Shown here: positions 1-47,761 of the stretch, piece after piece
Numbering within the stretch: the first letter of the stretch is position 1
Layout of the letters: every line of letters starts with the position of its first letter
Assembly: GCA_903970445.1 (NCBI GenBank)
Contig: CAJCIP010000104.1
Location: 1 to 47,761, forward strand
Reading direction: 5' to 3'
Origin: Verrucomicrobia bacterium Tous-C9LFEB
GTDB taxonomy: Bacteria; Acidobacteriota; Terriglobia; Terriglobales; Acidobacteriaceae
Length of the DNA: 47,761 nucleotides
Made by a program: the position numbers and the translations under genes
The notes under the pieces: generated by a model
Database searches by the model: none
What the model was told of the DNA's origin: nothing
Seen by the model: the letters and a program-made list of their open reading frames with translations, nothing else

Positions 1-537
1 ACCGTGCTCACCGCGTACGCGCAGCAGCAGGTCGAAGCCGGTGCTGACGTCATCCAGGTATTCGACTCATGGGCAGGCGCGCTTTCGGTCACCGACTACC
101 GCCAATACTGCCTCGGCCCGACCACGGAGCTCATCCAGCGCATCCGCGCCCTCGGCGTTCCCGTCATCTACTTCGGCGTGGACACCGCTTCGCTACTCCC
201 TTCCATGCGCGAAACCGGTGCCGACGTTCTCGGCCTCGACTGGCGCATCCCGCTCGATGAAGGCTGGCGCGCAATCGGTGCAGGCTGCGCCGTGCAGGGC
301 AATCTCGATCCGATTACACTCTTCGCTCCCGAAGAAGTTCTTCGCGTACGCGTACGCGAAATTCTGGAACTCGCCCGTGGTCGCCCCGGCCACATCTTCA
401 ATCTTGGTCATGGCATCGTTCCCGGCACGCCTGTCGAAAACGTCATCCGCATAGTGGAGTGGGTGAAGGAATTTGGCTCGTCGCGCGAACCCCGCGCCAG
501 CAGCGAACCCGCAAGCGAGTGGGCTGTCCGCGCCTGA
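1..537 (+). CDS. hemE: Uroporphyrinogen decarboxylase (5' end outside window)
   Basis: This is the C-terminal 178 residues or so of HemE, which decarboxylates the four acetate side chains of uroporphyrinogen III to give coproporphyrinogen III in the cytoplasm. The frame is open from base 1, so the gene enters from the left and no start can be assigned; the ATG-like codon near base 4 is internal. Family features visible are the DVIQVFDSWAG segment, the VPVIYFG strand, GLDWRIPLDEGW, QGNLDP and FNLGHGIVPGTP near the end. After the usual C-terminus there is a short hydrophilic tail rich in Ser, Pro and Arg. hemH and hemG lie downstream on the same strand, separated by a three-gene regulatory insert. 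The identity is secure from the conserved blocks. Confidence 0.95.
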   Translation, partial: TVLTAYAQQQVEAGADVIQVFDSWAGALSVTDYRQYCLGPTTELIQRIRALGVPVIYFGVDTASLLPSMRETGADVLGLDWRIPLDEGWRAIGAGCAVQGNLDPITLFAPEEVLRVRVREILELARGRPGHIFNLGHGIVPGTPVENVIRIVEWVKEFGSSREPRASSEPASEWAVRA

Positions 538-596
538 TACGAAATATTTACGAGCGCTCTCCATCCTCGCGCGTCTGTCCTCATTAGAAGGGCAAC

Positions 597-1148
597 GTGT
601 TCGAGGAAATCAGTTTGGCATTACCGTTTGCTTCACCTGCCGCTGAATCGCAAATCGATTTAGCGGCAATCGTGGATACGTATTCCACGTTGCTCTTCCG
701 CGTAGCCAACTCTGTCCTTCGTAACGCAGAGGAAGCTGAGGACGTGGTGCAGGAAGTCTTTGTTCGCGTTGTGCAGCATCAGCGGTCGTTGCCTGAAGTG
801 CGAGACCTGCGTGTCTGGTTGGTTCGCATCGGATGGAACCTCGCGCTCGATCATCGTCGACGCATACGGCCCGAGCAGATGGAAACTTTTCAGGCAGCAG
901 CCATCGTCGACGGTGCGAGTCCCGCAGATGAAGCGCTCGGCGACACGCAACGCCTCGGTGCTGTGATGAACGCCATCGAGCGTTTGCCGAAAGCGGAACG
1001 CCAGGCGCTCTTGCTTTCCGCTTTGGAGGAGCTCGACACCGCGGAAATCGCTCGCATTATGAGCAAGAGCGAATCTGCCGTGCGCGCACTCCTCTTTCGC
1101 GCACGAACACATCTCCGCAAACGGCTCGCAAAGAAGGGAGCTAAATGA
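597..1148 (+). CDS. ECF-type RNA polymerase sigma factor
   Basis: A 183-residue sigma-70 family protein of ECF size. Region 2 (about residues 27-85) has the acidic core-binding stretch EEAEDVVQEVFVRVV and a basic WNLALDHRRR end. Region 4 (about 122-180) has the helix-turn-helix LDTAEIARIMSKSESAVRALLFRAR. No extended region 3 is present, as expected for the ECF class. The start is a GTG with a GAAGGG ribosome site 4 bases upstream. The stop overlaps the next start as ATGA, so it is translationally coupled to a single-span membrane protein that is the likely anti-sigma factor. The target promoters cannot be told from the sequence. It may direct its own operon, but I saw no clear autoregulatory promoter. 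Confidence 0.9.
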   Translation: MFEEISLALPFASPAAESQIDLAAIVDTYSTLLFRVANSVLRNAEEAEDVVQEVFVRVVQHQRSLPEVRDLRVWLVRIGWNLALDHRRRIRPEQMETFQAAAIVDGASPADEALGDTQRLGAVMNAIERLPKAERQALLLSALEELDTAEIARIMSKSESAVRALLFRARTHLRKRLAKKGAK

Positions 1149-1789
1149 TGAACTACCCAGACGAACTCGACAAGCAAATCGACGACGCACTTCACGTCAT
1201 TCGGAGCGCTGGTACGCCGGATGGCATGCAAGCTCGCCTACTCCGCAATGTGCGTCAGGCGCCAGCACAAACACCCATGCTGTTCCACTCACCCATTTGG
1301 AAACTAACGTCTGTGGCGTGCGCCCTTGTAGTTACCGCAGGCGTTGCGATTAGCAGACACAATGCTGCTGTCAAACTTGAAAACACGAAGCATCTTCCGA
1401 CCTTGTCTGCGCGCGACAAGCTTGCCAACCCCACGCAGGAGTCAACAGAAAGTATTCCTCACAGCACGGCGGACGCAGGTCGGCGAAGCCACCGGACGCT
1501 CCAAGCCGCACGCGATACTCCTCACAACTTAGCGATCGAGAAGGAACCCAGCAGCGAAGAGGATGCTGCCTACGTCGAAATGCTCGCTCCAAGCCATCCT
1601 GCTCCAGACATGCCTCTCACACAGCAGGAAAAGCTGTTGCTCGCTGCAGCCAAGCAGCGGGAGCCCCAGAGTCAGATCGCTGAGCTGCGACGCCCTGTCT
1701 GGCCTCTCCACGACCCTGTGGACGACGACGATTTTCAGCAATTCTTTTCAAGACCACCATCACCAAATCAACCCGGAGATTCTGAATGA
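1145..1789 (+). CDS. Predicted single-span membrane protein, probable anti-sigma factor
   Basis: A 214-residue protein with a short cytoplasmic N-terminus (about residues 1-50), one hydrophobic segment at about 52-68 (LTSVACALVVTAGVAIS) and a long polar, probably periplasmic, tail rich in Gln, Pro and Glu. Placement directly after an ECF sigma gene, with 4-base ATGA overlaps on both sides, and this topology are typical of anti-sigma factors. However, I do not see a clear zinc-binding HxxxCxxC anti-sigma motif, so the role is inferred from context and topology. The N-terminal part MMNYPDELDKQIDDALHVI is acidic and helical, suitable for binding the sigma factor. No enzymatic domain is visible. 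Confidence 0.65.
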   Translation: MMNYPDELDKQIDDALHVIRSAGTPDGMQARLLRNVRQAPAQTPMLFHSPIWKLTSVACALVVTAGVAISRHNAAVKLENTKHLPTLSARDKLANPTQESTESIPHSTADAGRRSHRTLQAARDTPHNLAIEKEPSSEEDAAYVEMLAPSHPAPDMPLTQQEKLLLAAAKQREPQSQIAELRRPVWPLHDPVDDDDFQQFFSRPPSPNQPGDSE

Positions 1790-2580
1790 CGCTCGCTCTA
1801 AGAACAGCCGCAACCTGCATTGCCTGCACACTTCTCGCCGGCACATGCACGTACACCCACGCTCAAACCCCTGCCGCAGAGACTGCCTCTGCTGACGAAC
1901 ACAAATCGTCCATCGATTACACGCGCCAAATGCAAGGCGGCTTTGTCGTGAAGACCTATCGCTTGGTCAATATGACGCAGCAGAACGATGCGAATGAAGT
2001 CGTCATCGCTCTGCGCAACATCCTATCTCCATCCATCCACATCTACATGGATTTTTCCGCCAACACAATCGTGATCGCGGCACCGCCTGACCAGCAGCAA
2101 ATTGCACAGAACCTGGTCGCGAAACTCGACATGCTCAAAGCGACGTACCGCATCACCTACACGCTTACCGAAATCGAAGACGGCAAGCGCATCGGCACAC
2201 AGCACTACACGTTGGCTGCAACAGACGGGCAGCGTGTCACGCTCAAGCAAGGCAGCAAAATACCTCTCGTCACGAACACCTCGGGCAAAGACACATCGTT
2301 TCAATACATCGATGTCGGCGTGAACTTTTCTGTTGAGGCTGATGCCGCTGGAAACGGCGTTCTGCTCAAAAGTAAGGTCGAACAATCCAGCGTGCCTGAA
2401 GAAAAAGCAATTTCAAATATTCAGGAACCAGTCATCCGGCAGGCGGTGCTCGAAGGTGCAACCCTGATTCAACTCAACAAGCCCTTCATTCTTGGCTCTA
2501 TCGATGTCGTCGGCTCCACACGCCGCATCGATGTTGAGGTGGTCGCAGAGACTGTCAACCAACGCGCTACCACACGCTAG
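1786..2580 (+). CDS. Exported protein with a secretin N-domain-like fold
   Basis: A 264-residue protein with a signal peptide that probably ends at THAQ (about residue 27). Residues about 52-115 (VVKTYRLVNMTQQNDANEVV to the AQNLVAKLD helix) match the short alpha/beta N-domain (NolW/secretin_N type) found in secretins: a strand, a helix, an I.MDFSANTIVIAAPPDQ strand-turn, then a helix. The rest is beta-rich (YTLTEIEDGKRIG and VTLKQGSKIPLV) and resembles the start of a secretin barrel. The protein is far too short to form a secretin pore. It overlaps the upstream gene by ATGA, so it is the third gene of the sigma cassette. It could be a periplasmic sensor or a partner of an envelope complex; the function is unknown. 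Confidence 0.7.
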   Translation: MTLALRTAATCIACTLLAGTCTYTHAQTPAAETASADEHKSSIDYTRQMQGGFVVKTYRLVNMTQQNDANEVVIALRNILSPSIHIYMDFSANTIVIAAPPDQQQIAQNLVAKLDMLKATYRITYTLTEIEDGKRIGTQHYTLAATDGQRVTLKQGSKIPLVTNTSGKDTSFQYIDVGVNFSVEADAAGNGVLLKSKVEQSSVPEEKAISNIQEPVIRQAVLEGATLIQLNKPFILGSIDVVGSTRRIDVEVVAETVNQRATTR

Positions 2581-2632
2581 CCCCGCGACGCGCACGCCGG
2601 TGTACAGCAGACGGAGGCGGTACGATGGAGGT

Positions 2633-3844
2633 GTGGATGCACCTTCAAACACCGCAGTCCTCCTGCTTGCACACGGCACCCCCGATCGCTTGAGCGAGAT
2701 GGCAGAGTACCTCGACAAGGTGACCGGCGGCCGCCCTATGCCGCGGCATGTTGTCGAAGAACTCCAGCATCGCTACGCGGAAATCGGTTTGCGTGAAGAG
2801 CCTCTTCCGGAAGGACCTCCGCTTACCCGCTGGACTCTGCTGCAAGGACGGCTGCTAGCAGAAGCATTACAACAGCCTGTCTACGTTGGTATGCGCAACT
2901 GGCATCCTTACATCGCGGACGTTGTCGCACAGATGAAAGTCGATGGTGTCACAGACGCGAAGGTTCTGTGCCTCGCGCCACAAAATTCCCGCACATCCAC
3001 GGGGCTTTACCGGCGCGCGCTCGATGCCGCGTTGCGCGACACTCCGGGCCAGCCATTTACCTACGAGTTCATTGCCGGCTGGGCTGACGAGCCGCTGCTC
3101 GCACAAGCATTCGCGGAGCGCATGTGGCCGGCATGGGCGGAGGCCTCTGCGAAACAAGGACAGCACGTTCCGGTCCTCTTCACCGCCCACTCCGTTCCCT
3201 GCCGTACCATTCGTTCAACGAATGCCACGCAAGCTGCGCAAGGCTCTGCCCCGCAGCCCGGCGCTGCTGTTCCAGCAGAAGGCATTCAGAACTACGGCAC
3301 AGCTAATGCAGGCGACCCCTACCCGATCGAGTGCAAACAAACCGCTGCCGCAACAGCAAAGCGTCTTTCAGTCGTGGGCTTCACTGACGCTGATTGGAGC
3401 TTCGCCTTCCAGAGCCAGGGAGTGGCCGGCGCGCCGTGGATCGGTCCGTCAGTAGAAGACACGCTGACGGCGCTCGCCGAAGCCGGCCACAAAGCCGTCG
3501 TCATGCAGCCCATCGGCTTCCTCTGCGATCACGTGGAAATCCTCTACGACATTGACGTCAACTTCCGAGAATTCGGCGAGAAACTTGGCCTGGAAATCAC
3601 ACGCGCAGAAAGCCTGAATGATTCACCCACACTCATCCGCGCGCTGCAGCATGTGCTAGAACGCTCTGTGAGAGCTGAAAACTCAGATTTGTCATCTCGA
3701 CCGGAGGTGAGCGGAGCTCGCCGTAATGGAGAGACCCCCGTATTTGCCCCGGCCCAAGCGTCCCATTCGCGCAACACACCTGTCGCAGAGATCATTACAG
3801 AAGCGCTCCCCGAAGCCGAACTGGTCGCCGCCGCAGGACTCTAA
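2633..3844 (+). CDS. hemH: Ferrochelatase, with a repeat-derived segment near the C-terminus
   Basis: Inserts ferrous iron into the porphyrin (proto- or coproporphyrin; the sequence does not decide). Counting from GTG 2633 (403 residues), family features are VLLLAHGTPD at 9-18, the catalytic His186 in TAHSVP, GDPYPIE at 228-233 and Glu302 in DHVEILYDID. About 35 residues separate the HSVP block from GDPY, more than usual, and this Ala/Gln/Pro-rich stretch is an insert. Residues about 352-372 are encoded by a dispersed palindromic repeat (see the repeat entry at 3690) and are followed by a non-conserved 30-residue tail. The start is uncertain: GGAGGT abuts GTG 2633 too closely. The frame is open further upstream (GTG 2600), but conserved sequence begins just after 2633. 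hemG follows about 80 bases downstream. Confidence 0.9.
   Translation: MDAPSNTAVLLLAHGTPDRLSEMAEYLDKVTGGRPMPRHVVEELQHRYAEIGLREEPLPEGPPLTRWTLLQGRLLAEALQQPVYVGMRNWHPYIADVVAQMKVDGVTDAKVLCLAPQNSRTSTGLYRRALDAALRDTPGQPFTYEFIAGWADEPLLAQAFAERMWPAWAEASAKQGQHVPVLFTAHSVPCRTIRSTNATQAAQGSAPQPGAAVPAEGIQNYGTANAGDPYPIECKQTAAATAKRLSVVGFTDADWSFAFQSQGVAGAPWIGPSVEDTLTALAEAGHKAVVMQPIGFLCDHVEILYDIDVNFREFGEKLGLEITRAESLNDSPTLIRALQHVLERSVRAENSDLSSRPEVSGARRNGETPVFAPAQASHSRNTPVAEIITEALPEAELVAAAGL
3690..3746 (+). repeat. Dispersed palindromic repeat, family A, inside hemH
   Basis: Begins TGTCATCTCGACCGGAGGTG and ends with TGGAGAGACCCCCGTATTTG. It is a diverged copy of the elements at 5054 and 18045, with a longer central part (GAGCGGAGCTCGCCGTAA) than they have. 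It is read through by hemH as SSRPEVSGARRNGETPVF. The TCTC...GAGA arms make it an imperfect inverted repeat. Confidence 0.8.
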
Positions 3845-3923
3845 TGCCTTCCACAACTACCGTCGCCGACTTTACGCAACCTTCGCGACCTTTGCGTTCA
3901 GCCCCGCAGGGCGCAACATTCCC

Positions 3924-5525
3924 ATGAAGCGCATCGCCATCATCGGCGGGGGCATCTCTGGCCTCACCGCCGCTTACGAACTGGAGCTCGCCCGCAAGCG
4001 CGGCGCCGACATCGATTGGCATCTCTACGAAGCCTCCGACCGCCTTGGCGGCATCATCGAGACCACGCGCTATTCCACTCCTGAAGGCGAATGGATCCTC
4101 GAAGGCGGCCCCGACGGCTGGGTTTCCGAAAAGCCCTGGGCTCGGGAACTAGCCATCGAACTCGGCCTCGAAGACCAGCTCATCTACTCCAACGACGCAG
4201 ATCGCAAAACATACATCCTGCTCGACGGCAAGCTGCAAGCCATGCCTGACCGTATGCGCATGTTCGTGCCCGAAGATCTCTCCACGCTCGATGACTCACC
4301 GCTCTTCTCCGTCACCGCAAAGCAAGCCTATGCCGACGAGATCACGCGAGCCGAAGAACTGAAAGCCTCCGCCCCCAATCACGATGAATCCGTCGCCAGC
4401 TTCGTTCTCCGCCACTTTGGCGAAGAAGTACTAGAGAAGGTCGCTGCTCCCCTGCTCTCCGGCGTCTTCGGCGGAGATGTGAACAAGCTCAGTGTCCGCT
4501 CCGTACTCGCACCGTTTGTTGCAATGGAACGCGAGCATGGCAGCCTTGTCCTCGCGCTGCAATGCAAAGCCGCCGAGCGAGGCAGCAAACCGCCGCAACC
4601 AATCTTCACTAGCTTAAGCACTGGCATGGGCTCACTCTCGACCGCCTTGCAGCGCTGCTTACCGCCTGATCGGCTTCACCTCCGCGTTGAATGTAATGAA
4701 CTCCTGTTGGAGAATTACACCGGAGAGGCAGAGTGGAGCTTCTGGATCGACAAAGCTGATCGGAACAGGGCTGCGGGGGCATTTGGCTTGTCTGGTAATC
4801 ACATTGCCTTCTTTGAAGAGTTCATCTTCGCATTACCGTTATCGCTAATGCGTCGGCTTCTAAAGGACCTTGATCCCGTGAGCACATGGTTCCTGCCTAG
4901 CAGCGGCAGCTTTGCTTCTTTGGCTCCTCGGCAAGCAAGTTCAGCTGTTCTCATCAGTTACTGCTGGCCCAAGAACATCGCGACTACGCTAGCTATTCCA
5001 CAGGGCTTCGGCTTCCTAGTCCCGCAGCAACACACCGTTCGCCACTCCACACCTGTCATCTCGACCGAAGCGAAGCGTAGTGGAGAGACCTCCGCATTTG
5101 CGGCAAGCGCAACGCGCGAGCAAGTCAATGAGCCAAATATCCTAGCCGCCACTTTCACCAATCAAAAATTTCCGCAAAGAACACCGCCCGGCGCACGCGC
5201 CATTCGAGTCTTCTTTGGTTCCGACAGCACCGAGTACTTCGCCAACACTCCCGACAGCGAAGTCGCAAAGCAAGCCTTCATTCAACTCCAGTCCATCCTC
5301 GGCCCGCTTCCCGACCCCGATCACACCCTCACAACAGTCCATCGCTGGCCGCGCTCGCTCCCGCAGTACGAAGTCGGCCACTTAGACCGCATGGCACAAC
5401 TCGACGAATTGGTCGCCCGCATCCCCGGCCTTCATCTTCTCGGCAACAGCTACCGCGGGGTCGGCCTCCCGGACCTCATCCGCGACGCCCGTTCCACCGC
5501 ACGAAAACTACTGTCTACTGTCTAG
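3924..5525 (+). CDS. hemG: Protoporphyrinogen/coproporphyrinogen oxidase, HemY type, with an in-frame repeat insert
   Basis: An FAD enzyme that oxidises the porphyrinogen ring with oxygen. The 533-residue protein starts with the dinucleotide-binding motif IAIIGGGISGLTAAYEL (residues 4-20) and ends with the family's FAD-contacting GLHLLGNSYRGVGLPD block. Middle blocks such as WILEGGPDGW, LLSGVFGGDVNKLSVRS and FTSLSTGMGSL are also present. At residues about 377-393, a dispersed repeat is translated as PVISTEAKRSGETSAF. It sits between GFGFLVP and ILAATFTNQKFPQR, two blocks that are normally separated by a short loop. The start is ATG 3924; the frame is open further upstream, overlapping the hemH end, but lacks conserved sequence there. 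The stop lies inside a 7-base tandem repeat. Base composition around 4680-4950 is slightly more AT-rich than the flanks. Confidence 0.93.
   Translation: MKRIAIIGGGISGLTAAYELELARKRGADIDWHLYEASDRLGGIIETTRYSTPEGEWILEGGPDGWVSEKPWARELAIELGLEDQLIYSNDADRKTYILLDGKLQAMPDRMRMFVPEDLSTLDDSPLFSVTAKQAYADEITRAEELKASAPNHDESVASFVLRHFGEEVLEKVAAPLLSGVFGGDVNKLSVRSVLAPFVAMEREHGSLVLALQCKAAERGSKPPQPIFTSLSTGMGSLSTALQRCLPPDRLHLRVECNELLLENYTGEAEWSFWIDKADRNRAAGAFGLSGNHIAFFEEFIFALPLSLMRRLLKDLDPVSTWFLPSSGSFASLAPRQASSAVLISYCWPKNIATTLAIPQGFGFLVPQQHTVRHSTPVISTEAKRSGETSAFAASATREQVNEPNILAATFTNQKFPQRTPPGARAIRVFFGSDSTEYFANTPDSEVAKQAFIQLQSILGPLPDPDHTLTTVHRWPRSLPQYEVGHLDRMAQLDELVARIPGLHLLGNSYRGVGLPDLIRDARSTARKLLSTV
5054..5101 (+). 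repeat. Dispersed palindromic repeat, family A, inside hemG
   Basis: Reads TGTCATCTCGACCGAAGCGA followed by AGCGTAGTGGAGAGACC and CCGCATTTG. It is nearly identical to the intergenic copy at 18045 over its whole 48 bases and lacks the central expansion seen in the hemH copy. It is translated in a different frame from the hemH copy. Confidence 0.9.
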
Positions 5526-5536
5526 CCGTCCACTGT
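5508..5536 (+). repeat. Degenerate 7-base tandem repeat across the hemG stop
   Basis: Units CTACTGT, CTACTGT, CTAGCCGT (8 bases) and CCACTGT run through the hemG stop codon (TAG 5523-5525). Two units are exact copies and the others diverge. Similar arrays lie at 10479 and 10586. Confidence 0.7.
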
Positions 5537-5570
5537 CTGTCGATTCACGCCACAGGCGTAAAATCGACAT

Positions 5571-6617
5571 ATGGGCATTACTCGCCAGCAAGCTCTCGAC
5601 TGCTTTGCCTCCGACGACCTGATCGGCATCGGCATGGAAGCCGACGCGGTTCGCCGCCGCCTGCATCCTGAAGGCGTCGTCAGCTACATCATCGACCGCA
5701 ACATCAACTACACGAACTTCTGCACCGAATACTGCACCTTCTGCGCCTTCTACCGTCCGCTCAAGGGCAAGATGGCGGCCGAGGGCTACATCCTCGACTT
5801 CGACACCATCTATGACAAGATCCGCGAGACTGTAGAGATGGGCGGCACCGGCGTCCTGATGCAGGGCGGCATCCACCCTGATCTCAAAATCGACTGGTTC
5901 GAATCGCTCTTCACCGGCATCAAGCAGCGCTTCCCGCAGATTTGGCTTCACTGCCTCAGCGCGAGCGAAATCCTCGCCATCGCCGAATACTCTGACATCG
6001 ACCTGCGCACCACCATCGCTCGCTTGCGCGATGCCGGCCTCGACTCCATTCCCGGGGGCGGCGCCGAAATCCTCGACGATGAAGTCCGTCACCGCATCGC
6101 GCGCCTCAAGTGCAAAACGCAGGACTGGGTGGACGTGCACCGCACTGCCCATCAGCTCGGTATGCGCACCACAGCCACGATGATGTTCGGCGTAGGTGAA
6201 AACATGGAGCACCGCGTCAACCACTTTGAAGTCGTGCGCCAGCTTCAGGAAGAAACCGGCGGCTTCACCGCGTTTATCCCATGGAGCTTCCAGCCCAACA
6301 ACACAGCCCTCGGCGGCCGCGGCTGGGATGAAGCCACCAGCGTCGAATACCTCAAGACGCTCGCCATCTCCCGCATGTACCTCGACAACATCGAGAACGT
6401 ACAGTCGTCCTGGGTTACGCAGGGCCTCAAAGTCCTGCAGATGGGCCTACGCTTCGGCGGCAACGATGTCGGGAGCGTCATGCTCGAAGAAAACGTGGTC
6501 AAAGCCGCGGGCACATCGAACTGCACGACCGAAGAAGAACTCCGCCGCATCATCCGCGATGCCGGTTTCAAGCCCGTCCAGCGCGACACACTCTACCGCA
6601 CCATGTTTCTCAACTAG
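5571..6617 (+). CDS. mqnC: Cyclic dehypoxanthine futalosine synthase (radical SAM)
   Basis: Catalyses the radical cyclisation of dehypoxanthine futalosine in the futalosine route to menaquinone. The 348-residue length is normal. The radical-SAM 4Fe-4S cluster cysteines are Cys51, Cys55 and Cys58 in the CTEYCTFCAFYR motif, preceded by INYTNF. Also visible are GVLMQGGIHPDLKIDW, IPGGGAEILDDEVR and the MMFGVGE segment, which distinguish MqnC from MqnE and from the F420 enzymes CofG/CofH. The start is ATG 5571; I see no strong ribosome site. It stands downstream of hemG and upstream of a glycosyltransferase, with no other menaquinone gene in the window, so the pathway genes are scattered. Confidence 0.95.
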   Translation: MGITRQQALDCFASDDLIGIGMEADAVRRRLHPEGVVSYIIDRNINYTNFCTEYCTFCAFYRPLKGKMAAEGYILDFDTIYDKIRETVEMGGTGVLMQGGIHPDLKIDWFESLFTGIKQRFPQIWLHCLSASEILAIAEYSDIDLRTTIARLRDAGLDSIPGGGAEILDDEVRHRIARLKCKTQDWVDVHRTAHQLGMRTTATMMFGVGENMEHRVNHFEVVRQLQEETGGFTAFIPWSFQPNNTALGGRGWDEATSVEYLKTLAISRMYLDNIENVQSSWVTQGLKVLQMGLRFGGNDVGSVMLEENVVKAAGTSNCTTEEELRRIIRDAGFKPVQRDTLYRTMFLN

Positions 6618-6707
6618 CTCGGCCCTTGGACGGAGCTGACATTTGTTTAGGCGGGACACTCGTGAGCAGACGATAGAATCAGAGGACTAACTCACCAGGA
6701 GTTCCAG

Positions 6708-8366
6708 CTGATTCATCCTGCCCAAGCGCTCGCCTACGCCTTTGCTAACCCGCACGGCCTCGGCTACTACTGGCGCACGCACTATACCTCGCAGATCTAC
6801 AGCTTCCACGGCATGTACCGCTGGAACGCCTTCGATATCGCGATGCTGGTGCCCTATTTCATCGTGATGCTGATCCTCGCGTTCTATGGCATCCACCGCT
6901 ACCAGCTCGTCTGGCTGTACTACAAGAACCGCCGCAACGAAGCCAAATCGCATCTGCCACCCGCGCACTTCAACGAGTCCGCACTCCCGTTCGTCACCAT
7001 TCAGCTGCCCATCTATAACGAGCAGTTCGTGATCGACCGCCTCATCGATGCCTGCTGCCGGCTCAACTACCCGCGCGACCGCTTTGAGATCCAGCTACTC
7101 GATGACTCTACCGACGAAACGAAAGAAGTTGCTGCCAACATCGTCGCCCGGTACGCTTCCGGCGCGGCCGACCTCGCGCCGCAACCCATCCATTACCTGC
7201 ACCGCACCAATCGCAACGGCTTCAAAGCAGGCGCGCTCGAACAAGGTCTGAAGGTGTCGCAAGGCGAGCTCGTCGCCATCTTCGACGCTGACTTCGTTCC
7301 TCCTCCCGAGTGGATCATGCAAGTGGTTCATCACTTCGCAGAACCCGGCGTAGGCATGGTGCAAACTCGCTGGACACACCTCAATCGCAATTATTCGTTC
7401 CTTACTCAGGTGGAAGCGATTCTGCTCGACGGCCACTTCGTTCTCGAACACGGCGGCCGCTCACGCGCCGGTGTCTACTTCAACTTCAACGGCACTGCCG
7501 GCATGTGGCGTCGCCAGGCGATTGACGAAGCTGGTGGATGGCAGCATGACACACTTACCGAAGACACTGATCTCAGCTATCGCGCACAGCTGAAGGGCTG
7601 GAAGTTCAAATACCTTCAAGACGTCGAATGCCCCGCCGAACTCCCCATCGAAATGACTGCCTTCAAAACGCAGCAGGCGCGCTGGGCCAAAGGTCTGATC
7701 CAGGTCGGCAAGAAAATCCTGCCGCAGGTCATGCGCTCCGATGCGCCGTTCCACAACAAACTCGAAGCCTGGTACCACCTCACCGCGAACATCAGCTACC
7801 CGTTGATGATCATCCTCTCCGCACTCCTCATGCCGGCGATGATCGTGCGCTCCTGGCAGGGCCCGCTTCAGATGTTCCTCATCGATTTACCGCTCTTCAT
7901 GGCATCGACGATGTCGATCTCCAGCTTCTATCTCGTCAGCCAGAAAGAGCTCTTCCCGCGCACCTGGTATAAGACTTTTCTCTATCTGCCGTTTCTGATG
8001 TCGCTAGGCGTAGGCCTCACCATCACCAACACAAAAGCCGTGATGGAAGCGCTGTTCGGCGTGCAGACGGCCTTCGCCCGCACGCCCAAATACAACGTCG
8101 CGAAAAAGGGCGAGAAGTCGGCAGCGAAAAAGTATCGCAAACGCCTCGGCATTATCCCGTGGATTGAGCTGCTGATCGGCTGCTACTTCGCGGCCACCGT
8201 CTACTACGCAATCACCACCGAGAATTACTTCACCGTTCCGTTCCTTCTTCTCTTCGTGCTCGGCTACTGGTACACGGGTCTTCTCAGCCTATTCCAAGGC
8301 TTATTCGAACGCCGGGGGAGCCGAGGCGATGAGATTCATGAAAAGCCCTACCCTGTCGGTATCTAA
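6708..8366 (+). CDS. CesA-like family 2 glycosyltransferase, probable CTG start
   Basis: A membrane beta-glycosyltransferase of the cellulose/mannan synthase type. From ATG 6813 the catalytic landmarks are Asp97 in DDSTDET, the D158-A-D motif (IFDADFVPPP), a TED motif near residue 250 (LTEDTDLSYRAQLKG) and QQARW near 289, the mark of processive enzymes. A hydrophobic helix precedes the catalytic domain (AMLVPYFIVMLILAFYGI) and about five follow. No ATG, GTG or TTG lies between the upstream stop at 6663 and ATG 6813, and ATG 6813 has no ribosome site. CTG 6708, by contrast, has AGGAG 6 bases upstream and adds 35 plausible residues (IHPAQALAYAFANPHGLGYY onward). The sugar donor and product are unknown. 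If the CTG is wrong, the gene starts at 6813. Confidence 0.88.
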   Translation: MIHPAQALAYAFANPHGLGYYWRTHYTSQIYSFHGMYRWNAFDIAMLVPYFIVMLILAFYGIHRYQLVWLYYKNRRNEAKSHLPPAHFNESALPFVTIQLPIYNEQFVIDRLIDACCRLNYPRDRFEIQLLDDSTDETKEVAANIVARYASGAADLAPQPIHYLHRTNRNGFKAGALEQGLKVSQGELVAIFDADFVPPPEWIMQVVHHFAEPGVGMVQTRWTHLNRNYSFLTQVEAILLDGHFVLEHGGRSRAGVYFNFNGTAGMWRRQAIDEAGGWQHDTLTEDTDLSYRAQLKGWKFKYLQDVECPAELPIEMTAFKTQQARWAKGLIQVGKKILPQVMRSDAPFHNKLEAWYHLTANISYPLMIILSALLMPAMIVRSWQGPLQMFLIDLPLFMASTMSISSFYLVSQKELFPRTWYKTFLYLPFLMSLGVGLTITNTKAVMEALFGVQTAFARTPKYNVAKKGEKSAAKKYRKRLGIIPWIELLIGCYFAATVYYAITTENYFTVPFLLLFVLGYWYTGLLSLFQGLFERRGSRGDEIHEKPYPVGI

Positions 8367-8399
8367 CTCAGCCGTCCTAGCTCAGAGTGCAATACAAAT

Positions 8400-8420
8400 G
8401 CCCCGGCAGCTGCGGGCTTT
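8400..8420 (+). terminator. Possible weak terminator after the glycosyltransferase
   Basis: GCCC (8400-8403) can pair with GGGC (8414-8417), with an interior GCAGCTGC palindrome, followed by TTT. The stem is short and the T run only three bases. Confidence 0.3.
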
Positions 8421-8579
8421 AGCTCGCGAAGCACGATCCCTTGGGGAAGAGACTTGGTCTCAACCGATCTCGGCAGCATTACCCTTACAAGCGTAGAAGC
8501 CAAACAGATCGGCACAAACGCTGATGCAGGTAGCGCTCATGGCACGGGTATTGATTCTTTGCGCCACATCAAAAGGAAA

Positions 8580-8605
8580 GGCCCGCCAATGCGGGCCTTC
8601 TTTGT
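8580..8605. terminator. Bidirectional intrinsic terminator
   Basis: GGCCCGC (8580-8586), loop CAAT, GCGGGCC (8591-8597): a perfect 7-bp GC stem with a 4-base loop. On the minus strand it is followed by TTTCCTTTT, on the plus strand by TTCTTTG. It sits 20 bases past the stop of the minus-strand beta-barrel gene and so probably ends that transcript. Confidence 0.8.
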
Positions 8606-8616
8606 ACCTATACACA

Positions 8617-9618
8617 CTAGAAGCGAATGCCGAACTTCACAGGTATATACGTGGTGCGGTTGCTGTTCTGTGGGAAGTAGTCGTACCCACTGTAGGTTGT
8701 CGTCGCCAGGTTTTGATAGGTGTAGCCCTGCCGCTGTGAGTTCAACGTCACGACATACCGAACCTCACCGTACAGGCGCTCGTTCGAGAATCGTGACAAC
8801 TTGTAGGTCAACCCAAATCCGCCATTGAACCCGGGCGCGTTGGAAACCTGCGTGCCACCCAGGAAGGCTGAATCGGCTGTGTACTCATAGCAGTAGCCGT
8901 AGTAATCGCAGTACTCACCTGTTTGAGGAACGGTGAACTGAGTCACCTTGTGGTAAAAACCGGCACCGGCGGTTACGTAGGCACCGAGCTTTTCCGTTCC
9001 ACCAATCTTGTAAATCGGGTCGATGGAAAAGGACCAGTCGTGCGCGTGCGCGTCGAAATTGTAAGTGGAATTTGTAGCATCACCGCTGAGGATGTAGCTC
9101 TCTTCGTCGATCGTGCGTCCATTGACGGCTAAATTGTCCCAATCGAACTGCAGATTCAGGCCGAAATTCTTGTTGAAATCTCTTCCAGCACCGACTTGGA
9201 AGCTATAGCTCGGCGAGTAGTAGTGGTATGTATTTCCAATCGGCTGCGTAAATCCGCCACCAGCGAAAAACTCATACTTGTTCGAGCCGTCCGCATTTGT
9301 ATTACCTCCGCGATAACGCGGACGACCGTAACGGCGTCCACCGTTGTACTGCATCGCGTTGAAAGGCACCAAATGGTCCGTTGTCACACCGGCAACTTCA
9401 TCAGGCTCACCGCTACTCGCGCTGCTGCTCGAAAAGATGTTGGCGGCATTTAGCTCGGCAGCCGATAACTGCAGGTTCAAGGTGGGCTTTGCTAGTACCG
9501 CTGCGGCGTCGGTCCCCGTCTCTGTTTGGGCACCGGCCACAGCTACGCTTGCACCGAACACAGCTGTCAAGGCTAGTGTGCGGCACACAAAACTTGAGGG
9601 ACGCTGAAAAGAAAGCAT
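8617..9618 (-). CDS. Outer-membrane beta-barrel protein, function unknown
   Basis: A 333-residue exported protein. The signal peptide (LALTAVFGASVAVAGAQ) probably ends at about residue 30. Residues 30-105 are low-complexity and polar, including a Gly/Arg/Tyr-rich stretch (NGGRRYGRPRYRGGN). From about residue 113 (YEFFAGGGFTQPIG) come alternating amphipathic strands such as FQVGAGRDF, FGLNLQFDWDNL and LGAYVTAGAGFYHKV. The protein ends in IPVKFGIRF, with the C-terminal aromatic residue expected for barrel assembly. A CDYYGYCYEY loop could form a disulfide. The fold resembles small OmpA/OmpW-type or acidobacterial outer membrane beta-barrels. ATG 9618 has AAGGAG 11 bases upstream. It is monocistronic and ends at a strong terminator. 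Confidence 0.85.
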   Translation of the reverse strand: MLSFQRPSSFVCRTLALTAVFGASVAVAGAQTETGTDAAAVLAKPTLNLQLSAAELNAANIFSSSSASSGEPDEVAGVTTDHLVPFNAMQYNGGRRYGRPRYRGGNTNADGSNKYEFFAGGGFTQPIGNTYHYYSPSYSFQVGAGRDFNKNFGLNLQFDWDNLAVNGRTIDEESYILSGDATNSTYNFDAHAHDWSFSIDPIYKIGGTEKLGAYVTAGAGFYHKVTQFTVPQTGEYCDYYGYCYEYTADSAFLGGTQVSNAPGFNGGFGLTYKLSRFSNERLYGEVRYVVTLNSQRQGYTYQNLATTTYSGYDYFPQNSNRTTYIPVKFGIRF

Positions 9619-9790
9619 CTTGGTTTGAACTCCTTAATTGTCGAGCGACCCGACCTGCTGCAAGAAACACAACGCGTGCTGGAAAGTTGCGCCTACCGCA
9701 TGTCAGGAACGTTCTCTCTACTGTGAGACGATAGAAAGCCCGTTCTGGATGCAGGCCATTTGGAACCTTGCAACATACACTGAAGAACGA

Positions 9791-10486
9791 ATGTCCATAG
9801 CCTCAAATTTGGAACAAATCCGTAATCAGATCGCCGACGCGTGCGCCAAAGCAGGAAGGTCCCACTCTGATGTCGCGCTGATGGCTGTCAGCAAAATGCA
9901 CCCTTCAGCTGCAATGATCGAGGCGTACGCCGCAGGCCAGCGGCTCTTCGGTGAAAACCGTGTTCAGGAGACTCAATCCAAGCTCAATGACCTAAGCTCG
10001 TTCGCCGATCTCGACCTTCATCTCATTGGTCCGCTGCAAAACAATAAAACCTCGAAGGCCGCCGAGATATTTCAAGCGGTCGATACGCTGGACTCCCGCA
10101 AAACGGCTGAACGCCTGAACGCGGCAGCGGCGTCCCAGGGCAAAATCCTTCCCGTCCTGGTTGAAGTAAAGCTGTCCCACGAAGAGTCAAAGCACGGCCT
10201 GCCCCCCGAAGATCTTCCAGCGTTCCTCGCTGACACCCAATCGTTCCAGCACATCGAGGTGCGCGGCCTAATGACCGTTCCACCCTGGAGCGAAGACCCT
10301 GAAGCCGCCCGCCCGTACTTCCAGAAACTTCGTCAGCTGAGGAACGAAAGTCAGCCCCAATACCCTTCGCTGGTCGAACTCTCCATGGGCATGTCCAACG
10401 ACTTCCGCGTGGCCATCGAAGAAGGTTCAACCGCCGTCCGCATAGGCACCGCCATCTTCGGCAAACGAGTAGCCGCGAGCCACTAG
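9791..10486 (+). CDS. yggS: YggS/PLPBP family pyridoxal phosphate homeostasis protein
   Basis: A 231-residue PLP-binding TIM-barrel protein without known enzymatic activity; family members keep free PLP and amino acid pools in balance. The PLP Lys is Lys35 in MAVSKMHP. The family blocks FGENRVQE, HLIGPLQNNK, EVRGLMTVPP, LSMGMSNDF and VRIGTAIFG are all present in order. The start is taken as ATG 9791, where the YggS homology begins. The frame is open further upstream but that part has no resemblance to the family. The stop codon lies in a 7-base tandem repeat. The gene stands alone, divergent from the beta-barrel gene. Confidence 0.93.
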   Translation: MSIASNLEQIRNQIADACAKAGRSHSDVALMAVSKMHPSAAMIEAYAAGQRLFGENRVQETQSKLNDLSSFADLDLHLIGPLQNNKTSKAAEIFQAVDTLDSRKTAERLNAAAASQGKILPVLVEVKLSHEESKHGLPPEDLPAFLADTQSFQHIEVRGLMTVPPWSEDPEAARPYFQKLRQLRNESQPQYPSLVELSMGMSNDFRVAIEEGSTAVRIGTAIFGKRVAASH

Positions 10487-10505
10487 CCACTGGCACTAGC
10501 CACAA
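10479..10505 (+). repeat. Degenerate 7-base tandem repeat across the yggS stop
   Basis: Units GCCACTA, GCCACTG, GCACTA (6 bases) and GCCACAA. The yggS stop codon TAG (10484-10486) is formed by the junction of units 1 and 2. Confidence 0.7.
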
Positions 10506-10516
10506 TATTTGACACA

Positions 10517-10576
10517 TGATCCTGAGCCTTAGGCGAAGGACCCCCGTACCGGCAAGGCGAGTGCCGCAGGCACGAG
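10517..10576 (+). repeat. Degraded family B palindromic repeat
   Basis: TGATCCTGAGCCTTAGGCGA then AGGACCCCC resembles the ends of the paired elements at 20910 and 21046 (TCATCCTGAGCGAA...GAAGGATCCC). It is followed by a small hairpin, GTGCC GCA GGCAC (10561-10573). The similarity is partial. Confidence 0.5.
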
Positions 10577-10585
10577 CGCATATTT

Positions 10586-10620
10586 CTCTACGCTCTACAT
10601 TCTAACTTCTACACTCTAAC
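10586..10620 (+). repeat. Five 7-base tandem units touching a stop codon
   Basis: CTCTACG, CTCTACA, TTCTAAC, TTCTACA and CTCTAAC, exactly in phase over 35 bases, with consensus YTCTAMV. The last base begins the stop codon (minus strand) of the small membrane gene that ends at 10620. Confidence 0.75.
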
Positions 10621-10826
10621 TACCGCCGTTTCCCAAAGGCCATCACAAGCACCACAAGGCTCGCCACAGCCCCACCCGCGAACAGCCCAGCCATGGCCCC
10701 GCTCAACCGCACCTGTGCCACCGGAGCGCCACCAGCTTCACCATGGGCCATCACCAGCTTTGCCACGATTAACCCGCATCCGACGAAGACCAGCACAACC
10801 AACAAGGCTCGCCCGACAAATTTCAC
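10620..10826 (-). CDS. Small two-span membrane protein
   Basis: A 68-residue protein with two hydrophobic segments (ALLVVLVFVGCGLIVAKLVM and a second ending in AVASLVVLVMAFG) joined by a short polar loop, and a basic end GKRR. GTG start 3 bases after the stop of the beta-helix gene, so it is very likely co-transcribed and perhaps coupled; the nearest ribosome-like GGAG is about 13 bases upstream. No family is recognised. Its stop lies at the edge of a 7-base tandem repeat. It is probably real given the tight spacing and the clear membrane pattern. Confidence 0.6.
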   Translation of the reverse strand: MKFVGRALLVVLVFVGCGLIVAKLVMAHGEAGGAPVAQVRLSGAMAGLFAGGAVASLVVLVMAFGKRR

Positions 10827-10829
10827 AGG

Positions 10830-11972
10830 CTACTTGCGCTCCACAATCGCGGAAGCGGACAACATGACGCCCTGCCCCTGCGCTGACTTCACTTTCACTG
10901 CGTCAAAGCTGCCTTGCGCATTCTCAACAGTCAGGCCTGTATCGGCCTCAATATTCACGTTCTGTAGCGTCAAGCCTGTGATCGGTGACCCGGATGCACC
11001 TGCAATGCTGCCCGCCGACTTCGCGCGAACCGCTTGCACATTGCGAATCGCTACCTGCGCCATCGATGCTAAGGAAGCAGTCTCTAAATCGATGGGCCGT
11101 TCAACATCAAACATCTCGATATCGCTGAAGCTCAAATCACGGATACCGGAAGAGACGGCATGGATATCGATCCCCCTCGATGTACCCGCAAACAAAAGCC
11201 GCTCAGCTCGAAGCCCACGAACCGATTGGATGACAAGCCCTGCGCCGTGCCGAAAGGTGCAGTCGCTGATCCTCACATCATCATTAGCAGAGGCATCGCT
11301 TGAAGATAAACTCGCGGTGCCGAGCGCCAATGCGAACGAGCCCACCGATGTGCTGACATGCTCAAAGCTCATGCCTTGCGTGTTCTTGACACCGATCCCG
11401 CCAAGGTGGTCAGCCACGGGTGACTCGATCCGTACGTTCGCCACATGGATGTCTCGGGAAAGGAAAACACTCACGCTCTCACTGTTGTGAATCGTCACGC
11501 CATCGATCCGGCTACGCTTCACATCAAAGAAATCAATTGCATGAGGTGCCTCCGCGACCTCTCCCTGCAAGAATCGCGCGTTCCCGTCGATCGTGCCGCT
11601 GCCCGTGATGGCTACGTCTTCGACGTGAGTCGCACTCACCATCGTCGGCGTCGTGTTGCTTCGACTCGCATTCGCGACCGCATGCTGCGCCAGCAGCGTA
11701 GATCGGCCCTCAACATCGAGCCGCACATGAGATCTCAACTCAATGGGCCCACTCAGAAACGTGCCGCTGCCGCTGAGCCGTACAATCCCACCGCCTGGGT
11801 TCGCCGCACAGGCCTCGATAGCATTTTGAATGCTCGACGTGTCCAGCGTGAGCCCGTCGCCTTTTGCACCATAGTCGCGAACATCGCACACCTTGGCGAC
11901 GGAAGCAGAGATATTCGCCGCGTGCGCCGAGATGGCTACCGATGCCGCAAGCCCAACTACAAGGAAACGCAT
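10830..11972 (-). CDS. Exported right-handed beta-helix (pectinase-like) protein
   Basis: A 380-residue protein with a signal peptide (RFLVVGLAASVAISAHA). It then shows the GH28/pectate-lyase-3 opening VRDYGAKGDGLTLDTSSIQNAIEACAANPGG (split here across strands), followed by rungs of a parallel beta-helix to the C-terminus. The GH28 catalytic motifs NTD, G-D-D and GHG are not evident: the corresponding rungs read VADHLGGIGV, GSFALALG and RHGAGLVIQS. A polygalacturonase activity is therefore doubtful and it may be a binding or structural helix, or act by another mechanism. The start is ATG 11972, with AAGGAG 7 bases upstream; an earlier in-frame GTG inside the guaA end is less likely. It lies 14 bases after guaA. 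Confidence 0.8.
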   Translation of the reverse strand: MRFLVVGLAASVAISAHAANISASVAKVCDVRDYGAKGDGLTLDTSSIQNAIEACAANPGGGIVRLSGSGTFLSGPIELRSHVRLDVEGRSTLLAQHAVANASRSNTTPTMVSATHVEDVAITGSGTIDGNARFLQGEVAEAPHAIDFFDVKRSRIDGVTIHNSESVSVFLSRDIHVANVRIESPVADHLGGIGVKNTQGMSFEHVSTSVGSFALALGTASLSSSDASANDDVRISDCTFRHGAGLVIQSVRGLRAERLLFAGTSRGIDIHAVSSGIRDLSFSDIEMFDVERPIDLETASLASMAQVAIRNVQAVRAKSAGSIAGASGSPITGLTLQNVNIEADTGLTVENAQGSFDAVKVKSAQGQGVMLSASAIVERK

Positions 11973-11986
11973 GCCAGTACTCCTTA

Positions 11987-13558
11987 CTACTCCCACTCAA
12001 TCGTTCCCGGCGGCTTCGACGTGATGTCATACACCACCCGATTGATGCCTCGCACTTCGCTCACAATCCTGCTGGAGATCGCACGCAGCACTTCGTACGG
12101 AAGCTCAGCCCAGTCTGCCGTCATGCCATCTTCGCTTTCCACCGCACGGATGGCACAGGTATAAGCATACGTTCGCTGATCACCCATGACCCCGACCGTC
12201 TTCACCGGCAACAAGACAGCAAAGCTCTGCCACACCTTGGTCGTAAGACCCGCGCGATGAATCTCCTCCGTGCAAATGGCGTCGGCCTCCTGCAGGATCG
12301 CTACACGATCGGGCGTCACCTCACCGAGAATCCGAACCGCAAGCCCCGGCCCCGGGAATGGTTGCCGCTCCAAGATTTCCGTCGGCATACCAAGATCCCG
12401 CCCAATGCGCCGCACTTCATCTTTGAATAAATCGCGCAATGGCTCGATGAGCTTCAGCTTCATGTCTGCCGGAAGGCCGCCAACATTGTGGTGGCTCTTG
12501 ATCACGTGCGAAGGCCCATGCACGCTCGCGGACTCAATGACATCCGGATACAGCGTCCCCTGCACCAGCCATGCAATCTCTTCACCGGCGGACTTCTCAG
12601 CGTCGAAGATCTTGCGAGCCTCATCGTCGAACACCGCAATAAACTCGTTGCCGATTGCCTTTCGCTTCTGCTCCGGATCGATGACACCAGCAAGCTTCGC
12701 CAGGAAGCGCTCGCCCGCATCCACCGCAACTACGTTCAAGCCGAGACCCTCGCGCATGGTCCTCTGCACTTGAGTGAACTCATCCTTGCGCAGCACGCCA
12801 TTGTTCACGAAAATGCACGTCAACCGATCACCAATCGCGCGCGCCACCAAGACAGCCGCCACGCTCGAATCAACCCCGCCCGAAAGCCCACAGATGGCAT
12901 GCCCAGTTGGGCCTACCTGCTCGCGAATCTTTTCCACCGTTGAAGCAATGAAGTGCTCTGGTGTCCAATCCTGGTTCGCGCCGCAGATATCGACGACGAA
13001 GTTCTTAAGCAGCTCCGTTCCTTGTGGTGTGTGCGCCACTTCCGGATGAAACTGCACCGCCCACATGCGGCGCTGCTCATCGGAAATCGCAGCAACAGCA
13101 TTCGCCGTGCGTGCCGTTACTCTGAAACGAGGAGCAAGTGATTCGGCGTGATCGCCATGCGACATCCACACGCTCAGCGTTGCGGACAAACCGTGGAACA
13201 GCGCGGATTCCTCGATGACGTTTACATCGGCATGCCCGTACTCCCGAGCAGCCGCAGGCACCACACGCCCACCGAGGTGATGCGTCATGAACTGCAAGCC
13301 GTAGCAGATGCCCAGCAGCGGCAAGCCCGTCTCAAGAACCTTGGGGTCAGCTTGCGGTGCTTCCGCATCGTAGACGCTCGATGGACCGCCGGAGAGAATG
13401 ATCCCGTTCGGCCGCAGCGCCATGACCTTGTCAAGCGAGGTCGTACAAGGCAGCACAACCGAAAACACGTTGAACTCGCGGATACGACGCGCGATGAGCT
13501 GTGTGTACTGCGAACCGAAATCTAAAATAACGATCGTGGAAAGGTCAGGCGTGCTCAC
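11987..13558 (-). CDS. guaA: GMP synthase (glutamine-hydrolysing)
   Basis: Converts XMP to GMP using ATP and glutamine. The 523-residue protein has an N-terminal class I glutamine amidotransferase domain with nucleophile Cys85 (GICYGLQF) and the His-Glu pair in [10 protein letters not shown] (about 168-177). The PP-loop ATP pyrophosphatase domain follows with [10 protein letters not shown] (about 225-234), and the protein ends with the conserved [23 protein letters not shown] region (split across the C-terminal domain). GTG start at 13558. It lies between a small membrane protein gene and the beta-helix gene on the same strand; these neighbours have no obvious link to purine synthesis. Confidence 0.97.
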
Positions 13559-13603
13559 AAGCCTAGTGTACCGAGTGCTCTTCTCTCGTAAGAAGAATCG
13601 GCG

Positions 13604-13774
13604 CTAGCTGGGGTCCCTGCGCCGCGTCGAACTAACCGCACCCATAATCCCCGAGCCGAGCAGGATGATCGAAATCGCGATCACCCAGTGTTGCGGCATA
13701 TGCGCAAGATGGCACACGTAAACGACACCGGCAATCAGCACAATCGTTCCAAGCAGATAGAGACCAAAGGACAT
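13604..13774 (-). CDS. Small two-span membrane protein
   Basis: A 56-residue protein with two hydrophobic helices (GLYLLGTIVLIAGVVYVCHLA and HWVIAISIILLGSGIMGAV, the first counted as its core) and a basic SSTRRRDPS tail. ATG 13774 has a GGAG site 6 bases upstream; the alternative TTG 13786 overlaps that site. It lies between the 319-residue membrane protein and guaA on the same strand. No family is recognised beyond a general small membrane protein type. Function unknown. Confidence 0.6.
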   Translation of the reverse strand: MSFGLYLLGTIVLIAGVVYVCHLAHMPQHWVIAISIILLGSGIMGAVSSTRRRDPS

Positions 13775-13807
13775 GTCGTGCTCCAAAGTGAAGTTGAAAC
13801 CTTGCCG

Positions 13808-14767
13808 TTACGATGCAATTTCTTCCGCTGAAGTGCACGCTGCCACAGGTTTTTCGTAGAGCTGCCAAAGGCGCAAGAACGCAGCCGTGCGAACGACATG
13901 GATGTAGTCCGATGCCACCGCATACCAGAGACCTACAGCGATCCACCAACAGGTGAGAAACGTCTGTGTCTCAACGCTGGAAAACGGCAGCGGGCAGGCT
14001 GAAAACACCAGCGCGAGCACCAGAAGCGCGATCTTCGTAATGCCGATAACAAGATTGATCTCCACCAGCTTGCCACGCAGCGTTCCGCCCCTCAATGACT
14101 CACGCAGACTGCGCAGGGCGCTCTTGCGCTTTTGCACGCAGAGAACCGGAGCGAGTTGAAACACGTAACTTGCTGCCATCCATAGAACAAACAGACCAAG
14201 CGTGCCAACAATCACAATCGCAGCGAATGGAACGAACGCAGGTTCATGATGAAGCGAAAGCGGCATGACAACCATGCGCTGCACGAAGGCAAGCATCGCC
14301 CACAGCCAACATCCAATCACAGCAAGCAGACATGCAACGCGCAGCCCGCTGATGAGCGAGAGCGAAACGAACGCCGGCGCCGCCCCGTAATCCAGGCGCT
14401 GCAATACCTTGCCTCGTCCCCAGGCGGAAAGCAGAATCCAGCCGAGACACATCATGATTCCGAGAAGCAGATGGCTCCTTACCGCGCTCGACACACCGCG
14501 AACAGCATGCAACACAGACCTACTGTCAAAGCTCGTGAAGCTCCATGCATTCGCCTCAACAGCAACGACGTAAGGCGCAAGTGCTCTGCGCCAGTAAAAC
14601 GCAGCCGAGCCCGAAACGAGCGCCCAGAACGCCCAACGCCAGGCAATCTCCAACGCGGTGAGCGACGGGCGCTTCCACACCTCAGCCATTACACCAACAA
14701 ACGACTGCGTTCCGCGCACCGGCGTACTCGCCGCGCTCCGCTGCGTGGAAAACGCGGTAGATATCAC
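13808..14767 (-). CDS. Multi-span integral membrane protein, unknown function
   Basis: A 319-residue protein with roughly six hydrophobic segments: about 42-60 (AWRWAFWALVSGSAAFYW), 98-115 (HLLLGIMMCLGWILLSAW), 140-165, 187-210, 245-265 and 275-292. The central cytoplasmic loop is basic (CVQKRKSALRSLRESLRGG). The GTG start overlaps the leuS stop by 4 bases (GTGA), showing coupling to leucyl-tRNA synthetase. No catalytic motif is seen and the family is not recognised; the pattern is compatible with a DUF-type acidobacterial membrane protein. Confidence 0.75.
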   Translation of the reverse strand: MISTAFSTQRSAASTPVRGTQSFVGVMAEVWKRPSLTALEIAWRWAFWALVSGSAAFYWRRALAPYVVAVEANAWSFTSFDSRSVLHAVRGVSSAVRSHLLLGIMMCLGWILLSAWGRGKVLQRLDYGAAPAFVSLSLISGLRVACLLAVIGCWLWAMLAFVQRMVVMPLSLHHEPAFVPFAAIVIVGTLGLFVLWMAASYVFQLAPVLCVQKRKSALRSLRESLRGGTLRGKLVEINLVIGITKIALLVLALVFSACPLPFSSVETQTFLTCWWIAVGLWYAVASDYIHVVRTAAFLRLWQLYEKPVAACTSAEEIAS

Positions 14768-17406
14768 TTCACCACCAGATTGACGAGTTTGCCTTTCACA
14801 ACAATTGTCTTCACCAGGGTCTTACCAGCGAGACGCGTTCGCACTTTCTCATCACTCATGGCTACATCCTTGATCGTTTCATCTTCGCTTTCGGCAGAGA
14901 CTTTCACAACGGAGACAAGCTTGCCATTGATCTGCACCGGTACTTCCAACTCGTTCTCACGTGCAAGTTCAGCATCGGCTTCCGGCCAGGGCTGACGGAA
15001 AAGAACACCTTCGCCGCCAATCTGCTCCCACAGCTCGGCAGCAACAAACGGTGCAAACGGCGCGAGCAGCAGGACCAGCGCCTCGAAGATTTCAGCAATG
15101 GTGATGCCAGCTACGTCGCCCGAGTCCATTGCCGTTTCAGCGGCAGACAACTCGTTCACCAGAATCATGATGGCGGCGATGCATGTATTGAAGTGCCAGC
15201 GCCCACTGAAGTCCGTGGTGATCTTCGCTATGGTCTGGTGCAGTGTGCGCAACAGCGCCTGGCCCGCAGGCGTCTGCCCTGCGGTTGCCGATGCAGCAGC
15301 CTCATCGCCATGCGCGTTGCTTCGCGAAGCGCGAACTACCGGCGCGTACTTCGACGCAAGGCGATATACCCGAGACAGGAACCGGCTCACACCAGCCACG
15401 CCGTCTTCCTGCCACTCCAGGTCGCGGTCCGGCGGAGCAGCGAACAGCGCGTACATACGCGTTGCATCGGCGCCATAGCGCTCGATCATGTCATCCGGCG
15501 AAACAACATTGCCCTTTGACTTCGACATCTTCGCGCCGTCTTTGATCACCATGCCCTGCGTGAACAAGCGCTCAGCGGGCTCGCTGTTTTCGATCAGCCC
15601 AAGGTCGCGCATCACCTTCGTCCAGAAGCGCGAATAGATGAGGTGCAGAATCGCATGCTCGACGCCGCCGATGTACTGGTCGATCGGAAACCAGTAATTC
15701 GCCTTCGCGCTATCGAACGGCGCGCTCGCATTCTTCGCATCGGTGTAGCGGTAGAAGTACCAGCTCGAATCGACAAACGTGTCCATTGTGTCAGTCTCGC
15801 GACGCGCGGGCCCACCGCACACGGGGCACGCTGTGTTCGCAAACTCGGGCACCTTGCCAAGCGGCGATCCGCCTTCCTGCGTGATCTCGATGTGCTCCGG
15901 CAGCAGTACTGGCAGCGCGCTCTCAGGCACCGGCACGATGCCTCCCGCAGGCACGCCGTCGTGGCCGTTCGTGCAATACACCATCGGGATGGGCGTGCCC
16001 CAGTAGCGCTGTCGGCTGACACCCCAGTCCTTCAGCCGATAGGTCGTGGTCTTCTTGCCGAAACCGTTCGCCTCGGCAAAGCTCGCCATCTTGTCCTGCG
16101 CTTCCAGGCAGTTCTCACCGGTCCACTCGCCGGAATCGACCAACACTGCTTCGTCTTCGCCGGTGTATGGCAGCGCGAGGTCGTTCGTATCGACATTCGG
16201 AGCGACGACGCGCTTGATGGGCAAGCCGTACTTCTGTGCGAACTCGAAGTCGCGTTCATCGTGGCCCGGCACGCTCATGATCGCGCCGGTGCCATAATCC
16301 GCAAGGATGTAGTTCGCCACCCAGATTGGCAGTGTCTCCCCCGTGAATGGATTCAACGCATGCTTACCGGTGAACGCGCCTTCTTTCTCGATGCCGCCAA
16401 GATTGTCCGCTTCCCGCGCAGCCTGTTGTTCTGCCAGCATCTTCTCTACCGCCGAAGCGAGTTGCGCATCATCCGCCAACCACGCCTTCACCAACGGATG
16501 TTCCGGCGCGAGCTGAATTGAGGTCGCGCCAAAGATCGTGTCTACGCGCGTAGTGAAGACCGTGATTTTGCCTGCGCCCGCGCGCGCTTGCTCCAATGCC
16601 GGTGGTGTTGGCTCGTCGAGTTGGCGGGCCGATTCGCTACCGGACTCTGCCACAGCAAAGTCCACCATCGTGCCTTGGCTACGCCCAAGCCAGTTGCGCT
16701 GCATAGTGCGCACCTTGTCCGGCCAGCCCGGCATCATGTCCAGGCCGTCGAGCAATTCATCGGAATACTTGGTGATGCGCAACGCCCACTGCTCCAACTC
16801 ACGTTGCTCCACGAGCGTGTCTTCATGCCGCCAGCAATGGCCGCCCACGACCTGCTCATTCGCGAGCACGGTGCAACACTTGGGACACCAGTTCACCTTG
16901 CTTGACTTGCGATAAGCGAGCCCCTGCTCATACATCTTCAGGAAGAACCACTGGTTCCACCGGTAGTAGTCCGGCAGGCAGGTCGTAACTTCAGTGCCCC
17001 AGTCGTAGCTCAGGCCCATGCGTCGCATCTGCTTGCGCATCGCCTCAATATTCGAAAGCGTCCACTGTCGCGGCGGCGTGTTGTTCTTCAGCGCTGCGTT
17101 TTCCGCCGGCAAGCCGAATGCGTCCCAACCCATGGGGTGCAGCACATTGTAGCCGCGCATCCACATGAAGCGCGCCAGCGCATCGCCGATGGCGTAGTTG
17201 CGCACATGGCCCATGTGGAGCTGGCCACTTGGATACGGCAACATCTCCAGGCAATAAAACTTTGGCTTGCCGCTGGTGTGATCTTCCGCGCGATAAAGCT
17301 CCGGATCAGCGTCCCAACGCGCCTGCCAGCGGGGTTCGATTTCGGCAGGGTTGTAGCGGTTCGACTCTTCGCCTTTTCCGGCGAAATTGTTCTCATTTTC
17401 AGGCAT
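14764..17406 (-). CDS. leuS: Leucyl-tRNA synthetase
   Basis: Charges tRNA-Leu with leucine. The 880-residue class I synthetase has the HIGH-type motif HMGH at 64-67 (PYPSGQLHMGHVRNY), a CP1 editing domain and the KMSKS loop near residue 622-626 (KDGAKMSKSKGNVVSPDDM). The DWGVSRQRYWGTPIPM block and an ALERM-like C-terminal anticodon region follow the bacterial pattern. A zinc-type CPKCCTVLANEQV knuckle is seen around residue 175. ATG 17406. It is the first gene of a same-strand run that includes guaA. No T-box or leader peptide was seen in the short spacer upstream, which it shares with the divergent Uma2 gene. Confidence 0.97.
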   Translation of the reverse strand: MPENENNFAGKGEESNRYNPAEIEPRWQARWDADPELYRAEDHTSGKPKFYCLEMLPYPSGQLHMGHVRNYAIGDALARFMWMRGYNVLHPMGWDAFGLPAENAALKNNTPPRQWTLSNIEAMRKQMRRMGLSYDWGTEVTTCLPDYYRWNQWFFLKMYEQGLAYRKSSKVNWCPKCCTVLANEQVVGGHCWRHEDTLVEQRELEQWALRITKYSDELLDGLDMMPGWPDKVRTMQRNWLGRSQGTMVDFAVAESGSESARQLDEPTPPALEQARAGAGKITVFTTRVDTIFGATSIQLAPEHPLVKAWLADDAQLASAVEKMLAEQQAAREADNLGGIEKEGAFTGKHALNPFTGETLPIWVANYILADYGTGAIMSVPGHDERDFEFAQKYGLPIKRVVAPNVDTNDLALPYTGEDEAVLVDSGEWTGENCLEAQDKMASFAEANGFGKKTTTYRLKDWGVSRQRYWGTPIPMVYCTNGHDGVPAGGIVPVPESALPVLLPEHIEITQEGGSPLGKVPEFANTACPVCGGPARRETDTMDTFVDSSWYFYRYTDAKNASAPFDSAKANYWFPIDQYIGGVEHAILHLIYSRFWTKVMRDLGLIENSEPAERLFTQGMVIKDGAKMSKSKGNVVSPDDMIERYGADATRMYALFAAPPDRDLEWQEDGVAGVSRFLSRVYRLASKYAPVVRASRSNAHGDEAAASATAGQTPAGQALLRTLHQTIAKITTDFSGRWHFNTCIAAIMILVNELSAAETAMDSGDVAGITIAEIFEALVLLLAPFAPFVAAELWEQIGGEGVLFRQPWPEADAELARENELEVPVQINGKLVSVVKVSAESEDETIKDVAMSDEKVRTRLAGKTLVKTIVVKGKLVNLVVK

Positions 17407-17468
17407 ACATCCTCATTGTAGAGAAGCAGTCAATCGGCGTAGTCTCAGAAAACAGAAGGGGTGGTTCA

Positions 17469-17996
17469 ATGGCGGCTTCAGCGACAGTTCCCTTTGTTTC
17501 GGTCGAAGAATACCTTCGCTCCGACCCGCAGCCGGACATGGATTACGTGGACGGTGTCATGGAGGAGCGAAACTTGGGCGAATACGATCACGCGGACTTA
17601 GAAACCGAACTTGCGGCAATCTTTCGAAATCACCGGAAAGATCGGAACGTCCGCGCAGTTGTTGAGGTACGCGTGCAAGTGCTACCGACTCGCTTCCGCA
17701 TCCCTGACGTCTGCGTTATGCCCGCAGCTTGGAAGAGAACACCCATCATGCACGAAGCACCGATGCTTTGTATCGAGGTGAAATCGCCGGAATTCACTCT
17801 GAAGCGCGAGCGTACCCGTGCACAGGACTTCCTAATCATGGGCGTACCCGAGGTCTGGATTCTCGACCCCGAAAAGCGCACCGCCTACGTTCTCCGCGGG
17901 GACGAGATGACCGGGCAATGTGAAGGCACACTGCGCCTGAACGGAACGCCTATCGAACTGGACTTGGCCGCGCTCTTCAGCGTGCTCGACGAGTAG
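17469..17996 (+). CDS. Uma2-family (DUF820) PD-(D/E)XK nuclease-like protein
   Basis: A 175-residue protein of the Uma2 restriction-endonuclease-like fold. Landmarks are VSVEEYL near the start, DYVDGVMEERN (about 24-34), HADLETELAAIF, FRIPDVCVMP with the metal-binding Asp, LCIEVKSPEFT with the E-x-K pair, and GVPEVWILDPEKR. All of the expected PD...ExK catalytic elements are present, so it may be an active nuclease, but the cellular role of this family is largely unknown. ATG 17469; the frame is open upstream into the leuS region but is not used. It is divergent from leuS. A dispersed repeat follows about 50 bases after the stop. Confidence 0.85.
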   Translation: MAASATVPFVSVEEYLRSDPQPDMDYVDGVMEERNLGEYDHADLETELAAIFRNHRKDRNVRAVVEVRVQVLPTRFRIPDVCVMPAAWKRTPIMHEAPMLCIEVKSPEFTLKRERTRAQDFLIMGVPEVWILDPEKRTAYVLRGDEMTGQCEGTLRLNGTPIELDLAALFSVLDE

Positions 17997-18044
17997 CCTT
18001 CGGTGTCCGCCTCTGTCAGGACGTAGCTTCCGCTTACCTTGATC

Positions 18045-18092
18045 TGTCATCTCGACCGAAGCGAAGCGAAGTGGAGAGACCCCTGTATTTTG
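18045..18092 (+). repeat. Dispersed palindromic repeat, family A, intergenic copy
   Basis: TGTCATCTCGACCGAAGCGA followed by AGCGAAGTGGAGAGACCC and CTGTATTTT. It matches the hemG copy base for base at nearly all positions. Here it is between genes (Uma2-like gene and a small membrane protein gene), the ordinary place for such elements. Confidence 0.9.
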
Positions 18093-18279
18093 CAACTGCG
18101 AGTCGCGCCGAGTTTCACACGAGGAGCCATCAAAACCGCAGAGCGTGGCGGCCTTACATGTGACTCGTATTACTTCCGACAACGGCGTTTGTGAGGAGCA
18201 AGAGGCTTAGTTTTCGAGACTCATCAGGAGTCGCGATAGACTTGCTCGGTCTACACATACCATTTACTGAGGTCGTGAC

Positions 18280-18711
18280 ATGTCGAAGTCTTTTCGTTGG
18301 CTTCATATTGTGCTCGAAATCATTGGCGGACTTGCTTTAGTCGCCTGCTTGGGATGGATGGCTTTTTATTTTCTCTTTATTGTTCCTATGAGCCATTTCA
18401 CAGACGGAAACTGTAGCCCAGACACTGAACAGAGGCTTGTGAACGCGCCGGACGGAGGCGAACACAACTTCAAGAGTCTTCATAGAACCTGCGGTCAGTA
18501 CAACTTCTTCTTTGCTTATCTAAGCACCGGTAATACAAACAAGGGTTATGAATATGAACCCATTGTTGAACTCAAAAACATAGCTCCGGGATCTGCTACA
18601 GCTGAGTGGGATGGACCGAATCGGATTGTCGTCACATTTCCAGAATCGGCAGAGGTAGTGGATCATTACGCGAGATCGTTTGGAATAGACGTTGTACTCC
18701 GCCCGCAGTAG
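18280..18711 (+). CDS. Hypothetical protein with one N-terminal membrane helix
   Basis: A 143-residue protein. Residues about 8-35 (LHIVLEIIGGLALVACLGWM plus AFYFLFIV) form a membrane anchor. The rest is a soluble, probably extracytoplasmic domain with two cysteines (NCSPDTEQR and HRTCGQYNF) that could form a disulfide, and a beta-rich end (IVVTFPESAEVVDHY). ATG 18280 with GAGGT 6 bases upstream. Its codon usage is clearly more AT-rich than that of its neighbours, which may mean recent acquisition. I do not recognise the family. Confidence 0.75.
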   Translation: MSKSFRWLHIVLEIIGGLALVACLGWMAFYFLFIVPMSHFTDGNCSPDTEQRLVNAPDGGEHNFKSLHRTCGQYNFFFAYLSTGNTNKGYEYEPIVELKNIAPGSATAEWDGPNRIVVTFPESAEVVDHYARSFGIDVVLRPQ

Positions 18712-18727
18712 CAAATCGACTTCACAC

Positions 18728-18746
18728 CGCATCGATGCGTTTTCTT
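18728..18746 (+). terminator. Possible terminator
   Basis: CGCA-TCGA-TGCG (18728-18739), a 12-base palindrome, is followed directly by TTTTCTT, 16 bases after the stop of the hypothetical gene. The stem is short, so this is tentative. Confidence 0.35.
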
Positions 18747-18814
18747 AATTGGTGTTTTTAAAAATCCGCCGGGCAGTCCACCTAAGTCCGGCTTTAGTCG
18801 AACTTCGTCGGGTT

Positions 18815-20791
18815 TTAGTTCACCGGCACCACCGGCAAACTCACATAACTCGCATCCCCCGCTTCATGCCAAACCCGCTCCGTCGCTTTCGTGTAATCTC
18901 CAGGCTTCGCTTCAAAGATGTTCGGCACAAACGTCTGCGGGTTACGGTCATATAGCGGGAACAGCGAAGACTGCACCTGCACCATAATGCGGTGGCCCGC
19001 GGGAATCGTACGATTCACAATCGGCAGGCCGAACTTGTACTCAAGAGCGGCGCCTGGCTTGATCGCCTCGGGCTTTTCGAAGCTCTTCCGATAACGTCCG
19101 CGGAAGATGTCCGTTGCCATCGGCAATTCGTAGCCTGCCATGTTGTAGTTCGTGCCCAGAACACCGGTGTAGAAACCGCCTGCTTCCGGCGCTGCCGCCA
19201 TCTGGTCCGGGTAAACGTCGATCAGCTTCACCACCCAGTCCGCATCCGTGCCGCTCGTCGACGCTACCAGGTGCACAACGGGCTCGCCCGCCAACTTCAT
19301 CGGCTCCTTCAGCGGCTCGGACACAAACGCCAGCACATCGGGCCGGCCATCCACGAAGCGCTGATCGTTCAGCAGCCACGTCCTCCATCCAGTCGAATCA
19401 CTCGCCCGCACCGGCCGCGGCCGGTATGGCACCGGATGCATCGGGTCGCTGACAAACTCGCTGTAGCGCTCGCCCTTCGCTTCATGTGCGGGCGCGGTGA
19501 ACGACAGCTTGCCGTCCGCCACCATGTACAGTGGCTTCGAAGGAACGGGACATCCCTGCTCGCAGCTCGTGGGATAGCTCTTCAGCCGGTCCCAATGATC
19601 AGCACCCGTGTCATACACCCACACCGGCGGTGTATCGGCTTTCGGAGCATCGTCTTTCAAATACTGATTGAAAAATGGCACGAGCACCGTGCGCCGCCAT
19701 TCTTCGGTTGTGTCCGTTGCCCAGGCGAAGGGGCCGAGAGCACGCCCGGGTCGATTGATCTGCGAGTGGAACCATGGCCCCATCACCAGGAAGTTCATGT
19801 TGTTCGCCGTGTCTTTCGGCTCCCACGCGCGGTACGAGTGAATCGCGCCCCACATATCTTCCTGGTCGTAAAGGCCTTGCTCCCACATCGTTGGCACCGT
19901 CAACGGCATCTTTGCAATCAGCTTGTCCAGCGCTTGTGACTGCCAGAACGCGTCGTACGCCGGGTGCTCGCGCATGATGTTCCAATAAGGAAGCTGGTCC
20001 GCGCCCTCGGTCTTCGCAAAGTCCTCTGCCGAGCCGGCTGCAAGATAATTGCTGTAGTCGTCATCTCCACGCGCGCCTGGTCTCGCTCCGCTGCGCGCAC
20101 CGGTCTGCCCAACGATGTAGTCAATATTCGGCTGCCGGAACGCGCCGTAGTGGAACCAGTCGTCGCCCATCCAGCCATCCACCATCGGGCTTTCCGGCGC
20201 GGCTACCTTGAACGCGGGATGCGGATGCAGCAGCGCCATCACCACCGTGAAGCCTTCATATGAAGACCCGATCATGCCCACCTTACCGTTCGACTCGGGC
20301 ACATTCTTCGATAGCCAGTCGATCGTGTCATAGGCATCAGTCGTATCGTCCGCACCCGTCTTGTTGAAACCCGAGTCCACCGGCGGCGGCGTCATCAGGT
20401 ACGGCCCCTCCGAGCCGTACTTCCCGCGCACATCCTGATACACGCGAATGTAGCCTGCATCCACGAACGCCTCGTCGCTCAAGGAAAGTTCATCGCGCAA
20501 CGCCGCCGCCGGAGGCCCTGTAGGCGTTCGCACATGCCCCGCAGCGTTGTAGGGCGTGCGCGTCAGCACCATCGGCGCGCTCTTGGCTCCATGCGGCACG
20601 AAAATCACGGTGTATAGCTTCACGCCATCGCGCATCGGCATCATCACAACGCGCTTGTCGTAGTCCATCGCCGGCGCTGCGGGAGCTTTGAAATCCTTAC
20701 CAAGCTGATCACCGCCGATCGGTGTCTGTGCAAAGAGGGCGGGAGAAAGACAGAAAAGAGCAGCGAGCGAAACGGAGCGCAACTTTGTCAT
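18815..20791 (-). CDS. Exported CocE/NonD-type alpha/beta hydrolase (X-Pro dipeptidyl-peptidase family)
   Basis: A 658-residue secreted hydrolase. The signal peptide (SLAALFCLSPALFAQ) ends near residue 21. The N-terminal alpha/beta-hydrolase domain has MRDGVKLYTVIFVP, YQDVRGKYGSEG and the nucleophile Ser177 in GSSYEG. The GPWFHSQ motif is a candidate for the catalytic His. The C-terminal jelly-roll domain (about 480-658) contains LLNDQRF, SGTDADWVVKLIDVYPD and the ending with GHRIMVQVQSSLFP typical of CocE, glutaryl-acylase and alpha-amino-acid ester hydrolases. The substrate is unknown: an ester, amide or Pro-peptide. ATG 20791. The gene is monocistronic. Confidence 0.9.
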   Translation of the reverse strand: MTKLRSVSLAALFCLSPALFAQTPIGGDQLGKDFKAPAAPAMDYDKRVVMMPMRDGVKLYTVIFVPHGAKSAPMVLTRTPYNAAGHVRTPTGPPAAALRDELSLSDEAFVDAGYIRVYQDVRGKYGSEGPYLMTPPPVDSGFNKTGADDTTDAYDTIDWLSKNVPESNGKVGMIGSSYEGFTVVMALLHPHPAFKVAAPESPMVDGWMGDDWFHYGAFRQPNIDYIVGQTGARSGARPGARGDDDYSNYLAAGSAEDFAKTEGADQLPYWNIMREHPAYDAFWQSQALDKLIAKMPLTVPTMWEQGLYDQEDMWGAIHSYRAWEPKDTANNMNFLVMGPWFHSQINRPGRALGPFAWATDTTEEWRRTVLVPFFNQYLKDDAPKADTPPVWVYDTGADHWDRLKSYPTSCEQGCPVPSKPLYMVADGKLSFTAPAHEAKGERYSEFVSDPMHPVPYRPRPVRASDSTGWRTWLLNDQRFVDGRPDVLAFVSEPLKEPMKLAGEPVVHLVASTSGTDADWVVKLIDVYPDQMAAAPEAGGFYTGVLGTNYNMAGYELPMATDIFRGRYRKSFEKPEAIKPGAALEYKFGLPIVNRTIPAGHRIMVQVQSSLFPLYDRNPQTFVPNIFEAKPGDYTKATERVWHEAGDASYVSLPVVPVN

Positions 20792-20909
20792 GTGCCTCTA
20801 TGGGCTCTGCTGGCGCAGAGCATGGCTGGGATGCGGAAACTATAGCACTTACATACCGCCACATACTGCGAGAGCCGACTGCTGGGCCAAGCCGAGTCGC
20901 ATACAGACC

Positions 20910-20973
20910 GTCATCCTGAGCGAAGCATCGGCCGCCTTTGCCGATGCGTAGTCGAAGGATCCCGAGGGTGCGC
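20910..20973 (+). repeat. Family B palindromic repeat, left copy
   Basis: GTCATCCTGAGCGAAGCATC opens the element and GTCGAAGGATCCCGAGGGTG then CGC closes it. Inside is a perfect 8-bp stem, GCATCGGC ... GCCGATGC, with loop CGCCTTT. It is inverted relative to the copy at 21046. Confidence 0.85.
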
Positions 20974-21045
20974 ATCCCAGAAAGCCGCCCCCGCTTTTCA
21001 GCCGAGCTCTTGTGGCTGGAAGCGTTTAGCAGTCGCAGGAGCCAC

Positions 21046-21091
21046 GCGCACCTTCGGGGTCCTTCGACTCCCTTCGTTCGCTCAGGATGAC
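21046..21091 (-). repeat. Family B palindromic repeat, right inverted copy
   Basis: Read on the minus strand it begins GTCATCCTGAGCGAACGAAG and ends GGACCCCGAAGGTGCGC, matching both ends of the left copy but without the internal 8-bp stem. Together the two copies could form one long cruciform or RNA hairpin. Confidence 0.85.
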
Positions 21092-21143
21092 AAACTTGTT
21101 TTGCCACAGAGGGTGTTGTCGGCGCAGCCTTACGATGATCGCA

Positions 21144-22004
21144 TCAACCGGCAGATAGAACGCGCAATGTCGTCACATTACGCAAATTATCACCAGGCTC
21201 ATCTGCCGGAGTCTCTGCAATAAACGCCGCGTCTACAAATCGCTCATCATGCAACAACCGGCGAAACGCTTCTGCACCAATCGTTCCTTCGCCAATGTGT
21301 TCGTGTCGATCCAGCTTCGAGCCCATCGCTGCTTGGGCGTCGTTGCAGTGCCAGACTTTCACATTGTCGAAGCCGATATGCTGTCCCACTTGATGCATCG
21401 TTTCCGCATAACCTTCTGCCGACACAATGTCGTAGCCAGCAACGTGCACATGGCACGTGTCGAGGCAAACGGCCACGGGCGCGCACGGGCGAAGACGCGC
21501 CATCAGTTCACCGACCTGTTCGAGTGACCCACCCAGCGAGAATTCAGCGCCGGGCATGTTTTCAATCAGCACTTGAAACGGCGCGTTCTGCCAGGGCAAC
21601 CCGTCAATTGCTTTCGCCACGCCCTGAACCGTCAACCGCAAACCCTCATCGCGTGTCAGACCTTTCCAGCTTCCCGGATGCAGCACAAGGTACTCCGCGC
21701 CCAGTGCCAGCGCCTGCTGCATCTCCGCACGAAACGCCGCGACCGAACTGTCACGGATGCTCTCCGTCTGCGAGCACAGATTGATGAGAAAGCTCGCATG
21801 AATCACGAGCGGCGACACATCGTGCTCAACGCGAGCAGCACACATCTTCTCAGCGTCTGTTTCCCTCACCGTTCCGGGCTTCCAGGTGCGTGGGCTGGAG
21901 CTAAAAATCTGCAGCGTATTCGCACCCGCTTCAACGGCACGATTGATGGCCGTCCAACTCCCGCCGGAAGTGCTGAAGTGGGCACCAATTCGCTTCTTCG
22001 CCAT
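21144..22004 (-). CDS. nfo: Endonuclease IV (AP endonuclease)
   Basis: Cleaves DNA 5' to abasic sites in base-excision repair. The 286-residue TIM-barrel protein has the zinc-binding family blocks: KKRIGAHFSTSGG at the start, VIHASFLINL, YLVLHPGSW, VLIENMPGAE, CLDTCHVHVAGYD and the VWHCNDAQAAMGSKLDRHEHIGEG region, then FIAETP near the end. All His/Glu/Asp zinc-ligand blocks are present, so it should be active. ATG 22004. It is divergent from the DUF6526-like gene across 64 bases. A deoxyribonuclease IV start at residue 1 matches the family. Confidence 0.96.
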   Translation of the reverse strand: MAKKRIGAHFSTSGGSWTAINRAVEAGANTLQIFSSSPRTWKPGTVRETDAEKMCAARVEHDVSPLVIHASFLINLCSQTESIRDSSVAAFRAEMQQALALGAEYLVLHPGSWKGLTRDEGLRLTVQGVAKAIDGLPWQNAPFQVLIENMPGAEFSLGGSLEQVGELMARLRPCAPVAVCLDTCHVHVAGYDIVSAEGYAETMHQVGQHIGFDNVKVWHCNDAQAAMGSKLDRHEHIGEGTIGAEAFRRLLHDERFVDAAFIAETPADEPGDNLRNVTTLRVLSAG

Positions 22005-22068
22005 GGTTCAAGCCTACTTGAGGCTCCCCCTGTGTACTATCGGGTGACCAACGAACGAGGTTCCCATC

Positions 22069-22509
22069 ATGGCCGCTCCGCAGACCTACGCGAATCATAG
22101 GCGTTTCGACCCAGCCTTTCACTTCTTCATCGCGCCGTTGCTGCTGGCAAATCTTGTCATTTCGATCACGAATACGATTCGCCAGTGGCCATCACAGGAG
22201 TTCCTTCACATCTGGTGGATCGTCATGTCCGTTGTTCTGTTGGTGCTGGCGGGGCGCAGTCGCGACCGCGCGCTCAAGGTGCAAGACCGAGTGATCCTGC
22301 TGGAAGAGAAACTTCGCTACCAAAGGCTGCTGCCGGTGGAACTGGTGGAGCGCAGTGCTGTTCTGCAGGTGCGCCAGATTGTCGCATTGCGCTTTGCCTC
22401 GGATGCAGAGCTGTCAGCTCTGGTGCTGAGAACGCTGTCGGAGGGTTTGCCGTCGAAAGCCATCAAGCAGGCCATTCAGCAATGGAAACCAGACCGCATC
22501 CGGGTGTAG
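22069..22509 (+). CDS. DUF6526-like two-span membrane protein
   Basis: A 146-residue protein starting with a YANHRRFDPAFHFF motif characteristic of a small membrane family I recognise as DUF6526. Two hydrophobic helices follow, about 24-40 (FIAPLLLANLVISITNTI) and 50-67 (WWIVMSVVLLVLAGRSR). Then comes a long cytoplasmic region beginning RDRALKVQDRVILLEEKLRYQRLL, which is likely helical and coiled. The function is unknown. ATG 22069. The gene is divergent from nfo. Confidence 0.8.
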   Translation: MAAPQTYANHRRFDPAFHFFIAPLLLANLVISITNTIRQWPSQEFLHIWWIVMSVVLLVLAGRSRDRALKVQDRVILLEEKLRYQRLLPVELVERSAVLQVRQIVALRFASDAELSALVLRTLSEGLPSKAIKQAIQQWKPDRIRV

Positions 22510-22674
22510 GCGTCACCTCGCGTGAAGGTCAATCCGATGAAATGCCCAGGTGCGCTCGGTACCTGGTTTTCTTCGAAGCTCCTCGCTTTACAATGCCGGC
22601 CACGAAGTATCTGTGCCGCCCGCGCATATGGAATGCTCCGCTGCAAAAGCTAACGCGCAAGTTACACTGCGGCC

Positions 22675-23271
22675 ATGCCGACACTTTATGACGTCCCCCT
22701 GACCACTCTTTCGGGCCAGTCCACCAGCCTTGCTGACTACAAGGGCAAAGTCATGCTCATCGTGAATGTCGCTTCAAAGTGCGGCCTCACGCCGCAGTAC
22801 ACGCCTCTTGAGGCTTTGTATCAGCGGTACAAGGATCGGGGCCTGGTCGTACTCGGCTTTCCCGCTAATGACTTCGCCGGCCAGGAACCCGGGACGGACG
22901 AAGAGATCGCCAAATTCTGCTCCACCGAGTACCCGGTGACGTTCCCGCTTTTTTCCAAGACTTCCGTCGTCAAAGGCGAAGGGCAGAATCCCGTGTACTA
23001 CGAGCTCACAACCGCACAACCGGATGCGATCACCGACCCCGCTTCGACATGGCGTTCGGGTCTGGAGAGCTTCGCGTCCAAGCATGGCTTTCCGCCGCCG
23101 ACCCAACCACCAGACGTCCTGTGGAACTTTGAAAAGTTTCTTGTCGGCCGTGACGGCTCCATCCTCGCCCGCTTCGCCCCGGACATGCCTCCCGACGATC
23201 ACCGCATCGTCGCCGCCATCGAGCAGGCTCTCGCCGCCTCACCGCACGCAACACCTGCGATCAAGGAGTAG
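22675..23271 (+). CDS. Glutathione peroxidase-family thiol peroxidase
   Basis: A 198-residue cytoplasmic thioredoxin-fold peroxidase that reduces hydroperoxides. The peroxidatic Cys36 is in NVASKCGLTPQY, Gln70 in FPANDFAGQEPGT, and the catalytic Trp-Asn in LWNFEKFLV near residue 146. Cys82 (KFCSTEYPVTFP) fits the resolving position of thioredoxin-dependent members, so the reductant may be thioredoxin, not glutathione. Between residues about 110 and 142 there is a longer than usual segment (DAITDPASTWRSGLESFASK onward). ATG 22675, close to the end of the DUF6526-like gene but 165 bases away, so probably a separate unit. Confidence 0.94.
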   Translation: MPTLYDVPLTTLSGQSTSLADYKGKVMLIVNVASKCGLTPQYTPLEALYQRYKDRGLVVLGFPANDFAGQEPGTDEEIAKFCSTEYPVTFPLFSKTSVVKGEGQNPVYYELTTAQPDAITDPASTWRSGLESFASKHGFPPPTQPPDVLWNFEKFLVGRDGSILARFAPDMPPDDHRIVAAIEQALAASPHATPAIKE

Positions 23272-23703
23272 CAGCAAACTGCATTTTCGAAGCGCTGACC
23301 AAACACGCGCCTTTCAGAAAGCGTCAACTCGCCAACGCATTGAGGAGTAGCAGCGAGCTTCAGTTCTTTAAACCCGAGGCGCAAAACTCGCTGGACCTCC
23401 GCCCCAGGGCCATCTCTCGAGGCGCCCGCCTAAGCTACGCACGACCGCGCCAAAGGCGCGACGTATACCAGCGTGCAATGAACCGGGCTCCCCGGAGGAT
23501 GTCTTTGGCCTCGAGGGTGGAGTGGCACTAGAAGAAATGCCCGAAGCGCCAACGGCGCGATCTATACCAGCCTGGGGCGAAGCCCCAGGTCCGGCAGCAG
23601 TGTCAAGCCTTAGCGCTGAAAGCGCGATCCATAGACGCGGATATAGCAGGGGGCAAGCAGCTATAGAAAGGCCCTGACCAAGAAGCCGGAAGCGCTGCTG
23701 AAG
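23272..23703. other. Gene-free spacer with diverged palindromic repeats
   Basis: No convincing gene. The stretch holds three related GC-rich palindromic units (23446-23640) and a separate hairpin at 23571-23589. The glutathione peroxidase gene ends at its left, and a small minus-strand gene ends at its right; any terminators may be formed by these repeats. Confidence 0.65.
23446..23640. repeat. Cluster of three diverged palindromic repeat units
   Basis: Unit 1 (about 23446-23471): GCGCCAAAGGCGCGACGTAT then ACCAG. Unit 2 (about 23546-23570): GCGCCAACGGCGCGATCTAT then ACCAG, followed by the perfect hairpin CCTGGGGC-GAA-GCCCCAGG (23571-23589). Unit 3 (about 23613-23640): GCGCTGAAAGCGCGATCCAT, then diverging. 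Each unit has a GCGC...GCGC stem around a 4-5 base loop plus a GA-N-TAT tail. Confidence 0.75.
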
Positions 23704-23970
23704 CTAGTTGCGAAATCTTGTTCGCAGTGTGTTCGAAAGCGAAAGAATCAAAACGCAAATCGTAAACGAATGGAGAGAAAATAACGACTCGCGGCTCCGA
23801 AAAAGCAGCACTGCCAGAAGAACGATGGAGGCCGCTACAACAAGGAAGATAGGCAGTTCCCACCATCTCAGCCTGCTGTCCCAGCGTCTCTTCGAGGCTA
23901 GATAATCCAGCGTTTCCTGAGGAATGCGTCCAGCATAGCGTAACCTGTTTCGTTCGACACTGTCAGGCAC
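23704..23970 (-). CDS. Small hypothetical membrane protein
   Basis: An 88-residue protein. The N-terminal half is polar and basic (RNRLRYAGRIPQETLDYLAS). Two hydrophobic stretches follow, about 39-58 (LPIFLVVAASIVLLAVLLF) and 66-80 (LHSFTICVLILSLS). GTG start with GGAGG 5 bases upstream, a good ribosome site. More AT-rich than its neighbours. No family is recognised; coding status rests on the ribosome site and membrane pattern. Confidence 0.5.
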   Translation of the reverse strand: MPDSVERNRLRYAGRIPQETLDYLASKRRWDSRLRWWELPIFLVVAASIVLLAVLLFRSRESLFSLHSFTICVLILSLSNTLRTRFRN

Positions 23971-24416
23971 ATTCGCCTCCGCTGCGTTCTATATTAAGCC
24001 TGAGCGTGTGAACAATCCAGCTCAGGCCATGACCATCACGCTACTTGCTGTGCAAACGAATTTTCTTGTCAAGTGCCCATCAGCCCCACCATCGCGGCAA
24101 CATATAGTCACGGTGAGACTTACGCCACAAACAAATTTGTCATAGTAATTCACGCGACTCACTACAATGGATATATAGCTCATTCCGAGCCGGGATATGC
24201 CTGGCGGTAGAAGGGCTAACCCACTGCATTCAAAGACTTTGCAAGTAAAGTGTTTCGTTTGAATACTTTGCCCTAGACACAACGCCTAAGTCTCTGATTT
24301 TAGGGACTTACTTCGTAAACGGTGGGAGGGGCTGTAGGGCGTCCTGTTACAGCCGGAACGCGTCTCAAGAAGCAACACCGCAATCAGACCCTAGCCGGAA
24401 GGACATACCCAGCCTG
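23971..24416. other. Gene-free spacer upstream of the M61 peptidase gene
   Basis: Relatively AT-rich with no credible gene; short open frames here lack ribosome sites. Two clean hairpins lie near the right end (24287-24310 and 24330-24354) and could belong to a transcript leader of the peptidase gene. I could not define a promoter. Confidence 0.55.
24287..24354 (+). promoter_or_regulatory. Two consecutive hairpins in the probable M61 peptidase leader
   Basis: Hairpin 1: TAAGTCTCT (24287-24295), loop GATTTT, AGGGACTTA (24302-24310), 9 pairs with one G-T. Hairpin 2: GGCTGTA (24330-24336), 11-base loop, TACAGCC (24348-24354), 7 perfect pairs. They end about 60 bases before the start codon. They could be RNA regulators or protein operators. 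Confidence 0.4.
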
Positions 24417-26372
24417 ATGATCCAGAAGCCACTCTTGTTCTTCGCACTTGCCGTTCTCACGATACCCGCGCTCGCCCAGGTACCGATCCGTATCAACGCC
24501 GATCTGACGGAAGCGCCACGCAAGCTCTACCACGCTGAAGTCGACATCCCTGTAAGCACGGCTGCCGCGAAGTCCGGCCAGATTGCGCTCACCACGCCGA
24601 AGTGGATTCCCGGGAACCACCGTCCCACAGGGCCAGTGGACGACATTACCGGCGTCGTCTTCACCGCAAACGGCAAGACCCTCACCTGGCGACGCGACGA
24701 TGTAGATCTCTACCAGTTCCACGTGATGCTTCCTCGCGGAACAACCAGCGTGCACGCGCACCTGGACTGCATTGTTCTCTCGCGCGCGTCAGACAAGCTC
24801 GCGGTGCTCGAATGGGAGAAGCTCATGCTCTACCCGGCGAACACGCCGGTTGCCAAGATCGCCATTCAGCCCAGCGTCACAGTGCCCGCAGGCTGGGGCA
24901 TCGGTACCGCGCTGCAGCCCACCGGCAGCTATGACCCGAACGCAAAGATCGGCGGCACCACGGAGTTCAAGGGCACTACGGTAGAGCAGCTCGAAGACTC
25001 TCCTGTCATAGCCGGCGAATACTTTCACGAGTTTGCCCTCGCGCCGGACGTGACCCCGAAGCACTACATCGATGTTGTTTCCGACGAACCGGAAGACTCC
25101 AACCTGCGGCCTGCACTGCTTGCCGAACTGAATAACCTCGTCTACGAAACAGGCGCGGCGTACGCGTCACGCCACTACGGTGTCTACCACTTCCTGCTCA
25201 CGCTCTCGGACGTAGCAGGTGGCGAAGGCTTGGAGCATGGCCAATCGTCCGACAATGGTGTCGGCGAGACCGGCTTCGCGCGGCCCGGCCAGAACGCTGA
25301 TCTGTTGGCACACGAGTTCACCCATTCCTGGAATGGCAAATATCGCCGGCCGTACAGCCTCTATCAAACTGACTTCGCGACCGCGCAGGTGGGCGAGTTG
25401 CTTTGGGTCTATGAGGGCATGACGCAGTACATGGGCAACGTACTTGCCGCGCGCACCGGACTCGAAACGCCGCAGCAATATCGCGACCGTCTCGCTGCTT
25501 CGGCCGCAAACCTCGACACCAAGCCGGGCCGCTGGTGGCGCTCTACGGACGACACTGCACTCGCAGCGAGCGTGCTGCGCGGCGGTGACCCAGCGTGGTC
25601 CAACTGGAAGCGCGGCCAGGACTACTACCCCGAAGGTGAATTGCTTTGGCTCGACGCTGACACGCTGATCCGCAAACTGACCAACGGGCAGAAGACGCTT
25701 ACAGACTTTCAGCACATCTTCCTCGGCAAGGGCGGAAACACTGGACCGCTCATCGTCACCTACAACCGCGAAGAGCTGATCCGGGACCTCAATCAAGTCG
25801 CTCCGTACGACTGGGCGAAGTTCCTTCACGACCGCGTGGATGCCGTGACGCCTCGCGCCGATCTCGACGGCATTGATCGCGGCGGATACAAGCTGGTCTA
25901 TAACGACCACCCCACAGCCACGGAGCGCCGCGGCGTTGCAACACGCGCGCCCCTCGCGCCTAACGTCTGGTACTCGCTCGGCTTGCGTGTGAACAATGAC
26001 GGCACGATTAGCGATGTTCGCTGGGGCAGCCCCGCCGATAAGGCGAAGCTCGCTCCCGGTGAGAAGATCATCGCCATCAACGGCCGAACGATGTCTTCTG
26101 CTTCACTCACAAAGGCAGTGAAGGCTGCCAAGAACACAAGCGAACCTATCCATGTGCTTGCGCAGACGGAAAGTTACGTGAAGTCGTACGACATCGACTA
26201 CCACGATGGCGAAACGTACCCCGCTCTTGAACGCGTCGATGGCACGACAGCTTACCTCGATGAAAGTCTCAAGCCGCTTTCGCCTCAGACAAAGCTTCCC
26301 GCTCCAGAGAAGGAGCAGGAAGCCGACGCAACGCCTGACACGTCACCGCGTCGTCTGCCACCGCACGACTAA
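24417..26372 (+). CDS. Exported M61 (glycyl aminopeptidase) family metallopeptidase with PDZ domain
   Basis: A 651-residue secreted zinc peptidase. The signal peptide is LLFFALAVLTIPALAQ (to about residue 21). The N-terminal M61 beta domain runs to about 225. The zinc site is HEFTH at 299-303 with the third ligand Glu333 in WVYEGMTQY. A PDZ domain at about 530-600 contains WGSPADKAKLAPGEKIIAIN. Family members release N-terminal residues (Gly, Ala) from peptides in the periplasm or outside. The C-terminal tail is Pro/Asp-rich. ATG 24417, with a loosely spaced GGAAGGA upstream. The next gene, an exported hydrolase, starts 70 bases later and may be in the same transcript. Confidence 0.93.
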   Translation: MIQKPLLFFALAVLTIPALAQVPIRINADLTEAPRKLYHAEVDIPVSTAAAKSGQIALTTPKWIPGNHRPTGPVDDITGVVFTANGKTLTWRRDDVDLYQFHVMLPRGTTSVHAHLDCIVLSRASDKLAVLEWEKLMLYPANTPVAKIAIQPSVTVPAGWGIGTALQPTGSYDPNAKIGGTTEFKGTTVEQLEDSPVIAGEYFHEFALAPDVTPKHYIDVVSDEPEDSNLRPALLAELNNLVYETGAAYASRHYGVYHFLLTLSDVAGGEGLEHGQSSDNGVGETGFARPGQNADLLAHEFTHSWNGKYRRPYSLYQTDFATAQVGELLWVYEGMTQYMGNVLAARTGLETPQQYRDRLAASAANLDTKPGRWWRSTDDTALAASVLRGGDPAWSNWKRGQDYYPEGELLWLDADTLIRKLTNGQKTLTDFQHIFLGKGGNTGPLIVTYNREELIRDLNQVAPYDWAKFLHDRVDAVTPRADLDGIDRGGYKLVYNDHPTATERRGVATRAPLAPNVWYSLGLRVNNDGTISDVRWGSPADKAKLAPGEKIIAINGRTMSSASLTKAVKAAKNTSEPIHVLAQTESYVKSYDIDYHDGETYPALERVDGTTAYLDESLKPLSPQTKLPAPEKEQEADATPDTSPRRLPPHD

Positions 26373-26442
26373 GCGGGCGTTGCTGCTGAAGCACCACGTC
26401 CGCGCTGCTCGTGGCGCGGAGCAAATTTAGGGAGGCATTTGT

Positions 26443-27555
26443 ATGCGCTACGCGGCTCTGCTTGTTGCTATCAGCCTCATGGCTTCCTGTTCCGTCGCAC
26501 AGACGATGTCTTCTGTCGCTCAGCCGATCTCTCCACAGACTCCATATGTTGGAACGCCCGGTGACTTCATCGCGCACGATTTCCACTTCGGCACAGGAGA
26601 GACGCTCCCTGAGCTGAAGCTGCATTACCTAACGCTCGGTAGCCCGCATCGCGATGCAGCAGGACACGTAGACAATGCTGTTCTTCTGCTGCACGGCACC
26701 GGAGGCAATGCGCATTCCCTGCTCGTGCCGCCATTCTCAAGTGTGCTGTTTGGGCCGGGACAGCCGTTGGACAGCCTGCACTACTTTCTCATCCTCCCCG
26801 ACGACATCGGACAAGGCGATTCGTCGAAGCCATCAGAAGGGTTGCACATGCGCTTCCCGCGCTACGACTACGACGACATGGTGCGCTCGCAGCACCAGAT
26901 GCTGCTGGATGGTCTGCATGTCGATCACTTGCGCCTGATCCTTGGCACCTCGATGGGCTGCATGCAGAGCTTCGTCTGGGGCGAAACGTATTTAGGCTTT
27001 GCGGATGCGCTGATGCCGCTCGCCTGCCTGCCAGTCCAAATTGCCGGACGCAATCGCATGATGCGCTACATGATCATCGAGAACATCAAGAACGATCCTG
27101 CCTGGAAGAACGGCGAGTACACGTCGGAGCCGATGGTCGGTCTGCGCGCCGCGAACGAGCTGCTCTTCGTGATGGGTTCCGCTCCATTGGTGCAGCAGAA
27201 TGCCGCGCCGACGCGCGATGCAGCCGAGAAGTACATCGACAACTACCTGACTCGCGCGACCGCTCAATCGGACCCGAACAACATGATCTATTACGTGGAT
27301 GCGTCACGTAACTACGATCCGAGCGCGAACCTGAGCAAGATCAACGTTCCTGTCATGTGGATCAACTCAGCTGATGATTTCATCAATCCGCCGGAACTCG
27401 GCATTGCGGAGAAGATGGTCGGCCAAATGCCGCACGCGCAGTTCGTGATGCTTCCCATCACAGATGCAACGCGCGGCCACGGCACACACACACAAGCTGC
27501 CATTTGGAAGGACTATCTTGTGAAGCTGCATGCGGAGTCGGAACCCAAGAAATAG
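26443..27555 (+). CDS. Exported MetX-like alpha/beta hydrolase, putative lipoprotein
   Basis: A 370-residue alpha/beta-hydrolase of the homoserine O-acetyltransferase-like group. The N-terminus (RYAALLVAISLMASC) carries a lipobox-like L-M-A-S-Cys16, suggesting a membrane-anchored lipoprotein. Catalytic elements are the oxyanion-hole LLLHGTGGN at 81-89, nucleophile Ser170 in GTSMGCMQ, Asp in INSADDFINPPE and His in RGHGTHTQA. The typical MetX substrate-binding signature is not obvious and the protein is exported, so methionine synthesis is unlikely; an esterase or acyl-transfer role is more probable. ATG 26443 with GGAGG 7 bases upstream. It is convergent with cobA, only 7 bases apart. Confidence 0.87.
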   Translation: MRYAALLVAISLMASCSVAQTMSSVAQPISPQTPYVGTPGDFIAHDFHFGTGETLPELKLHYLTLGSPHRDAAGHVDNAVLLLHGTGGNAHSLLVPPFSSVLFGPGQPLDSLHYFLILPDDIGQGDSSKPSEGLHMRFPRYDYDDMVRSQHQMLLDGLHVDHLRLILGTSMGCMQSFVWGETYLGFADALMPLACLPVQIAGRNRMMRYMIIENIKNDPAWKNGEYTSEPMVGLRAANELLFVMGSAPLVQQNAAPTRDAAEKYIDNYLTRATAQSDPNNMIYYVDASRNYDPSANLSKINVPVMWINSADDFINPPELGIAEKMVGQMPHAQFVMLPITDATRGHGTHTQAAIWKDYLVKLHAESEPKK

Positions 27556-27562
27556 GCCGGAG

Positions 27563-28363
27563 CTAAATTCCAGCTTCGCCCAACAGCTGCTGCGCGAACA
27601 ATGCGATATCGTGAGGCAGCAGTTCCGCGCCGCTGGTAAGGAGCGCTTGGAAAGCCCGGCCAACGCAGACCAGCAAGGGAGCGGGACCACACTCCAACGA
27701 GTGCAGCGACTGTAGATTGCAAACCGCATGGGCTTGCTGCGGTGTCGCCGCATGGGAGACGGCAACGCAAGCGATCTCCGCCTCGACTCCAGCCTGCAGC
27801 AACTCACGCTGCAGCCGTTGTAAATCGCGGCCGGGCATATAGATGACGAGGGTTGCATCTTGCGGAACCTCACCAGACCAGATCGGCGTGGTGTCGCTCT
27901 TATTCGCCGCGTGATGCCCCGTGCAGAAGATGAGCTTCGACGCGGACTTGCGATCTGTCAGTGGAACCTGCAAGGCCGCTCCCGCAGCGAAGGCCGCAGT
28001 GACACCGGGAACAATTTCGTGCGGTATTCCTGCTGAACGAAGCGCCGCTAGTTCTTCACCGGCGCGGCCGAACACGAGCGGATCGCCGCTCTTCAACCGC
28101 ACAACGGATTGTCCAGCGCGGGCTGAGTCGATCATCAGCGCATGGATGCCTGCCTGCGTGATGCGTGGACGGCCACAACGCTTACCCACGCTTGTAATCA
28201 GCGCATGGCGATGTGCAAGCGCTAGCACGGTATCGGGCACAAGATCATCATGCAGGATGACATCGGCTGTCTCAAGCAAGCGCAGAGCTTTCAGGGTGAG
28301 CAGTTCGGGATCGCCCGGACCCGCGCCCACGAGATAGACAATTCCCTTCTGAGCTGTCGTCAT
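27563..28363 (-). CDS. cobA: Uroporphyrinogen-III C-methyltransferase
   Basis: Transfers two methyl groups from S-adenosylmethionine to uroporphyrinogen III to give precorrin-2. The 266-residue tetrapyrrole methylase has GIVYLVGAGPGDPELLTLKA (start), the VILHDDLVPD block, VRLKSGDPLVFGRAGEE, GVTAAFAAGAAL and PLTDRKSASKLIFCTGH, all SUMT landmarks. The start codon overlaps the stop of the upstream sirC-like gene as ATGA. With sirC and the nirA-type reductase it forms a siroheme-supply operon. The C-terminus is somewhat longer and not conserved. Confidence 0.95.
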   Translation of the reverse strand: MTTAQKGIVYLVGAGPGDPELLTLKALRLLETADVILHDDLVPDTVLALAHRHALITSVGKRCGRPRITQAGIHALMIDSARAGQSVVRLKSGDPLVFGRAGEELAALRSAGIPHEIVPGVTAAFAAGAALQVPLTDRKSASKLIFCTGHHAANKSDTTPIWSGEVPQDATLVIYMPGRDLQRLQRELLQAGVEAEIACVAVSHAATPQQAHAVCNLQSLHSLECGPAPLLVCVGRAFQALLTSGAELLPHDIALFAQQLLGEAGI

Positions 28364-29013
28364 GCGCTCTCCTCATGCTGCGCGTGAAGGTAGCCGTTCT
28401 CGCGTGCATGTTGACGCGCTCGGGCACGCGACGGACATCCGTCGAATCCGCAGACATCGCGCTGCGCGAGCTCATGCAGCAGCAGTTTTCGGGGCTCGCC
28501 AATCGGCTCGACCGCAGTGACCTCGCGACGCAGCCGGCCAAGTTCCATTAGCCAGTCGCCGAAGTCGAGTGGCAACTGCGCGTTGATCTCTTTGCGAAGC
28601 CGCTGAGCGAGCGCCGGGCTTTCGCCTGCTGTTGAGATAGCAATCTGCAACTCACCGCGACGAACAACAGATGGGAAGTAGAAGTCACAAAAAGGTGGGT
28701 CATCTACTGCATTGCAGAGAATGTCTGCCTCGTTGGCGTCGGCAAAGACGGCTCTATTCACTTCAGGCGTTGCAGTGGCCGCGACACAGAGACACGCGCC
28801 CGCGAGATCACCGCGCCGATACTCACGCTGTTGCCACGTCAGTTCACCATTCGCGGCCCATGTCTGCACGCGCGGCAAAGCATGTGGAGCGATGACAGTG
28901 ACGCGAGCTTCAGACTGTAACAGGCTCTCGATCTTAGACTCGGCGATGTTACCTGCACCGATCACCACGCATGGACGAGCCGACAGCTTCAGAAAGATAG
29001 GAAAGAGACTCAT
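28360..29013 (-). CDS. sirC: Precorrin-2 dehydrogenase / sirohydrochlorin ferrochelatase (CysG N-terminal type)
   Basis: Oxidises precorrin-2 to sirohydrochlorin with NAD and, in bifunctional members, inserts iron to make siroheme. The 217-residue protein has the NAD motif VVIGAGNIAESKIESLL (about 16-32), CVAATATPEVNRAV, the active-site Asp in NAVDDPPFCDFYFPSV (about 101-116) and the IAISTAGESPALAQRLR dimerisation signature. It covers the Met8p/CysG-N unit without the fused methylase, which is the separate gene cobA downstream. Whether this one enzyme also chelates iron cannot be decided. ATG 29013, 24 bases after the reductase gene. Confidence 0.92.
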   Translation of the reverse strand: MSLFPIFLKLSARPCVVIGAGNIAESKIESLLQSEARVTVIAPHALPRVQTWAANGELTWQQREYRRGDLAGACLCVAATATPEVNRAVFADANEADILCNAVDDPPFCDFYFPSVVRRGELQIAISTAGESPALAQRLRKEINAQLPLDFGDWLMELGRLRREVTAVEPIGEPRKLLLHELAQRDVCGFDGCPSRARARQHARENGYLHAQHEESA

Positions 29014-29037
29014 CCGCGCCTCAGGAACTCCACTACG

Positions 29038-30774
29038 CTAGCCATCGATATTGCTCGCATGACGTCCACCGGCGGGAGCAGGATCACGCTCGACGGGCGC
29101 AACGACTGCGCCAGCCAGTTGAGAGCGTAAATCTACATCACTTGTGCGGCGGAAATAGGAACGCAGGTTTTCACCGTCCGAGCGGCCAGCGATGTATCCG
29201 CGCAGCAGACGCTCAATCGCTTCAGGGCAATCTTGCGCGGCGGCGCGATAGCCGATTTGCCGTGCGATGCCAGCGTGCTCACCGACAGCGCCACCAACGC
29301 AGAAGTAGAAAGCGTCGACCATCTTGCCGTCTTTCTTGATCTTCTTGCCTTCGAGGCCGATGTCCGCAATCCACGCTTGTCCGCAACTGTTGGTGCATCC
29401 GGTGACATGCAGCTTGAGTTGCTGGTCGAAGCCAGGCATGCGCCCCTCCATCTCTTCGACGAGCCATTTGGTGAAAGCCTTTGTCTCCGAGATAGCAAGC
29501 TTGCAGAACTCGGTGCCGGTGCAGGCTACGGCGCCACGGTAGAAAACGGTCGGTTCGACGTGAAAACCGAGATGAGAGATCTCCTGCACCAGCGCGGATG
29601 TTTCCGCACTCGGCACGTTGATGATGCTGATGTTCTGCATGATCGTAGTACGCAGCTCACCGTTGCCGTACTTCTCCGACAAAGACGCAAGCGCATGCAT
29701 GTGATCAGCAGTTAGCCTCCCGCGCAGCACAGTTGCGCCGACATAGCTGAGCCCTGCCTGTTTCTGCTGATGCACGCCAACGTGATCGCGATACACGTCG
29801 TCCGCGATCGGACCTTCGTCACAGGGATCGAATGTCACGCCGAGCTTCTCTTCCACGGCAGCGAGCATTGTTTCCGCAGTCCAACCATGGCGCATAAACA
29901 AGTACTTGATACGCGCTCGCGTGCGGTTCTCACGCAGCGCATCCTGCTCCCGGAAAATCTCACACACCGCGCGGACAGCATCGTAAGCCTTGTCCTGCGG
30001 AATGAACGCGTTCAAACGCACGGCAAGATGCGGTTCGGTGGATAAGCCACCGCCAACGCGCAGGCTGTAGCCGATTTCTTCCTTGCCGTCCTTCGTACGG
30101 TTTAGAGCGGTGAGCGCAACGTCGTTGATCTCGGGATAGCTGCACCATACCGGGCATCCAGTGACGGATACCTTGAACTTGCGCGGCAGGTTGTAAAAGT
30201 CAGGGTTCGCCGTCAGCTTCTCTGCTATCTCAACAGCGAGTGGCGATGCGTCGATGATCTCATGACCGTCAATTCCCGCCAGCGGACATCCTGTGACGTT
30301 ACGCACGACGTCGCCGCAAGCGCCTTTCGGCGAGAGACCAACCTCCGTCAACGCGTCAACAACTTCAGGCAACGCTTGAATCGTTAGCCAATGAAGCTGA
30401 ATGTTCTGCCGTGTGGTGATGTCGCCGATCCCTCGCGCATACTTAGCGGTAAGGTCTGCAATAACATGCAACTGCGTTGCAGAGAGAATGCCATTCGGCA
30501 GACCGATGCGCATCATGAAGTACTCGCTTGCTTTGCCTTCACCGCCCACGCCACCAGTAACGCCAACACCGTCACCCTGGGTATAAATTCCCCACCACTT
30601 GAAGTACGTTCCCGTCCACTCCGGCAGCACAGCTTCGCGGCCCTCACGCGCAAACTGACGAACTTCTTCCCAGGCCTCCCATGGATTTTTCTCGCGCTTC
30701 AGGCGTTCAACCTTCTGCGCCTTGTTTTCCTTCGGTGGGAGTGAAGTGGATGAGGCTGGTGTCGGGTCCGGCAA
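29038..30774 (-). CDS. nirA: Ferredoxin-type nitrite/sulfite reductase, siroheme-dependent
   Basis: A six-electron reductase with siroheme and a 4Fe-4S cluster; it reduces nitrite to ammonia or sulfite to sulfide. The 578-residue protein shows the two ferrodoxin-fold repeats with TRQNIQLHWL (about 121-130) and the second-half counterpart. The cluster ligands are Cys418, Cys424 (CTGTEFC), Cys460 and Cys464 (TGCTNSCG). The N-terminal PWEAWEEVR region matches NirA. Substrate is ambiguous; no nitrate reductase, nitrite transporter or cys gene is nearby. The start is TTG 30774 with GGAG 7 bases upstream. It is the first gene of the siroheme operon and has a good promoter. Confidence 0.9.
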   Translation of the reverse strand: MPDPTPASSTSLPPKENKAQKVERLKREKNPWEAWEEVRQFAREGREAVLPEWTGTYFKWWGIYTQGDGVGVTGGVGGEGKASEYFMMRIGLPNGILSATQLHVIADLTAKYARGIGDITTRQNIQLHWLTIQALPEVVDALTEVGLSPKGACGDVVRNVTGCPLAGIDGHEIIDASPLAVEIAEKLTANPDFYNLPRKFKVSVTGCPVWCSYPEINDVALTALNRTKDGKEEIGYSLRVGGGLSTEPHLAVRLNAFIPQDKAYDAVRAVCEIFREQDALRENRTRARIKYLFMRHGWTAETMLAAVEEKLGVTFDPCDEGPIADDVYRDHVGVHQQKQAGLSYVGATVLRGRLTADHMHALASLSEKYGNGELRTTIMQNISIINVPSAETSALVQEISHLGFHVEPTVFYRGAVACTGTEFCKLAISETKAFTKWLVEEMEGRMPGFDQQLKLHVTGCTNSCGQAWIADIGLEGKKIKKDGKMVDAFYFCVGGAVGEHAGIARQIGYRAAAQDCPEAIERLLRGYIAGRSDGENLRSYFRRTSDVDLRSQLAGAVVAPVERDPAPAGGRHASNIDG

Positions 30775-30805
30775 AGGAAATCTCCAAAGAAGCTGGAAAG
30801 CAAAG

Positions 30806-30827
30806 GCCCACGATGCTGCTCGTGGGC
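30806..30827 (-). promoter_or_regulatory. Terminator-like hairpin in the reductase leader
   Basis: On the minus strand: GCCCACGA, loop GCAGCA, TCGTGGGC, 8 perfect pairs, followed by CTTTGCTTTCC. It lies about 100 bases after the predicted promoter and 30 bases before the start codon of the reductase gene. The placement is that expected of an attenuator or of a structure controlling the ribosome site. Confidence 0.5.
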
Positions 30828-30931
30828 ACTTGAGGAAGTCAGAAACGGTTTACTTAGACGGCAGCGCGACCAGCCAAAGTGCCTAAATGAGGACAACATG
30901 CAGTCGCAATGGAGAACATCGGCATATGCCA

Positions 30932-30960
30932 AGGATAGCTTCGCGGTTATGGTGCGTCAA
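30932..30960 (-). promoter_or_regulatory. Predicted sigma-70-type promoter of the siroheme reductase operon
   Basis: Minus strand: -35 TTGACG (30960-30955), exactly 17 bases, -10 TATCCT (30937-30932). This predicts a start near 30925 and a leader of about 150 bases before the reductase gene. Confidence 0.65.
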
Positions 30961-31021
30961 TGAGTCGAGCCATTCAGCCGAAGTCCACGCCAGATTTGCT
31001 GCACTCGATTGCGATTCTGTC

Positions 31022-31050
31022 TTGACGCATAGTGAGGCGCGTTGCATTCT
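31022..31050 (+). promoter_or_regulatory. Possible promoter of the methyltransferase gene
   Basis: TTGACG (31022-31027), 17 bases, CATTCT (31045-31050). The -10 is weak. It would give a short leader of about 17 bases before ATG 31074. Confidence 0.35.
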
Positions 31051-31073
31051 TGGTTCATCACAAGGAACATTCC

Positions 31074-31898
31074 ATGTCTTCTGCAGCATTTTCCATGGAG
31101 CAGATAAAGACATCCATGCGCACAGCGTGGATGGCAGGCGACTTTGGCGTTGTTGCCAAAACCAATGCGGGAATAGGCGAAGAGTTTGTCGACCGTCTCA
31201 ACCTGCCGGCCGGCGCACATGTGCTGGACGTTGCTTGCGGGACCGGCAATCTTACGATTCCACTGGCCCGGCGTGGTGCAGTCGCAACGGGAGTAGACAT
31301 CGCCGCCAACCTTCTACAACAGGCACGTGAGCGAGCCAATAATGAAGGGCTTGACGTCAGCTTTGATGAAGGTGATGCAGAGCAGCTTCCCTACGGGGAT
31401 GCGAGCTTCGATGCTGTCGTGACAATGTTCGGTGCGATGTTCGCGCCCCGGCCAGAGGTCGTCGCCGCCGAGTTTGCGCGGGTATTGAAGCCCGGGGGAA
31501 TGCTGGCGATGGCAAACTGGACCCCAGATGGCTTCTCAGGGCGGATGTTCAAGGTGGGAAGCCAGCATGCACCTCCGCCCCCAGGGATACCACCACCGGT
31601 ACTTTGGGGGGACGATGCTACTGTTCGGCAGCGGTTAGGTGATGCCTTCACGAACATCGAAACCTATTCAGTTCCGACGGAGTTCAACCTCCCGACGAAC
31701 CCTGAAGGTGCGGTCGCCTTCTTCCGCAGATATTTTGGACCCACTCAGGTTGCGTTCAATCGTCTGGACGAAGCAGGACAACAGGCTTTTACCAGCGATC
31801 TGATCGCGCTATGGTCAGAGGCAAACATCGCTCCTGACCCGGCAGATCATACGGTCGTTCCGAACGAGTTTCTAGAGGTAAGAGCGGTACGGGTCTAG
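31074..31898 (+). CDS. Class I SAM-dependent methyltransferase
   Basis: A 274-residue methyltransferase with the UbiE/Methyltransf_11 pattern: motif I VLDVACGTGNLTIPLA (about 47-62), acidic GVDIAANLLQQARE, motif II-like GDAEQLPYGDASFDAVV, and VLKPGGMLAMANW. The substrate is not evident; a proline-rich loop (PPPPGIPPPV) at about 168-177 is distinctive. ATG 31074 with AAGGAA 7 bases upstream. It converges with the phenylalanine hydroxylase gene, sharing a 4-base CTAG overlap at the stops. It is divergent from the siroheme reductase operon. Confidence 0.9.
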   Translation: MSSAAFSMEQIKTSMRTAWMAGDFGVVAKTNAGIGEEFVDRLNLPAGAHVLDVACGTGNLTIPLARRGAVATGVDIAANLLQQARERANNEGLDVSFDEGDAEQLPYGDASFDAVVTMFGAMFAPRPEVVAAEFARVLKPGGMLAMANWTPDGFSGRMFKVGSQHAPPPPGIPPPVLWGDDATVRQRLGDAFTNIETYSVPTEFNLPTNPEGAVAFFRRYFGPTQVAFNRLDEAGQQAFTSDLIALWSEANIAPDPADHTVVPNEFLEVRAVRV

Positions 31899-32656
31899 CC
31901 GAGGAGTTCCTCTGCTTTCTTCGTGGCTTCATAGATCTGCTCGTACGACTCGATCGCGTAGAGGACTTTCTGCATATTGCCGGTGTCCACTGGCTCATCC
32001 AAAACGCGGCCTAGATCGAAGTCTCGAATCTCCAGTCCTGGACTTCTTTCGACAACATGTGTGCATTCCCCGTGCGAGGAAACCAGGCCGCTGCCGTAGA
32101 CCTTGATTTCACCGCGTTCTCGAATAACGCCAAATTCCACGGTGAACCAGAAAAGCCGTCCCATGCGCTCCAACGCATCTTGGGTTGTGAGCGATGCGCA
32201 TACTTTGCCGTAGTGCTCCAGAAAATCCGCGAAGACAGGGTGCGCGTGCATGGGCACGTGGCCAAATACATCATGGAAGATGTCGGGTTCTGGTGTGTAT
32301 TCCATTGACTTGCGGCTGCGAATCCAGGTCGTTGTCGGAAACATGCGGGCCGCGAGCATTTCGAAGAAAGCATTCGCGGGAAGGAAGCCACTCACAGGTG
32401 TCGATTGCCATCCTGTCCGCGGCTGCAAGCGCGCGCTCACGGCGGTCAGGTTTGGTAAGGATTCCGCGTGCAGCCCAATTTGCTGAAAGCCGCTGAGGTA
32501 GACCTCGGAGGCATGCTCCTCCAGTTGCGGCATACGACGCTGCAGAAGTTCAGACCAGATTGCGTGTTGTTCCGGCGTGTAGGCGTCCCAATCCTGCTGA
32601 ATCAGAAAAGGTTCAGCAGCCTTCAACTTCTTTGAATCAGTGACCGCAATTGGCAT
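31895..32656 (-). CDS. phhA: Phenylalanine 4-monooxygenase
   Basis: Hydroxylates phenylalanine to tyrosine using tetrahydropterin, oxygen and non-heme iron. The 253-residue bacterial-size protein has iron ligands His128 and His133 in PDIFHDVFGHVPM and Glu174 in FTVEFG; no ACT regulatory domain is present. ATG 32656 with AGGAG 5 bases upstream. It lies 39 bases after the MFS transporter gene on the same strand. No pterin-4a-carbinolamine dehydratase gene is in the window. It may begin tyrosine catabolism or supply tyrosine for melanin-like compounds. Confidence 0.95.
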   Translation of the reverse strand: MPIAVTDSKKLKAAEPFLIQQDWDAYTPEQHAIWSELLQRRMPQLEEHASEVYLSGFQQIGLHAESLPNLTAVSARLQPRTGWQSTPVSGFLPANAFFEMLAARMFPTTTWIRSRKSMEYTPEPDIFHDVFGHVPMHAHPVFADFLEHYGKVCASLTTQDALERMGRLFWFTVEFGVIRERGEIKVYGSGLVSSHGECTHVVERSPGLEIRDFDLGRVLDEPVDTGNMQKVLYAIESYEQIYEATKKAEELLG

Positions 32657-32695
32657 TCAAACTCCTATGGATCGCAGCTCTACCGCTAGTCATCT

Positions 32696-33967
32696 TCAGC
32701 AGATGCTCTCCGGCACAGAGAGGTTTGCGCCTTTCGCTTCCCGCCCGAGAGCAGCAAAGGCCGCAAGCGCAAGGCCAACAATCAACACTGTCCACGCCAT
32801 CACCGGCGCGAGTCTTCCACCGTAGAAGCTCGACGCAGCTGTCTCCTGCACGTGACTGTTCCACGCAGCGCAAAGGTTCCCTAACTGATACGTAAGACCC
32901 GGAAAGATGGCCCGAACCGGACCCGGCGACATTTCGTTGAGGTGTACAGGCACGATGCCCCACGCGCCCTGCACCATGAACTGCATCAGGAATCCCCCGC
33001 AGGCCAGCAGCACCGCCGTGTGGCTCCATGCCCAAAGAGGGATCGCTGGAATCGCAAGCAATGCAGCCGTAACGATCATGCGACGCCGTCCTAACTTCTC
33101 AGAAAGCGCGCCGAATGTCAGCCCTCCGAAAAATGCTCCGAGATTGCCAACGATTGCGACCGACGATGTTGTTTGCGGGCTGAGATGATAATCGCGCTGC
33201 AGCAATGTCGGATACAGGTCCTGCGTGCCATGGCTGAACGATGCAAAACAGGTCATGAGCGCTGTCAAAATGAGGAACGTGGGAAAGAACCTCTTCACGG
33301 AAACCAGCAATGCGCTCGCAGAGTGCTGCTGTGAAGCGGACTGATGACGCCCCGCGAGCCAAACCGGCGACTCCGTTACACCGAGAAGAAGATAGAACAC
33401 GAGCAACGTGGGTACGGTGGCGAGACAAAACAACAGGCGCCAATTCGCCGCATAGCCGCTCCCATGCAGATGCGGGAACACGAGTCCATAAAGCGCAGCG
33501 GCTAACAGGTTTCCGGTGACATAACCTTCCTGCAGCAAGCCCGAGAAGAAGCCGCGGCCCTCGATAGGCAATGTCTCCATAGCCAGGGCAGCGCCAACGC
33601 CCCACTCTCCTCCCATGGCGATGCCGAACAAAGCGCGCGTCGCGAGAAAAATGCCGAAAGTTGGCGCGAACGCGGATGCAATTTCAAACGCAGAAAAGCA
33701 AAGGATGTTAATCATCAGCACCCTGCGCCGCCCGTAGCGCTCTGCGAGCGCGCCAAACAGCAATGCCCCTATCGGCCGCATGCACAGCGTCCAGAAGAGG
33801 CTCTTCGTTACGGTCATTGCCGAGACATGAAAGTCCGTGGCGACAGCATGAAGACAGAAAGTCAGAACGAAAAAGTCAAACGCATCGAGCGTCCAGCCGA
33901 GAAAGCAAGCAAGGAAAGTTCGACGCTGCGCTGATGAGAGCGCCTGGAACGGTCGGAGCATCGGCAT
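32696..33967 (-). CDS. MFS transporter of the sugar/carboxylate (SHS or metabolite:H+ symporter-like) type
   Basis: A 423-residue, about 12-helix permease. The signature between helices 2 and 3 reads GALAERYGRRRVLMIN, and its second-half counterpart is GALSEKLGRRRMIV. The first helix contains LGWTLDAFDFFVLTFCLH, and helices 4-5 hold FGIAMGGEWGVGAALAMETLP, both typical of lactate/sialate/aromatic-acid symporters. Substrate unknown; a carboxylate is plausible. It lies between the response regulator gene (24 bases) and phhA (39 bases) on one strand, so an aromatic compound is a reasonable guess but only from context. Confidence 0.88.
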   Translation of the reverse strand: MPMLRPFQALSSAQRRTFLACFLGWTLDAFDFFVLTFCLHAVATDFHVSAMTVTKSLFWTLCMRPIGALLFGALAERYGRRRVLMINILCFSAFEIASAFAPTFGIFLATRALFGIAMGGEWGVGAALAMETLPIEGRGFFSGLLQEGYVTGNLLAAALYGLVFPHLHGSGYAANWRLLFCLATVPTLLVFYLLLGVTESPVWLAGRHQSASQQHSASALLVSVKRFFPTFLILTALMTCFASFSHGTQDLYPTLLQRDYHLSPQTTSSVAIVGNLGAFFGGLTFGALSEKLGRRRMIVTAALLAIPAIPLWAWSHTAVLLACGGFLMQFMVQGAWGIVPVHLNEMSPGPVRAIFPGLTYQLGNLCAAWNSHVQETAASSFYGGRLAPVMAWTVLIVGLALAAFAALGREAKGANLSVPESIC

Positions 33968-33990
33968 CGCGCTCCCAGTGTACTGGGCGG

Positions 33991-34758
33991 CTATGCTTTC
34001 GCGCGGAACGGAACGACAGTGCTGGGAACCGGAATGTTTACCGCTGTGGACTCGTCCTTCAAGATCTGGTGATGCAGACAGTAGAGCGCAAGCTCGAGTC
34101 TGTCAGAAACACCAAGCTTGTCATAGATCTTGCGGAGATAGTTCTTGATTACTTGCTCGGTCGTGCCAATTTGGTACGCGATTTCCTTGTTGCGCATCCC
34201 GCGCGTAATGCAACCGATGATGGCTAGTTCCTTTGGCGACAAGCGGGGCTGCGTGCGTGGATTTGTCAGCGCAGCGGCCTGGGTACGATAGGCCTCGATC
34301 ACCCAGCTGATGGATTGATTGTCGATCCAAGTTTCACCGGCCGCGATCTTGCGAACGCACTTAACAAGCAGGTCAGGAGAGATCGACCTCGGCACAACAC
34401 CGCGTACGCCACGGCGATAAAGTTCGACGGTGTTGTTCTCTTCGTTTTCCGACACCTGAACGATCAGCTTGGCATCTGGTGCGCGACGCATAAACTGTGG
34501 GATCGCATCGATAGTGCCTGATATGAGCGCGCCCTCGAGCAGAACAACATCCGTAGGAAAACGCTGGAGCGCCGCGTACAGGTTGTCGAGGCTTTCGGCC
34601 TGCGCGACTACGCGGATATCATCCTCAAGCGCGAAAACCTTACGAATTCCAACGCGATAGATGGCCTGTGAATCCGCCACGATGACGCGGACCGCTATTG
34701 TGTCCTCTTCGTCACTGGAGTAGATTCCGTCCCGATTGTCCAACAGGTCTTCCGTCAT
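33991..34758 (-). CDS. NarL/LuxR-type response regulator with an atypical receiver
   Basis: A 255-residue protein: a receiver-like domain at about 22-140 and a LuxR-type helix-turn-helix at about 170-235 (LSPKELAIIGCITRGMRNKE, then a recognition helix in TEQVIKNYLRKIYDKLGVSDR). In the receiver the usual DD pair is Ala28-Asp29 (VADSQAIYRVG), the phosphorylated Asp is Glu75 (DVVLLEGAL) and the conserved Lys is Arg124 (VVPRSIS). It is therefore unlikely to be switched by ordinary phosphorylation. The N-terminus has an extra acidic 20 residues. It starts with ATGA overlapping the stop of the PilZ gene. No histidine kinase gene is near. Confidence 0.9.
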   Translation of the reverse strand: MTEDLLDNRDGIYSSDEEDTIAVRVIVADSQAIYRVGIRKVFALEDDIRVVAQAESLDNLYAALQRFPTDVVLLEGALISGTIDAIPQFMRRAPDAKLIVQVSENEENNTVELYRRGVRGVVPRSISPDLLVKCVRKIAAGETWIDNQSISWVIEAYRTQAAALTNPRTQPRLSPKELAIIGCITRGMRNKEIAYQIGTTEQVIKNYLRKIYDKLGVSDRLELALYCLHHQILKDESTAVNIPVPSTVVPFRAKA

Positions 34759-35093
34759 AAATGCTCAGCCTTCAGAGAGTAATCATCGATCACTGCAGCG
34801 GCTTTATGCTTTCCGTCCGCCGTACTATCGTGGCGAACGATTCTCCCCTGGCAATGAAGGGTTACATCATCGGTTCCACCCATCATGGCCGCTGGCATGG
34901 TCAGGCGTAACTGAACTTCGCTTCCTATCGGCGGAAGATCGTCAGCTGTGAAGAGGAGACCATTGGCGGAAACGTCCTCGGTCATGGCCCGATACTGACG
35001 CTCGCCGGACGATAGTGTTACTTCCAGATGCAACGGAAAACGCACTGAGGCGCGCACTGGGTCGGTTCGAGTCGCTTCAGTGGACTCAGGCAT
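34755..35093 (-). CDS. PilZ-domain protein (cyclic di-GMP receptor)
   Basis: A 112-residue single-domain PilZ protein. The two c-di-GMP contact motifs are intact: RxxxR at Arg14-Arg18 (RASVR) and D-x-S-x-x-G at 40-45 (DVSANG). The remaining strands LEVTLSSGE, GSEVQLRLTMP and TLHCQGRIVR form the barrel. ATG 35093 with AGGAG 5 bases upstream is preferred over a longer in-frame start. Its stop overlaps the start of the atypical response regulator by ATGA, so the two are coupled, and a c-di-GMP signal may act together with the regulator. Effector role is unknown. Confidence 0.85.
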   Translation of the reverse strand: MPESTEATRTDPVRASVRFPLHLEVTLSSGERQYRAMTEDVSANGLLFTADDLPPIGSEVQLRLTMPAAMMGGTDDVTLHCQGRIVRHDSTADGKHKAAAVIDDYSLKAEHL

Positions 35094-35185
35094 TGTTTCT
35101 CCTAGACGCGCCGGCATTGGGTGAGCTGCGAACAAGGGCCATTCTATCCGAGCAAAAGTTGGAGACAATGCCTAAAAGGAAGCAC

Positions 35186-36403
35186 TCAAGCCGGCATTAG
35201 TCCAGCAGAGCCGCCGACCCACGTGCGATCGCGGTTATGGTCCACGCCCATCATTAGCCCGCGCCCCATGCGGACAAGGCTCGTCATAGGAATCATCCTT
35301 TCTCCCTCCGGCCAGACATAGAGAATACGTATCTCAGCCTGAGTTGGACCTACCGGGGTGTGAATAACCGGGTGAAAATTAACCCGCTCTTGGAGGAGGT
35401 AGTTGTGACGTTCATCCGACGGAATAGCGGCTAGGTCAGAATCCGACGGCCCGAATTGAATTCCCTTCCCCGCAAAAGAGTAGAGCGGTTTGAACACCCA
35501 GTTCCTGCGATCTTCGGGAAGGCGGTCACGGCCAATTCCTGCGTACCAGTCATCGAGAAAGACGGCAGCCGGCACAGTTGGATGATCGAGGTGCGGAATG
35601 GAGAATTTACTGATGCGGAAATACCAGTTCGGATGCTCGGCCCATTCCACTTGCAGGTCATCACGGTAGTCAAAAGGCAGTTTCACGTTTTCGCGAACAA
35701 GTTCATCCACAATGACGCGGCTGTAGATTCGCTCGATTGGTGTGAGTTGGCCCGACGATTCATTGCGATAAAACAGCTTGTTCCCTCGCTTCACCAGCTT
35801 TGCAACATCGGCGATGCGAATGCCAAGCTTCTCCGCATGCATGTTGAAGTCCGGCAGCGTCTTTTGCCGCTCCGGCGTAACCTCGGTGAGCACAACGTTC
35901 TCGGGATGGTGCTTACCGACGATCACCTCACGCATCAGTTCCCAGTACTGTGCGTCATCCAGCCCACCGAACATGTAGCGAAGTTCAGGGTCGAGCCGGA
36001 AGACGTCGATGTACGCTTTCGCCAGTTCTGGCTGATAGCCGAAGATCGAAGGGAATGCCTGCATTTCCACGAGCTTTGGCTGCAACGTTCCGTCCTCATC
36101 GCGCACCAGACCAAAGTCCACAGTCATAAAGTGAGGATGTTTATCCTGGTTTGGAACGCAATACTCTTCCGGAATCGCTGCGTCAGATTCCTGCATGTAT
36201 TGCTTGTTGCCGAGCAGCTGTGTGGTCAGTTCGACTCCCGCATTGATCATGCGGTCCATCAACTCCGGCGCAAAGAAGCATGGTGTCTCCGCAATCCTGA
36301 ATTGAATGTTCGTGCGCGTGCGCTGATCGAGTACGCGGAGCAACTCAGCGTACTTAGCGTCTGTAAAGCGTGCGTTGAAGTCGCTGCGGTATGGCTCAAT
36401 CAC
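35186..36403 (-). CDS. Probable circularly permuted ATP-grasp amide ligase
   Basis: A 405-residue protein that I cannot assign to a named enzyme. Two segments look like ATP-grasp parts in swapped order. At about 90-125, VDFGLVRDEDGTLQPKLVEM followed by QAFPS resembles the metal-binding strand pair with an E-x-Q/N. At about 300-312, NWVFKPLYSFAGKGIQFG resembles the nucleotide-binding Lys and glycine loop. They are followed by YLLQERV and AEIRILYVW. This order is that of circularly permuted ATP-grasp ligases. The start is taken as GTG 36403 (GGAG 6 bases upstream) in preference to TTG 36415. It is the last gene of the ligase cluster, 31 bases after the M29-type peptidase gene. Confidence 0.72.
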   Translation of the reverse strand: MIEPYRSDFNARFTDAKYAELLRVLDQRTRTNIQFRIAETPCFFAPELMDRMINAGVELTTQLLGNKQYMQESDAAIPEEYCVPNQDKHPHFMTVDFGLVRDEDGTLQPKLVEMQAFPSIFGYQPELAKAYIDVFRLDPELRYMFGGLDDAQYWELMREVIVGKHHPENVVLTEVTPERQKTLPDFNMHAEKLGIRIADVAKLVKRGNKLFYRNESSGQLTPIERIYSRVIVDELVRENVKLPFDYRDDLQVEWAEHPNWYFRISKFSIPHLDHPTVPAAVFLDDWYAGIGRDRLPEDRRNWVFKPLYSFAGKGIQFGPSDSDLAAIPSDERHNYLLQERVNFHPVIHTPVGPTQAEIRILYVWPEGERMIPMTSLVRMGRGLMMGVDHNRDRTWVGGSAGLMPA

Positions 36404-36434
36404 ACTATGCTCCAAGTGTCTGCGTGGTGAAGGG

Positions 36435-37514
36435 TTAGGCTTCGATCAGAAACTTTCCTTCGCGCATAATCTGCTCTTCGCCTTCGGAGCCGCCGAGCCA
36501 GATGTTGAACGAAAGCCCAACAACGTCGATATGTGTCGTCGACTTCCACGGGGCACCCGTGTGATTGCCGTATGGATCACCGAAGGCAATGTGAATTCCC
36601 GGGAATTTCTCATCCTGGAGAATGTTGCCGATGACGTGGGACACGCCGATGTTAGTACCAATGGCGAACTCACCGACACGGTCAGAGTTCTCATCGGTGT
36701 GTGTGTACGCCCAGAACTCACGTTCGAGTTCCTTGTTGCTGCATCGCACTTCAGTAATGCGATTGCGGCTGATGTTGATGGTCAGCGGTGTCTCGGAAAG
36801 TATGCCGTAGCGCGCACAAAGGAAGTCACCCACGACACCATCAACGACGAAAACGCCATTTACTTCGCCAGGGGCAGTAAAGCACTCGCCACCCGGTAGA
36901 TTTCCCCATTTTTCAGGGCTGATGATTCCGGAGGTCTTGAACCACTTGTAATGAGGATTCAGCTCTGCGCGAATATCCGTCCCTGCAGGCGTGGTCGCGT
37001 GAACGTAGCTCGCCGCGCGGACCTTATCGAGCACGAGCTGGCTGAGGCGATCAACCGCGTTGAAATCGGCTCGCATCCCTTGCAGCATGACCTCCGGCGT
37101 AATGTTCACCATGTGGGCGTGCCGCATGTGGCGACGGTTCACGACATCCGTCATCTGCATGCGGCTGCGGAGCTCGTTAGGCTGCACCTGCACGGCAAAG
37201 ATACTGACCTGCGACGTTTCCATATCGCTCAGCACTTCAGCAGGCATAGCCGTCAGCGGGCGCTCAGCGATGTCTTCCAGTACGAATCCATTCCACCTGC
37301 ACCCAAGTACATCGAGCTCCTGAGCAAGCGCGGCGGCAATAGAGGACGTCGTTTCATCTGTGATCAGCGTGACTTTCTCGCTGGGGGCAATGCGCAGGCA
37401 GGTAACTACCGCGTTGCGCGCGGCAAGGCCGAATTCTTCTGGAAAAGCGATGCTGCGCAGGTCCGTCAATGTGGGTGCTCCGCTCACGTGGCCTTCTTCC
37501 TGAGAAATCTGCAT
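36435..37514 (-). CDS. M29-type aminopeptidase
   Basis: A 359-residue metallopeptidase-like protein of the thermophilic aminopeptidase (M29) family. The C-terminal half has the expected metal ligand series: Glu210 in NLPGGECFTAPGEVNG, Glu282 in VGEFAIGTN, His308 in GIHIAFGDPYGNH, and His328 with Asp330 in KSTTHIDVV. The N-terminal half is a non-conserved alpha/beta domain with a His/Arg-rich VVNRRHMRHAHMV helix. It should be cytoplasmic, as no signal peptide is seen. ATG 37514 lacks a ribosome site; GTG 37487 has AAGG 4 bases upstream and is an alternative start. It sits 12 bases after the YbdK-type ligase gene. Confidence 0.85.
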   Translation of the reverse strand: MQISQEEGHVSGAPTLTDLRSIAFPEEFGLAARNAVVTCLRIAPSEKVTLITDETTSSIAAALAQELDVLGCRWNGFVLEDIAERPLTAMPAEVLSDMETSQVSIFAVQVQPNELRSRMQMTDVVNRRHMRHAHMVNITPEVMLQGMRADFNAVDRLSQLVLDKVRAASYVHATTPAGTDIRAELNPHYKWFKTSGIISPEKWGNLPGGECFTAPGEVNGVFVVDGVVGDFLCARYGILSETPLTINISRNRITEVRCSNKELEREFWAYTHTDENSDRVGEFAIGTNIGVSHVIGNILQDEKFPGIHIAFGDPYGNHTGAPWKSTTHIDVVGLSFNIWLGGSEGEEQIMREGKFLIEA

Positions 37515-37526
37515 TTGACTGTATTG

Positions 37527-38630
37527 TTACAGGCCGGCACGCGTTTCCGAGGCCATGTAATCCACAACGTTCTTCAGGTCGCCCGTCTCGCGATAGACCT
37601 TCAACTGTCGGTCAGCGCCGGAGCCTTCGCGGATCATGTGAGGGATGTGGTCGATTGCCTCCCTTGCGCCTAGTTCATCGACCACATCGTCAACAAAGGC
37701 GAGGTATTCGTGAATCAAATCGCATTCGGAGACTTCTACCTGCTTGCCGAAATCGATCAGCTTTCCTTCGAGCCCATAGCGCACCGCGCGGAACTTGTTC
37801 TCCAGTAGCAGCGGGCGGGAGTAGTTGCGAAAGTCGAGGTTGCGTTCGTGCAGCTGCCAGAGCTTCGCCGCGGTGCACTGGATCAATGCGGCGATGGCGA
37901 CAGTTTCCTCAGCACGCATTGGAATATCGCAGGCGCGGACCTCGATCGTATTGAAGAAGGGATGTGGCCGGATGTCCCACCAAATCTTCTTACCGTTGTC
38001 GATGCAGTTCGTCTTCACCAAAAGATTCACATAGCTTTCGAACTCAGAGTAGTCCGCAAAGGTATCCGGGATATTGGTACGAGGAAAATGCTCAAAGACT
38101 TTTGCGCGATAGCTCTTGTAGCCGGTCTCCATACCCATCCAAAATGGCGAGTTCGTGCTGAGCGCGATGATGTGAGGCAGGAAGTACCGGAAAGAGTTCA
38201 TGATGCGGATCGCCGCTTCGCGATCTTCAATGCCTACGTGCACATGCAGGCCGAAAATCAGGTTTGAACGCGCAACAAGCTGCAAATCCTCAACGACCTT
38301 GTCGTAACGCGGATCGGGATAGATTTCCTGGTTACGCCAGTCAGCAAAAGGGTGAGTAGCGCCTGCAACTAAAACCAGGCCGTTCTCTTCCGCCAGTCGG
38401 ATGAGATTGCGACGAAGGTCGTAGATGTCCTCGCGAGCCTCCTCCACCGTGTGGCAAATGCGCGTCCCGACTTCAATCACTGATTGATGAAGCTCCGCTT
38501 TGACGCGCTCCTCGAGACGGATAGCACCTTGCGCGAGCATGTCCGTAGAAATGTGCGAACGCAGATCGCGAGTCTCGGGGTCAATCGTTTGATATTCCTC
38601 TTCAATGCCAAGGGTGAAAGAAGGTCGCAT
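37527..38630 (-). CDS. ybdK: YbdK-type carboxylate-amine ligase (GCS2 family)
   Basis: A 367-residue protein of the glutamate-cysteine ligase type 2 superfamily, which forms gamma-glutamyl or similar amides with ATP. Landmarks are the N-terminal TLGIEEEYQTIDPETR, ELHQSVIEVGTRIC (about 46-59), VLVAGATHPFADW, FGLHVHVGIEDRE and a C-terminal WDIRPHPFFNTIEVRACD. E. coli YbdK itself has only weak glutamate-cysteine ligase activity and its true substrate is unknown, so the same holds here. ATG 38630 with AGGAA 4 bases upstream. It stands between a conventional ATP-grasp gene and an M29-type peptidase gene in one operon. Confidence 0.93.
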   Translation of the reverse strand: MRPSFTLGIEEEYQTIDPETRDLRSHISTDMLAQGAIRLEERVKAELHQSVIEVGTRICHTVEEAREDIYDLRRNLIRLAEENGLVLVAGATHPFADWRNQEIYPDPRYDKVVEDLQLVARSNLIFGLHVHVGIEDREAAIRIMNSFRYFLPHIIALSTNSPFWMGMETGYKSYRAKVFEHFPRTNIPDTFADYSEFESYVNLLVKTNCIDNGKKIWWDIRPHPFFNTIEVRACDIPMRAEETVAIAALIQCTAAKLWQLHERNLDFRNYSRPLLLENKFRAVRYGLEGKLIDFGKQVEVSECDLIHEYLAFVDDVVDELGAREAIDHIPHMIREGSGADRQLKVYRETGDLKNVVDYMASETRAGL

Positions 38631-38683
38631 ATCGTTCCTCGCTGTGACTCATACTTCTTCGTTGGTAGGAGCCAATCATCTGC

Positions 38684-39673
38684 CTACTTCCTGGCGGCTT
38701 TCTTTGCAGCTGGCTTACCCGCAAGCTCCGTGGTCATCGTGCCACCTGACAGAAAGCGCGCCCAGTTGAACTGCGTACTCTGCAACTCAGGGTTCTGCGC
38801 CTTCTTGATCGCGAGCTTTGAAACACGGTCGATGATCCACTCGAAGTTTGCTTCGCCGACGGAGTGCCGGTCAGCATCCGGCGCAGGGTTCATGAAGTCG
38901 ATAGCGTATGGCACCCCGTCTTCTACAGCGAACTCAACGGTATTGAGGTCGTAGCCCAAAGCGCGGCAAAGCGTCAGCGCATCCTTCTCCACGCGCGCCA
39001 GCAGCCCTTTTGGATACTCGGGAGGGTCCTGCACATAGCGCAGATGGTGCGGCTGCCGCGGGTCGTACGGCATGATGTGCACTTCTTCCTGGCCAACGAC
39101 GTAGCAGCGGAAATACTCGTTGAACTTTACGGCAGCCTGTAGCGTCATGCAGAGGTCGCGCGATTGGTCGTAGGCTTCGAAGAACTCCTGTGGGTCGTGC
39201 ACGTGGTACACGTCGCGCCATCCTCCGCCATCATGCGGTTTGAGGAACGCAGGAAACTTCACGTAATCGAAGATCGAGTCCCAGTCAAGCGGAAACTGCA
39301 TATTGCGGCAGGATTGTCCGTTGATGTCCGGCGGATAGTACTTGTGCGGAATCAACGCTGTTCGAGGAACTGCGACCCCCAGTTTGTCGGCCAACGCGTA
39401 GTTGAAGAACTTGTCATCCGCAGACCACCAGAATGGATTGTTGATGACGGTTGTGCCGGTCAGAACGGCATTCTTTAGATAGGCACGATAGAACGGCATG
39501 TCGTGCGAGATCCGGTCTACGATCACTGCGTAGGGGCAGGGCTTTGCCATCTCCACGCCACCCACTTCAACAAACTCCGCAGTGATGCCTTCCACGTTCA
39601 TCGCGTTGATGCGCTCGACTAGAGCAGGTGGAAACGTATTTTCCTGACCAAACAAAACGCCAATCTTCTTCAT
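38684..39673 (-). CDS. ATP-grasp ligase (RimK/D-Ala ligase-like)
   Basis: A 329-residue cytoplasmic ligase with the standard ATP-grasp order. The nucleotide-binding part is FPAFLKPHDGGGWRDVY (Lys145 and glycine loop, about 140-155). The second strand pair is TLQAAVKFNEYFRCYVVG (about 177-194). The catalytic metal-binding region is NTVEFAVEDGVPYAIDF then MNPAPDAD (Glu247, Asp259 and Asn262). The N-terminal pre-ATP-grasp domain begins KKIGVLFGQENTFP. The C-terminus is a Lys/Ala tail (KPAAKKAARK). The amide product is unknown. ATG 39673 with GGAGGAAGA directly upstream. It lies 41 bases after the esterase gene and 53 before the YbdK-type gene. Confidence 0.88.
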   Translation of the reverse strand: MKKIGVLFGQENTFPPALVERINAMNVEGITAEFVEVGGVEMAKPCPYAVIVDRISHDMPFYRAYLKNAVLTGTTVINNPFWWSADDKFFNYALADKLGVAVPRTALIPHKYYPPDINGQSCRNMQFPLDWDSIFDYVKFPAFLKPHDGGGWRDVYHVHDPQEFFEAYDQSRDLCMTLQAAVKFNEYFRCYVVGQEEVHIMPYDPRQPHHLRYVQDPPEYPKGLLARVEKDALTLCRALGYDLNTVEFAVEDGVPYAIDFMNPAPDADRHSVGEANFEWIIDRVSKLAIKKAQNPELQSTQFNWARFLSGGTMTTELAGKPAAKKAARK

Positions 39674-39714
39674 TCTTCCTCCGCTTGTTCTTTCCGCGCT
39701 ATTGCATGCTCAGC

Positions 39715-40431
39715 TTAGAGATAGACCTGCACCATACGTTGCCACCACGGCCAGTCGTGCCCTGTACCATCGCCCCAAACATCGAGTTGGACGGGTAAGC
39801 CTTTATGGCGCATCGCTGAGGCGAGGCGCTCGTTATCGTTCCAACACTGATCGTGCACGCCGGTCGCCAAGACGTATTTGTTGTTCCTCATACGATCCAA
39901 AAACCAAGGATCGTTGAGTCCCGGGATGTAATCGAGCGGCTGATTGTAATAGACGTCACTGTCGTAGTAGCCGTGCAAAAATCCAAGCTTCTTCAGGTCG
40001 AAGGCTCCACTCATCGACAAGCAGCCACTAAAAACGTCAGGGTGTTTGAAAGCGCTGTTCACAGCATGGAAGCCGCCGAAGCTGCAGCCCATGGTGATGA
40101 AGTATGGATTCTGGTTCAGCCAACGAACAAACGGCGCTACCTCATGCACGATGTAGCGGTCGTACTGTGCTTGGCGAGCGATGCGCCAGTCAGCCCCTAC
40201 GCCGCGGTTGTACCAGCTCTCGGCGTCAAGCGAGTCGACACAAAAAAGTTGCAGCTTCCCGGCATCAATCTTGTCCGCGACGGCAGCAACCATCCCGCGA
40301 TCTTCGAACTCATAAAAGCGCGCCTGCGATGTGGGAAACACGACGGCCGGGACTCCATCGTGGCCGAAGACCAGCAATTCCATGTCCCGGCGCAGCTCGC
40401 CGGAAAACCATTTGTGATAATCGCGCTTCAT
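39715..40431 (-). CDS. Esterase-D/antigen-85-like alpha/beta hydrolase
   Basis: A 238-residue serine hydrolase without a signal peptide. The nucleophile is in ITMGCSFGGFHAVNSAF (G-x-S-x-G, about residue 115-119). Asp and His candidates are in GVHDQCWNDNE and GTGHDWPWW near the end. The motif FPTSQARFYEFEDRG is family-typical. The hydrolase belongs to the esterase/PHB-depolymerase group that includes enterochelin esterase and S-formylglutathione hydrolase. ATG 40431. It is probably the first gene of the minus-strand ligase operon, transcribed away from a second esterase gene. Substrate unknown. Confidence 0.88.
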   Translation of the reverse strand: MKRDYHKWFSGELRRDMELLVFGHDGVPAVVFPTSQARFYEFEDRGMVAAVADKIDAGKLQLFCVDSLDAESWYNRGVGADWRIARQAQYDRYIVHEVAPFVRWLNQNPYFITMGCSFGGFHAVNSAFKHPDVFSGCLSMSGAFDLKKLGFLHGYYDSDVYYNQPLDYIPGLNDPWFLDRMRNNKYVLATGVHDQCWNDNERLASAMRHKGLPVQLDVWGDGTGHDWPWWQRMVQVYL

Positions 40432-40481
40432 CGTGCTCGTGCGGCCCTCTGGTACTCTGAGGCCTTATTCAAACACAGGGG

Positions 40482-41402
40482 TTGTGTATCGCATTGAAGC
40501 TCTCTCCTCAGGACATTTCCACGGAGGCAGGTTTCACCGCCGAGGCCGAGATGTCGCTGCCGTTTGAACAGGGCGCGGACCTAATTACAAGCGATGCCCC
40601 GCCGCCAGAACTGGCGGGCAATCGCCGCTATCGCGTTCTTCCTGAGTTCCATTCGGACTTCCTCGCAAATGATCGAGCCATCCGCGTATATCTGCCGGAG
40701 GCTTACTTGTCGGAGCCCGCACGTCGCTTTCCTGTTTTCTATCTTCACGACGGCCAGAACCTGTTTGATGGACGCACTTCTTACGCCGTGAACCGCACGT
40801 GGCGCGCGCACACGACCACGGATGCGCTGATATCGGCTGGTGTGATCGAACCCGTGATCCTGGTGGGCATCGATAACACCGGCGTTCATCGAATGGCGGA
40901 GTACACGCCGACCCGCGACATGCGCATGGGCGGCGGTGACGGCCCACGTTATGGCCGGCTGCTGTTCGAAGAGCTGAAGCCGCTCATTGACTCTGAATTT
41001 CGCACGCAGCCGGAGGGGAATAAAACCGGATTAGGAGGCTCGTCGCTGGGCGGTCTGATATCGCTTGCCCTCGGCCTTGACTACGCAAACGTGTTCGGTA
41101 GGCTTGCGGTAATGTCGCCAAGTGTTTGGTGGAATCAGCGCGCCATTCTCATGCTGGTGAGTGAGGCGATGCCAAAGCCGCGCCCCCGGGTATGGCTGGA
41201 TATGGGAACCTCCGAAGGCTTGCGGCACCTGCGGGACTGCGACCTGCTGCAACACCGCCTGGTCAATCGCGGTTGGAAGCCAGGAAGGGACCTGCGATAC
41301 CTGCGCATACCCGGCGGGCTGCATGATGAGGAAGCCTGGTCGCGTCGATTCGATCAAGTGCTCCGTTTTCTCTATCCGGCTGTGGACGAGGTTCATTGCT
41401 GA
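40482..41402 (+). CDS. Enterochelin-esterase-like alpha/beta hydrolase
   Basis: A 283-306 residue serine hydrolase related to IroE/Fes-type esterases. The nucleophile is in GLGGSSLGGLISLALG, with FPVFYLHDGQNLFDG and LAVMSPSVWWN as family blocks. The C-terminal His is in IPGGLHDEEAWSRR. No signal peptide. The start is uncertain: TTG 40482 (AGGGG upstream but only about 2 bases away) or ATG 40551, where a plausible short N-terminus begins. It is divergent from the ligase operon, sharing a spacer of about 50 to 120 bases, so the two may be co-regulated. It probably belongs to the same pathway, but that is inferred. Confidence 0.85.
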   Translation: MCIALKLSPQDISTEAGFTAEAEMSLPFEQGADLITSDAPPPELAGNRRYRVLPEFHSDFLANDRAIRVYLPEAYLSEPARRFPVFYLHDGQNLFDGRTSYAVNRTWRAHTTTDALISAGVIEPVILVGIDNTGVHRMAEYTPTRDMRMGGGDGPRYGRLLFEELKPLIDSEFRTQPEGNKTGLGGSSLGGLISLALGLDYANVFGRLAVMSPSVWWNQRAILMLVSEAMPKPRPRVWLDMGTSEGLRHLRDCDLLQHRLVNRGWKPGRDLRYLRIPGGLHDEEAWSRRFDQVLRFLYPAVDEVHC

Positions 41403-41408
41403 AACCGC

Positions 41409-41437
41409 TTGCATCACCAAAGTAACAGGCGTAACCT
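41409..41437 (+). promoter_or_regulatory. Possible rpsP promoter
   Basis: TTGCAT (41409-41414), 17 bases, TAACCT (41432-41437), between the esterase stop and rpsP. Both boxes deviate moderately from the sigma-70 consensus. Confidence 0.35.
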
Positions 41438-41575
41438 CATCGCGTGGATTGCGGAATCGCAGCAAATCCGTGATACTTAGATGTTCGGCAGTTGACATCC
41501 CTTTCCTGTGTTCGATTCACCTCCACCGGAAGCGCGACGACCCTGAACGAAATCGAGATTTGAAAGGTTTTCCCT

Positions 41576-41842
41576 GTGTTGATGATCCGTTTGGCGCGCG
41601 TTGGCGCGCGAAAGCAGCCCCACTACCGCATTGTTGTCATCGAAAAGGACCGCGCCCGCAATGGCCGCTCTGTCGAAGTGGTCGGCACCTACAATCCCCG
41701 CACCAATCCAGCAAGCGTAAAGCTCGAGCACGAGCGCATCCAGTACTGGACATCGAAGGGCGCACAGATGTCCGAAACAGTAAATAAGCTGGTAAAAAAG
41801 AACGGGCAAATCGCGCCTGCGGAAGCTCCTGCCGCTATCTAA
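41576..41842 (+). CDS. rpsP: Ribosomal protein bS16
   Basis: An 88-residue 30S ribosomal protein. MLMIRLARVGARKQPHYRIV and the VGTYNPRTNPASVKLEHERIQYW region (split) match bS16 across its length. GTG 41576 with AAAGG 8 bases upstream; the ATG two codons later is a less likely start. In many bacteria rpsP is followed by khpA, rimM and trmD. Here a KH-domain gene follows after 250 bases, but rimM and trmD do not. Confidence 0.97.
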   Translation: MLMIRLARVGARKQPHYRIVVIEKDRARNGRSVEVVGTYNPRTNPASVKLEHERIQYWTSKGAQMSETVNKLVKKNGQIAPAEAPAAI

Positions 41843-41847
41843 CGTAA

Positions 41848-41906
41848 CTGCCAAGCAAGAACCATTGAGTGCTTTCAAGTTTCTTTTATGGTACTCAGCT
41901 TGGCAG
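41848..41906 (+). other. Structured spacer RNA between rpsP and khpA
   Basis: CTGCCAAGC (41848-41856) pairs perfectly with GCTTGGCAG (41898-41906). Inside, TGAGT (41866-41870) pairs with ACTCA (41893-41897), continuing the stem with a one-sided bulge. The loop is AT-rich (TTTCTTTTATGG). It begins only 6 bases past the rpsP stop. It has no terminal T run, so it is not a standard terminator; it may stabilise or process the rpsP message. Confidence 0.5.
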
Positions 41907-42092
41907 CCTCACTCACGTAAACTCATCGCAATAGTAGTTACGACGATCAAGAGCTAGACGTGTTTGTTGTGCTTTCACCGAAGCGGATGGATGTTCCCAC
42001 GGGTCCGTACGACGAAGTGGTCAGAATGTAGTTACGCGATCTTCGCGAACTCCAGGCCAGATCGCATATCGAAAAGTTAGAGGTGAAGTAGA

Positions 42093-42398
42093 GTGACTGA
42101 AAGCTCCGAGCGTTCCTTGCAGAAGGACGCTGTCAGCGCCATGCAGTCGTTGATACAGGAACTTGCCAAAGCGCTGGTGGATGACACGGCGGCAGTGCAG
42201 GTAGAAGTGGTTAGCGATAACGACTCAGCCGTGCTGAGGCTGAAAGTGGCCCAGACCGACATTGGTAAGGTGATCGGAAAGCAGGGACGCACCGCACGTT
42301 CCTTACGTACGATCCTCAGCGCGGCAAGCATGAAATATCAGCAGCGGTTTGCTCTCGACATCATCGAGGCGGGCGTTGCGGTCGAACCCGAAGAGTAG
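42093..42398 (+). CDS. khpA: KH-domain RNA-binding protein KhpA
   Basis: A 101-residue single KH-domain protein; the core motif is IGKVIGKQGRTARSLRTIL (about 57-75), with the GxxG loop GKQG. KhpA proteins bind RNA, often with KhpB, and affect cell size and sRNA function. The N-terminus has an extra 20 residues with SERSLQKDAVSAMQ. GTG 42093 with AGAGGT about 8 bases upstream. Its usual neighbours rimM and trmD are absent; a fatty-acid/leucine catabolic operon follows. Confidence 0.92.
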   Translation: MTESSERSLQKDAVSAMQSLIQELAKALVDDTAAVQVEVVSDNDSAVLRLKVAQTDIGKVIGKQGRTARSLRTILSAASMKYQQRFALDIIEAGVAVEPEE

Positions 42399-42434
42399 TT
42401 GAATACCTTTTCTCATTCGCCGGAGCTCAGCGTA

Positions 42435-42461
42435 GATGCTGCTGTAGCTCCTGGCAGCATC
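42435..42461 (+). terminator. Hairpin after khpA
   Basis: GATGCTGC (42435-42442), 11-base loop, GCAGCATC (42454-42461): 8 perfect pairs, 37 bases past the khpA stop. There is no T run, so it could be a processing or pause site and only perhaps a terminator. Confidence 0.35.
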
Positions 42462-42618
42462 CCTCCCTATAGATAGTTCAGCCTCCGTTTGGCGCCCCTT
42501 TCCGTGCTGCAAACATCTCAACACTCTGAGCGTGCCCTAGACGAGCGCGCGTGCCACGCTGTACCTTCGCTCGGGAAGTGCGAATCGCGTACGCTCAGCG
42601 ATAGCACCAGGAGTTTGC

Positions 42619-43791
42619 ATGCGAAGCCTCAACTTCGCTCTCGGAGAGTCTGTTGATCTGCTTCGTGACAGCGTAGAGAAGTTTGCAAAACGCGAGATCG
42701 CGCCGCTTGCGGCACAGGTCGATCGTGATGGCGGGTTTCCCAATGAACTTTGGCGTAAGCTCGGCGACCTCGGTGTTCTCGGCATCACGGTCGAAGAGGA
42801 GTTTGGCGGCATCGACCTCGGCTACCTCGCACACGTGGTGGCGATGGAAGAAATCTCCCGCGCGTCTGCGTCGGTAGGGCTATCCTATGGCGCGCATTCC
42901 AACCTTTGTGTCAATCAGCTTCGTAAGAATGGCAGCGTCGCCCAGAAACGCAGGTATCTGCCCAAGTTGGTAAGCGGAGAACACATCGGCGCATTGGCCA
43001 TGTCGGAAACTGAGGCCGGCTCAGACGTCGTCAGCATGCGGCTGCGCGCTGAGAAGCGCGGTGAGCGCTTCGTTCTGAACGGCAACAAGATGTGGATCAC
43101 GAATGGTCCTGACGCGGACACCTTCATTGTCTACGCAAAAACTGAACCAACTGCGGCTTCCCGCGGCATTACCGCGTTCATCGTGGAGAAGGGCTTCCCC
43201 GGCTTCAGCACAAGTCCGAAACTCGACAAGCTGGGTATGCGCGGCTCAAACACCTGCGAGCTGCAATTCCACGACTGCGAAGTACCTGAAGAGAATGTGC
43301 TGGGCCGCATCAACGGTGGCACACGGGTGCTTATGTCAGGGCTCGACTATGAACGCCTTGTACTCTGCGGTGGACCGCTCGGCATTATGGCTGCCTGCCT
43401 TGATGTCGTTGTGCCCTATGTGCATCAGCGCAAACAGTTCGGCAAGGCAATCGGCGAATTCCAGCTGATGCAAGGCAAGCTCGCTGACATGTATGTCGCC
43501 TTCAACGCCTGTCGAGCCTACGTGTATGCCGTCGCTGCAGCTTGCGATCGCGGCGAAGCCGCGCGCAAAGATGCTGCCGGAGCTATCCTCTACTCCGCGG
43601 AGCAGGCGACGTGGATGGCAGGGCAAGCTATACAGGCCCTCGGCGGCAACGGCTACATGAACGAATACTCCACTGGCCGACTGTGGCGCGATGCAAAGCT
43701 ATTTGAGATCGGTGCGGGTACATCTGAGATTCGTCGCATGCTCATTGGCCGTGAAGTCTTCAAAGAAACCGAGCAGTTTGGGATAGAGTAA
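42619..43791 (+). CDS. liuA: Isovaleryl-CoA dehydrogenase
   Basis: An FAD acyl-CoA dehydrogenase that converts isovaleryl-CoA to 3-methylcrotonyl-CoA in leucine catabolism. The 390-residue protein has the ACAD signatures [16 protein letters not shown] and [15 protein letters not shown] and the [18 protein letters not shown] block; the Glu here is the catalytic base position typical of isovaleryl-CoA dehydrogenases, as opposed to the C-terminal Glu of other ACADs. ATG 42619 with AGGAG 5 bases upstream. It begins the operon liuA-liuB-liuC-liuD, with liuB 8 bases after its stop. Confidence 0.93.
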
Positions 43792-43799
43792 GGCGCACG

Positions 43800-45407
43800 A
43801 TGGCGGTTCTTCGATCGGAAGTCAAGACGCGCAGTGAGGAGTTCCGCGCCAACCATGCGCGCATGACGGCGCTTACCTCCGAGCTTCGCGAGCGAACCGC
43901 GCAGACAGCTCTCGGCGGTTCTGAAACCGCTCGTAGGAAGTACACGGAGCGTGGCAAGCTGCTCGTGCGCGATCGTGTCGACACCCTGCTCGATCAAGGG
44001 ACACCTTTTCTTGAGCTGTCTCCACTCGCCGCAAATGGCCTCTACAACGATGAAGTGCCAAGCGCCGGGGTCGTCGCCGGCATAGGTCGTGTGAGTGGAT
44101 GCGAGTGCATGATTGTTGCAAATGATGCAACGGTGAAGGGCGGAACGTATTATCCGCTCACCGTGAAGAAGCATCTTCGCGCCCAACAGATCGCGCTGGA
44201 GAATCATCTTCCGTGCATCTACCTGGTCGACTCAGGCGGCGCGTTCCTTCCGCTGCAGGACGAGGTCTTTCCAGATCGGGAACACTTTGGCGCGATCTTT
44301 AACAATCAGGCGAACCTTTCAGCACAAGGAAGTCCGCAGATAGCTTGCGTAATGGGCTCCTGTACCGCAGGCGGAGCGTACATTCCGGCAATGTCCGATG
44401 AAACCGTCATTGTGCGCAATCAGGGAACGATCTTCCTCGGCGGCCCGCCGCTGGTGAAAGCCGCCACGGGTGAAGAGATCACAGCGGAAGAGCTTGGCGG
44501 AGGCGATGTTCACACCCGGATTTCCGGCGTCGCCGACCACCTGGCTGAGAATGATCCCCACGCACTGGCATTGATCCGGACCATTGTTGCCAATCTGAAC
44601 AGGTGCAGCGCAAAAAATGGTCAGGAAGTCGCACCAGAAGAGCCCGCATACGATCCCGCCGAACTATACGGCGTCGTGCCGTCCGATCTGCGACGGCCAT
44701 ACGACGTGCGCGAAGTGATTGCGCGCCTCGTGGACGGCAGCCGTTTGCATGAATTCAAGCAGAACTATGGAACAACCTTGGTCACAGGCTTCGCTCATCT
44801 TGAAGGTTTCCCTGTAGGCATTCTCGCGAACAACGGCGTACTGTTTTCCGAGTCAGCGCAGAAGGGCGCGCACTTCATCGAGCTCTGTACCCAGCGCGGC
44901 GTTCCTCTGCTCTTCCTGCAGAACATCAGCGGCTTCATGGTGGGCCGTAAGTATGAGCACGGCGGTATTGCGAAAGACGGCGCAAAGATGGTGATGGCGG
45001 TCGCGTGCGCCCGGGTGCCGAAGTTCACCGTGCTCATTGGCGGGAGCTTCGGCGCGGGCAATTACGGCATGTGCGGACGCGCCTACAACCCGCGTTTTCT
45101 CTGGACTTGGCCCAACTCCCGCATCTCTGTCATGGGTGGAGAGCAGGCGGCAAGCGTCCTAGCGCGCGTGAAGCGCGACGGCCTGGAAGCGAAGGGACAA
45201 TTCTGGAGCACGGAAGACGAAGATCAATTCAAAGCGCCCATTCGCGAGCAGTATGAGACCCAGGGCAATCCGTACTACGCAACTGCGCGGCTTTGGGACG
45301 ACGGCATCCTCGACCCGGCACAAACGCGTCGCGCTCTTGCCTTGGGCCTGAGTATCGCGAGGAACGCGCCCCAAACTGGAACCAAATTCGGCGTCTTCCG
45401 GATGTAA
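43800..45407 (+). CDS. liuB: Methylcrotonyl-CoA carboxylase, carboxyltransferase (beta) subunit
   Basis: Transfers CO2 from carboxybiotin to 3-methylcrotonyl-CoA, giving 3-methylglutaconyl-CoA. The 535-residue protein has the crotonase-like carboxyltransferase halves: [72 protein letters not shown] and, in the second half, [20 protein letters not shown] and [16 protein letters not shown]. These features and its neighbours favour methylcrotonyl- over propionyl-CoA carboxylase. ATG 43800, 8 bases after liuA. Confidence 0.94.
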
Positions 45408-45409
45408 CG

Positions 45410-46201
45410 ATGATCGAGCCCTCTCTCCAAATCGAACATGCCGGAGCAATTGCCCACATCTGGCTGAATCGCCCAGACGTGCACAATGCGTTTGATGCCG
45501 CGTTGATTGCCGAACTGACTGCCGCATTCCAGCAGCTTTCCGAGGACGGGAGTGTCCGCGTCATCGTGCTCGGCGGTCGGGGAAAGAGCTTCTCGGCAGG
45601 CGCGCAGATCCAGTGGATGAAGGCACAGGGCAGCGCAACGAAAGAAGAAAACCTTGTCGACGCCCGATGCCTTGCAGAGCTCTTCCGCACCATCGCTGAC
45701 TGCCCAAAGCCGACATTTGCGCGAGTGCATGGCGCTGCGATTGGTGGAGGCGTCGGGCTTGTCGCCGCATGCGACATTGCTATCGGATCGACGACTGCAA
45801 CGTTTTCCACGAGCGAGGTTCGTCTTGGCCTGATACCCGCGACCATCGCTCCTTATGTCGTCAGAGCGATAGGTGAACGCCAGGCGCAGCGGTACTTCCT
45901 CACGGCTGAACGCCTATATGCGCACACTGCGGAACGCATCGGTCTGTTGCATGAGGTCGTTGCAGAGGATCAGCTTGATGCACGAGTCGCGATGCTGATT
46001 GAAGCAGTGCTTGCGGGGGGGCCTCTCGCGCAGCGAGTTGCAAAAGAACTCATCCGCGCTGTGGGAGGCAAACCAATCACGGCTACTCTGCTCGAGGACA
46101 CGGCACGGCTCATAGCCGAACAGCGGGCAGGCAACGAAGCGAAAGAGGGGCTGGCGGCGTTTCTCGAAAAGCGTACGCCGTCGTGGAGTCTCAAACAGTG
46201 A
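45410..46201 (+). CDS. liuC: Enoyl-CoA hydratase, probable methylglutaconyl-CoA hydratase
   Basis: Crotonase-family hydratase of 263 residues, expected to hydrate 3-methylglutaconyl-CoA to HMG-CoA. Oxyanion-hole segments are SFSAGAQIQWMK (about 60-71) and HGAAIGGGVGLVAACDIAI (about 107-125), with the LGLIPATIAPYVVRAIG block after it. The family is broad; the specific function rests on its position between the two carboxylase genes. ATG 45410, 2 bases after the liuB stop; an earlier in-frame start lies in liuB and is not used. Its stop overlaps the next start as GTGA. Confidence 0.9.
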   Translation: MIEPSLQIEHAGAIAHIWLNRPDVHNAFDAALIAELTAAFQQLSEDGSVRVIVLGGRGKSFSAGAQIQWMKAQGSATKEENLVDARCLAELFRTIADCPKPTFARVHGAAIGGGVGLVAACDIAIGSTTATFSTSEVRLGLIPATIAPYVVRAIGERQAQRYFLTAERLYAHTAERIGLLHEVVAEDQLDARVAMLIEAVLAGGPLAQRVAKELIRAVGGKPITATLLEDTARLIAEQRAGNEAKEGLAAFLEKRTPSWSLKQ

Positions 46202-47761
46202 CCGCGAAGATGTTCGACAAAGTCCTGATCGCAAATCGAGGTGAGATCGCCTGCCGGATCGTCCGCACGTGCAGGCGGCTCGGTGTTCGCACGGTCGCTG
46301 TCTACTCTGACGCAGACGCAGCAAGCTTCCACGTGCGTATGGCAGACGAAGCGGTGCATATCGGCCCATCACCCGCGCAGGAGAGCTATCTTGTTGCGGA
46401 GAAGATCATCGCCGCAGCAGGGCGCACCTCGGCGCAAGCTATTCATCCGGGCTATGGCTTCCTTTCAGAGAACGAGCACCTTGCCGAGGCCTGTGCCGAT
46501 GCAGGCATCGTCTTCATAGGACCGCCCGCCAGCGCAATCCATGCGATGGGTTCGAAGTCCGCTGCAAAGGATCTCATGCAGCAGGCCGGAGTGCCTCTGA
46601 CGCCTGGCTACCATGGCGAAAAGCAGTCCCCGGAATTTCTGCTGGCACAGGCGGATGCAATCAGCTATCCGGTACTCATCAAAGCCAGCGCCGGCGGTGG
46701 CGGCAAGGGCATGCGGCGTGTCGATAGGCATGCTGACTTCCTGGATGCGTTGGCGTCGTGCAAGCGAGAGGCCACAGCTTCTTTCGGCGACGATCACGTG
46801 CTGATCGAGAAGTACATTCTCCAGCCACGACACATCGAAATTCAGGTCTTCGCAGATACGTTCGGGAATGTCGTCAGCCTCTTCGAGCGAGATTGTTCTG
46901 TGCAGCGCCGTCATCAGAAAGTCCTCGAAGAAGCGCCCGCACCGGGCATGGCCCAGCAGCGCCGCGCCGCCATGAGCACGGCAGCCTGTGATGCCGCGCG
47001 CGCCGTCGGCTATGTGGGCGCAGGCACCGTGGAATTCATCGCGGACGCGACGGGCGCGTTCCACTTCATGGAAATGAACACGCGTTTGCAGGTCGAGCAC
47101 CCGGTAACGGAAATGATCACTGGCCTGGATCTTGTGGAATGGCAGCTGCGGGTTGCCGCCGGCGAACCGCTGCCACTCAACCAAGAAGAATTAAGCATCC
47201 ACGGCCACGCCATCGAAGCACGAATCTACGCGGAAGATCCCGCGGAAAACTTCCGGCCATCGATAGGCATACTCGCGCATTTGCAAATACCGCAACCGTC
47301 CGCGCATGTGCGTGTCGATGCAGGCGTTGAAGAGGCCGATGCGATCACGCCTTTCTACGATCCGATGATCGCAAAGCTGATCGTATGGGAAGACACACGC
47401 GAGCAAGCACTGGCGACTATGACGCGCTCGCTTTCAGAGTTGCAGATCGCTGGCGTACAAACCAATGTGCAGTTCCTCAAGCGCCTCGTCGAAACGCCAT
47501 CCTTCCAAAGCGCCGCACTCGACACGAGCCTCATCGAACGGGAAGCGGATTCCTTGTTCGCGAAGCCTGCAGAACCGCCGGCAGAGATCGCCGCACTGGT
47601 AGCACTGGCGGTGATTGAATCAGAGCGAACCGTTGCGCAGCCTCATCTCTCGCCTTGGAGCATCCGCGACGGATGGCGGATGAACGGTACTTTGCGCCGA
47701 ACGCTCCGGCTGGCGCATAGCGACCAAATTCATGAGGTGTTGGTGGAGTATCGTGGTGACG
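46198..47761 (+). CDS. liuD: Methylcrotonyl-CoA carboxylase, biotin carboxylase (alpha) subunit, 3' end cut
   Basis: Carboxylates biotin with ATP and bicarbonate. About 521 residues are in the window with no stop, so the frame runs off the right edge. The biotin carboxylase domain is complete: FDKVLIANRGEIACRIVRTC, AIHPGYGFLSEN, the ATP-grasp loop KASAGGGGKGMR, IQVFADTFGNVVSLFERDCS with QRRHQKVLEEAPAP, and FHFMEMNTRLQVEHPVTE. The middle domain starts after about residue 445, and the biotinyl domain with its MKM motif should lie beyond the edge. GTG 46198 overlaps the liuC stop; ATG 46210 is an alternative start. Confidence 0.94.
   Translation, partial: MTAKMFDKVLIANRGEIACRIVRTCRRLGVRTVAVYSDADAASFHVRMADEAVHIGPSPAQESYLVAEKIIAAAGRTSAQAIHPGYGFLSENEHLAEACADAGIVFIGPPASAIHAMGSKSAAKDLMQQAGVPLTPGYHGEKQSPEFLLAQADAISYPVLIKASAGGGGKGMRRVDRHADFLDALASCKREATASFGDDHVLIEKYILQPRHIEIQVFADTFGNVVSLFERDCSVQRRHQKVLEEAPAPGMAQQRRAAMSTAACDAARAVGYVGAGTVEFIADATGAFHFMEMNTRLQVEHPVTEMITGLDLVEWQLRVAAGEPLPLNQEELSIHGHAIEARIYAEDPAENFRPSIGILAHLQIPQPSAHVRVDAGVEEADAITPFYDPMIAKLIVWEDTREQALATMTRSLSELQIAGVQTNVQFLKRLVETPSFQSAALDTSLIEREADSLFAKPAEPPAEIAALVALAVIESERTVAQPHLSPWSIRDGWRMNGTLRRTLRLAHSDQIHEVLVEYRGD

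Follow-up and report, generated by a model that had tools for sequence, protein, structure and literature searches.

Three unlike amide-bond ligases, an exchangeable hydrolase and an esterase form a recurrent bacterial gene set that probably makes a small peptide-like compound

Do three unlike amide-bond ligases, encoded side by side with a peptidase and two esterases in an acidobacterium, serve one pathway, and what kind of product would such a pathway yield? The question is raised by a locus of a member of the Acidobacteriaceae, found on contig CAJCIP010000104.1 of assembly GCA_903970445.1, from which a window of 47,761 nt (the whole stretch of DNA that was analysed) was taken. The genes concerned and their same-strand neighbours are as follows.

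CPgrasp, 35186-36403, minus strand: 405 aa; predicted circularly permuted ATP-grasp of the glutathione synthetase / glutathionylspermidine synthetase / YgiC fold
M29, 36435-37514, minus strand: 359 aa; M29-family aminopeptidase-like metallopeptidase (PF02073, 2.7e-12)
GCS2, 37527-38630, minus strand: 367 aa; GCS2/YbdK-type carboxylate-amine ligase (PF04107, 1.1e-66)
ATP-grasp, 38684-39673, minus strand: 329 aa; ligase of the Ddl/RimK/LysX class
Esterase A, 39715-40431, minus strand: 238 aa; alpha/beta hydrolase (PF00756, 1.9e-8), first gene of the conserved string
Esterase B, 40551-41402 from the likely ATG (TTG frame 40482-41402), plus strand: 283 aa (306 aa from the TTG); PF00756, 1.4e-31
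PilZ-domain protein, 34755-35168, minus strand: PF07238, 9.8e-13; not core
LuxR-type regulator, 33991-34758, minus strand: GerE, 4.3e-12, with a receiver-like domain; not core
MFS transporter, 32696-33967, minus strand: PF07690, 3.5e-33; not core

All six open reading frames of the cluster proposed in a sequence-only reading of this DNA were recovered at their positions, and the tight spacing of 12 to 53 bases that it described for the five minus-strand genes was confirmed, the spacers from CPgrasp to esterase A measuring 31, 12, 53 and 41 bases. The individual enzyme folds are known, and it is their combination that is widely conserved. None of the 6 proteins matched a PADLOC model of anti-phage defence, and a defence-system reading was rejected on that ground; searches with ATP-grasp and CPgrasp found no plasmid matches.

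The 405-residue protein CPgrasp, whose conserved start is the ATG at 36403 (M1 is invariant in aligned relatives), is barely visible to family models: PF04174 (CP_ATPgrasp_1) reaches E 0.009 and 15.5 bits, under the Pfam cut-off of 23.1, no further Pfam family appears at 0.01, and its profile finds no match below E 0.88 among PDB sequences. Its predicted model (pLDDT 87.7), compared with the PDB by Foldseek, yields 29 matches at E<=1e-3, every one of the same permuted ATP-grasp type. These comprise glutathione synthetase (including homoglutathione synthetase and nematode GSS-like effectors), glutathionylspermidine/trypanothione synthetase, YgiC and Cp1B; the best-named matches are yeast glutathione synthase (7.9e-15) and YgiC (3.2e-12), and identity to these 29 best solved matches is 10-17%. 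On the evidence of the model and its matches, CPgrasp is a circularly permuted ATP-grasp by fold, which bears out the earlier suggestion.

Residues D96, E113, Q115 and K305 are invariant across 19 diverse CPgrasp sequences. A metal hairpin with D and E-x-N marks the GSS/GspS/YgiC circularly permuted ATP-grasps, and all three E. coli members compared have it. At the N position of this hairpin CPgrasp carries Q115 in 19/19 sequences, reading E-x-Q; its correspondence to YgiC D102, E115 and N117 was drawn by motif and hairpin position rather than by a computed superposition. The loop K305-P-L-Y-S-F-A-G pairs locally with KPIFSREG of E. coli YgiC, with a weak overall score; profile comparison with YgiC gave a local match only, and that with Gss no useful match.

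The ATP-grasp described earlier as conventional has no Pfam match at 0.01, and its profile reaches D-Ala-D-Ala ligase in the PDB at 4.1e-6. Its predicted model (pLDDT 84.7) matches Ddl at 2.4e-14, RimK at 1.0e-13 and LysX/ArgX at 3.2e-13 in Foldseek, matches that place it in the ATP-grasp fold, and K145, G149-G-G, D259 and N262 are kept in at least 97% of 103 sequences. GCS2 belongs to NCBIfam PRK13515, scoring 528.5 bits against a cut-off of 371. The signature G8-x-E10-E11-E12 is found in at least 97% of 78 full-length sequences and reads GIEEE in the window; excerpts of one paper describe a GhExE Mg/ATP signature of GCS2-type ligases (PMC2588565).

The peptidase is a member of family M29, with 46.7 bits against a Pfam cut-off of 27 over residues 168-355. 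Its residues E210, E282, H308, Y315, H328 and D330, invariant in 8 aligned sequences, match the two Glu, two His, Tyr and Asp of the family's metal-ligand and catalytic pattern. In four loci its place is taken by a class-I glutamine-amidotransferase (GATase)-like protein, which is flanked by GCS2 and CPgrasp in L047, L112 and L128 and adjoins GCS2 at a contig end in L129; C107, H210 and E212 are invariant in all four. Among 24 genomes outside the Acidobacteriaceae, a close M29 occurs in 6/24, the GATase in 7/24, both together in 0/24 and neither in 11/24, and a distant M29 protein (28-30%) is also present in 4/7 of the GATase genomes. Such an exchange is compatible with a hydrolytic step that trims or deprotects.

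The two esterases differ in their attachment to the ligases. Esterase A, with G115-x-S117-x-G119, D194 and H225 in at least 97% of 64 sequences, lies near ATP-grasp in 40/63 Acidobacteriota-group loci and 4/17 others with enough upstream sequence, whereas the divergent esterase B does so in 26/63 and 2/17. Esterase B is peripheral and outside the core set, and the six-gene unit was rejected for that reason. Its start is likelier the ATG at 40551, since in 14/16 aligned relatives similarity starts at residues 20-47 of the TTG frame.

How firmly the core genes belong together was assessed in 101 related genomes, where ATP-grasp is present in 30, CPgrasp in 26, close GCS2 in 27, close M29 in 26 and esterase A in 33. 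These counts leave out as orthologues the GCS2 matches at 36-38% in G081, G084 and G089, the M29 matches in G081 and G094, and esterase A matches that are partial or below 35%; they include esterase A matches of 38-39% identity located elsewhere in G034, G075 and G093. All five minus-strand genes occur in 25/101 genomes and none of the five in 66/101. CPgrasp and GCS2 agree in 100/101 (both 26, CPgrasp alone 0, GCS2 alone 1, neither 74), and Fisher tests on these 101 genomes count related genomes as independent. In G093, CPgrasp lies about 2.1 Mb away from ATP-grasp.

Gene order was followed in the 80 ATP-grasp loci nearest the query, a choice that biases toward similar context. Loci with an identical ATP-grasp C-terminal stretch of 250 residues were counted as one, and the Acidobacteriota group was assigned by hand from same-class genomes and record labels, taking in L085, labelled Rhodanobacteraceae. 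Of the unique loci in the Acidobacteriota group, 57 have 6 kb or more of sequence on the downstream side of ATP-grasp; in 30 of them the order GCS2, M29, CPgrasp is conserved, and in 1 it is GCS2, GATase, CPgrasp. No partner lies within 6 kb downstream in 9/57 of these loci and 5/14 others. Cultured bacteria are among the carriers, namely Bryocella elongata DSM 22489 (L050) and Cryomorpha ignava (L128).

The 24 genomes outside the Acidobacteriaceae, which account for 24 of the 80 nearest loci, carry CPgrasp in 20/24 and GCS2 in 22/24. Counterparts from loci not of the Acidobacteriaceae type share 54-59% (ATP-grasp), 52-61% (GCS2) and 36-48% (CPgrasp) identity with the proteins of the window. 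In seven of the 24 genomes (G102, G103, G104, G106, G112, G114 and G115) ATP-grasp is adjoined by neither CPgrasp nor GCS2, and 6/7 of them have both on other contigs, amid unrelated genes. The third ligase is itself exchanged in L107 and L111, where a PF14403/PF04174-type permuted ATP-grasp sits between ATP-grasp and GCS2 and the genomes gave no CPgrasp match. The single-pathway idea had been staked on the six genes staying together in relatives and on the 405-residue protein being related to ATP-grasp; cohesion, linked or by co-occurrence, extends to the core five and stops short of the sixth gene, esterase B, and for those five neither expectation failed.

The flanks are less constant. Downstream of CPgrasp on the same strand, the PilZ gene follows after 17 bases, the regulator with a 4-base overlap and the MFS gene after 23 bases. 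The PilZ and regulator genes adjoin most same-genus loci and a few of other Acidobacteriaceae, and the transporter keeps its place in several same-genus loci (L024, L025, L026, L028, L031, L032). The claim that the cluster has no transporter is thus valid for the conserved core alone, because an MFS gene follows PilZ and the regulator on the same strand. The regulator scores 27.3 bits for Response_reg, below the cut-off of 30.2, and has Glu at the expected phosphoacceptor Asp, as do 11/11 aligned sequences. Neighbour ORFs of at least about 90 aa in the 80 loci were clustered; shadow frames dominate the resulting list, and no further frequent core partner stood out; aldo/keto-reductase-like (9/80), DinB-like (8/80) and short-chain-dehydrogenase-like (4/80) neighbours, named by eye, recur. 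A DinB_2 relative was confirmed among the neighbour genes.

Recurrence of the set in several bacterial phyla suggests that a small peptide-like compound is its probable product, and on balance we favour a reading in which the five minus-strand genes act as a single set of enzymes for a small (pseudo)peptide assembled without ribosomes. The assembled (pseudo)peptide is probably gamma-glutamyl. The GCS2-type ligase would convert a carboxylate, with that at the gamma position of glutamate as the likeliest candidate, into an acyl phosphate and couple it with an amine. A second amide bond would come from the Ddl/RimK-type ATP-grasp, and CPgrasp may form the third, extending, by analogy, a gamma-glutamyl peptide at its C-terminal carboxylate with an amino acid or an amine. 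M29, or the class-I GATase-like Cys hydrolase in other lineages, would remove an aminoacyl or gamma-glutamyl group in trimming, deprotection or salvage, and esterase A would cleave an ester on a precursor or on the product. A single shared compound and this order of ligations are part of the same proposal. The presence of unlinked ligase genes in some genomes makes a local RiPP/graspetide precursor less likely.

In its multi-phylum sharing, its identity levels and its unlinked co-occurring copies, the set resembles a conserved pathway of metabolism more closely than a secondary-metabolite cluster of sporadic occurrence. More tentatively, the set may constitute an undescribed route resembling primary metabolism, toward a gamma-glutamyl (pseudo)peptide cofactor or a polyamine/amino-acid conjugate, running alongside bacillithiol in Acidobacteriota and found also in Verrucomicrobiota, relatives of Bacteroidota/Ignavibacteria, and Cloacimonadota, with some lineages having an unrelated enzyme or a remote relative in place of the third ligase or of the hydrolase. 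These exchanges suggest chemically equivalent steps and thereby narrow the substrate search. A thiol-replacement product was rejected: BshC is found in 98/101 relatives, carriers of the set and non-carriers alike, which leaves the product as at most an additional compound and no replacement for bacillithiol. The three genomes lacking BshC (G019, G020, G043) are 54-81% complete, and a GshB-type PF02955 protein exceeds the cut-off in 1/101 relatives.

RimK adds amino acids to ribosomal protein S6, and the match of the ATP-grasp model to RimK lends some appeal to a tagging function, with the ligases adding amino acids to a protein or other macromolecule and M29 or the GATase detaching the tag; amidoligase sets with peptidases were reportedly proposed as tagging systems by Iyer et al. 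in 2009. This seems unlikely, because ATP-grasp scores 25.1 bits for rimK_fam, under the curated cut-off of 143.4, and the CPgrasp model matches ligases of small peptides and amines, with tubulin tyrosine ligase at E 0.2 or worse in Foldseek. Additionally, no recurrent tag or target gene was recognised near the loci among ORFs of at least about 90 aa, a size that a short tag would escape.

Improbable to a like degree is a role in handling amines or amino acids, in which an amine would be gamma-glutamylated by GCS2, modified by the ATP-grasps and then freed of its glutamyl group by the GATase or M29, the compound being consumed as in the Puu pathway, where PuuA has the GS fold and PuuD the class-I GATase fold. 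The recurrent pairing of a ligase with a class-I GATase-like hydrolase favours this, as does the annotation of YgiC as a peptide-spermidine ligase, but one-step protection needs fewer than three ligases. No amine oxidase was recognised among recurrent neighbours in the 80 loci either, which is weak evidence given the recurring aldo/keto-reductase-like and short-chain-dehydrogenase-like genes. That the genes are mere neighbours in a lineage-specific island is very improbable: ATP-grasp does occur without GCS2, M29 and CPgrasp in G006 and G046 (each 99% complete), esterase A without the ligases in G005, G009, G013, G021 and G058 (the last 99% complete), and the KH, PilZ, regulator and MFS flanks are constant within the genus, but in other phyla the three ligases are found in the same genomes even when their genes are unlinked, and CPgrasp tracks GCS2 in all but one relative.

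The product of the favoured (pseudo)peptide pathway, once identified, would be a new small molecule in bacterial metabolism and would assign functions to three families of ligases, including one that is above threshold in no Pfam model. An open-literature search, beyond whose reach lay the Iyer et al. 2009 survey, recognised no description of the gene set; that survey reportedly covers ATP-grasp and GS-like ligases with peptidases in bacterial gene neighbourhoods. Excerpts of PMC4431377 and PMC8939145 mention neither GCS2 nor M29.

Several known systems share parts of the set. Excerpts of the 2008 paper of Iyer, Aravind and colleagues (PMC2588565) already point out GATase-like thiol peptidases next to GCS2-like ligases, an arrangement like that of the GATase loci here. 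In the E-64 pathway, the available text of PMC12568646 describes Cp1B as a stand-alone ATP-grasp that makes the E-64 pseudodipeptide and whose nearest structures include homoglutathione synthetase, as with CPgrasp, and YgiC; the second ligase in E-64 formation is an adenylating amide synthetase and the warhead depends on an oxygenase, and neither enzyme is in the window's conserved core. YgiC/YjfC and glutathionylspermidine synthetase resemble CPgrasp in fold, and YgiC also in the Lys/Gly ATP loop, but the known enzymes have E-x-N where CPgrasp has E-x-Q, whole-length profile similarity to YgiC and Gss is weak or absent, and CPgrasp sits in a three-ligase cluster. Glutathione and homoglutathione biosynthesis of the kind that employs a GCS2-type glutamate-cysteine ligase and a eukaryotic-type glutathione synthetase likewise combines a GS-fold carboxylate-amine ligase with a GSS-fold circularly permuted ATP-grasp; the set in the window goes beyond that pair with one more ligase as well as a peptidase and an esterase.

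The six open reading frames claimed by the sequence-only reading, which took the 405-residue product for a probable circularly permuted ATP-grasp protein, were all found in place when the window was checked:

35186-36403, minus strand: CPgrasp, predicted circularly permuted ATP-grasp protein, 405 residues
36435-37514, minus strand: M29, peptidase
37527-38630, minus strand: GCS2, GCS2/YbdK-type ligase
38684-39673, minus strand: ATP-grasp, Ddl/RimK/LysX-class ligase, 329 residues
39715-40431, minus strand: esterase A
40482-41402, plus strand (likely ATG at 40551): esterase B, divergent

GCS2 is placed securely (PRK13515 in NCBIfam, 528.5 bits against a cut-off of 371), as are the M29 peptidase and both esterases (PF00756) by Pfam and NCBIfam. 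The 329-residue ATP-grasp has no match in Pfam; its alignment reaches a D-Ala-D-Ala ligase in the PDB at 4.1e-6, and its model (pLDDT 84.7) resembles Ddl, RimK, LysX/ArgX and microviridin-type macrocyclases in a structure search. CPgrasp gives only a sub-threshold match in Pfam, and the guess of a circularly permuted ATP-grasp is right by the structural matches of its predicted model (pLDDT 87.7), all 29 of which in the PDB at E<=1e-3 (identity 10-17%) are of the glutathione synthetase, glutathionylspermidine or trypanothione synthetase, YgiC or Cp1B kind.

Residue conservation, read with the patterns that we take each enzyme class to show in these proteins, was scored in orthologues from the fetched loci, with a threshold of 97% or more for GCS2, ATP-grasp and esterase A. 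At that level GCS2 keeps G8-x-E10-E11-E12 (78 sequences), ATP-grasp keeps K145, G149-G-G, D259 and N262 (103 sequences), and esterase A keeps S117, D194 and H225 (64 sequences). Invariant residues are E210, E282, H308, Y315, H328 and D330 in M29 (8 aligned sequences) and D96, E113, Q115 and K305 in CPgrasp (19 diverse sequences). KPIFSREG of E. coli YgiC aligns locally with K305-P-L-Y-S-F-A-G of CPgrasp, the overall profile score being weak, and a modelled hairpin of CPgrasp (strands 92-101 and 107-116) carries D96 and E113-x-Q115. The E. coli relatives show a like pattern, D102 and E115-x-N117 (YgiC numbering), whereas CPgrasp has E-x-Q; if the pairing suggested by motif and position is correct, the Asn-to-Gln change would be a trait of the CPgrasp family.

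Each of the five minus-strand genes was searched separately in 101 related genomes, where GCS2 matches at 36-38% (G081, G084, G089), M29 matches in G081 and G094, and esterase A matches that were partial or below 35% were not counted as orthologues. The full set of five is present in 25 genomes, and 66 have none of the genes, the carriers numbering 30 for ATP-grasp, 26 for CPgrasp, 27 for GCS2, 26 for M29 and 33 for esterase A. CPgrasp never occurs without GCS2 (0/101), and GCS2 occurs without CPgrasp once (G075). Per genus, ATP-grasp is found in 17/62 and CPgrasp in 14/62, so the pattern is not a single clade counted over and over, though Fisher values on this co-occurrence disregard kinship among the genomes. 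Two near-complete genomes (G006, G046) carry ATP-grasp without GCS2, M29 and CPgrasp, and five of the 101 carry esterase A without the ligases, so the link of either gene to the set is not strict. Nor does presence always mean linkage: about 2.1 Mb separate CPgrasp from ATP-grasp in G093.

Gene order is kept across Acidobacteriota-group loci. Among 57 unique loci that extend 6 kb or more downstream of ATP-grasp, the order ATP-grasp, GCS2, M29, CPgrasp occurs in 30, a class-I glutamine-amidotransferase-like protein (GATase) replaces M29 in the same order in 1, and GCS2, M29 and CPgrasp are all absent from that stretch in 9. Directly upstream, esterase A is found in 40 of the 63 Acidobacteriota-group loci that offer sufficient sequence, and in 4 of 17 loci from elsewhere. 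Esterase B belongs to a large family, with some match in 79/101 genomes, and is peripheral because it stands divergent in only 26/63 and 2/17 loci; the idea that six genes stay together therefore holds for the core five and fails for esterase B. In two related genomes (L029:1614-5863, L030:1514-5523), M29 and GCS2 are separated by about 4.5 kb holding other ORFs that run on the opposite strand.

Several neighbours flank the cluster. The LuxR-type regulator (33991-34758, minus strand), whose gene overlaps a PilZ gene, is a pseudo-receiver with Glu (VVLLEGAL) at the expected phosphoacceptor Asp (position by eye), common to 11/11 aligned sequences. A biopterin-dependent aromatic amino acid hydroxylase (31895-32656, minus strand; PF00351, 6.7e-48) follows an MFS gene on the same strand after 39 bases. 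The KhpA-type KH-domain gene (42093-42398, plus strand), a common cluster neighbour within the genus, lies in relatives among ORFs resembling, by eye, ribosomal protein S16, RimM, TrmD and L19 genes. Locus L085, labelled Rhodanobacteraceae, holds a complete cluster of the Acidobacteriaceae type, flanked by KH, PilZ and regulator genes, and is probably a mis-binned contig.

A scan of a sequence collection with the ATP-grasp alignment confirmed at least 588 related stretches, the best 80 of which include records labelled Verrucomicrobia/Opitutia, Ignavibacteria, Kapaibacterium, Chlorobiota, Bacteroidetes, Cryomorpha ignava and Cloacimonetes; labels outside the 101 relatives come from record titles, and these 80 loci, as the nearest relatives of the query, over-represent similar context. 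Among the genomes behind 24 of the 80, picked from the lower-identity end, CPgrasp is found in 20 (all except G105, G107, G115 and G121) and GCS2, at 52-61% identity, in 22 (all except G118 and G119). In seven of these genomes, whose labels are Kapaibacterium, Ignavibacteria or Chlorobiota, neither gene lies beside ATP-grasp; six carry both on other contigs in unrelated surroundings, and the remaining one, G115, has GCS2. That the genes occur together even when unlinked is the strongest indication of a shared pathway.

Parts of the set are also exchanged. A GATase with invariant Cys107, His210 and Glu212 follows GCS2 in four loci (L047, L112, L128, L129), in the place held elsewhere by M29. 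Among the 24 genomes, 7 have the GATase, 6 a close M29 (57-59%), none both and 11 neither, while a distant M29 (28-30%) is present in 4 of the 7 GATase genomes. Two Acidobacteriota records carry a different circularly permuted ATP-grasp between ATP-grasp and GCS2 (L107:8747-10408(+) and L111:3055-4539(+); 68% identity to each other), passing Pfam cut-offs for PF04174 in L107 and for PF14403 and PF04174 in L111. A CPgrasp search of the genomes behind both records found no match of the window's type; the permuted ATP-grasp role thus seems to be kept despite a change of family.

The folds of all three ligase classes convert a carboxylate into an acyl phosphate, which is then joined to an amine. 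In relatives of GCS2 the carboxylate used is the gamma-carboxylate of glutamate; enzymes of the GSS/YgiC type lengthen small peptides by an amino acid or polyamine, and those of the Ddl/RimK type join amino acids. The simplest reading is that the product would be a short gamma-glutamyl (pseudo)peptide or an amine conjugate thereof. Each ligase would form an amide through an acyl phosphate, in an order and with building blocks that we infer, and M29 or the GATase would take off an aminoacyl or gamma-glutamyl group, a removal suggested by their exchange, since both M29 aminopeptidases and class-I GATase-like hydrolases hydrolyse amide bonds. A substitute thiol pathway is rejected, because BshC of bacillithiol synthesis is present in 98/101 relatives and GshB-type PF02955 is above cut-off in 1/101. 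PADLOC defence models gave no match to the six proteins, no plasmid copies were found for ATP-grasp or CPgrasp, the two proteins searched, and no tag-like or further core gene was recognised among neighbouring ORFs of about 90 aa or more in 80 loci.

No description of this gene set was found in the open literature searched; the 2009 amidoligase survey, which lies outside that search, may list it. YgiC bears a peptide-spermidine ligase annotation. Acyl-phosphate activation of a carboxylate and its joining to an amine are described for GCS2 in a 2008 paper, which also noted GCS2-like ligases neighbouring GATase-like thiol peptidases (PMC2588565). For E-64, it is established that a stand-alone GSS-type ATP-grasp makes a pseudodipeptide (PMC12568646). 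The enzyme kinds and the ligase/peptidase neighbourhoods were thus already known, and their present combination seems new in the open literature searched.
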